64,000 nucleotides of DNA, taken from Hylemonella sp. GTDB lineage: Bacteria > Pseudomonadota > Gammaproteobacteria > Burkholderiales > Burkholderiaceae_C. Of the stretch, positions 1 through 64,000 are shown piece by piece. The stretch is taken from assembly GCF_027532185.1 (NCBI RefSeq), contig NZ_JAPZSV010000002.1:372001-436000 (forward strand). The letters are read 5' to 3'. The translations under genes and the position numbers were made by a program. The notes beneath the pieces are model-generated. The model was not told the origin of the DNA. It was given only the letters and a program-made list of their open reading frames with translations, and ran no database searches. Within the stretch, counting starts at the first letter, position 1. Every line of letters begins with the position of its first letter.

Positions 1-134
1 AGACCCAGCTGCAGGGCGTGGTAGCCGAAGATGTCGACCACCGCCAGATCGAGCTGCTGTTGCTCCCACGCCAACAGATAAGCCCCCGCGGGGCTCTCGA
101 ACCAGTCCTGCAAACCTATAATTCCGGCATTCAT
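1..134 (-). CDS. Partial N-terminus of a probable SAM-dependent methyltransferase (gene runs off the window)
   Basis: Minus-strand reading frame [44 protein letters not shown] is open to the window edge. The location beside gloB fits a methyltransferase, but only about 44 aa are visible. Confidence 0.45.
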
Positions 135-900
135 GACCCTGCTTCCACTGCCCGCCTTCGACGACAACTACATCTGGATGCTGCATGACGGCCACCAGGC
201 TCTCGTCGTCGACCCCGGTGATGCACAACCGGTGCTGCAGGCGCTGCAGGCCCAACACCTGCAACTCCAGGCGATTCTAGTCACACACCACCACGCCGAT
301 CACGTGGGCGGTGTTGCCGAACTCCGCGCGGCCACCGGCGCCACGGTCCACGGCCCGGCCGGCGAAGAGATGCCCGAGCCGCTGCAACGCTACAGCGAGG
401 GCGACGGGCTCGACCTGCTGGGCCTGCACTTCGAGGTGCTGGACGTGCCGGGACACACGGCGGGCCACATCGCCTGGTACTGCGCCGACGCCGACGGTGC
501 TCCCCTGCTGTTCTGCGGTGACACACTGTTCTCCGGCGGCTGTGGGCGCCTCTTCGAAGGCACGCCTGCGCAGATGCTCGCCTCGCTCGACAAGCTCGCG
601 GCCCTGCCCGGCCACACCCGCGTGTGCTGCGCCCACGAATACACGCTGAGCAATCTGCGCTTCGCGCGTGCCGTCGAACCCGGCAACGCGGCGCTGCAGC
701 AGTACGTGCAGCAGTGTGAAAGTCTGCGCGCCCGACAGCAACCCACCCTGCCCTCGACCCTGGCGGTCGAGCGCGACATCAACCCCTTCCTGCGCACCCG
801 CGAGCCCGCCGTCGTGCAGGCCGTGCAGCCCCGGGCACAGGCCCGAGACGAGGCCGGCATCTTTGCCGCCCTGCGATTGTGGAAAAACGACTTTCGATGA
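133..900 (+). CDS. gloB: Hydroxyacylglutathione hydrolase (glyoxalase II)
   Basis: Metallo-beta-lactamase motif [25 protein letters not shown], 255 aa. Confidence 0.95.
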
Positions 901-2339
901 AACTGCTCAGCACCACCGGCCTCGTGGCCCTCCTGCTCCTGCTGGCCGGCTGCGCCAGCAACCCGCCCGGCCCCGGCGCCCAGACCGACGCTCCCTCCTC
1001 CCTCACGACCCATGCCGAGACGGCGTTTCCCGCACCCAGCCGGCACACCCCCATCTACCCGCAGGGCGAACTGACGCCGATCGCTCCCCACGAGCCCGCG
1101 CCGCGCCGCGTGGCTGCCCTCACGCCACCGGACGACCTGTGGGAGCGCATCCGCAGCGGCTTTGCCATGCCCGACCTCGACAGCCCGCTGGTCCCGGGCC
1201 GTGAGCAGTGGTACGCCGCGCGCCCCCAGGATCTGGAGAACATGGCCGAGCGCTCGCGCATGTACCTCTTCCACATCGTCGAGGAGATCGAGCGCCGCGG
1301 CCTGCCCACCGAGCTGGCCCTGCTGCCCTTCATCGAGAGTGCCTACAACCCCCAGGCCTATTCGCATGCACGTGCCGCCGGCATGTGGCAGTTCATCCCC
1401 AGCACCGGAAAGCTCTACCAGCTCAAGCAGAACGCCTTCCGTGACGATCGCCGCGACGTGCTGGCCTCGACGCGTGCCGCGCTCGATTACCTGGAGCGGC
1501 TCTACGGCATGTTCGGTGACTGGCACCTCGCCCTCGCCTCTTACAACTGGGGCGAAGGCAGCGTGGGCCGGGCGATCGCCAAGAACAAGCGCATGAACAA
1601 GGGCACGGGCTACCTGGACCTGAACATGCCCATGGAAACGCGCTACTACATCCCCAAGCTGCAGGCCATGAAGAACATCGTGGCCGATCCCGGCAAGTTC
1701 AACATCAAGCTGCCGGTCATCGAGAACCACCCCTACTTCGACACCGTCAACATCACGCGCGACATCGACGTCGCCCTGGCTGCCAAGCTGGCCGAGGTGC
1801 GGCTGGAAGACTTCAAGGCTCTCAACCCCTCGCTGCACCGCCCGGTCATCCTGGCCGCGGGCACCTCCCAGATCCTGCTGCCCTGGGACAACGCCGCCAT
1901 CTTCCAGCGCAACCTCGACGCCTATGCTGGCGACCGGCTCTCCAGCTGGACCGTCTGGATCGCCCCGCGCAACATGACGCCGACCGAAGCCGCGGAGCGC
2001 GTGAAGATGAGCGAGGCCGACCTGCGCTACGTCAACCGCATCCCGCCTCGCATGCTGATCCGCGCCGGCTCCACCCTGCTGGTGCCCCGACCGGCCAGCC
2101 AGGAACGCGACGTGACCGAACGCATCGCCGACAACGGCCAGCTGCACTTGGCCCGCGAACAGGTGCCGCGCAAGGCCGGTGCACCGCGCCGCACCGTGCT
2201 CAAGGTCGGCCGCAAGGGGGACACCGTGGCCAACATCGCCCAGCGCTACCGCCTGCCCGCCAGCTCGGTGGCGCGCTGGAACAAGGTGAGCGAAAAAGCC
2301 GTCTTCAAGGCCGGCGACAAGGTCATCGTCTTCCTCTGA
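897..2339 (+). CDS. mltD: Membrane-bound lytic murein transglycosylase D with LysM domain(s)
   Basis: Lipoprotein signal LLAGCAS, SLT motif [27 protein letters not shown]-terminal LysM-like repeat. ATGA overlap with the gloB stop. Confidence 0.9.
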
Positions 2340-2360
2340 GCCCGGGCCCGCAGGCCACGC

Positions 2361-3206
2361 TCAGAGCTTCTCGGTCTCGCCCGCGCGCGGCTGCCACTTC
2401 ATCAGGCGCCGCTCGATGCGGCCTACCAGCCCGTCCAGCAGCAACGCGAAGGCCGTCAGAACGACGATGCCCGCAAACACCGTGTTGACGTCGAACGTGC
2501 CCTCGGCCTGCAGGATCAGATAGCCCACGCCGCGCGCCGAGCCCAGGTACTCGCCCACCACCGCCCCCACGAAAGCCAGGCCCACCGAGGTGTGCAGGCT
2601 GGAAAACACCCAAGCCGTGGCACTGGGGAGGTAGACGGTGCGCAGCAACTGCCTTTGATTCGCGCCTAACATCCGCGCATTCGCCAGCACCACGGGGCTG
2701 ACCTCGCGCACGCCCTGGTAGACGTTGAAGAAGACGATGAAAAACACCAGGGTCACGGCCAGTGCCACCTTGCTCCAGATCCCTAAGCCGAACCACATGG
2801 CGAAGATGGGCGCCAGGATCACGCGCGGCATGGCATTGGCCGCCTTGATGTAAGGGTCGAGGATCGCGCTCGCCATGGGCGACAGCGCCAGCCAGAGCCC
2901 GCAGACCAGGCCCAGCACGGTCCCGATGCCGAAGGCCAGAAAAGTCTCCAGCAGCGTGGTGCCCAGATGGCGGTAGATGTCGGCGTTGCCGCTCAATCCA
3001 TCGGGAAACAGGACGTTGGGCGCCACGGCCCAGGGCAGGAACCAGGACCAGATGCGCCCGGCCACCTGGACGGGATCGCCCAGAAAGAAGGCCAGCTTGG
3101 CATCACGCGAGGCCATTTGCCAGAGGCCCAGGAAGGCCAGCAGCACCCCCAGCTGCCACCAGCGCAGATTGCCGGCCCGGGGCTTGAGCCGCTGCCAAAA
3201 GCTCAT
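2361..3206 (-). CDS. ABC transporter permease (nitrate/sulfonate/taurine-type family)
   Basis: Hydrophobic; BPD_transp motif region EVSPVVLANARMLGANQRQLLRTVYLPSA. Confidence 0.85.
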   Translation of the reverse strand: MSFWQRLKPRAGNLRWWQLGVLLAFLGLWQMASRDAKLAFFLGDPVQVAGRIWSWFLPWAVAPNVLFPDGLSGNADIYRHLGTTLLETFLAFGIGTVLGLVCGLWLALSPMASAILDPYIKAANAMPRVILAPIFAMWFGLGIWSKVALAVTLVFFIVFFNVYQGVREVSPVVLANARMLGANQRQLLRTVYLPSATAWVFSSLHTSVGLAFVGAVVGEYLGSARGVGYLILQAEGTFDVNTVFAGIVVLTAFALLLDGLVGRIERRLMKWQPRAGETEKL

Positions 3207-4024
3207 GCGGCCTTCCTCAGCTGCTGCTGGTAGCCCTTGAGCACCTCCTCGCGCAGCACGTCCCAGATCTGACGGTGCAGCTCGACGAAACGCGGTGTGT
3301 TGCGCACCTCAGCCACGTTGCGGGGGCGCGGCAGGTCGATGACGAACTCCCCGATCGGACGGGTCGCCGGGCCGGCCGAGAGCACCACCACGCGGTCACT
3401 CATGGCAATGGCCTCGTCCAGGTCGTGCGTGATGAAGAGCACGGCCTTCTTCTTGGCGCTCCAGAGTTCGAGCACCTCGTTCTCCATGAGCTGGCGCGTC
3501 TGCACGTCCAGCGCACTGAAGGGCTCGTCCATGAGGATGATGTCCGGATCCAGCGCCAGGGTCTGGGCCAGGGCCGTGCGTTTGCGCATGCCCCCCGAGA
3601 GCTGGTGCGGATAGCGGTCGCCAAAGCCCGCCAGGCCCACGCGCGCCAGCCAGTCCCCGGCCTGGGCGCGCGCCTCGGCCTCGGGCACGTCGCGGTACTG
3701 CAGGCCCAGCAGAACATTGTCCAGCGCGCTGCGCCAGGGCAGCAGGGCATCGGCCTGGAACATATAGCCCGCACGCCGGTTCAGCCCGCGCAGCGGCTCC
3801 CCGAAGACCCGCACCTCGCCCGCGCTCGGCGCCAGCAGGCCCGCGCCCACATTGAGCAAGGTGGACTTGCCGCAGCCCGTGGGGCCGACCACCGAGACGA
3901 ACTCGCCCGCCGCCACGCGCAACGTGGTGTCGGCCACCGCCGTGTAGGACGGTCCGCCGCCGGGCGCGGCAAAGGTGCAGGTGATGCCCTGCAGCTCCAG
4001 CGCGTGTGCGGCAGGATGCGTCAT
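3203..4024 (-). CDS. ABC transporter ATP-binding protein (SsuB/TauB-like)
   Basis: Walker A GPTGCGKST, signature LSGGM, Walker B ILMDEPFSALD. Confidence 0.9.
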   Translation of the reverse strand: MTHPAAHALELQGITCTFAAPGGGPSYTAVADTTLRVAAGEFVSVVGPTGCGKSTLLNVGAGLLAPSAGEVRVFGEPLRGLNRRAGYMFQADALLPWRSALDNVLLGLQYRDVPEAEARAQAGDWLARVGLAGFGDRYPHQLSGGMRKRTALAQTLALDPDIILMDEPFSALDVQTRQLMENEVLELWSAKKKAVLFITHDLDEAIAMSDRVVVLSAGPATRPIGEFVIDLPRPRNVAEVRNTPRFVELHRQIWDVLREEVLKGYQQQLRKAA

Positions 4025-4033
4025 GTGCCAGGC

Positions 4034-4675
4034 TCAGGGCCGCACCGGAACGGCCAGCGACTTGCGCAGGGTGAGGCTGCGCCCGAAACGGCGCTGGAAC
4101 TCGGCGTTCGCGCTGGCGTAGTCGTCGCGTACCTGCACCCGGGTGGTCCCGAAGAACTCGTCGCGGTGGTAGCGGATGGTTCCGATGTAGACGGCCTGGT
4201 CGCCGGGCTTGAGATCGACGCGGAACAGGCCCTGCAAAGGCGCCACGCCATCGTCAACGCGCGCGTTCGGCGACACCACGCGGATCTCCGCCCGCATCAC
4301 CACCCAGGTCTTGAGGATGTAGAAAGGCTGGGCTGGATGGTTGACGAAGAAGTGTTCTCCGAAGGTCGCGTTGATGCGCTGCTTCATGTCCCCCAGGGCC
4401 GGACGGTCCACGTCGCGCAGTTCCTCGCCCACGATCACCATGCCCAGGCGGTCGTACTCGGCGTAACGCGCGCTCAGTTTCTGTTCGCCGGGCTTGAGCG
4501 GTGGGTCGAGCTCGATGCGGCCCACCACGAGAACCTCGCCCGAGGGCAGATCGGCGAGCTTCTCGACGGACTGGATGCGGCTCGTCGGCACGCAGGCCGT
4601 CAACAGCAGGGCGGCAGTCCCCATCCAGACCAGGCGGCACAGCAGCGCCAGACGGTATCGCACCAGGGTCATCAT
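4034..4675 (-). CDS. Putative lipoprotein
   Basis: Signal and lipobox-like LLLTACVPTS; no recognised domain. Confidence 0.6.
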   Translation of the reverse strand: MMTLVRYRLALLCRLVWMGTAALLLTACVPTSRIQSVEKLADLPSGEVLVVGRIELDPPLKPGEQKLSARYAEYDRLGMVIVGEELRDVDRPALGDMKQRINATFGEHFFVNHPAQPFYILKTWVVMRAEIRVVSPNARVDDGVAPLQGLFRVDLKPGDQAVYIGTIRYHRDEFFGTTRVQVRDDYASANAEFQRRFGRSLTLRKSLAVPVRP

Positions 4676-5205
4676 TTCCTCCTCAGTTCAGCGATGCGGT
4701 CGCTCAGGCGCGCCTCCCACTGCGTGCCCTTGAGCCAGTCAAATGTCTGCAGGCGCTGCAACAGTTCCAGTTCGGAAGGCGCGTTGACCCGTTCGACGTC
4801 AAATTGGCCGGACTTCAGCCGGACATAGCGATAGGCGCCCAGGAAATAGATCCCCGGCTTTTCGATCCGGACAGCCGTCTGGTTGCGGCCATAGAGCGGG
4901 AAGTCATACAGATGGTTCGGCCCCTCCAGCCGCGCGAGCTGGTAGGAACCCGGGGGCAGAAAGGCCTGGCTCAAGAGCCGGCCGTCATCGGCCACATTCA
5001 TGTGCCAGTAGCCCTCCTCGCCCTGCGGCTTGAGGCTGGCGGCGTAGATCTTCTTGCTGGGTGCGCCCGTCATGTCGATGTAGGCGAACACCAGGGAATT
5101 GCTTGGGTCGTTGATGTCGCGTCGGGGCCCGATGCCATCGCTGCTGCAGGCCGCCAGCCCGGCACACAGCAGCAGGACGCAGAAAGTCCGGAACAGGGTT
5201 TTCAT
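4672..5205 (-). CDS. Putative lipoprotein, paralogue of the 5252..5812 product
   Basis: Lipobox AGLAACSS; shared GIGPRRDINDPSNSLVFAY...KPQGEEGYWHMNVADDG core. Confidence 0.65.
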   Translation of the reverse strand: MKTLFRTFCVLLLCAGLAACSSDGIGPRRDINDPSNSLVFAYIDMTGAPSKKIYAASLKPQGEEGYWHMNVADDGRLLSQAFLPPGSYQLARLEGPNHLYDFPLYGRNQTAVRIEKPGIYFLGAYRYVRLKSGQFDVERVNAPSELELLQRLQTFDWLKGTQWEARLSDRIAELRRK

Positions 5206-5251
5206 GATCGCTTCTTTCAGGGGACTTCAACAGGTGTCGCGCGCAAACGCG

Positions 5252-5812
5252 TCACTTCTTTCTCAGCTCGGCGATACGGCTACGGATGCGGGTCTCCCAC
5301 TGTGTACCCTTGACCCAGCTTTCCTTCTCCAGTCGCTGGAGCAACTCCAGTTCCGAGGGCTGGTTGGTGCGCTGAATCGCAAACTTGCCCTCCTCGAAGA
5401 AGCCGGTCTTGACCTTGGTGTAGCGGTAGGAACCCAGGAAGTAGATGCCGGGCTTCTGGATGCGCACCGCCGTCTCGTTGCGGCCGTAGGCGGGGAAGCG
5501 ATAGACGTTGTTGCCGGCGAAGAAGCCCGAGCCCTCCAGCTGGGACAGCTGGTAGGCCCCCGGCGGCAGGTAGGGCTGGCTCAGCAGCTGGCCGTCCTTG
5601 GCCACGTTCATGTGCCAGTAGCCCTCTTCACCCTGGGGCTTGAGGCTGGCACCGTCAATCTTGGTCGGGGCCTCGCTCATGTCGACATAGGCGAAGACCA
5701 GGGAGTTGGTCGGGTCGTTGATGTCACGCTCGGGGCCGATCGAGCTGCTGCCGCAGGCAGCGAGCAGGGCCAGCGAGGCCAGCAGGCCACAGCGGTACAG
5801 GAATTGGATCAT
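5252..5812 (-). CDS. Putative lipoprotein, paralogue of the 4672..5205 product
   Basis: MIQFLYRCGLLASLALLAACGSSSIGPERDINDPTNSLVFAYVDMSEAP; start trimmed from the longer ORF. Confidence 0.65.
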   Translation of the reverse strand: MIQFLYRCGLLASLALLAACGSSSIGPERDINDPTNSLVFAYVDMSEAPTKIDGASLKPQGEEGYWHMNVAKDGQLLSQPYLPPGAYQLSQLEGSGFFAGNNVYRFPAYGRNETAVRIQKPGIYFLGSYRYTKVKTGFFEEGKFAIQRTNQPSELELLQRLEKESWVKGTQWETRIRSRIAELRKK

Positions 5813-5894
5813 GGTGTCTCCCAATGTGGATGATTCTGCGGTGGTGCGCCCCGCCCTCGCCCGCCGGCGTTGGTGCCCTGGCGCCTGGCGGGTC

Positions 5895-6941
5895 TCAGGC
5901 CTTGAAACGTGCCTTGGCCCGGGCCGCGAACTGGTTGGTCCAGGTTCGGGCCAGGTCGATGCGGTCGGCCTTGAGCGTGCTGTCGAAGCTGGCCAGCGCA
6001 CGCAGCGCCGTCTTGCCCCCCTCTTCGGGGAACATGCCATCGATGGCCAGCGCCTCGCGCACCTTGTCGAAGGAGGCGAGATAGAGCCCGCGGTCTCCCA
6101 GCAGATAGGACTCGGGCACGGTCTTGATGATGTCACTCGGGCCGGCTGTCTGCAGCCACTTGAGCGCGTGCACCATGGCATAGGTCAGGGCCTGGGCCGT
6201 GACCGGGTTCTTCTGCACGAACTCCAGCGGCGCATAGAGGCAGCCTGCCGGCATGGGGCCACCGAAGACCTCGCGCGTGCCCTTGAGCGTGCGGGTGTCG
6301 AAGACCACCCGTACATCGCCCTTCTGCTCCAGCATGGTCATGACCGGGTCGATGTTGCAGATGGCGTCGATCTGGCCCGAGCGCAATGCGGTCAAGGCGC
6401 CAGCGGACGTGCCCACGCCGATGAAGCTCACGTCCGCGGCCTTGATGCCGGCGCGCGAAAGCACGAGGTTGGCCATCATGTTTGTGGACGAACCTGGCGC
6501 CGTCACGCCGATCTTCTTGCCCTTGAGATCGGCCACGCTCTTGTAGTGCGGCAGGGTCTTGTTCGAGATGCCCAGCGCGATCTGCGGTGCACGCCCCTGC
6601 AGCACGAAGGCCTGGAACATCTGGCCCTTGTTCTGCAGGTTGATGGTGTGCTCGTAGGCCCCGCTGACCACATCGGCCGAGCCGCCCACCACGGCCTGCA
6701 GCGCGCGGGCGCCGCCGGCGAAATCGCTGATCTCGACATCCAGGCCCTCGGCCTTGAAGTAGCCGAGTTGCTCGGCGATGGTCAGCGGCAAGTAGTAGAA
6801 GGAGGCCTTGCCGCCCACGGCGATGGCCACCTTGCTCTTCTCAGGCTTGGGGTCGGCCGCCAGGGCCGGGGCCGCGACGCCGGCCACAGCGAATGCAGTG
6901 CCGGCGGTGAACAGGCGTCGGTTGATGCGTAGGTCGGACAT
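5895..6941 (-). CDS. ABC transporter substrate-binding protein (NMT1/THI5/SsuA-like)
   Basis: N-terminal signal, then VAIAVGGKASFYYLPLTIAEQLGYFKAEGLDVEISDFAGG. Confidence 0.88.
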   Translation of the reverse strand: MSDLRINRRLFTAGTAFAVAGVAAPALAADPKPEKSKVAIAVGGKASFYYLPLTIAEQLGYFKAEGLDVEISDFAGGARALQAVVGGSADVVSGAYEHTINLQNKGQMFQAFVLQGRAPQIALGISNKTLPHYKSVADLKGKKIGVTAPGSSTNMMANLVLSRAGIKAADVSFIGVGTSAGALTALRSGQIDAICNIDPVMTMLEQKGDVRVVFDTRTLKGTREVFGGPMPAGCLYAPLEFVQKNPVTAQALTYAMVHALKWLQTAGPSDIIKTVPESYLLGDRGLYLASFDKVREALAIDGMFPEEGGKTALRALASFDSTLKADRIDLARTWTNQFAARAKARFKA

Positions 6942-7064
6942 GATGTTCGGCTTCCCTGTCTTGCGTTTCTTGATCCCCGAGGCTACCCAAGCGGCGCGGC
7001 CGACGCATCAGGAAACTTCCCGACCGGGTTTCCCCCTAAGGCCACTGCTGCGCCGCGGCGCGGC

Positions 7065-7478
7065 TCAGTGATAACCCAGGAAAAAAATGGCGATATTGGT
7101 CACCAGACCCAGGGTCCAGAGCACCGAGCGCGCCGTGCTCATGCCCGAGACGTAGGCCATGATGTAGATCAGGCGCAGGAAGACGAAGAGAAAGGCCAGC
7201 ATGTCCAGCCGCAGCTGGTGGGCGCCCATCAGGTGGGCGACGATGACCGCCCCGATGAAAAAGGGCAGCGCCTCGAAGCTGTTCTGCTGCGCGGCATTCG
7301 CACGTGCGCGCCATTCGGTCTGGCGGGCCAACCAGGCGCGCGGGTTGTCGTTGTCATAGCCCCCCTCCTTGCGCGGCTTGCCCACCATGCCGGACTTGGC
7401 CAGGACCGCGCAGGCGATGGGGAGCAGCGCGGCAATGAGGACACACCAGTAGGCCAGGGTGAAGCGGGCGAAGGTCAT
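7065..7478 (-). CDS. MAPEG family membrane protein
   Basis: Small 4-TM protein; RANAAQQNSFEALPFFIGAV motif typical of the bacterial MAPEG family. Confidence 0.8.
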   Translation of the reverse strand: MTFARFTLAYWCVLIAALLPIACAVLAKSGMVGKPRKEGGYDNDNPRAWLARQTEWRARANAAQQNSFEALPFFIGAVIVAHLMGAHQLRLDMLAFLFVFLRLIYIMAYVSGMSTARSVLWTLGLVTNIAIFFLGYH

Positions 7479-7547
7479 GATGGGAACGTCAAAAGGAAGA
7501 GAGGAAAGAGGTGTCGAGGAGCGGGCCGGACTGCGCCGGATTATCCT

Positions 7548-8138
7548 TCAGCGCCGATCCACCAGCGCGTGGGCAATGGTGCCCAGGTCCACGTACTCCA
7601 GCTCGCTGCCGATGGGCACGCCGCGCGCCAGCCGGGTGAAGGCCACGCCACGTGCCTTGAGCCCCTCGGCGATCACATGCGCCGTGGTCTCCCCCTCGGC
7701 GGTGAAATTGGTGGCCAGGATGACCTCGCGCACCGTGCCGTCACTGGCCCGCTCGAGCAGGCCCTTGATGCCGATGTCGCGCGGACCGATGCCGTCGAGC
7801 GGGCTGAGCTTGCCCATGAGCACGTAGTACAGGCCCTTGTAAGCACCCGTGCGCTCCAGCGCCATCTGGTCGGCCGGCGTCTCCACCACGCAGAGCTTGC
7901 TGGCATCACGCGCCGAGTCGCCGCAGGTGCCGCAAACCTCGGCTTCGCTGAAGGTATGGCAGCGCGTGCAATGGCGCACGCTCGTAGCCGCCTCCTGCAG
8001 CGCGCGCGAAAGCAGCTGCGCCCCCTCGCGGTCATGCTGCAGCAGATGAAAGGCCATGCGCGACGCCGACTTCACCCCCACGCCCGGCAAGCGGCGCAGG
8101 GCCTGGATCAGCGCGTCAAGGGAGTGAGCGTCGGACAT
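7548..8138 (-). CDS. recR: Recombination mediator protein RecR
   Basis: [17 protein letters not shown], Cys4 zinc motif [16 protein letters not shown], Toprim region; next to ybaB-dnaX. Confidence 0.95.
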
Positions 8139-8277
8139 GGATTAACCAACAATGCTTCGGGGCGTAGCGAGCGGGCGTCAGGCGAGGCGCGGGTGGCGGG
8201 AAACCGGAATGGACTTGAGGTCCATGAGGATTTCCCGACGGGCCCCGCAACGACGCATCACGCCCGCGCAGTAGCCC

Positions 8278-8610
8278 TCAGAACGGGAATTTCATGCCGC
8301 CGGGAAGGCCTGGCATCCCTGCGGTGAGCTTGCCCATCTTTTCCTGCGAGGTCTCCTCGGCCTTGCGCACGGCGGCGTTGAAGGCGGCGGCGACCAGGTC
8401 TTCCAGCATGTCCTTGTCCTCGGCCAACAGGCTGGGATCGATGGTCACGCGCTTGACGTCGTGCTTGCAGGTCATGACGACCTTGACCAGGCCGGCACCG
8501 GATTCACCGCTGACCTCGATGAAGGCCAGTTCCTCCTGGGCCTTCTTGAGGTTGTCCTGCATGGCCTGGGCCTGCTTCATGAGGCCGGCGAGTTGTCCTT
8601 TGTTGAACAT
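8278..8610 (-). CDS. ybaB: YbaB/EbfC family nucleoid-associated protein
   Basis: [28 protein letters not shown]...; conserved dnaX-ybaB-recR order. Confidence 0.93.
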
Positions 8611-8618
8611 GGTGTTCC

Positions 8619-10493
8619 TTACTTCGGTTGACTATTCGGTTCGATGGGCTTGATGCTGCCAGGCACGATTTTCGCGCCGAAGTCCCGCATCATGGCCTGC
8701 ACGAAGGGATCTTCGTGGATGAGTTTTTCCGCTGCGAGCTGCTTTTCCTCGGCGATGGCGGCATTGCGCCGGGCCGGGCTGTCGCTCACGCGACCGATCT
8801 CCACGGCCAGCGTGACCGGATGGCCTGCGGCCTGCAGGGCCGCCTGCAGGCGTTCACGGGCTGAAGCCGAGTTGAGCGATTCACGCTCCACGCGCAGCAG
8901 CCACTGGTCGGCGTCGCGCGCCACCAGCTGCGATTGCAGGGCCAGCTCGCGCACCAGGGCCGTGATGGCTTCGCTGGCCATCAGGCCGCGCACGACCTGG
9001 TGCCAGTAGCCGCCCTCTTCCGTCGGCACCAGGGGTGCCGCCTGGGCCGCGCCGAACGCAGGAGCGTCGGCACGCGATTCGGCCGGCACGCGTACAGGGA
9101 CAGCCACCACCTGGGCCGCCGGCATGGCCGTCACGGGCCTGGCGGGTTGCACGGGATGCTCCTCATCCACCACGGACAGCACCTGACCCGGCGGCGTGAC
9201 GCCTGCAGGGCGGGCGGCGGACGTGGCGATGGGCCGCGCTGCGACGGGAGGCGTGGGAGCAGATGTCGGCGCCGGCCGGGGCGCAGGGGCCGCAGGCTGC
9301 GCCGCCGCCGTGACGGGCGAGGGCCGCGGGGTGGCGGGCGTCGCCTCAGGCGATTTCAGTGTTTTTTTTTCCGACGAACCGCCGGATGGCATGGCACCGG
9401 GCTTGAAGGCCAGCAGGCGCAGCAGCACCATGGTCAGCGCGGCATATTCATCGGGCGCCTGGCCCAGCTCACTGCGGCCATGCAGGCACAGGCTGTAGAG
9501 CAGCTGGGTCTCGTCGGCCGGCAGCAGCTCGGCCAGGCGTGCCGTTTCGGCGGCCTCGGGATCGGCGGCATCAGCACTGCCAGGCACGGCCTGCAGCACC
9601 GCCATGCGCTGCAGCACCACGGTCATCTCTTCCAGCGTGGAGGCCGCGCTCAGGCCATGGACACGCAGAGCCTCGGAGGTTTCCACCACGGTCTTGCCAT
9701 CGCCAAGGGCCAGAGCGTCGATCAGCGTGTAGACATGCGAGCGGTCCACGCTGCCCAGCATCTGGCGCACCGTGGCTTCTTCGAGCTGGCCGGAACCGAA
9801 GGCGATGGCCTGGTCGGTCAGCGAGAGCGCATCGCGCATGGAGCCACGTGCGGCGCGTGCGAGCAGGCGCAGCGCGCCCGGCTCGGCCGGTACGTTCTCG
9901 GCGGCCAGCACCTTGGTGAGGTGTTCCAGCACGGTCTCAGGTGCCATGGGCCGCAGGTTGAACTGCAGGCAGCGCGAGAGCACGGTGACCGGCACCTTCT
10001 GCGGGTCGGTCGTGGCCAGCACGAACTTGAGGTACTCGGGTGGCTCTTCCAGCGTCTTGAGCATGGCATTGAAGGCCGTGTTCGAGAGCATGTGGACTTC
10101 GTCGATCATGAAGACCTTGAAGCGGCCCTGCACCGGCTTGTAGACCGCCTGCTCCAGCAAGGATTGCACCTCGTCCACGCCGCGGTTGGAGGCGGCATCG
10201 AGCTCGGTGTAATCAACAAAACGGCCCGAGTCGATGTCGGTGCAGGCCTGGCAGACGCCACAGGGCTGATCGGTGATGCCGCCCGAGCCGTCCGCGCCCA
10301 CACAGTTGAGCGATTTGGCCAGGATGCGCGAGACCGTGGTCTTGCCCACGCCGCGCGTGCCGGTGAAGAGGTAGGCATGGTGCAGGCGCTGCGTCTGCAG
10401 CGCATTGCCCAGGGCCCGCACCACGTGCTCCTGGCCCACCATTTCGGTGAAGCTTTTCGGCCGGTATTTGCGGGCGAGCACCAGATAAGACAT
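8619..10493 (-). CDS. dnaX: DNA polymerase III subunit gamma/tau
   Basis: [26 protein letters not shown]-loop GTRGVGKTT, zinc module, Ala/Pro linker. Confidence 0.95.
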
Positions 10494-10562
10494 GCGGGGA
10501 TTCTAAGGTGTGGATTGCCATGCTTTTCCGCAGTCCGGCCTTTAAATCGGCGGGGCAGCCAT

Positions 10563-10568
10563 TACAAT
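10563..10568 (+). promoter_or_regulatory. Putative -10 box (TACAAT) of the SRP RNA gene
   Basis: TACAAT lies 7 nt before the predicted RNA 5' end; TTTAAA at 10541-10546 is a possible -35 (16-nt spacer). Confidence 0.5.
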
Positions 10569-10575
10569 ACAAAGC

Positions 10576-10669
10576 GACGGGCCTCCCTGCATGGTGAAGC
10601 GGCCAACCGGGTCAGGTGGGGAACCAAGCAGCCCTAACTGTGGAGTCAGTGCCAGGATCCAGGTCCGTC
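10576..10669 (+). ncRNA. ffs: Small bacterial SRP RNA (4.5S RNA)
   Basis: Conserved core GGGTCAGGTGGGGAACCAAGCAGCCCTAA; termini GACGGGCCT/AGGTCCGTC pair; adjacent to dnaX. Confidence 0.88.
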
Positions 10670-10681
10670 ACCTTATTCAGC

Positions 10682-10711
10682 AAGCCGCTGGCACGCGCCA
10701 GCGGCTTTTTT
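10682..10711 (+). terminator. Rho-independent terminator of ffs
   Basis: AAGCCGCTGGC-ACGC-GCCAGCGGCTT hairpin followed by a T run. Confidence 0.85.
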
Positions 10712-10720
10712 CATGCCCGC

Positions 10721-12040
10721 TCACCCTCGCAGTTGGCGCAGCACGCCCTCGCCAGCCCGCTTGCCGCTGGCGAAACAGGCCGTGAGCAGATAGCCACCGG
10801 TCGGCGCTTCCCAGTCCAGCATCTCGCCCGCGCAGTACACGCCGGGCAAGGCCTCACACATCAGATCCGGCGTCAGCGCTTCAAACAGCACGCCACCAGC
10901 GCTGCTGATGGCCTCGTCAATGGGGCGCGCTGCCACGACTTGCACGGGCAAGGACTTGATCGCGGCCGCCAGCTTCTGCGCGTCGTGCAGGTCTTCCTTG
11001 CTCAAGATCTCGTAGAGGATCGCGGCCTTGATACCCTCGATGCCCAGCCGGCTCTTGAGGTGGCTGGAGAGCGAACGCGAGCCGCGCGGGTGACGCACCT
11101 CGGCCAGCACGCGCTCGGCCATCATGTCGGGCAGCAGGTCCAGCCGCAGCGTGGCGTGACCGGAGCGGATGATCTCGTCGCGCAAGAGCCCAGACGCGGC
11201 GTAGATCAGACTGCCCTCGACGCCGGTCGTGGTGGCCACGAATTCGCCCTTGCGTTCGAAGCGTCGCCCCTGGCTGTCCGTGAACGAAATCGCCACGGTC
11301 TTGAACGGCTGGCCGGCATGGCGCGTGGCAAAGTGTTCGCTCCAGCCCACCGGGGCCGGCACAGCCTGCACCGGCAGCGCCTCGCCGTCCGGCGGCAGGA
11401 CGCGCTGTACCGCCACATCGAAGCCGCAGTTGGCCGGCAGCAGCGGCGCCACGGCCACGCCGCGGGCGGCCAGCAGCGGCACCCAGGCACCGTTGGAGCC
11501 CAGACGCGCCCAGCTGCCGCCACCCAGGGCCAGCACCACGGCGTCGGCCTGTGCCTCGGCCCTGCCCTGCGGCGTCTCGAAGCGCAGCGTACGGCCGTCC
11601 TCGGCCCAACCCACCCAGCGGTGCCGCATGTGGAAGGCCACGCCAGGCCCACCATGCCGCGGATGCCGCAGGCGCTGCAGCCAGGCGCGCAGCAAGGGCG
11701 CGGCCTTCATGTCCTGCGGAAAGACGCGGCCCGAGGTGCCAACGAAGGTGTCGATCCCCAGGCCCTGTGCCCAGGTGCGCAGCGTATGCGCACCGAAGTC
11801 GCGCAGCAAGCCTTCGATCTGCGCGCGCCGTGCGCCGTAACGTTCGGCGAAGCGGTCCGGCCCCTCGGAATGCGTGAGGTTGAGCCCGCCCTTGCCTGCA
11901 AGCAGGAACTTGCGGCCCACGGAAGGCATGGCGTCGTAGAGGTCCACGCCCACGCCGGCCTCGATCAGCACCTCGGCAGCCATCAGGCCGGCCGGCCCGC
12001 CGCCGATCACGGCCACTCTTTTGTTCTGCAAGGTTGTCAT
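10721..12040 (-). CDS. Flavoprotein, HI0933/BaiN-like NAD(P)/FAD-dependent oxidoreductase
   Basis: KRVAVIGGGPAGLMAAEVL Rossmann motif; C-terminal GVYCAGEMLDWEAPTGGYLL. Confidence 0.85.
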   Translation of the reverse strand: MTTLQNKRVAVIGGGPAGLMAAEVLIEAGVGVDLYDAMPSVGRKFLLAGKGGLNLTHSEGPDRFAERYGARRAQIEGLLRDFGAHTLRTWAQGLGIDTFVGTSGRVFPQDMKAAPLLRAWLQRLRHPRHGGPGVAFHMRHRWVGWAEDGRTLRFETPQGRAEAQADAVVLALGGGSWARLGSNGAWVPLLAARGVAVAPLLPANCGFDVAVQRVLPPDGEALPVQAVPAPVGWSEHFATRHAGQPFKTVAISFTDSQGRRFERKGEFVATTTGVEGSLIYAASGLLRDEIIRSGHATLRLDLLPDMMAERVLAEVRHPRGSRSLSSHLKSRLGIEGIKAAILYEILSKEDLHDAQKLAAAIKSLPVQVVAARPIDEAISSAGGVLFEALTPDLMCEALPGVYCAGEMLDWEAPTGGYLLTACFASGKRAGEGVLRQLRG

Positions 12041-12047
12041 TCGCTCT

Positions 12048-15000
12048 CTATTGAATCTCTTCTAAACGTCCCGAAGCGCTCAGGAAAGCCGCGCGCACGG
12101 TGGCGCCCGGACTCGCGGCCTGCACCGCCGCGCGGTAGCCGCGCAGCTGGGCCAGCAGCTCTTCCTGATCCTGTGGTCGCGCGGCCGATTTGTAATCGAG
12201 CACCCACCAGTGGCCATCACGCCGGCGCACGAGCCGGTCGATGCGGCGCACGCTGCCCTGCACGGTCACGGGCACTTCATTGGCCTGCCAGTCCACCTCG
12301 GCACCGGACCAGGCCCAGGCGCCCTCGCCCTGCAGGATGCGCTGCGCCAGAGCCTGGGCCTGGCGTGCCTGCGCCGCGTCCAGACCGAACTCGGCCGCGG
12401 CACGCTGCACCTGGGTCGCGCTCCAGTCTCGGGCATCCAGCGCGGCCCATTCGAGCAGGCGGTGCATGGCCTGCCCGATGCGCGCCTCGGGCGTGTCTTC
12501 GTCGGCTGCCGCGGCCGGGCTGCGCGGCGCCTCGAAACGTACATCGGGTAACACTGGCAGGACGATGGCGGCATCGTCCATGGCCGCACGTACGACGCCC
12601 GGCGCACCGTCCAGCGCCAGCGGCGTGCAAGACGGCAGCAGACGCTGCCACCAGCTGCGTCCGCTGTCGGCATGCGGCTGCACCGAGGACAGCACCAGGC
12701 GCTGCCGGGCTCGCGTGAGTGCCACGTAGAGCGCATTGAGCTCCTCGCGCCGGCGCTCGCCCTGCTCTTTCTCCAGGGCTGGGCGCACGCTGGGCGGCAC
12801 GCGGCTTTCGCTCGCAAGAAAGATGAAGGACAGGGGCGCCAAGGCCTCGCCCGGCCAGTCCAGCAGCACGCCCATGGTCTGGGCGCGCTGGGGTGGCGCG
12901 TCGGTATCGAGCAGCAGCACGAGCTCGGCCTCCAGGCCCTTGGCGCCATGCACGGTCAGGAGCTGCACCGCGTCAGCCCCGGCGGTCTGCGGTGCAGGCA
13001 CACCGCCCGCGCGCAGGGCGCGCACCAGACCGTAAGGCGTGGCGTACCGCCCCCCGTCGAGCTGCAGCGCGGCCGACAGCAAAGCCTGCAGATGGGCCCG
13101 CACACCGGCGCGCAGCGTGGCCGGCGCAGCCGCCACAAAACGGGCCAGCACGTCGCCGTCCTCATAGATGGCGTGCAGCGCATCGTGCGGCGGCAGGCTG
13201 CTCACCCAGCGCTGCCAGCGTTGCAGGCGCGCGCCCACGTCTTGCAGGGCTGGCGACCAGCCCTCTTGTTGCAACAAATCAAACCACGGCAACTTCTGCG
13301 CGCGCTGGCGCAAGGCGATTTCGACCAAGGCCTCGTCGGTCAGACCGAACAGCGGCGACCTGAGCACGCGCGCGAGCGAGAGATCGTGTGCGGGCGACAC
13401 CAGCACGTCGAGCAGGGCCACCAGGTCCTGCACCTCGGGCGCCTCGCCCAGCTCAGTCTTCTCGGGCTGCAGGGCCGGAATGCCGAGGGCGCGCAGCTCG
13501 GCCTCCATCGCCGTCAGGCGGTCGCGCTTGCGCGCAAGCACCATGACCTCGCGCGGGTGCAGGCCCGCTGCGATCTGGCCGGCGATCCAGCGCGCGGCCT
13601 GGCGGCATTCGAGCTCGCGCAGCGTGTCTTCGGGCGTGTGGCGCGGCTGGGTCAGGCTGTCGCGCCAGGTGCTGGCAGCTTCCTTCTTCTCTCTCTCCGG
13701 CCGCGGGATCGCGGGCAGGGCCAGCACCGCGCCCGTCTCCTGCGACTCGGTGCTGTGGGCGCGAAAACCGGCGTACTCGCCTGCGTCCCGCGCCTCGCCC
13801 AGCGCGGCGTTGACCCCGGCCAGCACCTCGGGGGCATTGCGGCGCGTGTGGTCGCAGCTCAGCTGCTCGCCGCCGAGTTCACGCACAAAGGCCTTGGCCG
13901 CCTCGAAGACCTGGGGCTCGGCGCGGCGGAAGCGGTAGATGCTCTGCTTGGGATCGCCGACGATGAAGAGCCGCGGCGCCGTCGCCCCGCCACCGCTGCC
14001 GGCATAGCCAGCCAGCCACGCGTGCAGGGCTTGCCACTGCAGGGGGTTGGTGTCCTGGAATTCGTCGATCAGCAGATGGCGCGTGCGCGCGTCCAGCCGC
14101 TCCTGCACCCAGGCGCTGAGCGCCGAGTCCGACAGCAGGTGCAGCGCGGCGCGCTCGACGTCGCTCATGTCCACCCAGCCGCGTTCGCGCTTGAGCGCGC
14201 CGTATTCATCGATCAGCAGGCGCGAGAGCCGCGTCATGCGCTGCTGATAGAGACTGGCTTCATGCTGCTGCTGGGCGACGCAGAGGCGCTGCAGCTCGGG
14301 CTCGGCCTCCTGGGCTGCCTCGAACTTCTGCAGGTTCTTGGTCAGACGGTCGTCGTCCTTGACGAAAAAGGCGGACCGCAAAAGATCCAGGGCGGGAGCC
14401 TGCTCCCCCTGGTCGAGCAAGGCATAAGCCTCGATGATGTCTGCGGCCGCAGACTGTGGCGTCTTGTTTTTCTCCTGCCCCAGCACCCTGGCACGCGCCA
14501 GCCAGCGCTCGCGCACCGCTGGCTGCAACAGCCATTGCACTGGCGCGTCCATCCCGGCGAATTCGGTGTACAGCTCGGCCGCCGACGGCACCGAGCGCTC
14601 GATCACGGCCATCGCATTAGCCAGCATGAACTCCACGCGCCGCTGCAGCGCTGCCTCCAGCGCTTTCTCGGTCTGGCTGCGGCCATGCGTGGCGATCACG
14701 GCCTCGTAGTCGGCGCGCCGTTCGGGCTCGCGCAGCAGACGCGCCTGAAAGGGACGCCAGAGCTGGGCAATGGCCGGCGCATCCTGCTCCAGCAGCTCGT
14801 AGCCCGCGGGTAGGCCCAGCTCCTCCAGCATGGCCATGGGCGCATTGCGCAGCAGGGCCGCGAACCAACTGTGAAAGGTGCGGATCTGCACGCCTCGCCC
14901 CTGCAGCAACAGACCGCGACGCAGCTGGCGCAGCGGCTCGATCAGCGCGGGCGCCTGCGCGGCATCCACGCCACGTATGAGCAGCTGCTGGCGCAGCTCG

Positions 15001-15266
15001 TCATCGCTCTTGTGTGCGAAGCCCTCCAGCCATTCCATGAGGCGCTGGCGCATCTCGCCCGCGGCCTTCTTGGTGAAGGTGATGGCCAGGATCTCATGCG
15101 GGGCCGCGCCTTCGAGCAGGGCGCGCAGGATGCGCGAGACGAGCATCCAGGTCTTGCCCGCACCGGCGCAGGCTTCGACCACCACGTGGCGTTGCGGGTC
15201 ACAGGCGATCTTGTAGAAGTCTTCGCGGCTGACAGGGGCGTTGTTGCGTTCGTAGGCGGGGGTCAT
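12048..15266 (-). CDS. addA: UvrD-type helicase/nuclease, AddA-like double-strand-break repair subunit
   Basis: Walker A VEACAGAGKTWMLVSRILR, DEFQDTNPLQWQAL, C-terminal PD-(D/E)XK-like VLDYKSA. Start set to MTPAYERNN. Confidence 0.85.
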   Translation of the reverse strand: MTPAYERNNAPVSREDFYKIACDPQRHVVVEACAGAGKTWMLVSRILRALLEGAAPHEILAITFTKKAAGEMRQRLMEWLEGFAHKSDDELRQQLLIRGVDAAQAPALIEPLRQLRRGLLLQGRGVQIRTFHSWFAALLRNAPMAMLEELGLPAGYELLEQDAPAIAQLWRPFQARLLREPERRADYEAVIATHGRSQTEKALEAALQRRVEFMLANAMAVIERSVPSAAELYTEFAGMDAPVQWLLQPAVRERWLARARVLGQEKNKTPQSAAADIIEAYALLDQGEQAPALDLLRSAFFVKDDDRLTKNLQKFEAAQEAEPELQRLCVAQQQHEASLYQQRMTRLSRLLIDEYGALKRERGWVDMSDVERAALHLLSDSALSAWVQERLDARTRHLLIDEFQDTNPLQWQALHAWLAGYAGSGGGATAPRLFIVGDPKQSIYRFRRAEPQVFEAAKAFVRELGGEQLSCDHTRRNAPEVLAGVNAALGEARDAGEYAGFRAHSTESQETGAVLALPAIPRPEREKKEAASTWRDSLTQPRHTPEDTLRELECRQAARWIAGQIAAGLHPREVMVLARKRDRLTAMEAELRALGIPALQPEKTELGEAPEVQDLVALLDVLVSPAHDLSLARVLRSPLFGLTDEALVEIALRQRAQKLPWFDLLQQEGWSPALQDVGARLQRWQRWVSSLPPHDALHAIYEDGDVLARFVAAAPATLRAGVRAHLQALLSAALQLDGGRYATPYGLVRALRAGGVPAPQTAGADAVQLLTVHGAKGLEAELVLLLDTDAPPQRAQTMGVLLDWPGEALAPLSFIFLASESRVPPSVRPALEKEQGERRREELNALYVALTRARQRLVLSSVQPHADSGRSWWQRLLPSCTPLALDGAPGVVRAAMDDAAIVLPVLPDVRFEAPRSPAAAADEDTPEARIGQAMHRLLEWAALDARDWSATQVQRAAAEFGLDAAQARQAQALAQRILQGEGAWAWSGAEVDWQANEVPVTVQGSVRRIDRLVRRRDGHWWVLDYKSAARPQDQEELLAQLRGYRAAVQAASPGATVRAAFLSASGRLEEIQ

Positions 15267-15290
15267 TGTTTTTGCCTCCCGGCAGGGGTG

Positions 15291-15716
15291 GCTCTCCCCC
15301 CCCCTATCCCCCCCGCCCCGGAGCACGCGCTTCGCGCGTGCGGGGCGTCTTGCCCATCATGGGTGCGCAACGGCAACGCCGTTGCTTGGCACCCCCGCCA
15401 GGGCGGGAAGGGGAGCCAGATTTGGCAATTGGTTTCTGGATACGCTTCTACGACGCCAACGTCGCCACCGCAGTGTGCACGCCTTAATTTCACGCTAACG
15501 GTCGTAGAGAACATGACTGCTTCGATATTCCTCCGGCTGGCCGCTATGCGCCAGCGATCGAGCCATTGACTACGACCGTAGCCGAGAAATCTCGGCACGC
15601 AATTCCAGATCGCAAACTTACCCTCGTAGAAGCGCAGCCGGCGCGACGAAACAGAATCGGGCTCCCCCTTCCCGCCCCGGCGGGGGTGGGAAGGGGGCGG
15701 GGGGGGATAGGGGGGA
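15291..15716. repeat. Imperfect long inverted-repeat element with C/G-rich ends
   Basis: CTATCCCCCCCGCCCC near the left end and GGGGGGGGATAGGGGGG near the right end; inner arms GGGCGGGAAGGGGAGCC / GGGCTCCCCCTTCCCGCCC, CGCTTCTACGA / TCGTAGAAGCG and ACGGTCGTAG / CTACGACCGT share one centre near 15538. Confidence 0.7.
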
Positions 15717-15732
15717 GTGAGACTGCGAGCAC

Positions 15733-18231
15733 TCATGACTCACTCCAAAAATCCTTACGACACAACCCCCGCGCTGCACAAGTCTCGCAAACCTTCCCCT
15801 CCCCCAACGCCGGCATTGCCGCCCCCTCAGCGATCCGCCGCAGATCACTGATCAAACCCTCGATCAAGGCGTCCCGCACCGCCACCACATCCTCCTGCTC
15901 GACGGTACGACAGCCTTCGCGCTCACCCACGTTCACGTAGGCTGCGCGCAAAGTGTCCTCAGGCTGCAGGGCCGCATAGAACGCCAGCTGCGTGTCCTCC
16001 AGCGGCTCGCGGATGCGATCGCGTGTCGTCTGCAAGGGCTCGGTCTTGTAGTCGATGAGCAGCTTCATGCCCTCTGGGCCGCGATCGATGCGATCCAGGC
16101 GACCGAACAGGGTCAGGGCGCCCAGCGGCTGCTCGGCATCGCGCTCGCTGTCGGCGTAGCGCCAGCCTGCGGCCTCGTGCTGGGCCAGCCAGTCCAGATA
16201 GCCCTCGCGCATGCGAGGCCAGGCCGCCATGAAAGGCAGGAATTCGTCTTCGGCCAGACGCTGCGCGCGCACTTCTTCGACCGCCGCGGCATCGAGCAGC
16301 GCACGGCGGCGGGACCGCTCCGTGCTGTCGAGTCCGGCATGGAAGCGCTGCAGCACGGCGTGCAGCCAGAGACCGACATCGCGTTTATCAAGCTCGCCCT
16401 CGATTTCCTCCGCCTCTTTCAGGCCGAGCTGGCGCAGGGCGAAGTAGCGGTAGGGGCAATAGCGCAGGTCCTGGTAGGCGCTGGCCGAGATGCGTGTTAA
16501 CGTGAGTGCAGGCGCAGCCGGCGCAGGCTGCGCCACCGGCAAGGGGTTCAGCCCACGCGCGTGCAGCGGGTCCGGCGCAGCCTGTGCGTCCGCATCACCG
16601 CGTGCCAGCTGCACCAGCGGGCTGGGCAGCAAGGGCTCGCCGCCCTCGTCACTGCTGCGCCAGAGCACGTCGACCTGCGGCCGGGCCAGGGCATCGGCCC
16701 AGGCCGCGCGCAAGGCGGCTTCGAGCGCCTCGCGCACCGGCAGGCCCAGGGCCGCGCGCTGCGTCGCTGTCCACACCCCCGCGGGCTCGGGCGATACCGG
16801 CAGGCGCACCTCATCGCAGCCCGGCAGCACCACGGCGGCGAAGTCGCGCCCCAGCATCTGGGCCAGCGGCAGCAGCACGGCCTGCTCCTGCGCTGGGTAT
16901 GCGGGCTTGAAGCTCGCAGATTCGAGCACCTGATCGACCCAGCGCGTGAAGTCGGCCAGGTTCAGGCGGCGCCGGGCCCACAGGGCGTCAGGTGGCAGGA
17001 TCGACGCTTCGGCCAGTCGCAGCGCAGCCAGCACGTCGGCACCGGCCAGGTCCTCCTGCAGCAAGGTCCACTGGCCCGTGGCCTGCAGCTGCCCACGCAG
17101 CACCCCCAGCCAGTCGGCCAGAGGACGTGTGCCCTGCAAGGGCGCGCGCCAGGCCTCGATCTGCAGCAGCAGCTCAGGCAGGGTCGAAGACGCGCGCACG
17201 TCCAGGGTCTGGGGCACGTGGCGCCAGGCCCGTTGAGGCCGTCGGCGCAGTGCGGCTTCCAATTCGCGCAGGGCCTGGGCGTCACAGGTCGGCACATGCT
17301 TGAGCCAGTCCAGCACGGCGTCGCTGCTCGCGTTCCAGGCCGCGGCACGCAAAGCTGCCATGAGCTGAGCACCGGCCCGGCTGGTCGAGAGCTTCCAGCC
17401 GGTCTCGTCGCGCATCTGCACGCCATGGCTGGCCAGCATGGCGCGCACGCGGCGCGTGAGCGCGCGGTCGGTCACGGCCAGGGCCACGGGCGTGCGGCCC
17501 GCCTCCAGATGGCGCAGCACGCAGGCCGCGGCGCGCAAGGCCTCGTCCTGCGCATCGGCCGCCTCGTGAAAGAACAGCGTGGCCCCGGCCGCGCCGATCG
17601 CCGGCACCTCCAACAGCTGCAGACGCTCACCCCAGGCCGCTTGCAGGCCGGCGTGCAGCGGGTCGGGCTGCAAGCCAGGCACGACGACCAGGCAATCGAC
17701 GGACGCGATCAGCGCCGATGAAAAAAGGATATCGCCGGGATAGGAAGAATGCGCCACCCAGGCGACGGCCACCTGGGCCACCTGGGCTTCAAGCGCCAGC
17801 ACACCGGGGTCCAGCCCGGTCAGCGCGGCCCCAAGCGCACGCTGCCCCCAGGCCGCGCGCGCCTCGGGCGGCACCGCCGCTGCCACCGGCGCAAGTTCGC
17901 GTGCCGAGTCCAGCAGCAGGGGGGTGGCCAGCTCGGCGCGCTCGCGCAGACCGGCCTGCTCCAACAGGGCGCGGGCGGTGAGGACGTCGAGGGCCGCGTC
18001 GCCGCTGTAATCGGTGGGCGCGGGGCTGTGGCCACCGAGACTGTGGCACCAGTTCTGCGTGGTCTCGAAGCGCGGCGCAAAGCCTTGCGGGTGCAGGCGG
18101 GCCCAGCAACGCGCGGCCTGCGGCATGAGCTGCGCATAGGGCAACAGGACCACGGTGCGGGCCGGATGTGCCTTGCGCGATCGCATGGCGCTGGCGATGC
18201 CATGAAGCCACTGTTGCCAACGTTGATCCAT
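15733..18231 (-). CDS. addB: PD-(D/E)XK nuclease family protein, AddB-like subunit
   Basis: C-terminal RLDRIDRGPEGMKLLIDYKTE nuclease motif, Cys cluster CETCAARGLCRKDFW; paired with addA. Start set to MDQRWQQWL. Confidence 0.78.
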   Translation of the reverse strand: MDQRWQQWLHGIASAMRSRKAHPARTVVLLPYAQLMPQAARCWARLHPQGFAPRFETTQNWCHSLGGHSPAPTDYSGDAALDVLTARALLEQAGLRERAELATPLLLDSARELAPVAAAVPPEARAAWGQRALGAALTGLDPGVLALEAQVAQVAVAWVAHSSYPGDILFSSALIASVDCLVVVPGLQPDPLHAGLQAAWGERLQLLEVPAIGAAGATLFFHEAADAQDEALRAAACVLRHLEAGRTPVALAVTDRALTRRVRAMLASHGVQMRDETGWKLSTSRAGAQLMAALRAAAWNASSDAVLDWLKHVPTCDAQALRELEAALRRRPQRAWRHVPQTLDVRASSTLPELLLQIEAWRAPLQGTRPLADWLGVLRGQLQATGQWTLLQEDLAGADVLAALRLAEASILPPDALWARRRLNLADFTRWVDQVLESASFKPAYPAQEQAVLLPLAQMLGRDFAAVVLPGCDEVRLPVSPEPAGVWTATQRAALGLPVREALEAALRAAWADALARPQVDVLWRSSDEGGEPLLPSPLVQLARGDADAQAAPDPLHARGLNPLPVAQPAPAAPALTLTRISASAYQDLRYCPYRYFALRQLGLKEAEEIEGELDKRDVGLWLHAVLQRFHAGLDSTERSRRRALLDAAAVEEVRAQRLAEDEFLPFMAAWPRMREGYLDWLAQHEAAGWRYADSERDAEQPLGALTLFGRLDRIDRGPEGMKLLIDYKTEPLQTTRDRIREPLEDTQLAFYAALQPEDTLRAAYVNVGEREGCRTVEQEDVVAVRDALIEGLISDLRRIAEGAAMPALGEGKVCETCAARGLCRKDFWSES

Positions 18232-18289
18232 GGTTTCTGTCACAATGCCGCAACTGTAGCCGCAACGCCTAGATACAAAGGAGCCCATG

Positions 18290-18625
18290 ATGGCCAGCGA
18301 CCTCATCAAGCATGTTTCCGACGCCTCCTTCGAAAACGACGTCCTCAAATCCGACCAGCCGGTGCTCGTCGACTACTGGGCTGAGTGGTGCGGTCCGTGC
18401 AAGATGATCGCCCCCGTGCTCGACGAAGTGGCCGGCACCTACCAGGGCAAGCTGCAGGTGGCCAAGATGAACGTGGACGAGAACCGCGACATCCCTGCCA
18501 AGTTCGGCATCCGGGGCATCCCCACCCTCATGCTGTTCAAGGGCGGCCAGCTCGCCGCGACCAAGGTGGGCGCCATGAGCAAGGCCCAGCTGACGGCCTT
18601 CATCGACCAGCAACTCGCGGCTTGA
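18290..18625 (+). CDS. trxA: Thioredoxin
   Basis: [17 protein letters not shown] active site. Confidence 0.96.
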
Positions 18626-18672
18626 CCGCGATTCGGCAAACGACCGCCTGACCTTCCCGTCAGCTGCCCGCC

Positions 18673-18710
18673 ACGGCCGCCAGACCCCTTGTGGGCGGCG
18701 GCCGTTTTTC
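18673..18710 (+). terminator. Rho-independent terminator after trxA
   Basis: ACGGCCGCC ... GGCGGCCGT stem followed by TTTTTC. Confidence 0.75.
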
Positions 18711-18837
18711 CTGTCATAATCAAACCCGATCGCCGGTTCCCTGTCGGAGCCGGTTCGAGTTCCCGGCAGGCCGACCCCGCGTCGACCCGCCCTCACACCT
18801 CCCCCCGTCTGACCGAATCCCCTCCGGGACGCCATCC

Positions 18838-20103
18838 ATGCACTTAAACGAACTCAAGGCCCTGCACGTCTCTGAACTGCTGCTGCAGGCCGAAGCGCTC
18901 GAGATCGAAAACACCGGCCGCATGCGCAAGCAGGAGCTGATGTTCGCCATCATCAAGAAGCGCGCCAAGGCCGGTGAACAGGTGTTTGCCGACGGCGTGC
19001 TGGAAATCCTGCCGGACGGTTTTGGTTTCCTGCGCAGCCCCGATTCGAGCTACACCGCCAGCACAGACGACATCTACATCTCCCCCAGCCAGGTGCGCCG
19101 CTTCAACCTGCACACCGGCGACATGATCGAAGGCGAAGTGCGCACGCCCAAGGATGGCGAGCGTTACTTCGCTTTGAATAAGCTGGAGAAGGTCAACGGC
19201 GGCTCGCCCGAGACCAACAAGCACAAGGTCATGTTCGAGAACCTGACCCCGCTGTTCCCCAAGGTCCAGATGAAGCTGGAGCAGGACGGTCTCAAGAGCG
19301 AAGAGAACATCACGGGCCGGGTCATCGACATCATCGCCCCCATCGGCAAGGGCCAGCGCGCCCTGCTGGTCGCCCCGCCCAAGAGCGGCAAGACCGTGAT
19401 GATGCAGCACATCGCCCACGCGATTGCCGCCAACTACCCCGACAGCCACATGATGGTGCTGCTGGTCGACGAGCGCCCGGAAGAAGTGACCGAAATGCAG
19501 CGCACCGTCAAGGGCGAGGTGATTGCCTCGACCTTCGACGAACCCGCCGCCCGCCACGTGCACGTGGCCGAGATGGTGATCGAGCGCGCCAAGCGCCTGG
19601 TTGAACTCAAGAAGGACGTGGTGATCCTGCTGGACTCCATCACCCGCCTGGCCCGCGCCTACAACAACGTCGTGCCCTCCTCGGGCAAGGTGCTGACCGG
19701 TGGTGTGGACGCCAACGCCCTGCAGCGCCCCAAGCGATTCCTGGGCGCGGCCCGCAACGTGGAAGAAGGCGGCTCGCTGACCATCATCGCCACCGCCCTG
19801 GTCGACACCGGCAGCCGCATGGACGAAGTGATCTTTGAAGAATTCAAGGGCACGGGCAACAGCGAAATCCACCTGGACCGCCGCCTCTACGAAAAGCGCG
19901 TCTTCCCCTCCATCCAGCTCAACCGCAGCGGCACCCGCCGCGAAGAACTGCTGCTGCAGCCCGAAATCCTGCAGAAGACCCGCATCCTGCGCCAGTTCCT
20001 CTACAACATGGACGAGATCGAGTCCATGGAAATGGTGCTCAAACAGATGCGCGCCACGAAGAACAACAACGAGTTCTTCGACATGATGCGGAGGGGCGGC
20101 TGA
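18838..20103 (+). CDS. rho: Transcription termination factor Rho
   Basis: [15 protein letters not shown]..., [23 protein letters not shown]; 421 aa. Confidence 0.97.
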
Positions 20104-20232
20104 CGCGCCCCACCCCAGGCTGCGCGGAGGGGCGCACCCAGTGGCCCGGCAAAGCCGGTTCCCCGGGTGCCCGCGGCGAATACCAAGGAGCCCTGGCTGA
20201 CTTGGCATTAGCGCAAGTCCTTGATTTTTCTG

Positions 20233-20238
20233 TATAAT
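20233..20238 (+). promoter_or_regulatory. Putative -10 box (TATAAT) upstream of rpmE2
   Basis: Exact TATAAT in an AT-rich pocket 66 bp upstream of the start; no clear -35. Confidence 0.5.
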
Positions 20239-20304
20239 CTCGCGTTTTCGGCGGAAAGTAGTCTGGAATAGGCCGGGCCGGCTCCCGCAGATGAGGAAGA
20301 AATC

Positions 20305-20565
20305 ATGAAAGAAGGCATTCACCCCAACTACCGCGACGTGTGCTTCCAGGACATGTCCAACGGTTTCAAGTTCGTGACCCGTTCCTGCGCCAACGCCAAG
20401 GAAATGATCAAGATGGAAGACGGCCGCGAACTGCCGTGGATCAAGCTGGACACCACGAGCGAGTCGCACCCCTTCTACACCGGTACCCAGAAGTCGGTGG
20501 ACAACATGGGCGGTCGCGTCGAGAAGTTCCGCAACCGCTTCGGCAAGAACGCAGTCGCCAAGTAA
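20305..20565 (+). CDS. rpmE2: 50S ribosomal protein L31 type B
   Basis: MKEGIHPNYRDVCFQDMSNGFKFVTRS...; lacks the C-type zinc motif. Confidence 0.95.
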   Translation: MKEGIHPNYRDVCFQDMSNGFKFVTRSCANAKEMIKMEDGRELPWIKLDTTSESHPFYTGTQKSVDNMGGRVEKFRNRFGKNAVAK

Positions 20566-20586
20566 TCGGTCTCCGTCGTTCAGCCC

Positions 20587-20618
20587 AGGGCAGCCCGGTT
20601 CACCGCGCTGCCCTTTTC
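20587..20618 (+). terminator. Rho-independent terminator after rpmE2
   Basis: AGGGCAG ... CTGCCCT stem followed by TTTT. Confidence 0.7.
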
Positions 20619-20658
20619 ATTTCCGGAAACGCCTGCCGTCTCTGGCATCATCGCCGCC

Positions 20659-22374
20659 GTGAACCAGCCCAGTCCCGCCATCGTTCCCCAGGGCGCCGTA
20701 CGCCGCCTGCCGCACCTCGCGCTCTGGCTCTTCGCCCTGGCCTATGTGCTGCCCGGCTTCATCGGCCGCACGCCCTGGCGCAGTGCGGACGTCACGGCCT
20801 ATGGCTATATGGTCGAGCTGGCCGCGGGCCGCACGTCCTGGCTGGCCCCCACCCTGGGCGGCATGCCGCCGGATGTGGACGGCCTGCTGCCCTATTGGCT
20901 CGGGGCCTGGGCCCTGCAGCTGGCGCCCTCCTGGATCTACCCGGGCTTTGCCGCGCGCCTGCCCTTCATCGCCCTGCTGGGCCTGGCCCTGATGGCGGTC
21001 TGGTATGGCATCTACTACCTGGCGCGCAGTCCGCTGGCCCAGCCCGTGGCCTTTGCCTTCGGCGGCGAAGCCCGGCCCAAGGACTATGCGCGCACCATGG
21101 CCGATGGCGGCCTGCTGGCCTTCATCGCCTGTCTGGGCCTGGCCCAGCTCTCGCACGAAACCACACCCGCCGTGGCCCAGCTGTGCTTTGTCGCGCTGAG
21201 CTTCTACGCCTTCGCCGCCCTGCCCTACCGGCGCTGGACGCCCGCGCTCTCCGCGCTGATCGGCCTGAGCGGACTCACGCTATCGGGCGGCCCGTCCATG
21301 GCCCTGCTGCTGGCCCTCGGCGGCATCCTGGCCCATGTGCTGGACCGCAGCCAGGCGCAGGAAGAGCCAAGCCGGTACCGTCAGGGCCTCTGGCGCCTGA
21401 TCGCGCTCACGGTCTTCATCGCCGTGCTGGCCACGGCACTCGAACTCTGGCGCTGGCGCATCGGACTGCCCAGCAGCGGCAGCTCCTGGCAAAGCCTGGC
21501 ACGCCTGCTGCTGTGGTTCACCTGGCCGCTGTGGCCCCTGGTGCTGTGGACCCTGTGGCGCTGGCGCCGTCAGCTCTTCGACCTGCGCCCCAGCCGGCAC
21601 CTCACGCTGCCCCTGTGGTACGCCCTGATCACCCTGGGCGCCACCGTGCTCACACCGGCCGGCGACCGCGCCCTGCTGCTGGCGCTCCCTGCGCTGGCCA
21701 CCCTGGGGGCCTTCGCCCTGCCCACGATGAACCGCAGCGTCTCGGCCATCATCGACTGGTTCACCCTGCTCTTCTTCACGGGCTGTGCCCTCGTGATCTG
21801 GGTGGTCTGGGTCGCCATGCTCACCGGCACACCGCCCCAGCCCGCGGCCAACGTGGCCAAGCTGCTACCCGGTTTCGAGCCGCGCTTCGTCATCCTGCCC
21901 TTCGTCTTCGCCACCCTCGCCACGCTGGCGTGGGGCTGGCTCGTGAAGTGGCGCATCGGCCGCCACCGTGCAGCCCTCTGGAAAAGCATGGTGCTGCCCG
22001 CGGGGGGTGCGGCCCTGTGCTGGCTGCTGCTGACCACACTGTGGATGCCGGCTCTCAACCATGCCCGCAGCTACGCGCCCCTGGTCGAGCGCGTGGTCGA
22101 CGTCGTCGAGCCCTCGGAGTGCCTGGCCTGGTTCGGTCTTTCGCGCGGCCAGCTGGCGGGCCTGCAGGTGCACAGCAGGCTGCGGCTGGAGCCGCTGAGC
22201 GACAGCGCGCGCTGCGAGTGGGCCGTGATCGATCGGGATATCCTGCGCCAGACCCCCGAGATCATGAGTGCCAGCCTGTGGGAGCGCGTGGCCAGCCTGG
22301 ACCATCCGCGTCCGGGTGACGAGGGCGTGGTGCTCTTGCGCCGCCTGCCCGCCGACGCCACCTCGACCCGCTGA
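20659..22374 (+). CDS. Polytopic membrane protein (glycosyltransferase-like fold possible)
   Basis: 571 aa, many TM segments, GTG start; ALWLFALAYVLPGFIGRTPWRSADVTAYGYMVELAAG. Confidence 0.7.
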   Translation: MNQPSPAIVPQGAVRRLPHLALWLFALAYVLPGFIGRTPWRSADVTAYGYMVELAAGRTSWLAPTLGGMPPDVDGLLPYWLGAWALQLAPSWIYPGFAARLPFIALLGLALMAVWYGIYYLARSPLAQPVAFAFGGEARPKDYARTMADGGLLAFIACLGLAQLSHETTPAVAQLCFVALSFYAFAALPYRRWTPALSALIGLSGLTLSGGPSMALLLALGGILAHVLDRSQAQEEPSRYRQGLWRLIALTVFIAVLATALELWRWRIGLPSSGSSWQSLARLLLWFTWPLWPLVLWTLWRWRRQLFDLRPSRHLTLPLWYALITLGATVLTPAGDRALLLALPALATLGAFALPTMNRSVSAIIDWFTLLFFTGCALVIWVVWVAMLTGTPPQPAANVAKLLPGFEPRFVILPFVFATLATLAWGWLVKWRIGRHRAALWKSMVLPAGGAALCWLLLTTLWMPALNHARSYAPLVERVVDVVEPSECLAWFGLSRGQLAGLQVHSRLRLEPLSDSARCEWAVIDRDILRQTPEIMSASLWERVASLDHPRPGDEGVVLLRRLPADATSTR

Positions 22375-22378
22375 GCCC

Positions 22379-23722
22379 GTGACCGAGTTCCGCACCATCA
22401 CGCGCCATGCCGGCACCGTGCTGGCCGGGCAGCTGGCCACCATGGCCTATGGCGTGACCGACACCATCGTCGCCGGCCGCTACGCCGAGGCCTCGCTGGC
22501 CGCCCTCTCGGTCGGCTCGGCCCTGTACATGAGCGTCTACGTGGCTCTCATGGGCGTGCTGCAGGCGCTGCTGCCGGCCTGGTCCGAGCTGCATGGCGCG
22601 CGCCAGCCCGAACGCCTGGGCCACACCTTCCGCCAGTCGCTCTACGTCTGGGCCGGTCTCGTCACCGTGGGCATGGCCATCCTGCTCAGCCCCGACCCGC
22701 TGCTGGCCTGGGCCGATGTGCCCGAGTCCCTGCGCGGCGAGGTGCGTGCCTACCTGGGCGTGCTGGCCCTGGCCCTGCCTGCGGCCCTGGCCTTTCGGCT
22801 CTACAGCACGCTCAACCAGAGCCTGGGCCATCCCCAGCTCGTCACCTGGCTGCAGCTGGGCTCGCTCGCACTCAAGGTGCCGCTGTCGATCTGGTTCACC
22901 TTCGGCGGCTGGGGCCTGCCTGCACTCGGTGCGCCGGGCTGCGCCTGGGCCACGCTGCTGGTGCACGTGGGCATGTTGGTGCTGGCGTTGTGGCTGTTGC
23001 GCACGCGGCCGCTCTACCGGCCCTATGCCCTCTGGCAATGGCCCGGCCGACCGGACGGGAGAGTGCTCGGCCCCCTGCTGAGACTGGGCGTGCCCAGCGG
23101 CCTGAGCATCCTGGTCGAGGTCACCTCCTTCACGCTCATGGCGCTCTTCATCGCGCGCCTGGGCACCACAGCCGCCGCCGCGCACCAGATCGCGGCCAAT
23201 CTCGCCGCCGTGCTCTACATGGTGCCGCTCGCCATCGGCATCGCCAGCAGCGCGCGCACCAGCTACTGGCTGGGCGCGGGCCAACCGGCGCGCGCGCGCC
23301 ATGCCGTGGGCGTGGGCTTCGGCCTCGTGGCCGGCATGGCCTTGCTGCTGGCCCTGACCCTGGTGCTGGTGCGCGCCCCCCTGGCGGGCGTTTACGCGAG
23401 CAGCGCCGATGTCGTCGCCCAGGCCGCCCCGCTGCTGCTCTGGGTGGCTGTGTATCACCTCTTCGATGGGCTGCAGGCCCTGGGCGTCTTCGTGCTGCGC
23501 TGCTGGCGCATCACGCTGACGCCCTTCGTGATCTACGGCGTGCTGCTCTGGGGCCTGGGCCTGTACGGGGGCTATCTGCTGGCCTACCGTGGTGTCGGGC
23601 CCTGGCCCGCCCTGCAGACGCCTGCAGCCTTCTGGATGGCCGGCTCAGCAGGGCTGGCCCTTGCCGCCCTGACCTTCTGGGGCATGGTCTGGCAGGTGCT
23701 GCAGCGCGAGCGCCGGCCCTGA
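22379..23722 (+). CDS. MATE family efflux transporter
   Basis: 12-TM pattern; GQLATMAYGVTDTIVAGRYAEASLAALSVG. GTG start. Confidence 0.88.
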   Translation: MTEFRTITRHAGTVLAGQLATMAYGVTDTIVAGRYAEASLAALSVGSALYMSVYVALMGVLQALLPAWSELHGARQPERLGHTFRQSLYVWAGLVTVGMAILLSPDPLLAWADVPESLRGEVRAYLGVLALALPAALAFRLYSTLNQSLGHPQLVTWLQLGSLALKVPLSIWFTFGGWGLPALGAPGCAWATLLVHVGMLVLALWLLRTRPLYRPYALWQWPGRPDGRVLGPLLRLGVPSGLSILVEVTSFTLMALFIARLGTTAAAAHQIAANLAAVLYMVPLAIGIASSARTSYWLGAGQPARARHAVGVGFGLVAGMALLLALTLVLVRAPLAGVYASSADVVAQAAPLLLWVAVYHLFDGLQALGVFVLRCWRITLTPFVIYGVLLWGLGLYGGYLLAYRGVGPWPALQTPAAFWMAGSAGLALAALTFWGMVWQVLQRERRP

Positions 23723-23731
23723 GCCGGAGGC

Positions 23732-25099
23732 TCAGGCCTGCGCGTCGCTCAACGCGATCGGCTGCGAGAGGCGCCGCATCCGGCTGGCCGGGAAGACGAT
23801 GGCGAAGCGCGAACCTTTGCCCGGCGAGCTTTCGATCTTCAGCTCGGCACCATGGCGCTGCGCCACGTGCTTGACGATGGCCAGTCCCAGGCCCGTGCCT
23901 CCGGTGTCACGTGAACGGCTGCGGTCCACGCGATAGAAACGTTCGGTCAGGCGCGGGATGTGTTCGGGCGCAATGCCCGGCCCGCTGTCTTGCACCCAGA
24001 ACTCGCCGCGACCATCCTCGTGCAGCAGCCAGCCGCAACGCACCGCGCCGCCAGCCGGCGTGTAGCGCACGGCATTGCTGAGCAGATTGGACAGCGCGCT
24101 GTGCAGCTCGCCCGGCGTGCCGGCCAGCTCGCACGCGGGCGCAGGACCGAAGTCCAGTATCTGGGCCGGACCGGTCATGGGCGGATTGAGCACGGCAGAG
24201 AGCGACTGCGCTTCCTGCTGCAGCTGCCCCATGAGACCGGCCACCGATGTCCACTCCCCTGCGCCCGGCAAGGGGCTGCCTTCCAGCCGCGAGAGGGTGA
24301 GCAGGTCGCTGACCAGCGACTGCATGCGCCCGGCCTGCTGGGCCATCAAATCCAGGTAGCGCGCGCGTTCACTGGCCTCCAGCGGCAGGGTCTGCAGGGT
24401 TTCGACAAAACCGGAGAGCACGGTCAACGGCGTGCGGATCTCGTGCGAGACGTTGGCCACAAAGTCGCGCCGCATGGCCTCCGCCTGCTCGAACATGGTG
24501 ATATCACGCGAGAGCAGCAGGCGCCGGCCCTGGCCGTAATCGTGCAGCTGCACCGAGATACGCACCGGATGCGAGCTGCTGTGCAGACGCCCCAACATGG
24601 TGACGCTGCCCTGGTAATCGCCGGCTGCAACATAGGCCGTGAAGGCCGGATCACGCACCAGGTTCACGAGGTGCTGGAGCAGGTCCCGCTTAGGATCGAG
24701 GCCCAGGTGCGAGGCCGCGGTCTGGTTGAACCATTCGATGCGGCCGCTCGCGTCGAGCAGCACCACGCCATTGGGCGAGGCCTGCAGCGCGGCCAGGAAA
24801 TCCTGCAGGCGGCGCTCGCTCTCCCGCGTGGCCTGCTCGCGCACACGGGCGGCGCGGCGCACGCGCTCGGCCACCGCGCCCCAGAGCCCCAGCTTAAGCG
24901 GCGCTTCAGACAGGTTGTCATCACGCAGCCACTGCAGCACGCGCAGACCACGCGTGAAGTCCCAGAGCACCCAGATCGTGCCTGCGGCCAGCATGCCGGC
25001 CAGGCCGCCGCGGATCTCCAGCGACTGCGGCGCCAGCCAGACCCCCAGCACACCGCCCAGGCCCTGGAGCAGAAGAAAAGAGAGAAGGCGCAGCAGCAT
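23732..25099 (-). CDS. phoR: Phosphate regulon sensor histidine kinase
   Basis: H box FVANVSHEIRTPLTVLSGFVETL, N/G boxes; adjacent to phoB. Confidence 0.93.
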   Translation of the reverse strand: MLLRLLSFLLLQGLGGVLGVWLAPQSLEIRGGLAGMLAAGTIWVLWDFTRGLRVLQWLRDDNLSEAPLKLGLWGAVAERVRRAARVREQATRESERRLQDFLAALQASPNGVVLLDASGRIEWFNQTAASHLGLDPKRDLLQHLVNLVRDPAFTAYVAAGDYQGSVTMLGRLHSSSHPVRISVQLHDYGQGRRLLLSRDITMFEQAEAMRRDFVANVSHEIRTPLTVLSGFVETLQTLPLEASERARYLDLMAQQAGRMQSLVSDLLTLSRLEGSPLPGAGEWTSVAGLMGQLQQEAQSLSAVLNPPMTGPAQILDFGPAPACELAGTPGELHSALSNLLSNAVRYTPAGGAVRCGWLLHEDGRGEFWVQDSGPGIAPEHIPRLTERFYRVDRSRSRDTGGTGLGLAIVKHVAQRHGAELKIESSPGKGSRFAIVFPASRMRRLSQPIALSDAQA

Positions 25100-25142
25100 G
25101 GGAAATGAGTGTCAACAGCCCCAGACCTTCGGGGGCGAAAGT

Positions 25143-25856
25143 TCAGCCGCGCGTGGGCGACGCGGTGCTCATGGCCTGCGCCGAGAGGCGGTAGCCCGCG
25201 CCGCGCACCGTCTCCACCATCGCCGCGGCATCACCCAGGGCTTCGCGCAGGCGCTTGATGTGCACATCCACCGTACGCTCCTCGATGAAGACGTGGTCAC
25301 CCCAGACCTTGTCGAGCAGCTGACCGCGGCTGTGCACGCGCTCGGCATGGCTCATGAGGTATTGCAGCAGCTTGAACTCGGTAGGACCGAGCTTGAGCGA
25401 TTGGTCAGCGTAGCTCACGCGGTGGGTGGCCGTGTCGAGCTTGAGCTGGCCAATCTCCAGCGTCACGGTACTCTGCTCGGGAGCACGGCGGCGCAGCACG
25501 GCGCGGATGCGCGCGAGCATCTCCTTGGTGGAGAAAGGCTTGGCCATGTAGTCGTCGGCACCAGCATCGAGGCCGGCCACGCGGTCGGCCTCGTCGCCGC
25601 GCGCGGTGAGCATGATGATGGGCACGGCCTTGGTCCGAGGGTCGCTGCGCCAGCGCCGCGCCAGGGTCAACCCACTGGCGCCGGGCAGCATCCAGTCCAG
25701 CAGCACCAGGTCAGGCAGCATGGCATCGATCTCGCGCTGCGCGCTGTCGCCGTCCATGGCGAGCGTGGGCCGGAAACCATTGTGGCGCAGGTTGACGGCA
25801 ATGAGTTCGGCGATGGCCGGCTCATCCTCGACCACAAGCACAGAGGGTTGCTTCAT
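25143..25856 (-). CDS. phoB: Phosphate regulon response regulator
   Basis: Receiver domain and winged-helix output; VWGDHVFIEERTVDVHIKRLREAL. Confidence 0.95.
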   Translation of the reverse strand: MKQPSVLVVEDEPAIAELIAVNLRHNGFRPTLAMDGDSAQREIDAMLPDLVLLDWMLPGASGLTLARRWRSDPRTKAVPIIMLTARGDEADRVAGLDAGADDYMAKPFSTKEMLARIRAVLRRRAPEQSTVTLEIGQLKLDTATHRVSYADQSLKLGPTEFKLLQYLMSHAERVHSRGQLLDKVWGDHVFIEERTVDVHIKRLREALGDAAAMVETVRGAGYRLSAQAMSTASPTRG

Positions 25857-26554
25857 TTGAGAACAGCTTCGATTTCTTCGATCGAGGCATGGCGGATGTC
25901 GGCGCCCTTGACGATGTAGATGATGAGCTCGGCGATGTTCTTGGCATGGTCGCCGACGCGCTCGATCGCCTTGGCCAGGAAGAGCAGGTCGAGACTGCTC
26001 GAAATGGTACGTGCGTCTTCCATCATGTAGGTGATCAGGACGCGCACGAAACTGTCGAACTCCTTGTCGATCAGGTCGTCTTCGCGCAGGATGGCCACGG
26101 CCGTCACCACGTCCAGACGGGCGAAGGCGTCCAGCGCCTTACGCAGCTGGCCGGCGGCCAGATCGGCGGCGGTGCGCAGCTCGGAAGCCGGCAGCGTGCG
26201 TGGCGCGCCGCTCTGGATGATGGACAGCACCATGCGAGCCATCTTCTCGGCCTCGTCACCGGCGCGTTCGAGGTTGGCCACGGCCTTGGCGATCGCCATC
26301 AGCAGGCGCAGGTCGCGCGCCGTGGGCTGGCGCCGGCCGATGATGGAGGCGATCTCGTGGTCCAGCTCGACGTCCATGTCGTTGACGCGCTTCTCGAGCG
26401 CGATCACGCCGCGCGCCGCCTCGGCGTTGAACTGACCCAGGGCCTGCACGGCCTGCTGGACCTGGGCCTCGACCAGGCCGCCCATTTCCATCACACGGCT
26501 GGAAACAGAGCTCAGTTCGGTATCGAACTGGGTGGAAAGGTGTTTATCCGGCAT
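25853..26554 (-). CDS. phoU: Phosphate signalling complex protein
   Basis: MPDKHLSTQFDTELSSVSSRVMEMGGLVE; pst-pho gene order. Confidence 0.95.
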   Translation of the reverse strand: MPDKHLSTQFDTELSSVSSRVMEMGGLVEAQVQQAVQALGQFNAEAARGVIALEKRVNDMDVELDHEIASIIGRRQPTARDLRLLMAIAKAVANLERAGDEAEKMARMVLSIIQSGAPRTLPASELRTAADLAAGQLRKALDAFARLDVVTAVAILREDDLIDKEFDSFVRVLITYMMEDARTISSSLDLLFLAKAIERVGDHAKNIAELIIYIVKGADIRHASIEEIEAVLK

Positions 26555-26568
26555 GTCCTCGCTCCTTA

Positions 26569-26589
26569 GCCGAAACGGCCCGTGATGTA
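26569..26589 (-). repeat. Second copy of the pstB 3' tail (encodes YITGRFG in an open frame ending at 26566)
   Basis: TAC ATC ACG GGC CGT TTC GGC TAA, versus the pstB end TAC ATC ACC GGG AGG TTC GGA TGA. Confidence 0.75.
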
Positions 26590-26592
26590 GTG

Positions 26593-26628
26593 GTTGCGGC
26601 CGCTGCGCTTCACTTCGCTGCGCGAAGT
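26593..26628. repeat. REP-like palindromic repeat, copy 1
   Basis: GGTTGCGGCCGCTGCGCTTCACTTCGCTGCGCGAAGT; resembles the sequence at 63144-63178. Confidence 0.55.
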
Positions 26629-26657
26629 TAGCCTGCTCCGTTGCATGACTGCTCGGT

Positions 26658-27479
26658 TCATCCGAACCTCCCGGTGATGTAATCTTCGGTCTCTTTGCGC
26701 GTGGGCTTGAAGAACATCTGCTCCGTGGAGCCGAACTCCACCAGGTCGCCCAGGTACATATAGGCCGTGTAGTCGCTGCAGCGCGCGGCCTGCTGCATGT
26801 TGTGGGTCACGATGACCACCGTGTAGTCGGTCTTGAGTTCGGTGATCAGCTCCTCGATCTTGGCGGTGGAGATCGGATCCAGCGCCGAGCAGGGCTCGTC
26901 GAGCAGGATGACCTCGGGCTTGATCGCGATGCCGCGTGCAATGCACAGGCGCTGCTGCTGGCCACCCGAGAGGCTGGATCCGCTCTGGCGCAGCTTGTCC
27001 TTGACCTCGTTCCACAGCGCGGCCTTGCGCAGCGCCCATTCCACCCGTTCTTCCATGTCGGTGGTGCTCAGGCTCTCGAAGAGCTTGATGCCGAAAGCGA
27101 TGTTGTCGTAAATGGACATCGGGAACGGCGTGGGCTTCTGGAACACCATGCCGACCTTGGCACGCAGCAGGGCCACGTCCTGCTTGCTGGTCAGCAGGTT
27201 CTCACCGTCGAGCAGCACCTGCCCCTCGGCACGCTGATCGGCGTACAGCTCGTACATGCGGTTGAACACACGCAACAGCGTGGACTTGCCGCAACCGGAG
27301 GGACCGATGAAGGCCGTGACCTTGTTCTCCGGGATGTCCAGGTTGATGCCCTTGAGCGCGTGGAACTTGCCATAGTAGAAGTTCAGGTCGCGCACCGAGA
27401 TCTTCGGAGCGGGCGTGTCGGCCGGGTTGGAAGTAGGGTCCATGGGTTGCCTTGCTTGGGAATATTCGCTGGTGTACAC
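26658..27479 (-). CDS. pstB: Phosphate ABC transporter ATP-binding protein
   Basis: [50 protein letters not shown]. Confidence 0.96.
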
Positions 27480-27483
27480 GTCG

Positions 27484-28344
27484 TCAACCTTTGTGGCGCG
27501 TCAGCACGCGCGCAAGAATGTTGAGCCCGAGCACCGCCACGGTGATCAGCAGCACACCGGCCCAGGCCAGCTGCTGCCAGTTTTCGTAGGGACTCATGGC
27601 GAACTTGAAGATGGTCACGGGCAGGCTGGCCATCGGATCGTTCAGATTCGAGGTCCAGAACTGGTTGTTGAGCGCCGTGAACAGCAGCGGCGCGGTCTCG
27701 CCCGCGATACGGGCCACGGCCAGCAACACGCCCGTCACCACGCCGGCCAGGGCCGCACGCAGGGTGATCTTGGTGATGACCTTCCACTTGGGTGTGCCCA
27801 GGGCATAGGCGGCTTCGCGCATGGCGGCTGGTACCAGCTGCAGCATGTTCTCGGTGGTGCGGATCACCACCGGAATCACGATCAGCGCCAGCGCCATCAC
27901 GCCGGCCCAACCCGAGAAGGACTTGAAGCGCGCCACCACGACCGCGTAGACAAAGAGACCGATTACGATCGACGGCGCCGACAGCAGGATGTCGTTGACG
28001 AAACGCGTCACCTCGGCCAGCCAGCCCTTGGGGTCGTACTCGGCCAGGTAGATGCCGGCCAGGATGCCGATGGGCGTGCCCACCAGCGTGGCCAGCATGA
28101 CCATGAGGAAGGAGCCGTAGAGCGCGTTGGCGATGCCGCCGGCCTCGTTGGGCGGCGGGGTCATCTGCGTCAGCGTGGCCCAGGCTAGGCCGCCGATGCC
28201 CAGACGCAGCGTCTCCCAGAGGATCCAGAACAGCCAGAACAGGCCGAAGGCCATGGCGGCCAGCGAGAGCGTCAGCGCGATGATATTCACGCGTTTGCGC
28301 TTGGCAAAGGCCGCGCGGCGGACATCGTCCAGTGCACTGCTCAT
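27484..28344 (-). CDS. pstA: Phosphate ABC transporter permease PstA
   Basis: Permease motif; between pstB and pstC. Confidence 0.95.
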
Positions 28345-29324
28345 GACTTGGCTCCTTCGTTCTTCTTGAGCTGCAGGAGCAGCAGCTTGGACAGGGACAG
28401 CACCACGAAGGTGATGAAAAACAGGACCAGGCCCAGGTAGATCAGCGAGGCCTGGTGCAGGCCCGTCGAGGCCTCGGCAAACTCATTCGCCAGGGCCGAG
28501 GTGATGCTGTTGGCCGCCTGGAACAGGCTCAGCGAATCGAGCTGGTTCATGTTGCCAATCACGAAGGTCACGGCCATGGTCTCGCCCAGGGCTCGGCCCA
28601 GGCCCAGCATGATGCCGCCGACCACGCCGGTCTTGGTGTAGGGCAGGACGACCTTGGAGACCACTTCCCAGGTGGTGGAGCCCAGGCCATAGGCCGACTC
28701 CTTGAGCAGCGGCGGCGTCACTTCAAACACATCGCGCATCACGGCCGCGATGAAAGGAATGATCATGATGGCCAGGATGATCCCGGCCGAAAGAATGCCG
28801 ATGCCCACCGGAGGCCCGGACACGAGCGCGCCCAGATAAGGCACGCCATCGAGCAGCCGCTGCAGGGGCTGCTGCACATAGGTGGCGAGGATGGGGCCGA
28901 AGACCAGCAGGCCCCACATGCCGTAGACGATGGATGGCACGGCGGCCAGCAATTCGATGGCTGTACCCAGCGGGCGCTTGAGCCAGGCCGGACACATTTC
29001 CGTGAGGAAGAGCGCAATGCCGAAACTCACCGGCACAGCGATCAGCAAAGCGATGATGGAGGTGGCCAGGGTGCCGTAGATCATCACCAGGCCACCGAAA
29101 TTCTCCTGGACCGGGTCCCAGACCGGGCTGGTCAGGAAACCCAGGCCATAACGCTCGATGGCCGGCCAGGCACCGACCAGAAGCGACATCAGGATGCTGG
29201 CCAGCAGCGCCAGAGTCACCCAGGCCGCGCCCTGGGCGAGCCAGCCGAAGACGACGTCGAACCAGGCTCCGGAGCGGGAGCGTTGCGCGGGTGGAGATGA
29301 ACTCATGGCGTGCTGTGCTTGCAT
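28341..29324 (-). CDS. pstC: Phosphate ABC transporter permease PstC
   Basis: [33 protein letters not shown]. Confidence 0.95.
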
Positions 29325-29337
29325 CGAATGCTTCTTC

Positions 29338-30384
29338 TTACTTGTAGGCGATGGCCTTGCCCGAGGTGTCCTTGATTTCGGCCCAGGACTTCTCGATGGC
29401 GGCCTTCACGCTGGGGGGCATGGGCACGTAGTCGAGGTCGTCAGCCATCTTGTCGCCGTTGGCATAGGCCCAGGCGAAGAACTTAAGGGAACCTGCGGCG
29501 TTGGCCGGCTTGTCCTGCACCTTGTGCATCAGGATGAAGGTGGCACCGGTGATGGGCCAGGCGTCCTTGCCAGGCTGGTTCGTCAGGATCTGGTAGAAGC
29601 TCTTGGCCCAGTCAGCACCGGCAGCGGCGGCCTTGAAGGCGCTGTCGCTGGGCTGCACGAAGCTGCCGTCGCGGTTCTGCATCAGGGCGTAGGTCATCTT
29701 GTTCTGCTTCACATAGGCGTACTCGACGTAGCCGATGGAGTTGGGCAGACGGCCCACGAAGGCGGCCACGCCCTCGTTGCCCTTGCCGCCGGCGCCCGTG
29801 GGCCAGTTCACGGCGGTGCCTTCACCGACCTTGTCCTTCCACTCGGTGCTGACCTTGCTCAGATAGTTGGTGAACAGGAAGGTGGTGCCCGAGCCGTCGG
29901 CGCGGCGCACGGGAGCGATGGCGGCGTCGGGCAGCTTCACGCCGGGGTTCAGGGCCGTGATGGCCGGGTCCGTCCACTTGGTGATCTTGCCCAGGTAGAT
30001 GTCGGCGATCAGCTGGCCGGTCAGCTTGAGCTGGCCCGGGGCCACGCCCTGGATGTTCACGACGGGGATCACACCACCGATCACGGTGGGGAACTGCAGC
30101 TGGTTCTTCTTGGCCAGCTCCTCGTCCTTCAGGGGCATGTCGGAGGCGCCGAAGTCCACGGTCTTGGCGTCGATCTGGCGGATGCCGGCGCCCGAACCCA
30201 CGGACTGGTAGTTGACCTTGTTGCCCGTGGTCTTGGCGTATTCGGAAGCCCACTTGGCATACAGCGGGGCCGGGAAGCTGGCGCCGGCGCCGGTCACGTC
30301 CTGGGCGACAGCCGTACCGGCCAGCAGCAGAGAGGCGCTGGCCGCAAGGCCCAGCATCGTCGAGAACTTCAAGCTAGCTTTCAT
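29338..30384 (-). CDS. pstS: Phosphate ABC transporter substrate-binding protein
   Basis: [44 protein letters not shown]. Confidence 0.96.
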
Positions 30385-30437
30385 GGAATGACTCCTGGTT
30401 GATTGACTGGAAAGCAGGCTGAATTTACGAAGCTTTT

Positions 30438-30455
30438 ATGACAGGGGCGTGACAT
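30438..30455 (-). promoter_or_regulatory. Pho box upstream of pstS
   Basis: Minus strand ATGTCAC-GCCC-CTGTCAT (7-4-7). Confidence 0.75.
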
Positions 30456-30499
30456 ATCCCCCACGCCGCGAGTGTAGCGCGCCGGCGATTTTCAAAATG

Positions 30500-30517
30500 C
30501 CGTCACAACAATGTCAC
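30500..30517 (+). promoter_or_regulatory. Possible Pho box upstream of the fasciclin gene
   Basis: CCGTCAC-AACA-ATGTCAC (7-4-7), followed by another ACGTCAC. Confidence 0.5.
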
Positions 30518-30562
30518 ACGTCACCAATACCCTTTGGGTTCTTCTTTCTTACTCAGGAGCCC

Positions 30563-31063
30563 ATGATGAACAAGACCAGCTTCACCCGCCGTATCGTCCT
30601 TGCCACCGCCGTGGCCTGGGGCCTGGCCGGCTGCGCCAGCATGAACCAGCCCGCCAATCTGGCCGACACCCTGGCCCGCGACCCGCAGCTCAGCACCCTC
30701 AACAGCCTGGTCCAGAAGGCCGGCCTGCAGGAGACGCTGAAGTCCGGCACGTTCACCGTCTTCGCGCCCAATAACGACGCCTTCAAGGCCGTGCCCGCCA
30801 AGACCCTGGAAGAGCTGGCGGCCAACCCGGCCCGCCTCAAGGAGGTGATCACCTACCACGTGGTAGCTGGCAAGGTCATGGCCGCCGATGTGAAGACCGG
30901 CCCGGCCAAAACCGTGCAGGGTGCCAACGTGGCCCTGGCCCGCGCCGGCGCCTTCGTCACCGTGGAAGACGCCCTCGTGACCCGCGCCGACGTGGCCGCC
31001 ACCAATGGTGTGGTGCACGTGGTCGACCGCGTGCTGATGCCCCCGGCACCGGCTCGCCGCTGA
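30563..31063 (+). CDS. Fasciclin (FAS1/beta-Ig-H3) domain lipoprotein
   Basis: Lipobox LAGCAS, FTVFAPNNDAFKAVP, VTYHVVAGK-like, NGVVHVVDRVLMP. Confidence 0.9.
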   Translation: MMNKTSFTRRIVLATAVAWGLAGCASMNQPANLADTLARDPQLSTLNSLVQKAGLQETLKSGTFTVFAPNNDAFKAVPAKTLEELAANPARLKEVITYHVVAGKVMAADVKTGPAKTVQGANVALARAGAFVTVEDALVTRADVAATNGVVHVVDRVLMPPAPARR

Positions 31064-31141
31064 AGCCGCAGCGCCGCCGTATGGCCGGCGCGCCCACCCG
31101 TGCAGGCCCACCCCCGGTGGGCCTGCGCATTTGAGATCTTC

Positions 31142-32314
31142 ATGTTCCGTGCCCTCACCGTGACTCGAACGTCCTCTCCCGCCCCCACGCGCCGCCAGCT
31201 CCTGCTGGCCGCCGCCAGCCTGCCCCTGCTGGGTGCTGCCCACGCCCAGGCGCCGCGGCCCGCAACGCTTGCGCGTGCACCCGAGATCGTGCAGATCGTC
31301 GACAGCGCCACCGACCAGCTCGATGTCTCGCGCGACTTCCTCATCGGCTCACGCGCCGCGTGGCAGGAGTTCAATGCCCGTGGCGGCTGGCGCGGCCGTG
31401 CCGTGCAGCACACCGTGATCGAGGTGGATGGCAGCCCCGCCAGCCTGCGCCAGGCAGTGGAGACCGTGCGCGCCCTGCCCGCCTGCGTGGCCCTGTGCGG
31501 TACCGCGGGGGACCGCACCGCCGCCCAGCTGGTGGAGCTCTTGCGCCTGGACCCGCTGGAGATCGCCCACGCCGCACCCTGGCTGCACCAGGACCTGGCC
31601 GCGGGCGCCGAACAGCGCACCTTCCCCATCTTCGCCTCGCGCCAGGAGCAGATCGCCCACGCGCTGCGCTCGCTCTCGGTCATCGGCGTGCCCGAGCTCG
31701 GCGTGGTCTATGCCTCCGCGCAGGAACAGCGCCTCTACGAGAACGAGGTCCAGCGCATCGTGCGCACCCTGCAGCTGCAGCTGCGCCTGCAGACCTACGC
31801 GCCCGCCGGCAGCCTGCAGGAGCTGGGCCGCAAGCTCACGGCCCAGACCCCGCCCATCCTGCTCCTCGTCGGCGGCACGCCCGAGCTCGCACAGTTCACC
31901 CAGGGCCTGGAGCGGCAGGACCGCCAGCGCTACGTCATCGGCCTGGCCGACGTGAACCTGCAGACGCTCAACCAGCTCGGCTCGTCGCGCAACACCCCCG
32001 TGATGGCCACCCAGGTCGTGCCTATGGTCACGGCCGGCCTGCCCATCGTGCGCGCCTACCGTGAGACGCTGGCGCGCCTCTTCGACGAACCGCCGACGCC
32101 GCAGAGCCTGGCCGGCTACATCGCTGCGCGCTACGCCCAGGACGTGCTGCAGACCGTGGAATCCACGGCCAGCCGTGCCCAGGTGCTGCAGGCCTTCCGC
32201 CAGCGCAACCAGCTGGACCTGGCGGGCTTTCGCATCAGCTTCCAGGCCCAGCGCCGCAGCAGCGCCTACGTCACGCAGAGCATGCTCACGGCGGACGGCC
32301 GTATCTTGGGATGA
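31142..32314 (+). CDS. ABC transporter substrate-binding protein (type 1 periplasmic binding fold)
   Basis: Tat/Sec-like signal RRQLLLAAASLPLLGAAHAQ; LivJ/K-like layout. Confidence 0.7.
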   Translation: MFRALTVTRTSSPAPTRRQLLLAAASLPLLGAAHAQAPRPATLARAPEIVQIVDSATDQLDVSRDFLIGSRAAWQEFNARGGWRGRAVQHTVIEVDGSPASLRQAVETVRALPACVALCGTAGDRTAAQLVELLRLDPLEIAHAAPWLHQDLAAGAEQRTFPIFASRQEQIAHALRSLSVIGVPELGVVYASAQEQRLYENEVQRIVRTLQLQLRLQTYAPAGSLQELGRKLTAQTPPILLLVGGTPELAQFTQGLERQDRQRYVIGLADVNLQTLNQLGSSRNTPVMATQVVPMVTAGLPIVRAYRETLARLFDEPPTPQSLAGYIAARYAQDVLQTVESTASRAQVLQAFRQRNQLDLAGFRISFQAQRRSSAYVTQSMLTADGRILG

Positions 32315-32429
32315 GCGCATGGCCGCCGCCGTCACGCACGATGCCCCGCTGCCGTCTCGACCGGCACGGCGGCGCCGGAGTTCGCCCGGGCGGCTCAGCG
32401 ACAATACGCCGCTGCCCTCCATCCCGCCC

Positions 32430-33926
32430 ATGAAAAACGGAACCGACCTCGCCGCCATCGACCTGGGCTCCAACAGCTTCCGGCTCGAAATCGCCCAGCT
32501 CGACCACGGCCTGCTCAAGCGTCGTGAATACCTCAAGGAAACCGTGCGCCAGGGTAACGGTCTGGACGCCGAACGCAATCTCACGCGTGAGGCCATGCAG
32601 CGCGGCTGGGACTGCCTGGGCCGCTTCGCCGAACGCTTGGCCGGCTTCAAGAAGGCCCAGGTGCGTGCCGTCGCCACCCAGACCCTGCGCGAAGCGCGCA
32701 ACCGCGAGGCGTTTCTGGACCGCGCGCAGCAGATCCTGGGCTTCCCCATCGAGGTCATCTCGGGCCGCGAGGAGGCGCGACTGATCTACCAGGGCGTGGC
32801 CCACCTGCTGCCGCAAAGTGACGAACGCCGTCTGGTGGTGGACATCGGCGGACGCTCGACCGAACTCATCCTGGGCCAGCGCTACCGCCCGCGTTTCATG
32901 GACTCCTACCGCGTGGGCAGCGTGGCCTGGTCCATGCGCTACTTCCCGGAAGGCACGTTCAGCACCGCCGCCTTCGACACCGCCGAGATCGCAGCCCAGG
33001 CCGTGCTTGAAGAGGCCCTCAACAGCTGCCGCCCGCAGGACTGGGACACGGCCTACGGCTCCTCGGGAACCGTGGGCGCCGTGGGCGATGTGCTGCAGGC
33101 CGCGGGCTTCCCCACCGGCCTGATCACGCGCGAGGGCCTGGACTGGTTGCTCGACCGCCTGCTCAAGGCCGGCAGCGCCGAGCGCCTGCGCCTGGACGGC
33201 ATGAAGGATGACCGCCGCGCGGTGATTGGCGGTGGCGTCAGCGTGCTGCGCGCCGTCTTCTCCCTGCTCGAGATCGACGAGATGCAGGTGGCCCAGGGGG
33301 CGCTGCGCCATGGCGCGCTCTACGACCTGCTGGACCGCGAACATGAACAGAGCGACCAGCGCAGCACCAGCGTGCAGCGTCTGGCGCGCAACTTTGGCGT
33401 CGACCCGGCCCAGGCCCGGCGCGTGAGCCAAGTGGCCGAAGCCCTGCTCCAGCAACTCGCGCGTGGCCACAACCTGCCCGAGCTGGAGCGCCACCTGCGC
33501 AAGCTCGGCTGGGCCGCGCAGCTGCACGAGATCGGCAGCGCCATCTCGCACAGCGATTACCACAAGCATGGCGCCTACATCCTGGACAACGCGGACGCCG
33601 CCGGCTTCACCATGAACGAGCTGCATCGCCTGGGCCAGCTCGTGCTGGGCCACCGCGGCAAGCTGCGCAAGCTCGACCTGCAGCTCGACGACGAAGCCTT
33701 CACCCTGCAGCTGCTGGCCCTGCGCCTGGCCGTCGTGCTCTGCCACGCCCGGCGCGACCCCGACCTGCACGGCCTGCACATCGAATGGGACGGCGGCACC
33801 GAAGTCCAGCTCAGCCACCCCGCGGCCTGGGGGGCCAGCTACCCGCAGTCGGCCTGGCTGCTGCAGGAAGAGGTACAGGCCTGGCAGAAGACGGCCTGGG
33901 CCTTGCACGTCCAGGCCACGGGCTGA
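32430..33926 (+). CDS. ppx: Exopolyphosphatase
   Basis: LAAIDLGSNSFRLEIAQL, VVDIGGRSTELILG, YGSSGTVGAVGDVLQ. Confidence 0.92.
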   Translation: MKNGTDLAAIDLGSNSFRLEIAQLDHGLLKRREYLKETVRQGNGLDAERNLTREAMQRGWDCLGRFAERLAGFKKAQVRAVATQTLREARNREAFLDRAQQILGFPIEVISGREEARLIYQGVAHLLPQSDERRLVVDIGGRSTELILGQRYRPRFMDSYRVGSVAWSMRYFPEGTFSTAAFDTAEIAAQAVLEEALNSCRPQDWDTAYGSSGTVGAVGDVLQAAGFPTGLITREGLDWLLDRLLKAGSAERLRLDGMKDDRRAVIGGGVSVLRAVFSLLEIDEMQVAQGALRHGALYDLLDREHEQSDQRSTSVQRLARNFGVDPAQARRVSQVAEALLQQLARGHNLPELERHLRKLGWAAQLHEIGSAISHSDYHKHGAYILDNADAAGFTMNELHRLGQLVLGHRGKLRKLDLQLDDEAFTLQLLALRLAVVLCHARRDPDLHGLHIEWDGGTEVQLSHPAAWGASYPQSAWLLQEEVQAWQKTAWALHVQATG

Positions 33927-33966
33927 GGCTCCCGAGCGGGGCGCCAGTTTGCGCGCCCCAGGCGCT

Positions 33967-34284
33967 CTAGCGTGAGATCTTGCGCTCGACGTCCACCACA
34001 GCACCGGCCCGGAAGGTGATGACCGTCACGGTGTCCGGGTCCTGCTCATGCGGCAAGTAGGTCCAGGTCTTGTCACCATCACGGCCCTGCACGATGGCGG
34101 CCCCATCACGTCCGCGCACGCGGCCGCCCATCCAGGCTTCGTGATCCGGCTTGCCCACACGAGCCAGAACCTCCCCCTCTGTCATACCCATGCGTATGAA
34201 ACCGCGCTCCCGGGCGTCTTGCGCACTGACGACGGCACAGGCCCCAAAGAGCGAAAGCAAGACGAGGCGTTGGAAGTTCTTCAT
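33967..34284 (-). CDS. Small secreted protein, BamE/SmpA-like or DUF2845-like
   Basis: Signal peptide, then GFIRMGMTEGEVLARVGKPDHEAW and TWTYLP. Confidence 0.6.
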   Translation of the reverse strand: MKNFQRLVLLSLFGACAVVSAQDARERGFIRMGMTEGEVLARVGKPDHEAWMGGRVRGRDGAAIVQGRDGDKTWTYLPHEQDPDTVTVITFRAGAVVDVERKISR

Positions 34285-34351
34285 GGTGTATGCGCAGACG
34301 TGAGGTCAAACGAGTGAACAGAGAGCGGGCCTCGGCGGTGCGGTGCCCACA

Positions 34352-34391
34352 GCGCAGTCAACGCCCGAGGCGCCGGGGGCGTTGACTGCGC
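34352..34391. repeat. Perfect 15-bp inverted repeat (hairpin)
   Basis: GCGCAGTCAACGCCC - 10 nt - GGGCGTTGACTGCGC. Confidence 0.85.
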
Positions 34392-34408
34392 GCGCGGCAA
34401 GGCCGCGC

Positions 34409-35068
34409 TCAGGCCAGCCAGCCCACCTTGCGCAGCGTCTGCACCAGACCCTCGGCGAAGCTGCGATAGCCCTGGGCATTGGCATGCACGGTGTCGGCGC
34501 GCAGGTCCGGCTGCGAGAGCACCCGGGCCCAGCCCTCGGCGTGCAAAGGCAACTGAAGTTCCTCGGCCAGCTCCGCGTACAGCGGGTGGTCCTTGAGGCT
34601 GCCCGTGCCTGCGGCCAGCAGCGAGACCTGGGGCACGGCCACCAGCAACACCTGCGCACCACTGGCCTGCGCCGTGCGGCTGATCTCGCGGATCGTGCCC
34701 TTGGCTGCGCCCGCGCTCATCTGGCGCAGAAAGTCATTGCCGCCGATGCTCACGATGACCAGCTTGGGCTGATGGTCCTGCAACAAGGCCGGCAGCCGTG
34801 CCAGCGCCTGGGCCGTGGTGTCGCCCGAGACCCCGCCATTGACCACCTGCCAACCTGTGAGTGACTGCAGCACCGAGGGATAAGCCGTGTCGGGCGAGGC
34901 GCCCACGCCCGAGGTCAGGGAGTCACCCAGGGCCAGCACGGTGCTGCCGGCCGGCAGGGCCTGGGCCTTGGGGGCACGCTTGCCGCACGCCGACAACAGA
35001 ACCAGGGCAAGCCCGGAGGCCAGCAGGCGACGACGTGATCCCAGAAGGTGCGATGCCATTGCATGCAT
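34409..35068 (-). CDS. tesA: Arylesterase / acyl-CoA thioesterase I-like GDSL hydrolase
   Basis: LALGDSLTSGVGA, GGVSGDTTAQAL, VSIGGNDFLR. Confidence 0.88.
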   Translation of the reverse strand: MHAMASHLLGSRRRLLASGLALVLLSACGKRAPKAQALPAGSTVLALGDSLTSGVGASPDTAYPSVLQSLTGWQVVNGGVSGDTTAQALARLPALLQDHQPKLVIVSIGGNDFLRQMSAGAAKGTIREISRTAQASGAQVLLVAVPQVSLLAAGTGSLKDHPLYAELAEELQLPLHAEGWARVLSQPDLRADTVHANAQGYRSFAEGLVQTLRKVGWLA

Positions 35069-35092
35069 AAAAACTTCCTTGATTATTCCAAC

Positions 35093-35398
35093 TCAGCGCG
35101 AGGAGCCGCTGAGCGACAGTGCGAACAGCACGTAGGCGATGGCCGGCGGGATGGGCAGCAGATGCCACCAGTAGGTGCGCGCCGAGGCGCCTGACAGATA
35201 ACCGTGGATCATCAGCCCCGCACTGACCAGACACAGCAGCGGCAGCACATACAGCGCGGCGTTCAGCAACAGCATGTCGCGCGCGCTCACACCGCCGGCG
35301 TTGGCGATACCGCCCGCCGAGAACGCCACCAGCATGAACAGCATGAAGGCCAGGCTCAGCTGCGCCACCACACTGCAAACCACCCAGAACAAAGACAT
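35093..35398 (-). CDS. Small membrane protein
   Basis: 101 aa, three hydrophobic segments. Confidence 0.5.
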   Translation of the reverse strand: MSLFWVVCSVVAQLSLAFMLFMLVAFSAGGIANAGGVSARDMLLLNAALYVLPLLCLVSAGLMIHGYLSGASARTYWWHLLPIPPAIAYVLFALSLSGSSR

Positions 35399-35434
35399 AG
35401 CCGCTCCTGAATCGCAACGATGGAAAGCGCCAGC

Positions 35435-35851
35435 CTAACAGGCCAGCGAGGCCGTGAAGGTCTCGTCGCCACTGAGGGGACATTCCAGGGCTTCGGCCTC
35501 GATCTCCAGCACCGCACCGTTGGCCAGGGCCAGCCTCACCTGCACCGGGGTCTCGCACTTGAACGGCAGGGGCAGGCCAGGCAGGCGCTGCTCGCCCACT
35601 CTCAGCTCGCTCTCGGCCAGGCGACCCATGGCCCATGCCAGCTCGCCCTGCCAACGGGCCTGCCGGAAGATCACGGCCACGGGGGCGAGATAGCCCTCGC
35701 TCTCCCCCGTCGCCTCCTTGAACCAGCCCACCGGGCACCTCACGTGGGCGGCTGACAAGAACAAGCGCAGGTCGCCTCCATCGGAGACGATGTGGCTCAC
35801 CTGGCTGTCCTGCAGACCCAGGACCGGGCCATCTTGGGGGGACGGCGTCAT
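35435..35851 (-). CDS. Hypothetical protein
   Basis: 138 aa; ATGA-type overlap with the upstream ORF. Confidence 0.5.
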   Translation of the reverse strand: MTPSPQDGPVLGLQDSQVSHIVSDGGDLRLFLSAAHVRCPVGWFKEATGESEGYLAPVAVIFRQARWQGELAWAMGRLAESELRVGEQRLPGLPLPFKCETPVQVRLALANGAVLEIEAEALECPLSGDETFTASLAC

Positions 35852-36099
35852 GGCGCGCAGCGACGGGTCTTGAGCGCGAGACCAGCCAGACCCAGGGCCA
35901 GCAGCAAGGCAGCCCCAGCCAACACGGTGTAGACCAGCACGCTTTGCTGTTGGTAGTTCACCAGTCCGTCGAAGTAATGGCCTTCTTCGCTGTAGGGCAG
36001 ACCGGCACGCTGCCAGGCGACCGCGGCCAGGACACAGGCCAGGGCCGCCGACAAAGCCGACAGGCCCGCACAGAGCATGAACCGGGTCGACCGCTTCAT
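35848..36099 (-). CDS. Small membrane protein
   Basis: MKRSTRFMLCAGLSALSAALACVLAAVAW...; overlaps the next ORF by 4 nt. Confidence 0.5.
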   Translation of the reverse strand: MKRSTRFMLCAGLSALSAALACVLAAVAWQRAGLPYSEEGHYFDGLVNYQQQSVLVYTVLAGAALLLALGLAGLALKTRRCAP

Positions 36100-36144
36100 A
36101 CCGCTCCAGCCTCCAGTCCAGCACACCGCTTGATCGGGACGTCC

Positions 36145-36432
36145 TCAGGTCTCATACGAGGTGAGCAGTACGTCGGCCGCCTGCTCCCTGAGAGGGATGA
36201 GCGCCTGATAGGCGTCAGACTTGAACCACCCGTCGGCCGCAGCAAGGCTGGGGAAGCGTATGACCACGATGTCGGAATGCGGGTTGACACCAGCCAGGGC
36301 CGCGCGCTGTCGGCCCCGAAACACCAGCTCAGCGCCCCAGGGCTGCAAGGTGCCGGGCACCTGGTCGCGGTACGCGACCCATTTCAGGGGGTCTTTGACG
36401 GTGATCTGTCCGACGACGTAGGCGTGAGTCAT
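36145..36432 (-). CDS. DUF1330 family protein
   Basis: MTHAYVVGQITVKDPLKWVAYRDQVPGTL...DIVVIRFPSLAAADGWFKSDAYQAL. Confidence 0.85.
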   Translation of the reverse strand: MTHAYVVGQITVKDPLKWVAYRDQVPGTLQPWGAELVFRGRQRAALAGVNPHSDIVVIRFPSLAAADGWFKSDAYQALIPLREQAADVLLTSYET

Positions 36433-36524
36433 AACGGGGCTTTCCGGGAGGCCATTGGAAAAAAAGCAAGGTTTGCGGTCCACATAGAGCGGGGCCGTGC
36501 TGCACGTTCATCCTACGATGCCAT

Positions 36525-36588
36525 GCTGACGCTTGAGTTCAGGGCCGCCGCCGATAGGCGGAGCGTCTCCTGCAACGAAAGGTTAGGG
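36525..36588 (-). other. attC-like integron recombination site
   Basis: Minus strand CCCTAAC-CTTTC-GTTGCAGG-...CCGCCTATCGGCGG...-CCCTGAAC-TCAAGC-GTCAGC. L'' and L' pair with one extrahelical G; the layout closely resembles classical 59-be sites such as the aadA one (from memory). Confidence 0.6.
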
Positions 36589-36608
36589 ATATGAGCATCC
36601 GTCGCCAG

Positions 36609-37904
36609 CTAGATGAGTGCCCGAAGAGCTTTGAATTCACGTCGTATCAGTCTATGGATAGTGAATCGGGTCGGCTTTTCTCTTGATAACCTTTCAGTAC
36701 GAACTGGCTCGCTGTAAAGATGATCAATCTCATCCTGACACCCGTGTTGTGCAAAGTACTCGCGGGTATTGATCGCGGGTATCGGTGCATATGCGCCCGT
36801 CGTCTTGTTGAATACCGCGCCCTTCACCGCGTAGTGACCCAAGAGTTCACGCAGGCCAGAGTCAAACGTCAGGAACATCGGAATAAAGTACCGTCCATCA
36901 CCACCGGCGACGATAAGCCGCTCCATGAACCGAGGAGCTGCCATATCCCACGCGATATTGTCTAGTTTCTTCAGGAGCCCTCGCTTTCCGCCCCCTTTCT
37001 TGATCCTCTCCAACATCTCAATGGCGTTTCGATCGCAGAAGTACTTATGCGCGATGATGGCCTCCCGATCAAAGTACGCGCCTACAACCTCGTGGATATA
37101 ACTGAAAAACTGACCCATCTTGTGCTTTGCGCTCTTGCCAGATGACAACTGTATCTTGACCATCCCGATGAGTTGAAGAAGGATCAACCTCTGCAAAAGA
37201 ACGAAATTCAGGACATGATCTTTTCCGACTTCTGATGCGTAGAAATCGTAGGTGAAGTCGATCGCATAACGAGCAGCTTGTCGGAACGAAAACTCGGGAC
37301 GCGGATTACATGTTCTTTTGTATTCTTGACAATTGATGCTTCGAAAGATCTGCAGACTGACAAGATTATTTCGGAACCCCCTATTCAGAGATTTCCAGAA
37401 CTGCAATTTTGAGGACGGGTCGCGCTCGATTATTGGTAGGACGTTCTTGACATTTTCGGTCATGTAAAAGAGATGATCGAAATTAAGATCGTCATGCAAA
37501 ATGTCGTCTACCAGCGACACAACCTTTGATTGAACGTTGCCAAGTGATTCTCCGCGGACGAGCTTGTCAATGTACGTTGCGATGTTTGTATCAAACATCA
37601 CCGAATAATCAATACGAAATTGAAATTCTCCGGACGAGAACATCCCAGTAAGAAGCTCGTCGTCCAGAAAATATATCTTCTCGGAAGAAAAGTATGGCAC
37701 CAAATAGCTATGTGGCTTGCCAATGTACTTTTTGACGGACTGCGGGATTATTGCTTTGTCATATCTACCAAGCGCAACCATCGCCGAAAGGTCTGGGTGT
37801 TTTCTCTGAAGAATAGCCCAGGCTAACGCTGCATCGGACGGGTCTTCGGCTTTCGACAACGCAAACAGGCACATCTTTACCGCATCTTGGTTGAACTCTT
37901 CCAT
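36609..37904 (-). CDS. Orphan hypothetical protein with PIN-like motifs in a low-GC island
   Basis: Clearly AT-richer than its neighbours. Motifs DYSVMFDTNIATYIDKLV and FIPMFLTFDSGLRELLGHY resemble PIN acidic motifs. No confident family. Confidence 0.65.
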   Translation of the reverse strand: MEEFNQDAVKMCLFALSKAEDPSDAALAWAILQRKHPDLSAMVALGRYDKAIIPQSVKKYIGKPHSYLVPYFSSEKIYFLDDELLTGMFSSGEFQFRIDYSVMFDTNIATYIDKLVRGESLGNVQSKVVSLVDDILHDDLNFDHLFYMTENVKNVLPIIERDPSSKLQFWKSLNRGFRNNLVSLQIFRSINCQEYKRTCNPRPEFSFRQAARYAIDFTYDFYASEVGKDHVLNFVLLQRLILLQLIGMVKIQLSSGKSAKHKMGQFFSYIHEVVGAYFDREAIIAHKYFCDRNAIEMLERIKKGGGKRGLLKKLDNIAWDMAAPRFMERLIVAGGDGRYFIPMFLTFDSGLRELLGHYAVKGAVFNKTTGAYAPIPAINTREYFAQHGCQDEIDHLYSEPVRTERLSREKPTRFTIHRLIRREFKALRALI

Positions 37905-38146
37905 TTGACTAACGATAAAGGAAGTGAAATGTCCCTAACGTGAAGGTGTGCGGGGCTCGCGCAACGAGCATCCGTCACTACCGTCATGTTCCGTTTCGGT
38001 CAACAGCATCTCTTGGCACTTCGGTGCTAGATTCATACAGACCACTATTTTTTAACGGCCACTCTCGTAGCTGAGCCAGAGCGGCCGTACCAAGAGCTCG
38101 CTCTTGTTAGCGCGCTGTGGTAGCTACCTGAACTATCAGAAAACGG

Positions 38147-38200
38147 TGATCTACAAACAGCCTTCAGCGGTGTTAGCACCACTGTTTTAGCCGTAGATCA
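38147..38200. repeat. Nested inverted repeat (three paired segments)
   Basis: TGATCTAC-AAACAG-ccttcagc-GGTG-ttag-CACC-a-CTGTTT-tagcc-GTAGATCA. Confidence 0.8.
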
Positions 38201-38375
38201 GAATGTGACATGAACCGCAAAAATGCGGAATAACATGGATGGATGCTTATCTTGGCGCCTCCCTTTCTGCAAGCTAAGTGCTTGTTTTGTTTGAAGAATT
38301 TATGTCACTATAGCGCAGGGGCGCGCTCATGACAAATCGTATCACGCAGCGATCTAGCCATACGGCAATACCTCT

Positions 38376-39239
38376 TCAAACCCGTCGCAACAAAGCCTGC
38401 CCCGCCTTCACCTCTATCCCAGTTGTCATACCCACCACCAACTCCACACCCTTGGGCGCCAGCACCACGATGGTGGATCCGTGTTCGAACCAGCCCATCT
38501 CCTGCCCGCGCTTCAGCGGCACATCGCAGGCAATCACCTGCTCGCCCCGGTAATCGTGATGCAGGTTCAGGTTCAAAAAGTGCAAGCGCACGCTGGCCAC
38601 GAGGATGGCCCCCACGGGCACGAGCGTGAGGTTCTGGCCGCCGGGTAAGGCAGCCTCGATCACGGCGCGGTCGTTGCGACAGTAAAGACTGGGCACGCGC
38701 TTGAGCGCGATGGGGTTGACGTTCCACATATCGCCCTGGATGTGCGTGACGCGTTGTACCGTGCAGTCGGTGGGCGCGTGGAAGCGGTGGTACATGCTGG
38801 CGCGCAGGCGCAGAGTGACGTAGCTGCCGCCCTGCTGCTGCGCGGCCAGCTCGGCGCTGCCCAGTAGCTCCGTGAGGCTATAGGGCATGCCCTTGATCTG
38901 CAGCAACTCATCCCCTTCGATCCGACCGTGGCCGCCGACGATGCCGTCGCTGGGGCTGCAGATCACCTGCGAGTTGGCGTCGAAAGGTCGCGCGCCGTCC
39001 TTGAGTTCGCGCACAAAGCAGTCGTGCAGGCTGTCGAAGTGCTGCTTCTTCGCCTCGCTGAGGTCCAGCCCGCCAAAGAACTTGAAGAGTGCAATGGACA
39101 CATCACGCACCAGCGGCTGGCGTACCTTGCTGAAACGGCCAATGAAGCGCGTCAGCGCCACGCGGGGCAGGCGATTGGTGAGCACGAAGTTCAGGCTTTC
39201 CTGCTGCAGCAGGCGGTCAAGGATATTTCTGGATGTCAT
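38376..39239 (-). CDS. psd: Phosphatidylserine decarboxylase
   Basis: YHRFHAPTDCTVQRVTHIQGDMWNVNPIAL, C-terminal WFEHGSTIVVLAPKG processing motif. Confidence 0.9.
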   Translation of the reverse strand: MTSRNILDRLLQQESLNFVLTNRLPRVALTRFIGRFSKVRQPLVRDVSIALFKFFGGLDLSEAKKQHFDSLHDCFVRELKDGARPFDANSQVICSPSDGIVGGHGRIEGDELLQIKGMPYSLTELLGSAELAAQQQGGSYVTLRLRASMYHRFHAPTDCTVQRVTHIQGDMWNVNPIALKRVPSLYCRNDRAVIEAALPGGQNLTLVPVGAILVASVRLHFLNLNLHHDYRGEQVIACDVPLKRGQEMGWFEHGSTIVVLAPKGVELVVGMTTGIEVKAGQALLRRV

Positions 39240-39303
39240 GTCGTTTTCACAGGGCTGTCAAATCATCTGAATACAAAGAGTCATCGTCATTTCACACACG
39301 ACC

Positions 39304-40950
39304 ATGACCTACGAACTTGCCTGGATTGCCGGCGCCGCCGGTGCCACCCTGCCCTGGCTCAAGCGCCGGCTCGAACTCTCGCGAGCCAAGCACCCGTCGC
39401 TGGCCGGGCATTCGCGCATGGCCAAGCGTCTGGCGCGCTGGATTCCCGGCTATGCCTACGACGAGGCCACCTTTTTTGCCTGCGACGGCGCGCCCGAGGC
39501 TGTGGTGCAGCAGCGCCGCGCGGGCTTCTTTGCGCTGGCCGGCCGGTTGCAGGGGGCGTCGCCCCAATCGATCGCGCTCACGAAAGAAATGCGTGAAGGC
39601 ATCCCGGACCTGCGCTTCACCGGGGCCTACCGCGTGCCCTACCAGTTCAGCCCCTACCTGCGCCAGCACCTGGCCGTGGGCGGCTTCGTGCAGAGCAGCG
39701 ATGGCGTGACGGTCACGGACCTGGACGGCAAGCGCTACATCGACCTCACGGGCTCCTACGGCGTCAACGTCTTCGGCGTGGATTTCTACAAGTCCTGCAT
39801 CGCAGCCGGTGCGCGCATCGCCCAGGACCTGGGCCCGGTGCTTGGCGCCTACCACCCTTGCGTCGCTGACAACGTGCGCCGCCTGCAGCAGATCAGCGGG
39901 CTGGACGCCGTGTCCTTCCACATGAGCGGCACCGAGGCCGTGATGCAGGCCGTGCGCCTGGCGCGTTACCACACGGGCAAGCGCCACCTGGTGCGCTTCT
40001 GCGGCGCCTACCACGGCTGGTGGGAAGACGTGCAGCCCGGCCCGGGCAATCCCCTGCCCCCGCGCGAGACCTACACCCTGCGCGACATGCACGAGGCCAG
40101 CCTCAAGGTGCTGCGCACGCGCAAGGACATCGCCTGTGTACTCATCAACCCGCTGCAGGCCCTGCATCCCAACAAGAATGCCCCGGGCGACTCCACCCTG
40201 CTCGACAGCAGCCGCAGCGCGGGATATGACCGCGCGGCCTACACGCGCTGGCTGCAGCAGCTGCGCGAGATCTGCACCGAGCGCGGCATCGTGCTGATCT
40301 TCGACGAGGTCTTTCTGGGCTTCCGCCTGGCGGCCAAGGGCGCGCAGGATTACTTTGGCGTGCAGGCCGACCTGGTGACCTACGGCAAGACCCTGGGCGG
40401 CGGCCTGCCCGTGGGCGTGGTCTGCGGCAAACATGAGCTGATGCAGCGCTTCCGTGAGAACAAACCGGCCGACATCTGCTTTGCGCGCGGCACTTTCAAC
40501 GCCCACCCCTACGTGATGGGCGCGATGAACGAGTTCCTGCGCCGGCTGGACACGCCCGAGGTGCAGGCGATCTACCGCGATCTGGACGCCACCTGGGACG
40601 CCCGGCGCGAGCGCTTCAACGCGCGCATGCAGGCCGAGGGCCTGCCGCTGGAGGCGGCAAACATGAGCAGCGTCTGGACGCTGGCCTACACCCGCCCCTC
40701 GCGCTACAACTGGATGCTGCAGTACCACCTGCGCGATCATGGCCTGGCCCTGAGCTGGGTCGGCACGGGCCGCTTCATCTTCAGCCTGAACTTCACGGAG
40801 GCGGATTTCGAGGACATGCTGGAGCGCTGTGTACAGGCCGGCTTGCAGATGCAGCGGGATGGCTGGTGGTGGCAGGCGCCGGGTCTGACAAACAAGGCCA
40901 TCAAGCGCGGGCTGCTGCGGGAGATGCTGGCGCAGGTCTTCAAACGCTGA
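39304..40950 (+). CDS. Class III PLP-dependent aminotransferase (GSA-aminomutase-like)
   Basis: DLTGSYGVNVFG, IFDEVFLGFR, TYGKTLGGGLPVG lysine region; 548 aa with N-terminal extension. Confidence 0.85.
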   Translation: MTYELAWIAGAAGATLPWLKRRLELSRAKHPSLAGHSRMAKRLARWIPGYAYDEATFFACDGAPEAVVQQRRAGFFALAGRLQGASPQSIALTKEMREGIPDLRFTGAYRVPYQFSPYLRQHLAVGGFVQSSDGVTVTDLDGKRYIDLTGSYGVNVFGVDFYKSCIAAGARIAQDLGPVLGAYHPCVADNVRRLQQISGLDAVSFHMSGTEAVMQAVRLARYHTGKRHLVRFCGAYHGWWEDVQPGPGNPLPPRETYTLRDMHEASLKVLRTRKDIACVLINPLQALHPNKNAPGDSTLLDSSRSAGYDRAAYTRWLQQLREICTERGIVLIFDEVFLGFRLAAKGAQDYFGVQADLVTYGKTLGGGLPVGVVCGKHELMQRFRENKPADICFARGTFNAHPYVMGAMNEFLRRLDTPEVQAIYRDLDATWDARRERFNARMQAEGLPLEAANMSSVWTLAYTRPSRYNWMLQYHLRDHGLALSWVGTGRFIFSLNFTEADFEDMLERCVQAGLQMQRDGWWWQAPGLTNKAIKRGLLREMLAQVFKR

Positions 40951-40970
40951 CCTGCCCCGACGGATCAACG

Positions 40971-40997
40971 AGGCCTCGGAGCGATCCGGGGCCTTTT
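40971..40997 (+). terminator. Rho-independent terminator
   Basis: AGGCCTCGGA-GCGA-TCCGGGGCCT-TTT. Confidence 0.75.
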
Positions 40998-41000
40998 CGT

Positions 41001-41669
41001 TCAACCCTGCTGGCGGGCCAGCTCGGCCTCGTGCTCGGCGCGCTCGGCCTGCAGATACTCGGGCTTGGCGATCAGCTCGCCCTGCAGCAGGTACCAGGGC
41101 GACTTCCAGTAGAGCAGGATGTCGTGGAAGGGGTCGGTGATGATCTTGGTGGCCCAGACGATGCCTGTGTACAGGCTTTGCGTCAGCGCCAGCTGCAACA
41201 CGCGGAAGGCCAGACCACCGACGCCCAGCCAGAGCCAGAGCCAGCCCACATTGAGCACATAGCCGCTGGGCTGGGTGTGCGCTTCCAGCAGGCCGAAGAA
41301 ATCGGGCTGCAACCACAGCACCACGGGCAGGCCGGCCCAGACGGCCATGAGCACCACCTTGCGCTGCAGGTTGTAGCCCACCTTGATCTCTTCCTTGTAC
41401 TCGTGCGTGGCCTGGTTGACCTCGTCGTAGCCCTTGGGCTCGAAGAAGAAATGGCCGGACTGGCGCGAGACCATGGAGATCAGCCAGGCGATCAGCGCGG
41501 CCACGGGCGGCTCGATGAAGAGGAAGGCATAGGCCACGAGGAAGGCGATGGCGCTCACCAGGTGCAGAGACTGGTTGATGCGGCTGTGGTGGTAGTAGCG
41601 GTGGTCGTCCCAGCGCTGGACCTTGAGGGCTTGCAGAAATGAGCTCACGAAGACTCCTGTGTGTGTCAT
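41001..41669 (-). CDS. Membrane protein, possibly Mpo1/DUF962-like
   Basis: WDDHRYYHHSRINQSLHLVSAIAFLVAYAFLF; multiple TM segments. Confidence 0.5.
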   Translation of the reverse strand: MTHTGVFVSSFLQALKVQRWDDHRYYHHSRINQSLHLVSAIAFLVAYAFLFIEPPVAALIAWLISMVSRQSGHFFFEPKGYDEVNQATHEYKEEIKVGYNLQRKVVLMAVWAGLPVVLWLQPDFFGLLEAHTQPSGYVLNVGWLWLWLGVGGLAFRVLQLALTQSLYTGIVWATKIITDPFHDILLYWKSPWYLLQGELIAKPEYLQAERAEHEAELARQQG

Positions 41670-41713
41670 GTGGCGGCACGACGGTGCGCCTGCGGCGATG
41701 GTCGGCCCGGCCC

Positions 41714-41731
41714 ATGAAAGAACGATGACAG
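41714..41731 (-). promoter_or_regulatory. Pho box upstream of the DUF962-like gene
   Basis: Minus strand CTGTCAT-CGTT-CTTTCAT. Confidence 0.65.
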
Positions 41732-41782
41732 CGCGAGCCCTGTCACCGAAACTTCACGGTCCTCTGAGGCCAGCGCGCCACG

Positions 41783-41800
41783 CTGTCATCGTTCTGAGAT
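41783..41800 (+). promoter_or_regulatory. Pho box upstream of the GT4 gene
   Basis: CTGTCAT-CGTT-CTGAGAT. Confidence 0.6.
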
Positions 41801-41822
41801 AAACAGGGATCAGCATCAGGGC

Positions 41823-43064
41823 ATGAAGCCCGACACCACCGACCTCTTGGTCGAAAACCTGCCCGCCGCGCAGACCCATCTGCGCATCGCCGTCGTCACC
41901 GAGACCTACCCGCCGGAGATCAATGGCGTGGCGCTCACGCTGCAGCGCGTGGTGCTGGGCCTGCGCGAGCGCGGGCACGACGTGCAGCTCGTGCGTCCGC
42001 GCCAGGGCGGCGACGCGCGGCCGGGTGAGCAGGTGGCCAGCGGCGGCGATGTGCTGCTGCGCGGCATGGCGATTCCGCGCTACCCGCACCTGCAGCTGGG
42101 CCTGCCCTCGCGCCGCCAGCTGCAGCCCTTGTGGACGCTGCAGCGGCCCGATCTGGTGCACATCGCCACCGAGGGGCCGCTGGGCTGGTCGGCGCTGCGT
42201 GTGGCGCGCAAGCTGCGCATCCCCGTCACGTCGGACTTCCGCACCAACTTCCACGCCTACAGCAGCCACTACGGCATGGGCTGGCTCAGCAAGCCCATCA
42301 TGGCCTACCTGCGCCGCTTCCATAACCAGACGCTGACCACCATGGTGCCCACGCGCGGCCTGGCCGACCGCCTGGCCGCTGCCGGCTTCGAGCGCCTGCA
42401 GGTGGTGGCGCGCGGCGTGGACACGACGCTATTCGATCCGGCCCTGCGCAGCGAGGCGCTGCGCGCGCGCTGGGGCGTGCAGCCCGACTCGCCCGTGCTG
42501 CTCTGCGTGGGCCGCCTGGCCAAGGAGAAGAACCTGCCGCTGCTGATCCGCGCCTATGCCCAGGCGCGGCTGCTGCGCCCGGACCTCAAGCTCGTGCTCG
42601 TGGGCGACGGCCCGCAGCGCGCCGAGCTGCAGGCCCTGGCACCCGATGCCCTCTTCACCGGCGCGCTGGACCGCGCGGCGCTGGCGCAGCACTACGCCAG
42701 TGCCGACATCTTCGGCTTCCCGAGCCAGACCGAGACCTTCGGCAATGTGGTGCTCGAAGCCATGGCCAGCGGCCTGGCGGTGCTGGCCTATGACTATGCC
42801 GCTGCCTCGGAGAACATCACGCACGGCGGCAACGGCCTGCTGGTGCCCATGGACGACGAGGAGTCCTTCGTGCGCCAGCTGGCCGAGCTGGTGCAGAACG
42901 ACAGCCTGCGCGCACGCCTGCGCACCGGGGCGCGCGCGTCTGCCCGCATGAACGACTGGGGCGGCATCGTGGCGCAGATCGAGAGCGTGATGAAGCTCGC
43001 CATCGCCGGGCATCTGTCGGGCGAGGGCCAGCGCACCTCAATCGCGGCGCAGCAGATGGCCTGA
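41823..43064 (+). CDS. Glycosyltransferase family 4 protein
   Basis: LRIAVVTETYPPEINGVALTLQRVV, PSQTETFGNVVLEAMASGLAVLAYD. Confidence 0.9.
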   Translation: MKPDTTDLLVENLPAAQTHLRIAVVTETYPPEINGVALTLQRVVLGLRERGHDVQLVRPRQGGDARPGEQVASGGDVLLRGMAIPRYPHLQLGLPSRRQLQPLWTLQRPDLVHIATEGPLGWSALRVARKLRIPVTSDFRTNFHAYSSHYGMGWLSKPIMAYLRRFHNQTLTTMVPTRGLADRLAAAGFERLQVVARGVDTTLFDPALRSEALRARWGVQPDSPVLLCVGRLAKEKNLPLLIRAYAQARLLRPDLKLVLVGDGPQRAELQALAPDALFTGALDRAALAQHYASADIFGFPSQTETFGNVVLEAMASGLAVLAYDYAAASENITHGGNGLLVPMDDEESFVRQLAELVQNDSLRARLRTGARASARMNDWGGIVAQIESVMKLAIAGHLSGEGQRTSIAAQQMA

Positions 43065-44312
43065 GAGGGTCTGCAGACCGGGCGGCCGGCGCCGGCGCAG
43101 CAGCGTCCAGGCACTGAAGCCGGCCAGCACCACACCGGCCAGCACCATGATGGCCGTCACCGGCACGTGCAGCGCGAGCAGGACCGTGTAGAGGCCCAGA
43201 CTCAGCAGCACGCTGAGGTTCTCATTGAAGCCCTGCACGGCAATGGACTGTCCCGCGCTCAGCAGGCGGTGGCCACGGTGCTGCAGCAGCGCATTCATGG
43301 GCACAAGCAGCATGCCCCCCAGACCGCCGATCAGCAGCAGCACCGGCACGGCGACGCGCCAGTCATGGATCAGCGGGGCGCTGGCCATGAGCGCGCCCAT
43401 GAGCAGGCCGAGGCCCAGCACGGCGGTGGCGTGGCGCAGGCGCAGGCGGCGCGCCACCAGCACGGCGCCCACCACCACGCCCAGGGCTACCACGCCCTGC
43501 AGCCAGGCGGCCTGGTCCAGGCCCAGGGCGAGCTGCTGCGCGGCCCAGAGCAGCACCGCGAACTGCAGCAGCGCGCCCACACCCCAGAACACCGTGGTCA
43601 TGGCCAGCGAGAGGCCGCCGCTGCGGTCACGCCACAGCCGCTTGTTGGCGCGCCGGAAGTCGGCCAGCAGCTGTGCCGGGGCGTGGCTGCGCCGCGCGTG
43701 CCGCACCCCGCTGGGCACGATGCCAAGGTGACAGAACGCGGCCAGCGCATAGAGCGCGAGCACGCAGGCCAGAGAGACGTTGAGCGCCGGGCTGGATGCG
43801 CCGGGCAAAGTCAGCGAGGCGGCCGCAGCCTGCAGCCACAACGGCGAGACCAGCAGGCCGCCCAAGGCCGTGCCCAGCAATACCGAGAGCACCACGGCCG
43901 ATTCGGCCCAGCCGTTGGCCGCCACCAGCGCGGCCGGCGGCACACTCTCGGTCAACAGACCGTACTTGGCCGGTGCATAGGCCGAGGCTCCCAGGCCCAC
44001 CAGCGCAAAGGCGGCCAGGGGATGTAGGCCGCAGAGCAGAGCCAGCGCACCGAGGAACTTGAGCGCGTTCATGGCCATCATGAGGCGGCGCTTGCACGCC
44101 GCGTCGGCCAGCGCGCCGATGCCAGGCGCGAGCAGCACATAGGACAGGGTGAAGCTGAACTTGAGCAACGGCGCCCACCACAGCGGCGCACCGAGCAGCT
44201 GCAGATGGGCGATGGTGACGATGAGCAGCGCGTGGTCGGCCAGGGCCGAGAGGAACTGCGCTGACATGAACCAGCCGAAGCCGGTCGGCAGACGAGGGGC
44301 GCCGGCCCTCAA
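43038..44312 (-). CDS. lplT: Lysophospholipid transporter LplT-like MFS protein
   Basis: [42 protein letters not shown]. Confidence 0.85.
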
Positions 44313-45733
44313 ACCGCTTCGGCCAGGGCCTGCTGGGCGGCCGCGCTCACGACGCGTTCACCGGCCAGGTCGTTGCGCCGGCCGATGCCCTGGTAGGCCA
44401 GACCCAGGGCCTGCAGCTGCTGCGGATCGTAGAGGTTGCGGCCGTCGATGATGAACGGGCGGCGCAGGCTCTCGCGGATCAGCGCGAAGTCGGGGTTGTG
44501 GAACTGTTTCCACTCGGTCACCACGATCAGCGCGTCAGCGCCGTCGAGCGCGGCCATGGCATCGCCCACGAGATGCAGGCGCGCAAGGCCCTGCGGGATG
44601 TCGGCCAGGTCGTCAGCCAGTGCAGCGCGCGCCGTCTCCAGCGCCACGGGATCGTGGGCCACCACCTCGGCACCGCGCAGGATGAGCTGGCGGATCAGGT
44701 GGCGGCTGGGCGCCTCGCGCATGTCGTCGGTCTGCGGCTTGAAGGCCAGGCCCCAGAGCGCGAAGCGGCGGCCGCGCAGGTCGGCGCCGAAGTGCTGCAT
44801 GACGCGGCGCGCCAGCACCTGGCGCTGGGCGTGGTTGACGCGCTCGGTGGCCTCCACGAGCTGCATCTGGCTGCCATGCTGCTGCGCGGTCTGCATGAGC
44901 GCGCGCGTGTCCTTGGGAAAGCAGCTGCCGCCGTAGCCCGTGCCTGCGTAGAGGAAGCTCGGGCCGATGCGGCTGTCGCTGCCGATGCCACGGCGGATGG
45001 CGTCCACGTCGGCACCCACGAGGTCGGCGAGGTTGGCCATCTCGTTCATGAAGGAGATGCGCGTGGCCAGCATGGCGTTGGCCGCGTACTTGGTGAGTTC
45101 GGCGCTGCGCAGGTCCATCCAGACGGTGCGCTCGTGGTGGCGGTTGAGCGAGGCGTAGAGCTGTGTCATGGCTGTGCGCGCCTGCGCACCGGCCTCGCCC
45201 GCAGGCAGGCCGATGACGATGCGGTCGGGGTGCATGAAGTCGTCGATGGCCGCGCCCTCCTTGAGGAACTCAGGGTTGGAGATCACGGCCACCGGCAGGC
45301 CGGCGAGGCCACGCGCCGCCAAGCCGGCGTCCAGCACGGCCTGCACGCGCTCGGCCGTGCCCACGGGCACGGTGGACTTGTTGACCACGACCAGCGGGCG
45401 CGTGAGCGTGGCGCCCACCTGGCGCGCCACCTCGAGCACATGGCCCAGGTCGGCCGAGCCGTCCTCGCGCGGCGGCGTGCCGACGGCGATGAAGAGCACC
45501 TCGGCCGCCTCCAGCGCATCGGCCAGGCGGGTGGTGAAGAAGAGGCGCTGGGCGCGGCCGCTGCGCTCGATCAGCGCGTCCAGACCCGGCTCATAGATGG
45601 GCACCCCGCCGCTGCGCAGCAGCTCGACACGGCGCGGATCGCTGTCCATGCAGACCACCTCATGGCCCAGCTCGGCCAGACAGCTGGCGGTGACCAGCCC
45701 CACATACCCTGCTCCGATGACGGCGACTTTCAT
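44309..45733 (-). CDS. ugd: UDP-glucose 6-dehydrogenase
   Basis: [46 protein letters not shown]. Confidence 0.94.
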
Positions 45734-45796
45734 GTGCATCTCCTTTGACGATGCAGCCATGGTGCAAGCCGGGCATGACCGCGGCGTGTCCGTCCG

Positions 45797-45814
45797 ATGA
45801 AGAAGCGATGACAG
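45797..45814 (-). promoter_or_regulatory. Possible Pho box upstream of ugd
   Basis: Minus strand CTGTCAT-CGCT-TCTTCAT. Confidence 0.45.
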
Positions 45815-45817
45815 CCG

Positions 45818-47407
45818 CTAGGCCGCCAGGGTCAGCGCCGGCGAGGTCTGCGCGGCGGCGGGCGCATCGAGCCGGAACACGGCCACGGCCTGCACCTGCT
45901 CCCTGGCCAGTCCCTGCAGCGCACCGGCGGCAGCGGCCATCTGCTGCACCAGCGCGGCGTTCTGCTGCGTCACGCGGTCGAGCTGGGCCAGCGCCTCCGC
46001 GACCTGACCGATGCCAGCGGCCTGCTCTGCGCTGGCGGCGCTCATGCCATCCATGATCTCGCGCACCTGGCGCACGCCATCCACGATGCCGGCCATGGTC
46101 TGACCCGCCTCGTCCACCAGGGCCGCGCCGGCCTGCACGCGCTGCACGCTGCCCGAGATCAGGGTCTTGATCTCGCGCGCGGCCTCGGCTGTGCGCCCGG
46201 CCAGGCTGCGCACTTCGCCGGCGACCACGGCGAAGCCGCGGCCCTGCTCGCCCGCCCGCGCCGCTTCCACGGCGGCGTTGAGGGCGAGGATGTTGGTCTG
46301 GAAGGCGATGCCGTCGATCACCGCGATGATGTCGGCGACGCGGCGCGAGCTGGCGTGGATCTCGCCCATGGTGCTCACGACCTGGCCCACCACCTGGCCG
46401 CCACGCTGCGCTACTGCGCTGGCGCTGTGCGTGAGCGCCTGGGCCTGGCGCGCGCGCTCGGCATTGGCGCGCACGGTGGCGCCCAGCTCTTCCATCGAGG
46501 CCGCGGTCTGCTCCAGGGTGCTGGCCTGGCTTTCGGTACGCGCCGACAGATCGGCGTTGTCGGCCGCGATCTGCGCCGCCGCGCTCGCCAGGGTCTCGGC
46601 GCCCTGGCGGGCACCGGCCACAATGACCGACAGGCGGGCCTGCATCTCGCCCAACGCATCGAGCAATGCAGCGATCTCATCGCGTCCACCCCCCGAGGCG
46701 CGGGCCGTGAGATCGCCATCGGCCACGGACCGCGCCAAGGCACCCGCCTGCGCCAGCGGGCGCTGGATGGAGCGCACCAGGCCCAGCGCCAGCCAGAGCG
46801 CCATGCCCACGGCGACAGCCAGCGTCAGGCCGGTCTGCATCAGAGCGCTGTCGACGGCCACATCCACCGAGTCGCCGGAGGCCTGCATCTGCCCTTCCTG
46901 GAAGGCGATCAGCGCCTCGAGTGCCTCCAGGTAACGTTGCTGATCGCGCTCGACCTCCCGCATGAGGATGAGGCCGGCCTCGTTGAGCAGGCCCTCGGCA
47001 AAGGTGTCCAGCATGCGCTTGCGACTCGCCAGATAGGTCTGGCCGGTCTGTCGCACGGCCTCGAACAGGGTTTGCGCCTCCCCCGGTGGGCTGGCCTGCT
47101 GCAGCTGTAGCAACAGGGCCTCGCTCTCCTGCGTGAGGCGGTCCACGCGCTGGAGCTGACGCCGGATCTCGGGCTCACTCACGATGACGAAGAGGTTGCG
47201 GATGGCGCTGGCGCTGTCGAGCACCAGGGCCTTGATGCGGTGCACCGTGACCACCTGCGGGTAATGCTGCTGTTGCAGGGTCTGGAAATGGCCCTGCACG
47301 GCCTGCAGCTGGCGCAGGGCCAGCAGGCCCAGCACGAGCACCAGCAGGGCCATGAAGCCGAAGGCAAAGGCCAGGCGGGTGGAGATCTTGTAGCGGTTGA
47401 GGTTCAT
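45818..47407 (-). CDS. Methyl-accepting chemotaxis protein
   Basis: HAMP region and signalling tip DIIAVIDGIAFQTNILALNAAVEAARAGEQGRGFAVVAGEVRSLA. Confidence 0.94.
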   Translation of the reverse strand: MNLNRYKISTRLAFAFGFMALLVLVLGLLALRQLQAVQGHFQTLQQQHYPQVVTVHRIKALVLDSASAIRNLFVIVSEPEIRRQLQRVDRLTQESEALLLQLQQASPPGEAQTLFEAVRQTGQTYLASRKRMLDTFAEGLLNEAGLILMREVERDQQRYLEALEALIAFQEGQMQASGDSVDVAVDSALMQTGLTLAVAVGMALWLALGLVRSIQRPLAQAGALARSVADGDLTARASGGGRDEIAALLDALGEMQARLSVIVAGARQGAETLASAAAQIAADNADLSARTESQASTLEQTAASMEELGATVRANAERARQAQALTHSASAVAQRGGQVVGQVVSTMGEIHASSRRVADIIAVIDGIAFQTNILALNAAVEAARAGEQGRGFAVVAGEVRSLAGRTAEAAREIKTLISGSVQRVQAGAALVDEAGQTMAGIVDGVRQVREIMDGMSAASAEQAAGIGQVAEALAQLDRVTQQNAALVQQMAAAAGALQGLAREQVQAVAVFRLDAPAAAQTSPALTLAA

Positions 47408-49356
47408 CGGGCGTGTCCAGCCGGCGCTGCGTCCGGCGACGGGTTCGTGGGCCGCAATGCAGCCAGGTTGGATGGCGTGCATTCGGATCCGGGCGCACGG
47501 GCGTCCAGCAGGTACAGCCCCGAGGCGTTGGACTTGGCCAGGCGCTTGGCATGGGCGGCGCTGGTGGCCACATCCTCCGCATCACGGTAGGCGCCGCAAC
47601 AGACCTGCACCGCGCCGATGGACACCGTGGTGTAGGGGAAGAAGCGCAGCTGCCCCTGACGGTCTTCGGCCTCGATGCCGCCAGCGCGGCGTGCGGGTTC
47701 GTCGTAAAGCTCCAGTGCCTGGGCTGCGAAGTCGTCGACGATGGCGCGGCAGCGCCACTCCCAGTCTTCGCTCTGGAACAGGATGAGGAAATCGTCCCCA
47801 CCCACATGGCCCACGAAATCGCGCTGCGGATCGCTGTGCGCCACCGCCAGGCGCGCGAGCAGACGGATCATCTCGTCGCCGCGCCAGTAGCCGTAGTGGT
47901 CGTTGTAGGGCTTGAAGTTGTTCATGTCGATGTAGCAGGCGGTGAACTCGCCGCCGCTTTCGAGCAGGCGCTTGATGTGCAGACTGATGGGGATGTTGCC
48001 CGGCAGGAAGGTCAGCGGATTGGCGTGCCGCGCCGCCTCCAGCCGCAGCTCGGTGACCGAACGCACGAGCTGGTCGCCCGTGCCCAGGCCCACGTAGCGC
48101 CCGTTTTCGGTGACGATGAAGCCGTCGCTGAGGTAGCGCTGGTCCTGCGACGTCAGAATGCCGATGAGCTGCTCGATGTCGTGGCTGCGCTCGATCAGGC
48201 GCGGCTGCTGGTTGGCGTGCAGCATGCAGGACTTGCGGCCGAAGATCTCGCGGAAGTAGAGCGTGGCGTAGTGGTCCATGAACTGCTGGCGGTTGATGAT
48301 GGCCAGCGGCCGCTCGTCATCCACCACGGCCAGCGCATGCAGATCTGGATGCGCCTGGAGGATGGCCGCCACCTCGTCGTTACTGGTGCGCGGCGTGACC
48401 GCGGGCGCATGGATCAGCGAGAGGTGGCGCAGCTGACCGCTGCGGGCGACGTAGCGCTGCTCGGGCATGACGGCCACGCGCGTGTCCTGCAGAACGCGCC
48501 CGGCCTCGGGCAGGGCCTCGGACTGCACATCCGCATCGGGCCGACCCAGGAAGTAGCCCTGTCCGTAGGCGATGCCGAGGTCGCGGATCACGCGCAGGTC
48601 AGCCTCGTTCTCGATGCCTTCGGCGACGAGCTGGGTGCCGAAGACGTCTGCGATCTGCAGCAGGGCCTGCAGGGTCTTGAGCTGATCGGCACTGCTGTGG
48701 ATGCCACGGCTGAAATACTTGTCGATCTTGACGATGTCAGGCTTGAGCTGGGACCACAGGCGCAGACTGGAGCGGCCATCGCCGAAATCATCGAGCGCCA
48801 GCGAGAGTCCGACCGAGTGCAGCACGCGCGCGACCTCGACCATGGCGTCCATATCGTGCACACGCTCGTGCTCGGTGATCTCCAGCACCACCATACGCGG
48901 CGAGACCTGCAGGCCGCGCATGGCACGCGCCAGGGTGTGGGTGCCGCCCACGCCCACCAGGCGCTGCAGGGCATGGGCGCTGATGTTGAGGAAAAGCCGC
49001 CCGGGCTGGCGCAGCTCACCCCAGTGGCGCAGGGCGCTGTAGACACAGAAGAGCTCGAACTCGTAGAGCAGGCCCTCTTCCTCGGCGGCGCGTAACAGCG
49101 TGTCGGCCGACTGCAGCCAGCTACCCGCCGGGCCCCGGATCAGCGCCTCGTGGGCATGGACGGCCGCGGTCTTGAGATCGACCACAGGCTGGAACACGGG
49201 GTAGAGCGCGTCCTCACGCAGCAGACGCGCCAGCGGGCCTTCGCGTCCGCTGAGGGCGGGCCAGAACTCGGCGGCGAAGAGGCGGACGTGATCGATCATC
49301 GGGGCTTGCACCGGCGCGCGCGAGGGCGGCCGGGCATCCAGCAATATTTCCTGCAT
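47404..49356 (-). CDS. EAL-CBS-GGDEF cyclic-di-GMP signalling protein
   Basis: EALIRG, DDFGDGRSSLRLWSQLKPDIVKID, CBS-like middle region, HVGGDDFLILF. Confidence 0.9.
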   Translation of the reverse strand: MQEILLDARPPSRAPVQAPMIDHVRLFAAEFWPALSGREGPLARLLREDALYPVFQPVVDLKTAAVHAHEALIRGPAGSWLQSADTLLRAAEEEGLLYEFELFCVYSALRHWGELRQPGRLFLNISAHALQRLVGVGGTHTLARAMRGLQVSPRMVVLEITEHERVHDMDAMVEVARVLHSVGLSLALDDFGDGRSSLRLWSQLKPDIVKIDKYFSRGIHSSADQLKTLQALLQIADVFGTQLVAEGIENEADLRVIRDLGIAYGQGYFLGRPDADVQSEALPEAGRVLQDTRVAVMPEQRYVARSGQLRHLSLIHAPAVTPRTSNDEVAAILQAHPDLHALAVVDDERPLAIINRQQFMDHYATLYFREIFGRKSCMLHANQQPRLIERSHDIEQLIGILTSQDQRYLSDGFIVTENGRYVGLGTGDQLVRSVTELRLEAARHANPLTFLPGNIPISLHIKRLLESGGEFTACYIDMNNFKPYNDHYGYWRGDEMIRLLARLAVAHSDPQRDFVGHVGGDDFLILFQSEDWEWRCRAIVDDFAAQALELYDEPARRAGGIEAEDRQGQLRFFPYTTVSIGAVQVCCGAYRDAEDVATSAAHAKRLAKSNASGLYLLDARAPGSECTPSNLAALRPTNPSPDAAPAGHAR

Positions 49357-49538
49357 TCCATTACCGGGGCCAGGCCCCAACGACTTGAAGCTTCAGTGTG
49401 CGGGCGCTGGATGGCAGCTTCGTGACTAAAATATTTCTTTTGTGTGACGATGCGTCATGAAATGGGGATTTGCGGTAGCGGCACGAAACGGAAAACTATA
49501 TAAACCGTTTTCCTCATTCTGTTTTCCTGCACTCCACC

Positions 49539-49973
49539 ATGAGCATCAGCGCCACCTCCGACACGACCGCGGCCACGCCCGCCCCCGCCCCGAAGAAAGC
49601 CGCGCCGCGCAAGGCCAGCACCAAGAAGGCCGCCACCAAGAAAGTGACGACCAGCAAGCCCAAGACCGCGAGCAAGACCGCGAGCAAGACGGCGACAACC
49701 CGCAAGACCACCAGCCGCAAGGCCACGGCCCCCGCCAAACCGGCCAAGGTCAAGAAGCCCAAGCTCGTGCGTGACAGCTACACCCTCCCCAAGGATGAGT
49801 ACGCGGCGCTGACGGCATTGAAGCAGCGCAGCATCCAGCTGGCCCGGCCTGCCAAGAAAAGTGAGCTGTTGCGCGCCGGCATTCGAGCCCTGTCCACGCT
49901 CAGCGACAAGGCCCTGCTGGCGGCGCTCCAGGCCGTGCCGTCGATCAAGACCGGACGCCCCAAGAAGGACTGA
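49539..49973 (+). CDS. Lys/Ala-rich histone H1-like protein with C-terminal RHH-like domain
   Basis: KKAAPRKASTKKAATKK... tail, then DSYTLPKDEYAALTALKQRSIQLARPAKKSELLRAGIRAL. Confidence 0.7.
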   Translation: MSISATSDTTAATPAPAPKKAAPRKASTKKAATKKVTTSKPKTASKTASKTATTRKTTSRKATAPAKPAKVKKPKLVRDSYTLPKDEYAALTALKQRSIQLARPAKKSELLRAGIRALSTLSDKALLAALQAVPSIKTGRPKKD

Positions 49974-49979
49974 GATGTC

Positions 49980-50441
49980 TTAAAGGACGTCGGGCGACTG
50001 CACCGACACCAGCGTGGTCTGCGATACACCGTCGCGCAGGCGGTGCCGCAGCCACCAGACCGCGCCCTTCTTCACGCTGCATTCGCTGCCGTGGATGGCC
50101 AGCAGACGCGCGATGGTCTGGCCCAGCACGGGCTGGTGGCCCACCAGCAGGATCACACCCTTGCCCTCCGGCCACTGCACGAGCTGCAGCAGCTGCTCCA
50201 CCGTGGCATTGGGGCTGAGCTCCTCACGCAGCTTGTACTTGCGGCCCAGCGCCTGGGCCGTCTGTTCGGTGCGCTTGGCCGGGCTGACCAGGATGCGTGC
50301 GCCATCGGGCAGCTGACGGTCCAGCCAGCCAGCCATGCGTGCGGCCTGCTTCTCACCCCGCGGGGTGAGTGCACGCGACAAGTCATCCTGCCCGGGCTCG
50401 GCTTCATGCGCTTCCGCGTGACGCCACAGCACCAGATCCAT
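49980..50441 (-). CDS. sixA: Phosphohistidine phosphatase SixA-like
   Basis: MDLVLWRHAEAHE RHG motif; ILLVGHQPVLG. Confidence 0.88.
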   Translation of the reverse strand: MDLVLWRHAEAHEAEPGQDDLSRALTPRGEKQAARMAGWLDRQLPDGARILVSPAKRTEQTAQALGRKYKLREELSPNATVEQLLQLVQWPEGKGVILLVGHQPVLGQTIARLLAIHGSECSVKKGAVWWLRHRLRDGVSQTTLVSVQSPDVL

Positions 50442-50442
50442 C

Positions 50443-52560
50443 TCAGCCCCCACGGATCTCACGTTGGCCGTAACGCCCCATGAGCGCTTCCTGCACGCCT
50501 GGGCCGTGACGACCCTGTGTGGAGCGAACGCGCTCGTAGCGACCGTCAGGCCTGAGCTCCCAGGCGCCCTGGGTGTCGTGCAGGGCGGCCACCAGGCATT
50601 CGTCGATGATGCGCTGGCGCAGCGTGGGATCGAGCACGGGCCAGGCCAGCTCGATGCGGCGCAGCATGTTGCGGTTCATCCAGTCGGCGCTGGACAGATA
50701 GAGCTCTTCGTGCTCGCCCTCACGGAAGTAGAAGACGCGCGCGTGCTCCAGGAAGCGGCCGATGATGGAGCGCACGCGGATGTTGGCGGTCTGCCCCGCC
50801 ACCTGGGCCGGCAGCATGCAGGCGCCGCGCACGATGAGATCGATCTTCACGCCTTTCTGGCCCGCGGCGATGAGCGCGCGGATGATGGCGTCGTCGGTCA
50901 GCGCGTTCATCTTGGCCACCAGGCGCGTGGGCTTGCCGGCCGCGGCGGCCGCCCCCAGGCTCTCGACCTTCTCGATCAGCTTGCGGTGCAGCTGGAAAGG
51001 CGCAAGCCAGAGGCGGTTGAGGCGTGGCAGCCTGCTCTGCCCGGCCAGGTGCACGAAGACGTGTTCCACGTCGGCCGTGAGCGTGGCGTCGGCCGTGAGG
51101 TGGCTCAGGTCGGTATAGAAACGCGCCGTGCCCGGGTTGTAGTTGCCGGTGGACAGATGCGCATAGCGTTTGAGCACCTTGCCCTCGCGCCGAGTCACCA
51201 GCATCATCTTGGCGTGGGTCTTGAGGCCGACCACACCATAGAGCACCTGCACCCCAATCGACTCCAGCTGGTCGGCCCAGTTGATGTTGACCTCTTCGTC
51301 GAAACGCGCCTTGAGCTCCAGCACCACGGTCACTTCCTTGCCGCGGCGCACCGCCTCACGCAGCAGGTCCATGAGCACGGAGTGGGCGCCGGTGCGGTAG
51401 ATGGTCTGCTTGATGGCCAGCACCTGCGGGTCGTTGACGGCCTCGCGCAGGAAGTCGAGCACACCGTCGAAGCTTTCATAAGGCTGGTGGATCAGCACAT
51501 CGCCGCGCTTGAGCTGCTCGAAGATCGAGTGACCCGGCTGCAGCTGTGCCGGGTAGGAAGCCTTGTAGGACGGGAAGCGCAGGCGCGGCTCGTCCACCAG
51601 ATCCACCAGCTGCCCCAGGCGCACGAGGTTCACGGGACCGTGCACGCGGTAGAGCGCGCCCTCGGGCAGCTCGAACTGGTGCAGCAGGAAATCGGAGAGG
51701 TACTCGGAGCAACCAGCCGATACTTCCAGCCGCACGGCCTGGCCATAGTGGCGGTGCTGCAGCCCCTGGCGCAGCGCAGTGCGCAGGTTCTTGACGTCTT
51801 CCTCGTCCACGGCTAGGTCCGAGTGGCGTGTGACGCGGAACTGCGAGAACTGCCCGACCTCGCGACCGGGGAAGAGCTCATCCAGATGCGCGCGGATCAC
51901 GCTGGAGAGCGAGACGAAGAGTCTGCGCTTGCCGCAAAGCTTCTCGGGCATGGGGATGAGGCGCGGCAGCGCACGCGGCACCTTGACGATCGCGATGTCG
52001 TTGGCGCGACCGAAGGCATCCTGCCCGCCCAGACGCACGATGAAGTTAAGCGACTTGTTGGCCACCTGCGGGAAAGGATGCGAGGGGTCCAGGCCCACGG
52101 GGATCAGCAGGGGTTTGACATCGCTCTCGAAGTACTGGTGCACCCAGCGCCGCTGCGCGGCATTACGCTCGCCGTGCGAGACGATCTTGATGCCCTGCTT
52201 TTCAAAGGCAGGCATGAGCTCTTCGTTGTAGAGCGCGTACTGGCGCTCCACCAGTTCGTGGATGGCCTTGGCCATGCGCTCGAAAGATGCGGCGGTGTAG
52301 GCGCCCTGCTGGTCCCGCACCTTGAGGGCGCTCAGGTGCGGCTCGGCCCGCACCTCGAAGAATTCGTCCAGGTTGGAAGAAACGATGCAAAGATAGCGCA
52401 GACGCTCCAGCAGCGGCACATCGGCGCGGCAGGCCCAGTCGAAGACCCGCCAGTTGAAGGCCAGGATGCTGTGGTCGCGGTCCAGCAGGGGCAGCGCCGC
52501 GGCGCTGGGAGCAATGTCAGCCGGCACGTTGGATTCCAGACGGGTGGAGAGAAAGGTCAT
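50443..52560 (-). CDS. ppk: Polyphosphate kinase 1
   Basis: LDRDHSILAFNWRVFDWA, SSNLDEFFEVR, YAHLSTGNYNPGTARFYTDL. Confidence 0.95.
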   Translation of the reverse strand: MTFLSTRLESNVPADIAPSAAALPLLDRDHSILAFNWRVFDWACRADVPLLERLRYLCIVSSNLDEFFEVRAEPHLSALKVRDQQGAYTAASFERMAKAIHELVERQYALYNEELMPAFEKQGIKIVSHGERNAAQRRWVHQYFESDVKPLLIPVGLDPSHPFPQVANKSLNFIVRLGGQDAFGRANDIAIVKVPRALPRLIPMPEKLCGKRRLFVSLSSVIRAHLDELFPGREVGQFSQFRVTRHSDLAVDEEDVKNLRTALRQGLQHRHYGQAVRLEVSAGCSEYLSDFLLHQFELPEGALYRVHGPVNLVRLGQLVDLVDEPRLRFPSYKASYPAQLQPGHSIFEQLKRGDVLIHQPYESFDGVLDFLREAVNDPQVLAIKQTIYRTGAHSVLMDLLREAVRRGKEVTVVLELKARFDEEVNINWADQLESIGVQVLYGVVGLKTHAKMMLVTRREGKVLKRYAHLSTGNYNPGTARFYTDLSHLTADATLTADVEHVFVHLAGQSRLPRLNRLWLAPFQLHRKLIEKVESLGAAAAAGKPTRLVAKMNALTDDAIIRALIAAGQKGVKIDLIVRGACMLPAQVAGQTANIRVRSIIGRFLEHARVFYFREGEHEELYLSSADWMNRNMLRRIELAWPVLDPTLRQRIIDECLVAALHDTQGAWELRPDGRYERVRSTQGRHGPGVQEALMGRYGQREIRGG

Positions 52561-52576
52561 GACAGATTGTTGACAG
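52559..52576 (-). promoter_or_regulatory. Pho box at the ppk start
   Basis: Minus strand CTGTCAA-CAAT-CTGTCAT. Confidence 0.75.
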
Positions 52577-52581
52577 TCTCG

Positions 52582-52599
52582 ATGACATTTATATGACAG
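52582..52599 (-). promoter_or_regulatory. Pho box overlapping the GT4 stop codon, upstream of ppk
   Basis: Minus strand CTGTCAT-ATAA-ATGTCAT. Confidence 0.8.
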
Positions 52600-53656
52600 C
52601 TTCATCGACCTGCAGGCCTGCAGGGGATAGCGGTCGTGCGGGCACCAGGTGGCCCAGGAATTGTTGCCCGGCCTGCGCCCAGCTGAAGGCCTCGGCCCGA
52701 CGGCGTGCAGCCTCGCGCGGCACGGCCTGGGCCTGGTACCAGGCCTGAAGCAGGTCTTCATGGAGCACGCCGCCCTGCACGCGCCCTTCGTGCTGACCGA
52801 GCACCTCGATCGGGCCGTCCACCGGGTAGGCCGCCACGGGTGTGCCGCAGGCCATGGCTTCAAGCATGACCAGGCCGAAAGTCTCCGAGCGGCTGGGCAT
52901 GACGAAGACGTCGGCCGCCGCATAGACGCGGGCCAACTCGACACGGGGCAGGATGCCTAGCCAGTGCACGCGCGGATACCGGGCTTTCAGGCTGGCTTCC
53001 AGCGGGCCGACACCGCAGACGATCTTGCTGCCCGGGATGTCCAGATCGAGAAAGGCCTGGATGTTCTTCTCATAGGACACACGACCGACGCAGAGCGACA
53101 CGGGACGCGGGAGCTCACCCAGACCAGGGTGGTGCTGCACGCTGTCGCGGTAGGGGAACAGGCTCAGGTCCACGCCATGGGTCCAGGGCCGCAGCTGCGT
53201 GAAGCCGCGCCCCTGCAGCAGGCGCAGCACGCCCTGGGTCGGTACCATCACGCCGGCCGAGGGCTGATGAAAGCGGCGAAACAGCGCATAGCCCCAGGAC
53301 AGCGGCAGCTTGAGCGCCGCCTGCAGGATCTCGGGAAAACGCGTGTGGTAGGCCGTGGTGAAGCGCAGGCCGCGGCGCAGGCAGTGGCGCCGAGCAGCCC
53401 AGCCCAGCGGGCCCTCGGTGGCCAGGTGGATGGCGTCGGGGGCCATTGCGGCGAGCCGGCGTGCGACCTCCGCCCCCGGGCGGATGGCCAGGTCGATGCC
53501 GGCATAGCCCGGACAGGGACGCGTGCGGAACAGGCCCGGATGGATGACCTCCACCGCATGGCCCGCGGCCCGCAGCTCGCGCACCAGCTCCACCAGCGTG
53601 GTGACCACGCCGTTGACCTGGGGCGCCCAGGCGTCGGTGACGAGCGCGATCTTCAT
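52589..53656 (-). CDS. Glycosyltransferase family 4 (Agt/SqdX-like glycolipid synthase candidate)
   Basis: MKIALVTDAWAPQVNGVVTTLVELVREL, MPSRSETFGLVMLEAMACGTPVAAYPVDGP; coupled to a PlcP-like gene. Confidence 0.85.
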   Translation of the reverse strand: MKIALVTDAWAPQVNGVVTTLVELVRELRAAGHAVEVIHPGLFRTRPCPGYAGIDLAIRPGAEVARRLAAMAPDAIHLATEGPLGWAARRHCLRRGLRFTTAYHTRFPEILQAALKLPLSWGYALFRRFHQPSAGVMVPTQGVLRLLQGRGFTQLRPWTHGVDLSLFPYRDSVQHHPGLGELPRPVSLCVGRVSYEKNIQAFLDLDIPGSKIVCGVGPLEASLKARYPRVHWLGILPRVELARVYAAADVFVMPSRSETFGLVMLEAMACGTPVAAYPVDGPIEVLGQHEGRVQGGVLHEDLLQAWYQAQAVPREAARRRAEAFSWAQAGQQFLGHLVPARPLSPAGLQVDEAVI

Positions 53657-54525
53657 GCGGTGGCAGCGGCGCCCACGGTGCCCTGCACGTCCTGGGTCGG
53701 TGCGGCCTCGCCCCAGCGCACGATCTCCAGCCGGCCGTCGTGGTGCTCGACCAGGGCGGTCAGGCTTTCGACCCAGTCGCCGTCATTGCAATAGAGCACG
53801 CCCTCGATCTCGCGGATCTCGGCGTGGTGGATGTGGCCGCAGACCACGCCGTGGTGGCCGCGCTTGCGCGCCTCATGCGCCACGGCCTGCTCGAAGTCGT
53901 TGATGAAGCTCACGGCCTTCTTGACCTTGAGCTTGAGGTAGGCCGAAAGTGACCAGTACGGCAGGCCGAACTTGGCGCGCAGGTGGTTGAGGTAGCGGTT
54001 CAGGCGCAGCGCGAACTCGTAGAGGTTGTCGCCCACATAGGCCAGCCATTTGGCGTACTGGATCACGCCGTCGAAGTAGTCGCCATGGGTGACCCACAGG
54101 CGCTGGCCCGCGGCCGTGGTGTGCACGGCGTCGTCCAGCACCTCGATGCCACCGAACTGGTGGCCAATGAAGCCGCGCGCGAATTCGTCGTGGTTACCCG
54201 GCACGAAAACCACCCGGCAGCCCTTGCGCGCCGCGCGCAAGAGCTTCTGCACCACGTCGTTGTGGGTCTGCGGCCAGTACCAGCGGCGGCGCAGCTGCCA
54301 GCCGTCGATGATGTCACCCACGAGGTAGAGCTGCTCGCAGGGGCTGGCCTTGAGGAAGGCCAGCAGGTCCTCGGCGCGGCAGCCCGGCGTGCCCAGGTGC
54401 AGATCCGAGATGAAGACGGTGCGGTAGCGGCGCGTGCCGCCCTTGTCCTCGTCCGGATCCTGGGCTGCGCTGCGTTCCATGGCCTGACCCAGCCAGTGGC
54501 TGCCGTGTTCGAGCGGGTGCTTCAT
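53653..54525 (-). CDS. plcP: PlcP-like metallophosphoesterase (phospholipid-degrading phospholipase C candidate)
   Basis: YRTVFISDLHLGTPGCRAEDLLAFL, LVGDIIDGWQLRRRWYWPQTHNDVVQKLLR, VPGNHDEF, GHIHHAEIREIEGVLYCNDGDWVES. Confidence 0.75.
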   Translation of the reverse strand: MKHPLEHGSHWLGQAMERSAAQDPDEDKGGTRRYRTVFISDLHLGTPGCRAEDLLAFLKASPCEQLYLVGDIIDGWQLRRRWYWPQTHNDVVQKLLRAARKGCRVVFVPGNHDEFARGFIGHQFGGIEVLDDAVHTTAAGQRLWVTHGDYFDGVIQYAKWLAYVGDNLYEFALRLNRYLNHLRAKFGLPYWSLSAYLKLKVKKAVSFINDFEQAVAHEARKRGHHGVVCGHIHHAEIREIEGVLYCNDGDWVESLTALVEHHDGRLEIVRWGEAAPTQDVQGTVGAAATA

Positions 54526-55349
54526 CAGGCCCCCAGGAAGTGCTTGCGGTAGCGCGCCGGCAGATCGGCGATGCGCATCATCATGGGCAGGTCGGCACTG
54601 TTGAAGTCCGGGTCCCAGGCGGGCGCGCCCAGCACCTTGGCGCCCAGGCGCAGATAGCCCTTGATCAGCGCCGGAGGTTCCACATCGAGGTGGCTGTCAA
54701 GTTCTTCGACCGGCAGCGGCAGGCGCGGCCAGACCTGGTGTTCGATGGGGGCCAGGTGCTTCTCGCGCACCTGGCGCCAGATGCTGGCCGCCACGTCGCC
54801 GCGGACCACGCCGTTGTGCAGCATGGGGATGCTGGCACAACCGATCATGGTGTCGAGCTTGTTGCGCACCATGAACTCGGTCAACGCACCCCAGAGGGCC
54901 ATGATGACGCCGCCGTGGCGGAAATCCGGATGCACGCAGCTGCGTCCGAGCTCGACCATGCGCTCGCGCAGGGCGCGCAGGCGCGTGAGGTCGAATTCCA
55001 GCTCGCTGTAGGTGCTGCCGATGCGCTGGGCCTGCTCGGGCGTGAGCACGCGGTAGGTGCCGATGACCTGCTTCGAATCCTGGTCACGCACCAGCAGGTG
55101 CTCGCAGTAGTCGTCGAACAGGTCCACGTCGTGCCCCGGCACCGTGGTGGACAGGCGCGCGCCCATCTCGCCGGCGAAGATGTCGTGCCTCAGTCGCTGC
55201 GCCGCACGGACCTCATCGAGATGGCGCGCCCACGAGACTTCAATGCCGCCGCGCTGCGTTTGAGCGTGGTCCTGAGTTTGGCGGTGAAGCGACCCCCTGG
55301 GCAGGGCGACGGGTGACAGCGGAAACGTGGGGTTGGGCAGTTCTTTCAT
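54525..55349 (-). CDS. olsB: OlsB-like ornithine N-acyltransferase (GNAT/hemolysin-like)
   Basis: VRAAQRLRHDIFAGEMGARL, ELGRSCVHPDFRHGGVIMALWGAL, MIGCASIPM. Confidence 0.75.
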   Translation of the reverse strand: MKELPNPTFPLSPVALPRGSLHRQTQDHAQTQRGGIEVSWARHLDEVRAAQRLRHDIFAGEMGARLSTTVPGHDVDLFDDYCEHLLVRDQDSKQVIGTYRVLTPEQAQRIGSTYSELEFDLTRLRALRERMVELGRSCVHPDFRHGGVIMALWGALTEFMVRNKLDTMIGCASIPMLHNGVVRGDVAASIWRQVREKHLAPIEHQVWPRLPLPVEELDSHLDVEPPALIKGYLRLGAKVLGAPAWDPDFNSADLPMMMRIADLPARYRKHFLGA

Positions 55350-55390
55350 GTTGTTCTCCTTGCTTGCTTGGGGTGATCGGTTTCAGGTGT

Positions 55391-55414
55391 AAAAAAGCCC
55401 CGGATCAGCGGGGC
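55391..55414 (-). terminator. Rho-independent terminator of the 55426..55926 gene
   Basis: GCCCCG-CTGATC-CGGGGC-TTTTTT on the minus strand. Confidence 0.8.
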
Positions 55415-55425
55415 CAGAAAGTCCT

Positions 55426-55926
55426 TCAGGTGGCGGCGACGCCTCCATCGCGGCGGCGTTCGACCAGGGTGGCCGTTGCGCCGTCACGCAGGGTGTTGAA
55501 GAAGATGAAACGCCGGTCGGGTGTCCCGGCAATGCTGGAGCGCAGAAAGCCGCGCGGCCCGGCCTGGGCCATGACCGCGACGGCCAGGCTGCGCGCGCGC
55601 AGATCGTCCGGCATCACAAGCCAGCGCCCCTGGCGCTCGACGATCTCGATGGCGCCGTGCAGCTCACCGTCGTCCACAAACAAGGCCAGCACGCCATGCC
55701 GCGGATTGCCATCCAGCGGCTGGAACAGCAGACCTGCTGCACGCTGCTCCGGACCCAGCAGCCAGTGGTGCAGCACCTGGGTTCGCGTCGACTCGGTCTG
55801 GCTGGTGTCGTCCGAGAAGACTGGCATCCAGCCGGAATCCCGCAGGCGGCTGGCGCCCAGCCCTGCCAGCAGGACGACCCCTGGCTCGGCGGATTCACTG
55901 TGGGACGGAAGGCTGCGCTCTTGCAT
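55426..55926 (-). CDS. Hypothetical protein
   Basis: 166-aa ORF with its own terminator and an upstream Pho-box-like site. Confidence 0.6.
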   Translation of the reverse strand: MQERSLPSHSESAEPGVVLLAGLGASRLRDSGWMPVFSDDTSQTESTRTQVLHHWLLGPEQRAAGLLFQPLDGNPRHGVLALFVDDGELHGAIEIVERQGRWLVMPDDLRARSLAVAVMAQAGPRGFLRSSIAGTPDRRFIFFNTLRDGATATLVERRRDGGVAAT

Positions 55927-55971
55927 GGCCTCCAGTGTGGGGACGCCACATGACGTCTGTATGGCTTTGTC

Positions 55972-55989
55972 ATGACAGATCGATGACGT
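55972..55989 (-). promoter_or_regulatory. Pho box upstream of the 55426..55926 gene
   Basis: Minus strand ACGTCAT-CGAT-CTGTCAT. Confidence 0.6.
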
Positions 55990-56019
55990 GGCGCCCGGCC
56001 ATCGGACAGACTTGTTTTT

Positions 56020-56047
56020 ATTTCAATACTTCAAGTATCATTGAAAT
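56020..56047 (+). promoter_or_regulatory. ArsR operator (nested palindrome)
   Basis: ATTTCAAT ... ATTGAAAT enclosing ATACTTCAAGTAT, ending at the arsR start codon. Confidence 0.7.
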
Positions 56048-56395
56048 ATGAAGAAAATCCGGTACAGCGAAACCGACGCACTGACCTCTCTGGCGGCCCT
56101 AGCCCAGGCGCAGCGCCTGCGCGCCTTCCGCGCCCTGGTGGTGGCCGGCCCCGACGGCCTCACGCCCGGCGTGCTGGCCGAGCAGCTGGAGATCAGCCCC
56201 AGCGCCCTCTCCTTCCACCTCAAGGAACTGGTGCACGCGGGTCTGGCGGCCAGCCAGCCTGACGGGCGCCACCTCGTCTACCGCGCCAATTTCGCGCAGA
56301 TGGACGCCCTGCTGGCCTACCTCACCGAGCACTGCTGCCAGGGCGGCGTGTGTGAAGCCGCGCCGGCCCGCGGCCGCAAGGCCGTCTGCTGCTGA
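56048..56395 (+). CDS. arsR: ArsR family transcriptional regulator
   Basis: wHTH; LEISPSALSFHLKELVHAGLAASQPDGRHLVYRANF; C-terminal Cys pairs. Confidence 0.9.
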   Translation: MKKIRYSETDALTSLAALAQAQRLRAFRALVVAGPDGLTPGVLAEQLEISPSALSFHLKELVHAGLAASQPDGRHLVYRANFAQMDALLAYLTEHCCQGGVCEAAPARGRKAVCC

Positions 56396-56423
56396 CCGTA
56401 TTGCCCATCCCACAGGAGCTCCC

Positions 56424-56894
56424 ATGAAGCGCTTCCACGTTCATCTCCATGTCGAAGATCTCGCACAGAACATCGCCTTCTACACGGCCATGTTCAAACA
56501 GGAACCGACCCGCACCGAGGACGATTACGCCAAATGGATGCTGCAGGATCCGCCGCTGAACTTCGCCATCTCCACCCGCGGCGACAAGCCTGGCGTCGAT
56601 CATCTGGGCATCCAGGTCGACACCGCCGAGGAGCTGCAGGCACTCAAGGCCCAGGCCACCGAGGCCGACATGGCCCTGCTGGATGAGGGCGAAACGAGCT
56701 GCTGCTACGCGCGCAGCGACAAGTACTGGATCACCGATCCGCAGGGCATGGCCTGGGAACAGTTCCAGACGCTGGACAGCATCCCGGTCTTCAGCCAGAG
56801 GCGCGCGGACGAAGCGGCCAGAAGCGCCTGCTGTGCCCCGAAAGCCAAGGTGATTCCCCTTGCTGCAGCGCCTTCGGCCAAGGCCTGCTGCTGA
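56424..56894 (+). CDS. arsI: ArsI/CadI family glyoxalase-fold protein (C-As lyase candidate)
   Basis: KRFHVHLHVEDLAQNIAFYTAMF, vicinal Cys ETSCCYARSDKYWITDPQGMAWE. Confidence 0.85.
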   Translation: MKRFHVHLHVEDLAQNIAFYTAMFKQEPTRTEDDYAKWMLQDPPLNFAISTRGDKPGVDHLGIQVDTAEELQALKAQATEADMALLDEGETSCCYARSDKYWITDPQGMAWEQFQTLDSIPVFSQRRADEAARSACCAPKAKVIPLAAAPSAKACC

Positions 56895-56922
56895 ACTTCA
56901 TTCATTCCCAGCCCCCTTCACC

Positions 56923-57426
56923 ATGAACACCCTGACGCCCCTCAACGTCCTCTTCCTTTGCACCCACAACTCGGCACGCAGCATCCTGGCCGAAGCCACG
57001 CTCAACCATATCGGCCGTGGGCGCTTCCGGGCCTATTCAGCCGGCAGCAGCCCGCGCGAGAACCAGCAACCCAACCCTCTGGGCCTGCAGGTGCTGCGCG
57101 CCGCCGGCATCGCCACCGATGGTCTGCGCAGCAAGAGCTGGGACGAATTCGCCGGCGCTAACGCACCGCAGATGGACCTGATCATCACGGTCTGCGACAA
57201 CGCAGCGGGCGAGGTCTGCCCCATCTGGCCTGGCCACCCGGCCACGGCACATTGGGGTTACGCCGATCCCTCTGAAGTGCAAGGCAGCGAGGACCAGAAG
57301 CTCGAGGCCTTCCGGCAGACCCTGCATGCCATCCGTCGACGTCTGGACTTGCTGGTCAACCTGCCGCCTGAGAAACTGGCACAGCAGCTGATCCAGCAAA
57401 GCGCACGCGACCTCTCGCAGTCATGA
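56923..57426 (+). CDS. arsC: Arsenate reductase, low-MW phosphatase type
   Basis: VLFLCTHNSARSILAEA P-loop; MDLIITVCDNAAGEVCPIWPGHPATAHWGYADP. Confidence 0.92.
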   Translation: MNTLTPLNVLFLCTHNSARSILAEATLNHIGRGRFRAYSAGSSPRENQQPNPLGLQVLRAAGIATDGLRSKSWDEFAGANAPQMDLIITVCDNAAGEVCPIWPGHPATAHWGYADPSEVQGSEDQKLEAFRQTLHAIRRRLDLLVNLPPEKLAQQLIQQSARDLSQS

Positions 57427-58064
57427 AGGCCAGCTGGCGGCCCTTGCTGGCCGAGTTCTTGGGGACGGCTGGGCTGCTCTGCGCCGTGATCGGTTCTGGG
57501 ATCATGGCGGAGCGCTTGGCCGAAGGCAACGCCGCGGTGGCCCTGCTGGCCAACACATGGGCCACGGTCTTCGCGCTCTATGTGCTGATCGAGACTTTGG
57601 GGCCGGTGAGTGGTGCCCACTTCAATCCGCTGGTTTCCATGCTGCTGGGCCTGCGGGGGGCGCGTTTGCTGGGCACGGTAGCCGCGCAGCTGCTCGGGGC
57701 GGTCTGCGGCGCCTGGCTGGCGCATGCCATGTTCGGCCTGGACCTTTTGCAAACCAGCCAGAAACTGCGCAGCGGCCCGGGCCTGTGGTTGGCCGAGGCC
57801 GTGGCCACGGCCGGTCTGGTTGTCGTGATCCTGCGTGCACCGGCCGGCAAGGCCGCCGCGCTGGTGGCCTGCTACATCGGCGCGGCCTACTGGTTCACGG
57901 CCAGCACTTCATTTGCCAATCCGGCAGCTGTGCTGGGCCGCATGCTCAGCGACAGCTTCGCGGGCATTGCACCGACCAGCGCAGCAGGCTTCGTCGCGGC
58001 GCAGTGCCTGGGTGCCTGGCTGGGCTGGCAGGCGGCGCGCGCCTTGGGCGATCCCGCGCGCTGA
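57423..58064 (+). CDS. aqpS: MIP family aquaporin/aquaglyceroporin (AqpS-like)
   Basis: GPVSGAHFNPLVS and STSFANPAAVLGRM; six TM; overlaps arsC by 4 nt. Confidence 0.85.
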   Translation: MKASWRPLLAEFLGTAGLLCAVIGSGIMAERLAEGNAAVALLANTWATVFALYVLIETLGPVSGAHFNPLVSMLLGLRGARLLGTVAAQLLGAVCGAWLAHAMFGLDLLQTSQKLRSGPGLWLAEAVATAGLVVVILRAPAGKAAALVACYIGAAYWFTASTSFANPAAVLGRMLSDSFAGIAPTSAAGFVAAQCLGAWLGWQAARALGDPAR

Positions 58065-58070
58065 GGCTGC

Positions 58071-59399
58071 TTACTTCAGCGTCGCGGCCAGACGTTCGGC
58101 GCAGGCCTGGGCTTGCTTCGCGTCGCGCGCCTCGACCATCACGCGCACCAAGGGCTCGGTGCCGCTGGCGCGGATCAGGACGCGGCCGGTGTCGCCGAGT
58201 TCGGCTTCGACCGCCTTCGTCTCGCTGCTCAGGCGCGTGTTGGCCTTCCAGTCCACGCCGGGCTGCAAGCGCACATTGATCAGGGTCTGAGGGAACAGCG
58301 TGACCTCAGCCAGCAGCTGCGCCATGGTCTTGCCGCTGCGCACGCAGGTCTGCAGCACCTGCAGGGCCGAAACCAGGCCGTCGCCGGTGGTCTGCTTGTC
58401 CAGTGCCAGCAGATGGCCCGAACCTTCGCCGCCGAGCAGCCACTGGTGCTTGTGCAGTTCCTCCAGCACATAGCGGTCGCCGACCTTGGCGCGCACGAAC
58501 TGCACGCCGCGCTTCCTGAGCGCCACTTCCACGGCCATATTGGTCATGAGCGTGCCCACGACACCGGGCACGTGCTCGTCACGACCCAGGCGGTCGTCGA
58601 CCATGAGGTAGAGCAGCTCGTCACCGTTGTAGAGGCGCCCCGTCGCATCGACCATCATCAGGCGGTCGGCGTCGCCGTCGAGCGCCACGCCGTAATCGGC
58701 GTGATGCGCCTTGACCGCCGCCACCAGGGCTTCGGTGTGGGTGGCCCCGACCTCGTGGTTGATGTTGAGACCGTCGGGTGCGCAGCCTATGGCCACCACC
58801 TCGGCGCCGAGCTCGTGAAACACCTTGGGCGCGATCTGGTAGGCCGCGCCGTGCGCCGCATCGACCACGATCCTGAGGCCCTTGAGCGTCAGCTCATTGG
58901 CAAAGGTGCTCTTGCAGAACTCGATGTAGCGGCCCGAGGCGTCGTCGAGCCGGCGAGCCCGGCCCAGGCTGGCCGAGTCCACCCACACGGGCGATTCGTC
59001 GAGTGCAGACTCCACGGCCAGCTCCCAGGCATCGGGCAGCTTGGTGCCCTGGGCGCTGAAGAACTTGATGCCGTTGTCCGGGTAGGCGTTGTGGCTGGCG
59101 CTGATGACCACGCCCAGCGAGGCGCGCTGGGCGCGTGTGAGGTAGGCCACCCCGGGCGTGGGCAGGGGGCCGAGCAGCACCACGTCCACCCCGGCCGAGT
59201 TGAAACCGGATTCGAGCGCGCTCTCCAGCATATAGCCCGAGATGCGCGTGTCCTTGCCGATCAGCACCACGGGGCGTTCTTCCGTGCGCTTGAGCACGCG
59301 ACCCACGGCGTGCGCCAGGCGCAGCACGAAGTCGGGCGTGATGGGGGCCTGCCCCACCGTGCCGCGGATACCGTCGGTGCCGAAATATCTTCTGCTCAT
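58071..59399 (-). CDS. glmM: Phosphoglucosamine mutase
   Basis: [33 protein letters not shown]. Confidence 0.96.
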
Positions 59400-59436
59400 C
59401 TCTGCATTCCCTGTCTTATGTCTCTTCGGATGCTAC

Positions 59437-60300
59437 TTATTTTATAGCTGCCAACACTTGGAGGGCCTGCACGGTTTCCCTGACATCGTGCACGCGCACG
59501 ATGGCCGCACCGCGCTCCACGGCGAGCAGGGCCGCCGCGATGCTGGGGGCCATGCGCTCGTGCTGGCCGACCGGCCCCGTACTGCCCGGCCGCGGACCGG
59601 CGACCGCCCCCAGCGAAGACTTGCGCGACCAGCCGGCCAGCAGAGCATAGCCCAGCCCCAGCAGCTCGCCCTGGTGCGCCAGCAGCGAGAAGTTCTGCGC
59701 CACGGTCTTGCCGAAGCCGATGCCCGGATCGAGCACGATGCGCTCAGGGGCCACGCCGCGCACGCGCAGATCCTGCGCCACCTCGGCGAGAAAGCTTGAA
59801 ACCGCCGGCAGCACATCGCCCGCCATGGGGCTGACCTGCATGGTGCGCGGTTCGCCGTGCATATGCATCAGACAGACGCCGCAGGCCGGATGGCCCGCGA
59901 CGACCTCATGGCCGTCCAGCGGGTCGGCCGCGTCCTGCCAGCGCAGGGCCCAGATATCGTTGACGATGTCGGCGCCCAGATCGAGCGCGGCCTGCATCAC
60001 GCGCGGCTTGTAGCTGTCGACGGACAGCGGCACCCCCAGCTTCACCGCCTCGCGCAGCACGGGCAGCAGACGCGCGAGCTCCTGCGCCACCGGTACCTGC
60101 ACGGCGCCAGGACGCGTGGACTCGGCGCCCAAGTCCAGGATGTCGGCGCCGTCCTTGAGCAGCTGCTCGCAGTGCGCCAAGGCGGAACGGGTGTCCGCAT
60201 GGCTGCCGCCGTCCGAGAAGGAATCGGGCGTGATGTTGACGATGCCCATGACCTGGGGCCGGGACAGGTCGATGCGAAAGCGGGTGGTCTGCCAATGCAT
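59437..60300 (-). CDS. folP: Dihydropteroate synthase
   Basis: MGIVNITPDSFSDGG, DLGAESTRPGA. Confidence 0.96.
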   Translation of the reverse strand: MHWQTTRFRIDLSRPQVMGIVNITPDSFSDGGSHADTRSALAHCEQLLKDGADILDLGAESTRPGAVQVPVAQELARLLPVLREAVKLGVPLSVDSYKPRVMQAALDLGADIVNDIWALRWQDAADPLDGHEVVAGHPACGVCLMHMHGEPRTMQVSPMAGDVLPAVSSFLAEVAQDLRVRGVAPERIVLDPGIGFGKTVAQNFSLLAHQGELLGLGYALLAGWSRKSSLGAVAGPRPGSTGPVGQHERMAPSIAAALLAVERGAAIVRVHDVRETVQALQVLAAIK

Positions 60301-60312
60301 GGTGAAAAAACA

Positions 60313-60335
60313 AAACGGGGCGATCAGCCCCGTTT
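60313..60335 (-). terminator. Terminator hairpin between ftsH and folP
   Basis: AAACGGGGC-TGATC-GCCCCGTTT, then T-rich on the minus strand. Confidence 0.8.
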
Positions 60336-60354
60336 GTGATGATAGCGCCCCGCT

Positions 60355-62274
60355 TCAGGCGGCAGACGGCGAAGGATCGGTTTTCACCGCCGGGCTGCCA
60401 CCGGCATCATCGCCACCGGAGTTCGGCGTGCGCGGCGTCCAGTCCTTGGGCGGACGCGGCTCCTTGCCGGCCATGATGTCGTCCAGCTGCTCGGTGTCGA
60501 TGGTCTCCCACTCGAGCAGGGCCTTGGCCATGGCGTGCATCTTGTCGGCGTTGTCCTCGATGAGCTTGCGCGCCAGGGCATACTGCTCGTCGATGATGCG
60601 GCGCACCTCGGCGTCGACCTTCTGCATGGTCTGCTCGGAGATGTTGGTGGTCTTGGTCACCGAACGGCCCAGGAAAACCTCGCCCTCGTTCTCGGCGTAG
60701 ACCATGGGGCCGAGCGCATCGCTCATACCGTACTTCATGACCATGTCGCGTGCCATATTGGTGGCACGCTCGAAGTCGTTCGAGGCACCCGTGGTCATCT
60801 GGTGCATGAACACTTCCTCGGCGATCCGGCCGCCGAAGAGCATGCTGATCTGGTTCAACATGTACTCGCGGTCGTAGCTGTACCGGTCTTGCGCCGGCAG
60901 GCTCATGGTCACGCCCAGGGCGCGGCCGCGCGGGATGATGGTGACCTTGTGCACGGGGTCGCACTTGGGAAGCAGCTTGCCCAGCAGGGCGTGGCCGGAC
61001 TCGTGATAGGCCGTGTTGCGGCGCTCCTCCTCGGGCATGACCATGCTCTTGCGCTCGGGGCCCATGAAGATCTTGTCCTTGGCCTTCTCGAAGTCCTGCA
61101 TCTCGACCACACGCGCGTTGCGGCGTGCGGCCATCAGCGCGGCTTCGTTGCAGAGGTTGGCGAGATCGGCACCCGACATGCCGGGGGTGCCACGGGCGAT
61201 CACGCTGGCATTGACGTCCTGGCCCAGCGGAACCTTGCGCATGTGCACATTGAGGATCTGCTCGCGGCCACGGATATCCGGCAGCGTGACGTAGACTTGG
61301 CGGTCGAAACGGCCCGGGCGCAGCAGGGCGGCGTCCAGGATGTCGGGGCGGTTGGTGGCGGCGACCACGATCACGCCGAGGTTGGTTTCGAAGCCGTCCA
61401 TCTCGACCAGCATCTGGTTCAGAGTCTGCTCGCGCTCATCATTGCCGCCGCCCAGGCCGGCGCCACGCTGGCGGCCCACGGCATCAATTTCGTCGATGAA
61501 AATGATGCAAGGGGCGTTCTTCTTGGCGTTCTCGAACATGTCGCGCACACGTGCGGCGCCAACACCGACGAACATCTCGACGAAGTCGGAGCCCGAGATG
61601 CTGAAGAACGGCACCTTGGCCTCGCCGGCGATGCCCTTGGCCAGCAGGGTCTTGCCGGTGCCCGGGGGGCCAACCAGCAGCAGGCCACGCGGAATGCGAC
61701 CGCCGAGCTTCTGGAACTTCTGCGGATCTTTCAGGAAGTCCACGACCTCCTTGACCTCTTCCTTGGCTTCGTCGCAACCGGCAACGTCGGCAAAGGTGAC
61801 CTGGTTGTTGTTCTCGTCGAGCATGCGCGCCTTGCTCTTGCCGAAGCTGAAGGCACCGCCCTTGCCGCCACCCTGCATCTGGCGCATGAAGTAGATCCAG
61901 ACGCCGATGAGCAGCAGCATGGGGCCCCAGCTGACCAGCAGGGTCATGAGCAGGGAGCCCTCTTCGCGCTGCTTGTTGTCGAACTTGACGCCAGCATTGC
62001 GCAGGTCACCGATCAGGCCACGGTCCAGATAGGTGCCCGTGGTGCGCACCTTGCGGTCATCGGTGGTGATGGCGACGATTTCGGTACTGCCGCCGGCACC
62101 TTCCTGGATGACGGCACTCTTGATGCGACCGTTCTGGACTTCGTCCAGGAAGTCGGAATAGCTCAGCGTACTGGTCGCGCCCGTGGTGCGAGCGTCAAAC
62201 TGCTTGAACACCGTGAAGAGGACAAGCGCGACGACCAGCCAGACGGCGACTTTAGAAAACCACTGATTGTTCAA
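60355..62274 (-). CDS. ftsH: ATP-dependent zinc metalloprotease FtsH
   Basis: [34 protein letters not shown]. Confidence 0.97.
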
Positions 62275-62439
62275 GTGCAGCTCCAGTAGGGATGCCAGGG
62301 AAACATATAGCTTGGCCCCATTTTAGGCGTTTCAAGCCTGGCGCCGATTGATTTTGCACGCGACAGCCATTGATGCCACAGGGGATTTGCGCGCTTCTGC
62401 ACACTGCATCCCGGGCAGGACACCCCGCAGAGGGCTGAT

Positions 62440-63108
62440 TCAGGGTGCGGTCTGGGGTTTCAGACCGATGCCCACCAGGAAAGTTTCAGACGAACGGTCG
62501 CGCGAAGCCTTGGGCTTGAAGGGCTTGACGGTCTGGAAATTGGCACGAAAGCGGTGCACAAGCTCGTTGTAGCCGCTGCCATGAAAGACCTTGGCCACCA
62601 GGGCCCCCGAAGGCTTGAGGTGGTGCTGGCAGAAGTCGATGGCCAGCGCGATGAGCTCCTCGATCCGGGCTGTATCCACCGACGCCACCCCTGAAAGGTT
62701 GGGCGCCATGTCCGAGACCACGAGGTCGGCCTGGCGGCCCTGGAGCAGCTCTTCCAGCTGGGCCAGCACCGCCGCCTCCCGGAAATCGCCCTCAATGACC
62801 TGCACCCCCTCGATGGGCTCCATGGGCAGCAGATCCAGGCCGATGATGGTGCCCTTGAGCTCGCCCACCGCCGCCCCGCCGGGCGCCATGCGCCGGCGCA
62901 GGTACTGGCTCCAGGCCCCGGGCGCGCAGCCCAGGTCCACCACCACCTGGCCAGGCTTGACCAACTTGAGGGTTTCGTCAATCTCCTTGAGCTTGTAGGC
63001 CGCGCGCGCACGGTAGCCCTCCTTCTGCGCCAGCTTCACGTAGGTGTCGTTGACGTGGTCATTGAGCCAGGACTTGTTGACCTTCTTGCTCTTGGTTTGG
63101 ACTTTCAT
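62440..63108 (-). CDS. rlmE: 23S rRNA (uridine-2'-O-)-methyltransferase RlmE (FtsJ)
   Basis: [29 protein letters not shown]; next to ftsH. Confidence 0.95.
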
Positions 63109-63143
63109 TTCATCATTCAGTTTAAGGCGACAACCGGTACCGC

Positions 63144-63178
63144 CGGTTGCGGCGCAGACTCACTTCGCCAAGCGAAGT
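63144..63178. repeat. REP-like palindromic repeat, copy 2
   Basis: CGGTTGCGGCGCAGACTCACTTCGCCAAGCGAAGT; similar to copy 1 at 26593-26628. Confidence 0.5.
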
Positions 63179-63216
63179 CAAGACGCGAAGCGCCGCGTCG
63201 GAGTCATAATAGCGAG

Positions 63217-63690
63217 ATGCCCGCGATACAACTGACTCCTGCCCAGCGCAAGGAATACCGCGCCGAAGCGCATCACATCGATCCGGTCGTGATGATCGGC
63301 GGCGACGGCCTGACGGCCGCCGTCAAAAAAGAGACCGACGCCGCCCTCAAGGCCCACGGCCTGATCAAGGTGCGCGTCTTCTCCGACGACCGTGCCGAGC
63401 GCGAGACCATCTTCCAGACCCTGGCCGATGAGCTGAGCGCTGCGCCGATTCAGCACATCGGCAAGCTGCTGGTGCTCTGGCGTCCCAAGCCGGTCAAGGA
63501 GCGTGTCGAGGACGAGGACCGCATGCCTGGCCCGCGCGACGTCAAGGTGCTCAAATTCAGCAAACGTGGCGGCCAGCGCCCCGAGGTCCAGATCCTGCGC
63601 GTGCTGGGCAACCAGCGCCTGACGCCTGGCGGCAAGATCAAGCGCGCCAAGCCCAAGCAGACCAGCGTCAAAAAGCGTAGCCAGACCTGA
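63217..63690 (+). CDS. yhbY: YhbY/CRS1 family RNA-binding protein
   Basis: LTPAQRKEYRAEAHHIDPVVMIGGDGLTAAVKKETDAALKAHGLIKVRV. Confidence 0.93.
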   Translation: MPAIQLTPAQRKEYRAEAHHIDPVVMIGGDGLTAAVKKETDAALKAHGLIKVRVFSDDRAERETIFQTLADELSAAPIQHIGKLLVLWRPKPVKERVEDEDRMPGPRDVKVLKFSKRGGQRPEVQILRVLGNQRLTPGGKIKRAKPKQTSVKKRSQT

Positions 63691-63704
63691 ACCCGAGGGG
63701 GCGT

Positions 63705-64000
63705 TCAGCGCCCGCGGCCCAGCCGCCAGAAGGTGATGGCGGCACAGAACCACTGCAGCACATAAAGCGTGCTGCCGGCCCGGTGCCACAGTGCAAGATT
63801 GTCGCGTGCCAAGATGCGCGGCGCCACGGCAAATTCGACCAGCAGGGCCAGCAGCAGGCCGCCGACGACCGTCAGCCGCACGGCCTGCAAGGGGCCCCGC
63901 TCCGCCCCCTCCTCCGCCTCGGGCCGTGAGGCCATCAAGAGCAGCAGGGTGCAGACCACGGTGATCCAGGTCTGCGCGGTGAAAAGCTTGGCCGCCATAC
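63705..64000 (-). CDS. DUF4149-like membrane protein (truncated by the window end)
   Basis: MAAKLFTAQTWITVVCTLLLLMASRPEAEEG...; typical yhbY neighbour. Confidence 0.6.
   Translation of the reverse strand, partial: MAAKLFTAQTWITVVCTLLLLMASRPEAEEGAERGPLQAVRLTVVGGLLLALLVEFAVAPRILARDNLALWHRAGSTLYVLQWFCAAITFWRLGRGR

Follow-up and report, generated by a model that had tools for sequence, protein, structure and literature searches.

A probable cassette array behind an orphan attI-type platform downstream of psd in Hylemonella, and related leaders across the genus

The locus between psd and the DUF1330 gene

The DNA discussed here, which we call the window, is a 64,000-nucleotide stretch of Hylemonella sp. 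(RefSeq assembly GCF_027532185.1, contig NZ_JAPZSV010000002.1, positions 372,001 to 436,000; G000:C10:372001-436000 in our numbering), and the genome is of 3.33 Mb in 13 contigs and 100% complete. All features of the locus lie on the minus strand and are given in window coordinates. Two host genes frame it, psd for phosphatidylserine decarboxylase (38376..39239; Pfam PF02666, E=5.8e-56) upstream and a DUF1330 gene (36145..36483; PF07045, E=2.7e-20) on the right flank. Between them is a gene for a protein of 431 aa (36609..37904) in DNA of low GC content, with 46% in 37001-38000; for most segments of 1 kb the figure is 60-73%.

An earlier note, made from the sequence alone, had pointed to an attC-like string beyond this gene. 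The string is present at 36524..36588, with R'' (CCCTAAC, 36582-36588) ending 20 nt beyond the ORF's stop codon and a right junction G/TCAGCATGG, and the site is genuine by a covariance search. The model used, R1, was trained apart from the window locus, on attC sites of true integrons elsewhere in the order. An intI search of the order found the gene in 60 of 150 genomes, and 20 adjacent arrays were taken, in which a structural rule gave 77 attC candidates against 2 in shuffled copies. R1 was then built from 39 short attC sites aligned on the R''/R' and L''/L' stems, and the stem covaries in this alignment. On both strands of the 64-kb window R1 finds one attC, at 36524-36588 on the minus strand (24.6 bits, E=2.9e-4), the runner-up having 8.5 bits. 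The low-GC gene is thus followed by the R''/L''/L'/R' hairpin of an integron gene cassette.

The earlier note had also proposed a cassette of about 1.4 kb with a core-like GTTAGGG (37933-37939) as its 5' end, and this holds. R'' CCCTAAC and GTTAGGG are fully complementary over seven nucleotides, as a circular cassette requires, and the cassette is therefore 36530..37938, 1409 bp, running from TTAGGG to AAGCG. Its sequence was not found at any other psd locus compared. The gene is a foreign one. It would be conceivable that the ORF and its flanks were vertically inherited and the attC-like site a chance one, and in minimum-energy folding the site is indeed not set apart from shuffles (z -1.2 to -1.7). 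Against this stand the R1 E value, the full boundary complementarity, the absence of the gene from the locus in congeners and the low GC content. The congeners refute such a coincidence, and we consider it extremely improbable. Judged by its sequence the low-GC gene is an integron gene cassette, the second in a probable row of two, and it may have been open to excision and integration by IntI.

Searches of Pfam, NCBIfam, PADLOC and the PDB with the 431-aa sequence gave nothing significant, and no relatives were found in the plasmids, phages and viral contigs searched. There are relatives of 53-61% identity in Pseudoalteromonas luteoviolacea, Pseudomonas lactis and a Gallionellaceae MAG. Just ahead of the Pseudoalteromonas gene an attC of 20.8 bits ends, so that the gene is seen to move as a cassette in distant hosts too. 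The Gallionellaceae relative is directly 3' of mutS. A distant relative (24%) is present in a congener at L041 (G041:C36), on a contig that also carries, at a distance of about 22 kb, a stop-bearing intI-like fragment. The conserved MFDTN, E and FD motifs of the protein might be taken as a resemblance to PIN-like nucleases, which is a guess. An AlphaFold model from four sequences had a pLDDT of 42 and was set aside.

Ahead of cassette 2 there is a further segment, 37939..38203 (265 bp), with no convincing ORF, which is likely to be a first cassette with a decayed attC. The argument comes from a fold and from end complementarity. The putative attC, 37933..37994, has R'' ACGGAAC (37988-37994), L'' GGTaGTGaCGG, L' CCGCACACC and R' GTTAGGG, and its bottom strand gives a bulged hairpin of attC type (-16.4 kcal/mol, z -4.0, none of 200 shuffles as stable). 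Its R1 score of 6.6 bits is not significant alone. The 5' end of the segment, (G)TTCTGA, pairs with R'' by 5 Watson-Crick and 1 wobble of 7 positions in a hand count. The RNA fold of the region is also unusually stable (z -4.9), with several hairpins that may represent a small RNA or a structured 5' region; Rfam, scanned in full with the region, cassette 1 included, gave no match.

The 11-bp direct repeat GAGCATCCGTC in the earlier note is present at 36593-36603 and 37966-37976, the second copy inside the decayed attC-1 hairpin and the first just ahead of R''. We give no meaning to it; by our rough estimate about 0.2 such pairs are expected by chance in 1.4 kb. We considered it as a target-site duplication and rejected this, as the copies bound neither cassette.

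The leader and the psd locus in related species

Between psd and the likely first cassette is a leader (38196..38345), recognised by alignment with seven orthologues at psd loci, four paralogues in the same genome and a leader adjacent to intI in congener G015. The leader model R2, which was built from these aligned leaders, matches it with 75.5 bits (G000:C10:410202-410288). Read from the sequence, it has a candidate promoter Pc (38307..38335) with TTGTCA (38330-38335) and TATAGT (38307-38312) separated by 17 bp; the predicted promoter of the orthologues is TTGTTA/TATATT with the same spacing. A decayed uORF of ORF-11 type follows (38201..38263), with SD GGGAGG at 38258-38263 and an ATA start at 38248-38250, where most congeners have ATG. 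The attI core (38202..38204) is ATT and is mostly GTT in congeners, the change being G to A at 38204. With both the core and the uORF start mutated, the window platform is probably frozen and inactive at present.

The leader is also downstream of psd in seven congeners (G003, G005, G013, G015, G016, G020 and G023), so that the earlier note's lone cassette stands at a locus common to eight species, behind the leader and a likely first cassette. The plan is the same throughout: a promoter-like pair with 17-bp spacing, CAAGCACTTAGCTTGC, GGGAGG and an ORF of 16-18 codons running to the core. In G005 the uORF product is MSIRPCYPALLRSISR followed by the stop, and in most species the uORF stops in the TAG of GTTAG. 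Identity of psd is 79-92% in the platform-carrying congeners, that of the DUF1330 gene is 77-91% in G016, G020, G005 and G023, and on the DUF1330 side the window, G005, G016 and G020 have flanks of 87-92% identity to one another. The DNA past the core is mostly unrelated between species; only G013 and G015 have cassettes in common, and other similarity between inserts amounts to short matches and one segment in G003 and G023. With leader and flank conserved and inserts differing, the position is vertically inherited while its cargo turns over. The comparison with relatives that the earlier note had proposed, for reading the empty site, thus gave a retained leader with changing inserts, and no empty platform was found at the psd locus among the congeners compared.

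The classification of the leader as attI-type depends on G015, which has an intact integron elsewhere in its genome (intI at 1643185). There a leader of the same plan lies between intI and the first cassette and ends MNFVMPTDLRPISS and a stop within the core, and it is homology to this segment that makes the psd-locus leader an attI-type one. In the window this homology is the basis for the attI, the core itself being mutated, and no intI is beside it.

At the psd loci of G013, G015 and G023 (L066, L065 and L070) a second attI-like copy is found directly before the promoter (GATGTTATTCCGCACTTTTGCGGGGTTTCACGGTTTGTTAG in G013), and the promoter unit is thus flanked on both sides by attI-like cores. 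As a general feature of leaders this left copy was rejected, since it beats all shuffles at only 15 of 40 loci and is not in the window.

We have to consider whether a single cassette was put by IntI at a chance secondary site of the attG kind, with no attI involved. The right junction is GTC and not GTT, which the earlier note had read as possible decay or a possible junction with a non-attI secondary site; PMC12444791 mentions reports of cassettes having spread to attG sites of a non-classical kind; and IntegronFinder misses attI outside class 1 (PMC9024848), so that such loci appear to have no attI. The GTC is better seen as the right junction of the array, as the same G/TCAGCATGG is found in G016 after a different cassette. 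The recipient of an attG event is neither attI nor attC, whereas on the left of cassette 2 there is a likely first cassette and then a leader homologous to the attI of an intI-bearing integron, at a position kept in eight species, and at leader loci in general every attC match is downstream of the leader on the same strand. We give the attG-like interpretation little chance.

We suggest that the order at the locus is psd, leader (promoter, SD, uORF and attI core), cassette 1, cassette 2 and the DUF1330 gene, and that this is very probably a small array behind an orphan attI platform, its cassettes once inserted by an integrase from elsewhere. The cassettes would have been joined at the platform core by an integron integrase, encoded by an intI that has since disappeared or brought in transiently by another element. 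Once inserted they would be transcribed from the predicted promoter of the platform. The uORF would close in a stop codon provided by the GTTAG core of the incoming cassette, and its end may hand ribosomes to the first cassette gene, as ORF-11 does in class 1 integrons.

Leaders, attC sites and integrases in the genome and the genus

The earlier note had found no integrase in the window and had suggested a search of the chromosome for intI and other attC sites. The first was not found in the whole genome, where only XerC/XerD-like matches were obtained, and the second gave ten attC at six places with R1, at least five attC loci in addition to that at psd. Four of these five places start with a full leader, and the fifth, on C13 (L105), has the last 35 nt or so of one. 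L105 (G000:C13:385000-395000, at 3346-3378) is a truncated platform with a three-attC array directly after the stop of a host gene. At three separate loci on C5, C9 and C12 (L104, L107 and L108) there are near-identical attC (about AGTCAAGCGCCGATCGCCTACGGCGTCGGCTTACTTCAAACGTTA), a home-grown attC family as is seen in large chromosomal integrons.

Across the genus the leader is present in 19 of 26 genomes by R2, in up to 14 copies, although R2 was trained on 13 of the leaders later counted and the counts are to that extent circular. The highest numbers are in G015 (14), G018 (11), G009 (9) and G020 (8), with 7 in the window genome, and the weakest matches are fragments. By R1, attC are in 19 of 26 genomes, exactly those with the leader, and the same seven lack both; this concordance is not circular, because R1 was trained elsewhere. 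In contrast intI is above the cut-off in only two of the 26 and a protein search gave no further full gene; some congeners are fragmented MAGs, for which a missing intI is weak evidence, but G018 and G003 are single-contig genomes. At 45 leader loci all 40 attC matches are downstream on the strand of the leader. Of the 38 leaders that could be scored, 35 have an open uORF (48 or 51 nt) that keeps the frame of the core, a count inflated by shared ancestry. There are two types of leader with different peptides, in which SD, start and frame are kept. A sample of 198 family genomes from beyond the genus gave 4 with a leader match, with attC there too, and no leader was found in viral contigs or plasmids.

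Two explanations for so many platforms can be considered. One is that many complete integrons once stood separately at these places and each lost its intI there, leaving the platforms as remnants. Among the origins proposed for CALINs is the loss of a recognisable intI (PMC8618304), the intI-like fragment of G041 contains a stop, and at L128 (G010:C24) a remnant of the C-terminal end of intI (47% over 55 aa; 1157-1321, minus strand) is just upstream of the leader and opposite to it, possibly an intermediate of such a loss. Apart from this remnant, intI-like sequence near leaders is confined to the intact G015 and G023 loci, and no other trace of it was seen within up to 1.5 kb around more than 40 leader loci, although the intact G015 intI starts about 160 bp away from its leader. 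Grouping of the upstream flanks of 40 leaders gave 27 groups, which also argues against in-place loss. We regard loss in place as a possibility to be taken seriously, though somewhat less likely than not.

The other explanation is that the leader unit of attI, promoter and uORF is itself mobile and has multiplied and spread along the chromosome, perhaps through recombination between flanking attI-like copies. A single integrase, passing through or resident in few lineages, would then feed many separate promoter-equipped landing pads in trans, giving a distributed integron. This is a speculative proposal and rather unlikely as it stands. With pads that stay in place, up to 14 per genome, while their cassettes change between species, the choice between service in trans and dead debris is directly testable by means of one integrase and the natural attI sites.

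Relation to known integron systems

In databases, attC clusters without an integrase are about as numerous as integrons. The name CALIN, from the IntegronFinder work of Cury et al, denotes a cluster of attC sites lacking an integron-integrase. IntegronFinder 2 defines it by at least two attC with no intI nearby; the psd locus has one that is significant and one at 6.6 bits, and no intI. The likeness to CALINs is in attC-bearing cassettes on a chromosome without intI near them, and the difference is that here each array opens with an attI-type leader that has promoter and uORF, is homologous from array to array and recurs many times in a genome.

CALINs, conserved CALIN positions (in Xanthomonas, PMC12444791), attG integration and ORF-11-type ORFs in attI are already known. 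No description of dispersed, multiple or integrase-less attI sites was found in the open-access literature, nor one of multi-copy, dispersed, integrase-less attI platforms throughout a genus, to which standard integron tools would be blind. As attI is not modelled outside class 1, searches that model attC and intI only overlook a whole component.

The platforms resemble sedentary chromosomal integrons, such as that of G015 and the Xanthomonas ilvD locus, in having an attI-type leader, a candidate Pc-like promoter and attC cassettes in one orientation, but at the window locus and in its genome there is no intI.

They share with attG integration, as cited in PMC12444791, and with the delta-attI-type cassettes, units with attI on both sides that can excise (PMC12901181), that the products of IntI lie outside a classical attI-attC array. 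They differ in that the recipient is an attI homologue, and in that only a minority of loci have the promoter unit enclosed between attI-like copies.

With regard to ORF-11 in attI1 of class 1 integrons, PMC8876359, citing Hanau-Bercot 2002, has the stop coming from the cassette core and translation feeding the first cassette gene. The platform family similarly has an SD and a short ORF across the attI crossover with the stop supplied by the GTTRRRY core of a cassette, an arrangement lost in the window copy with its ATA start. The platform peptide is unrelated to that of ORF-11, is of about 16 codons and not 11, and is found at multi-copy orphan sites. The recurrence of the ORF-11 design with a different peptide suggests a general way of translating captured genes.
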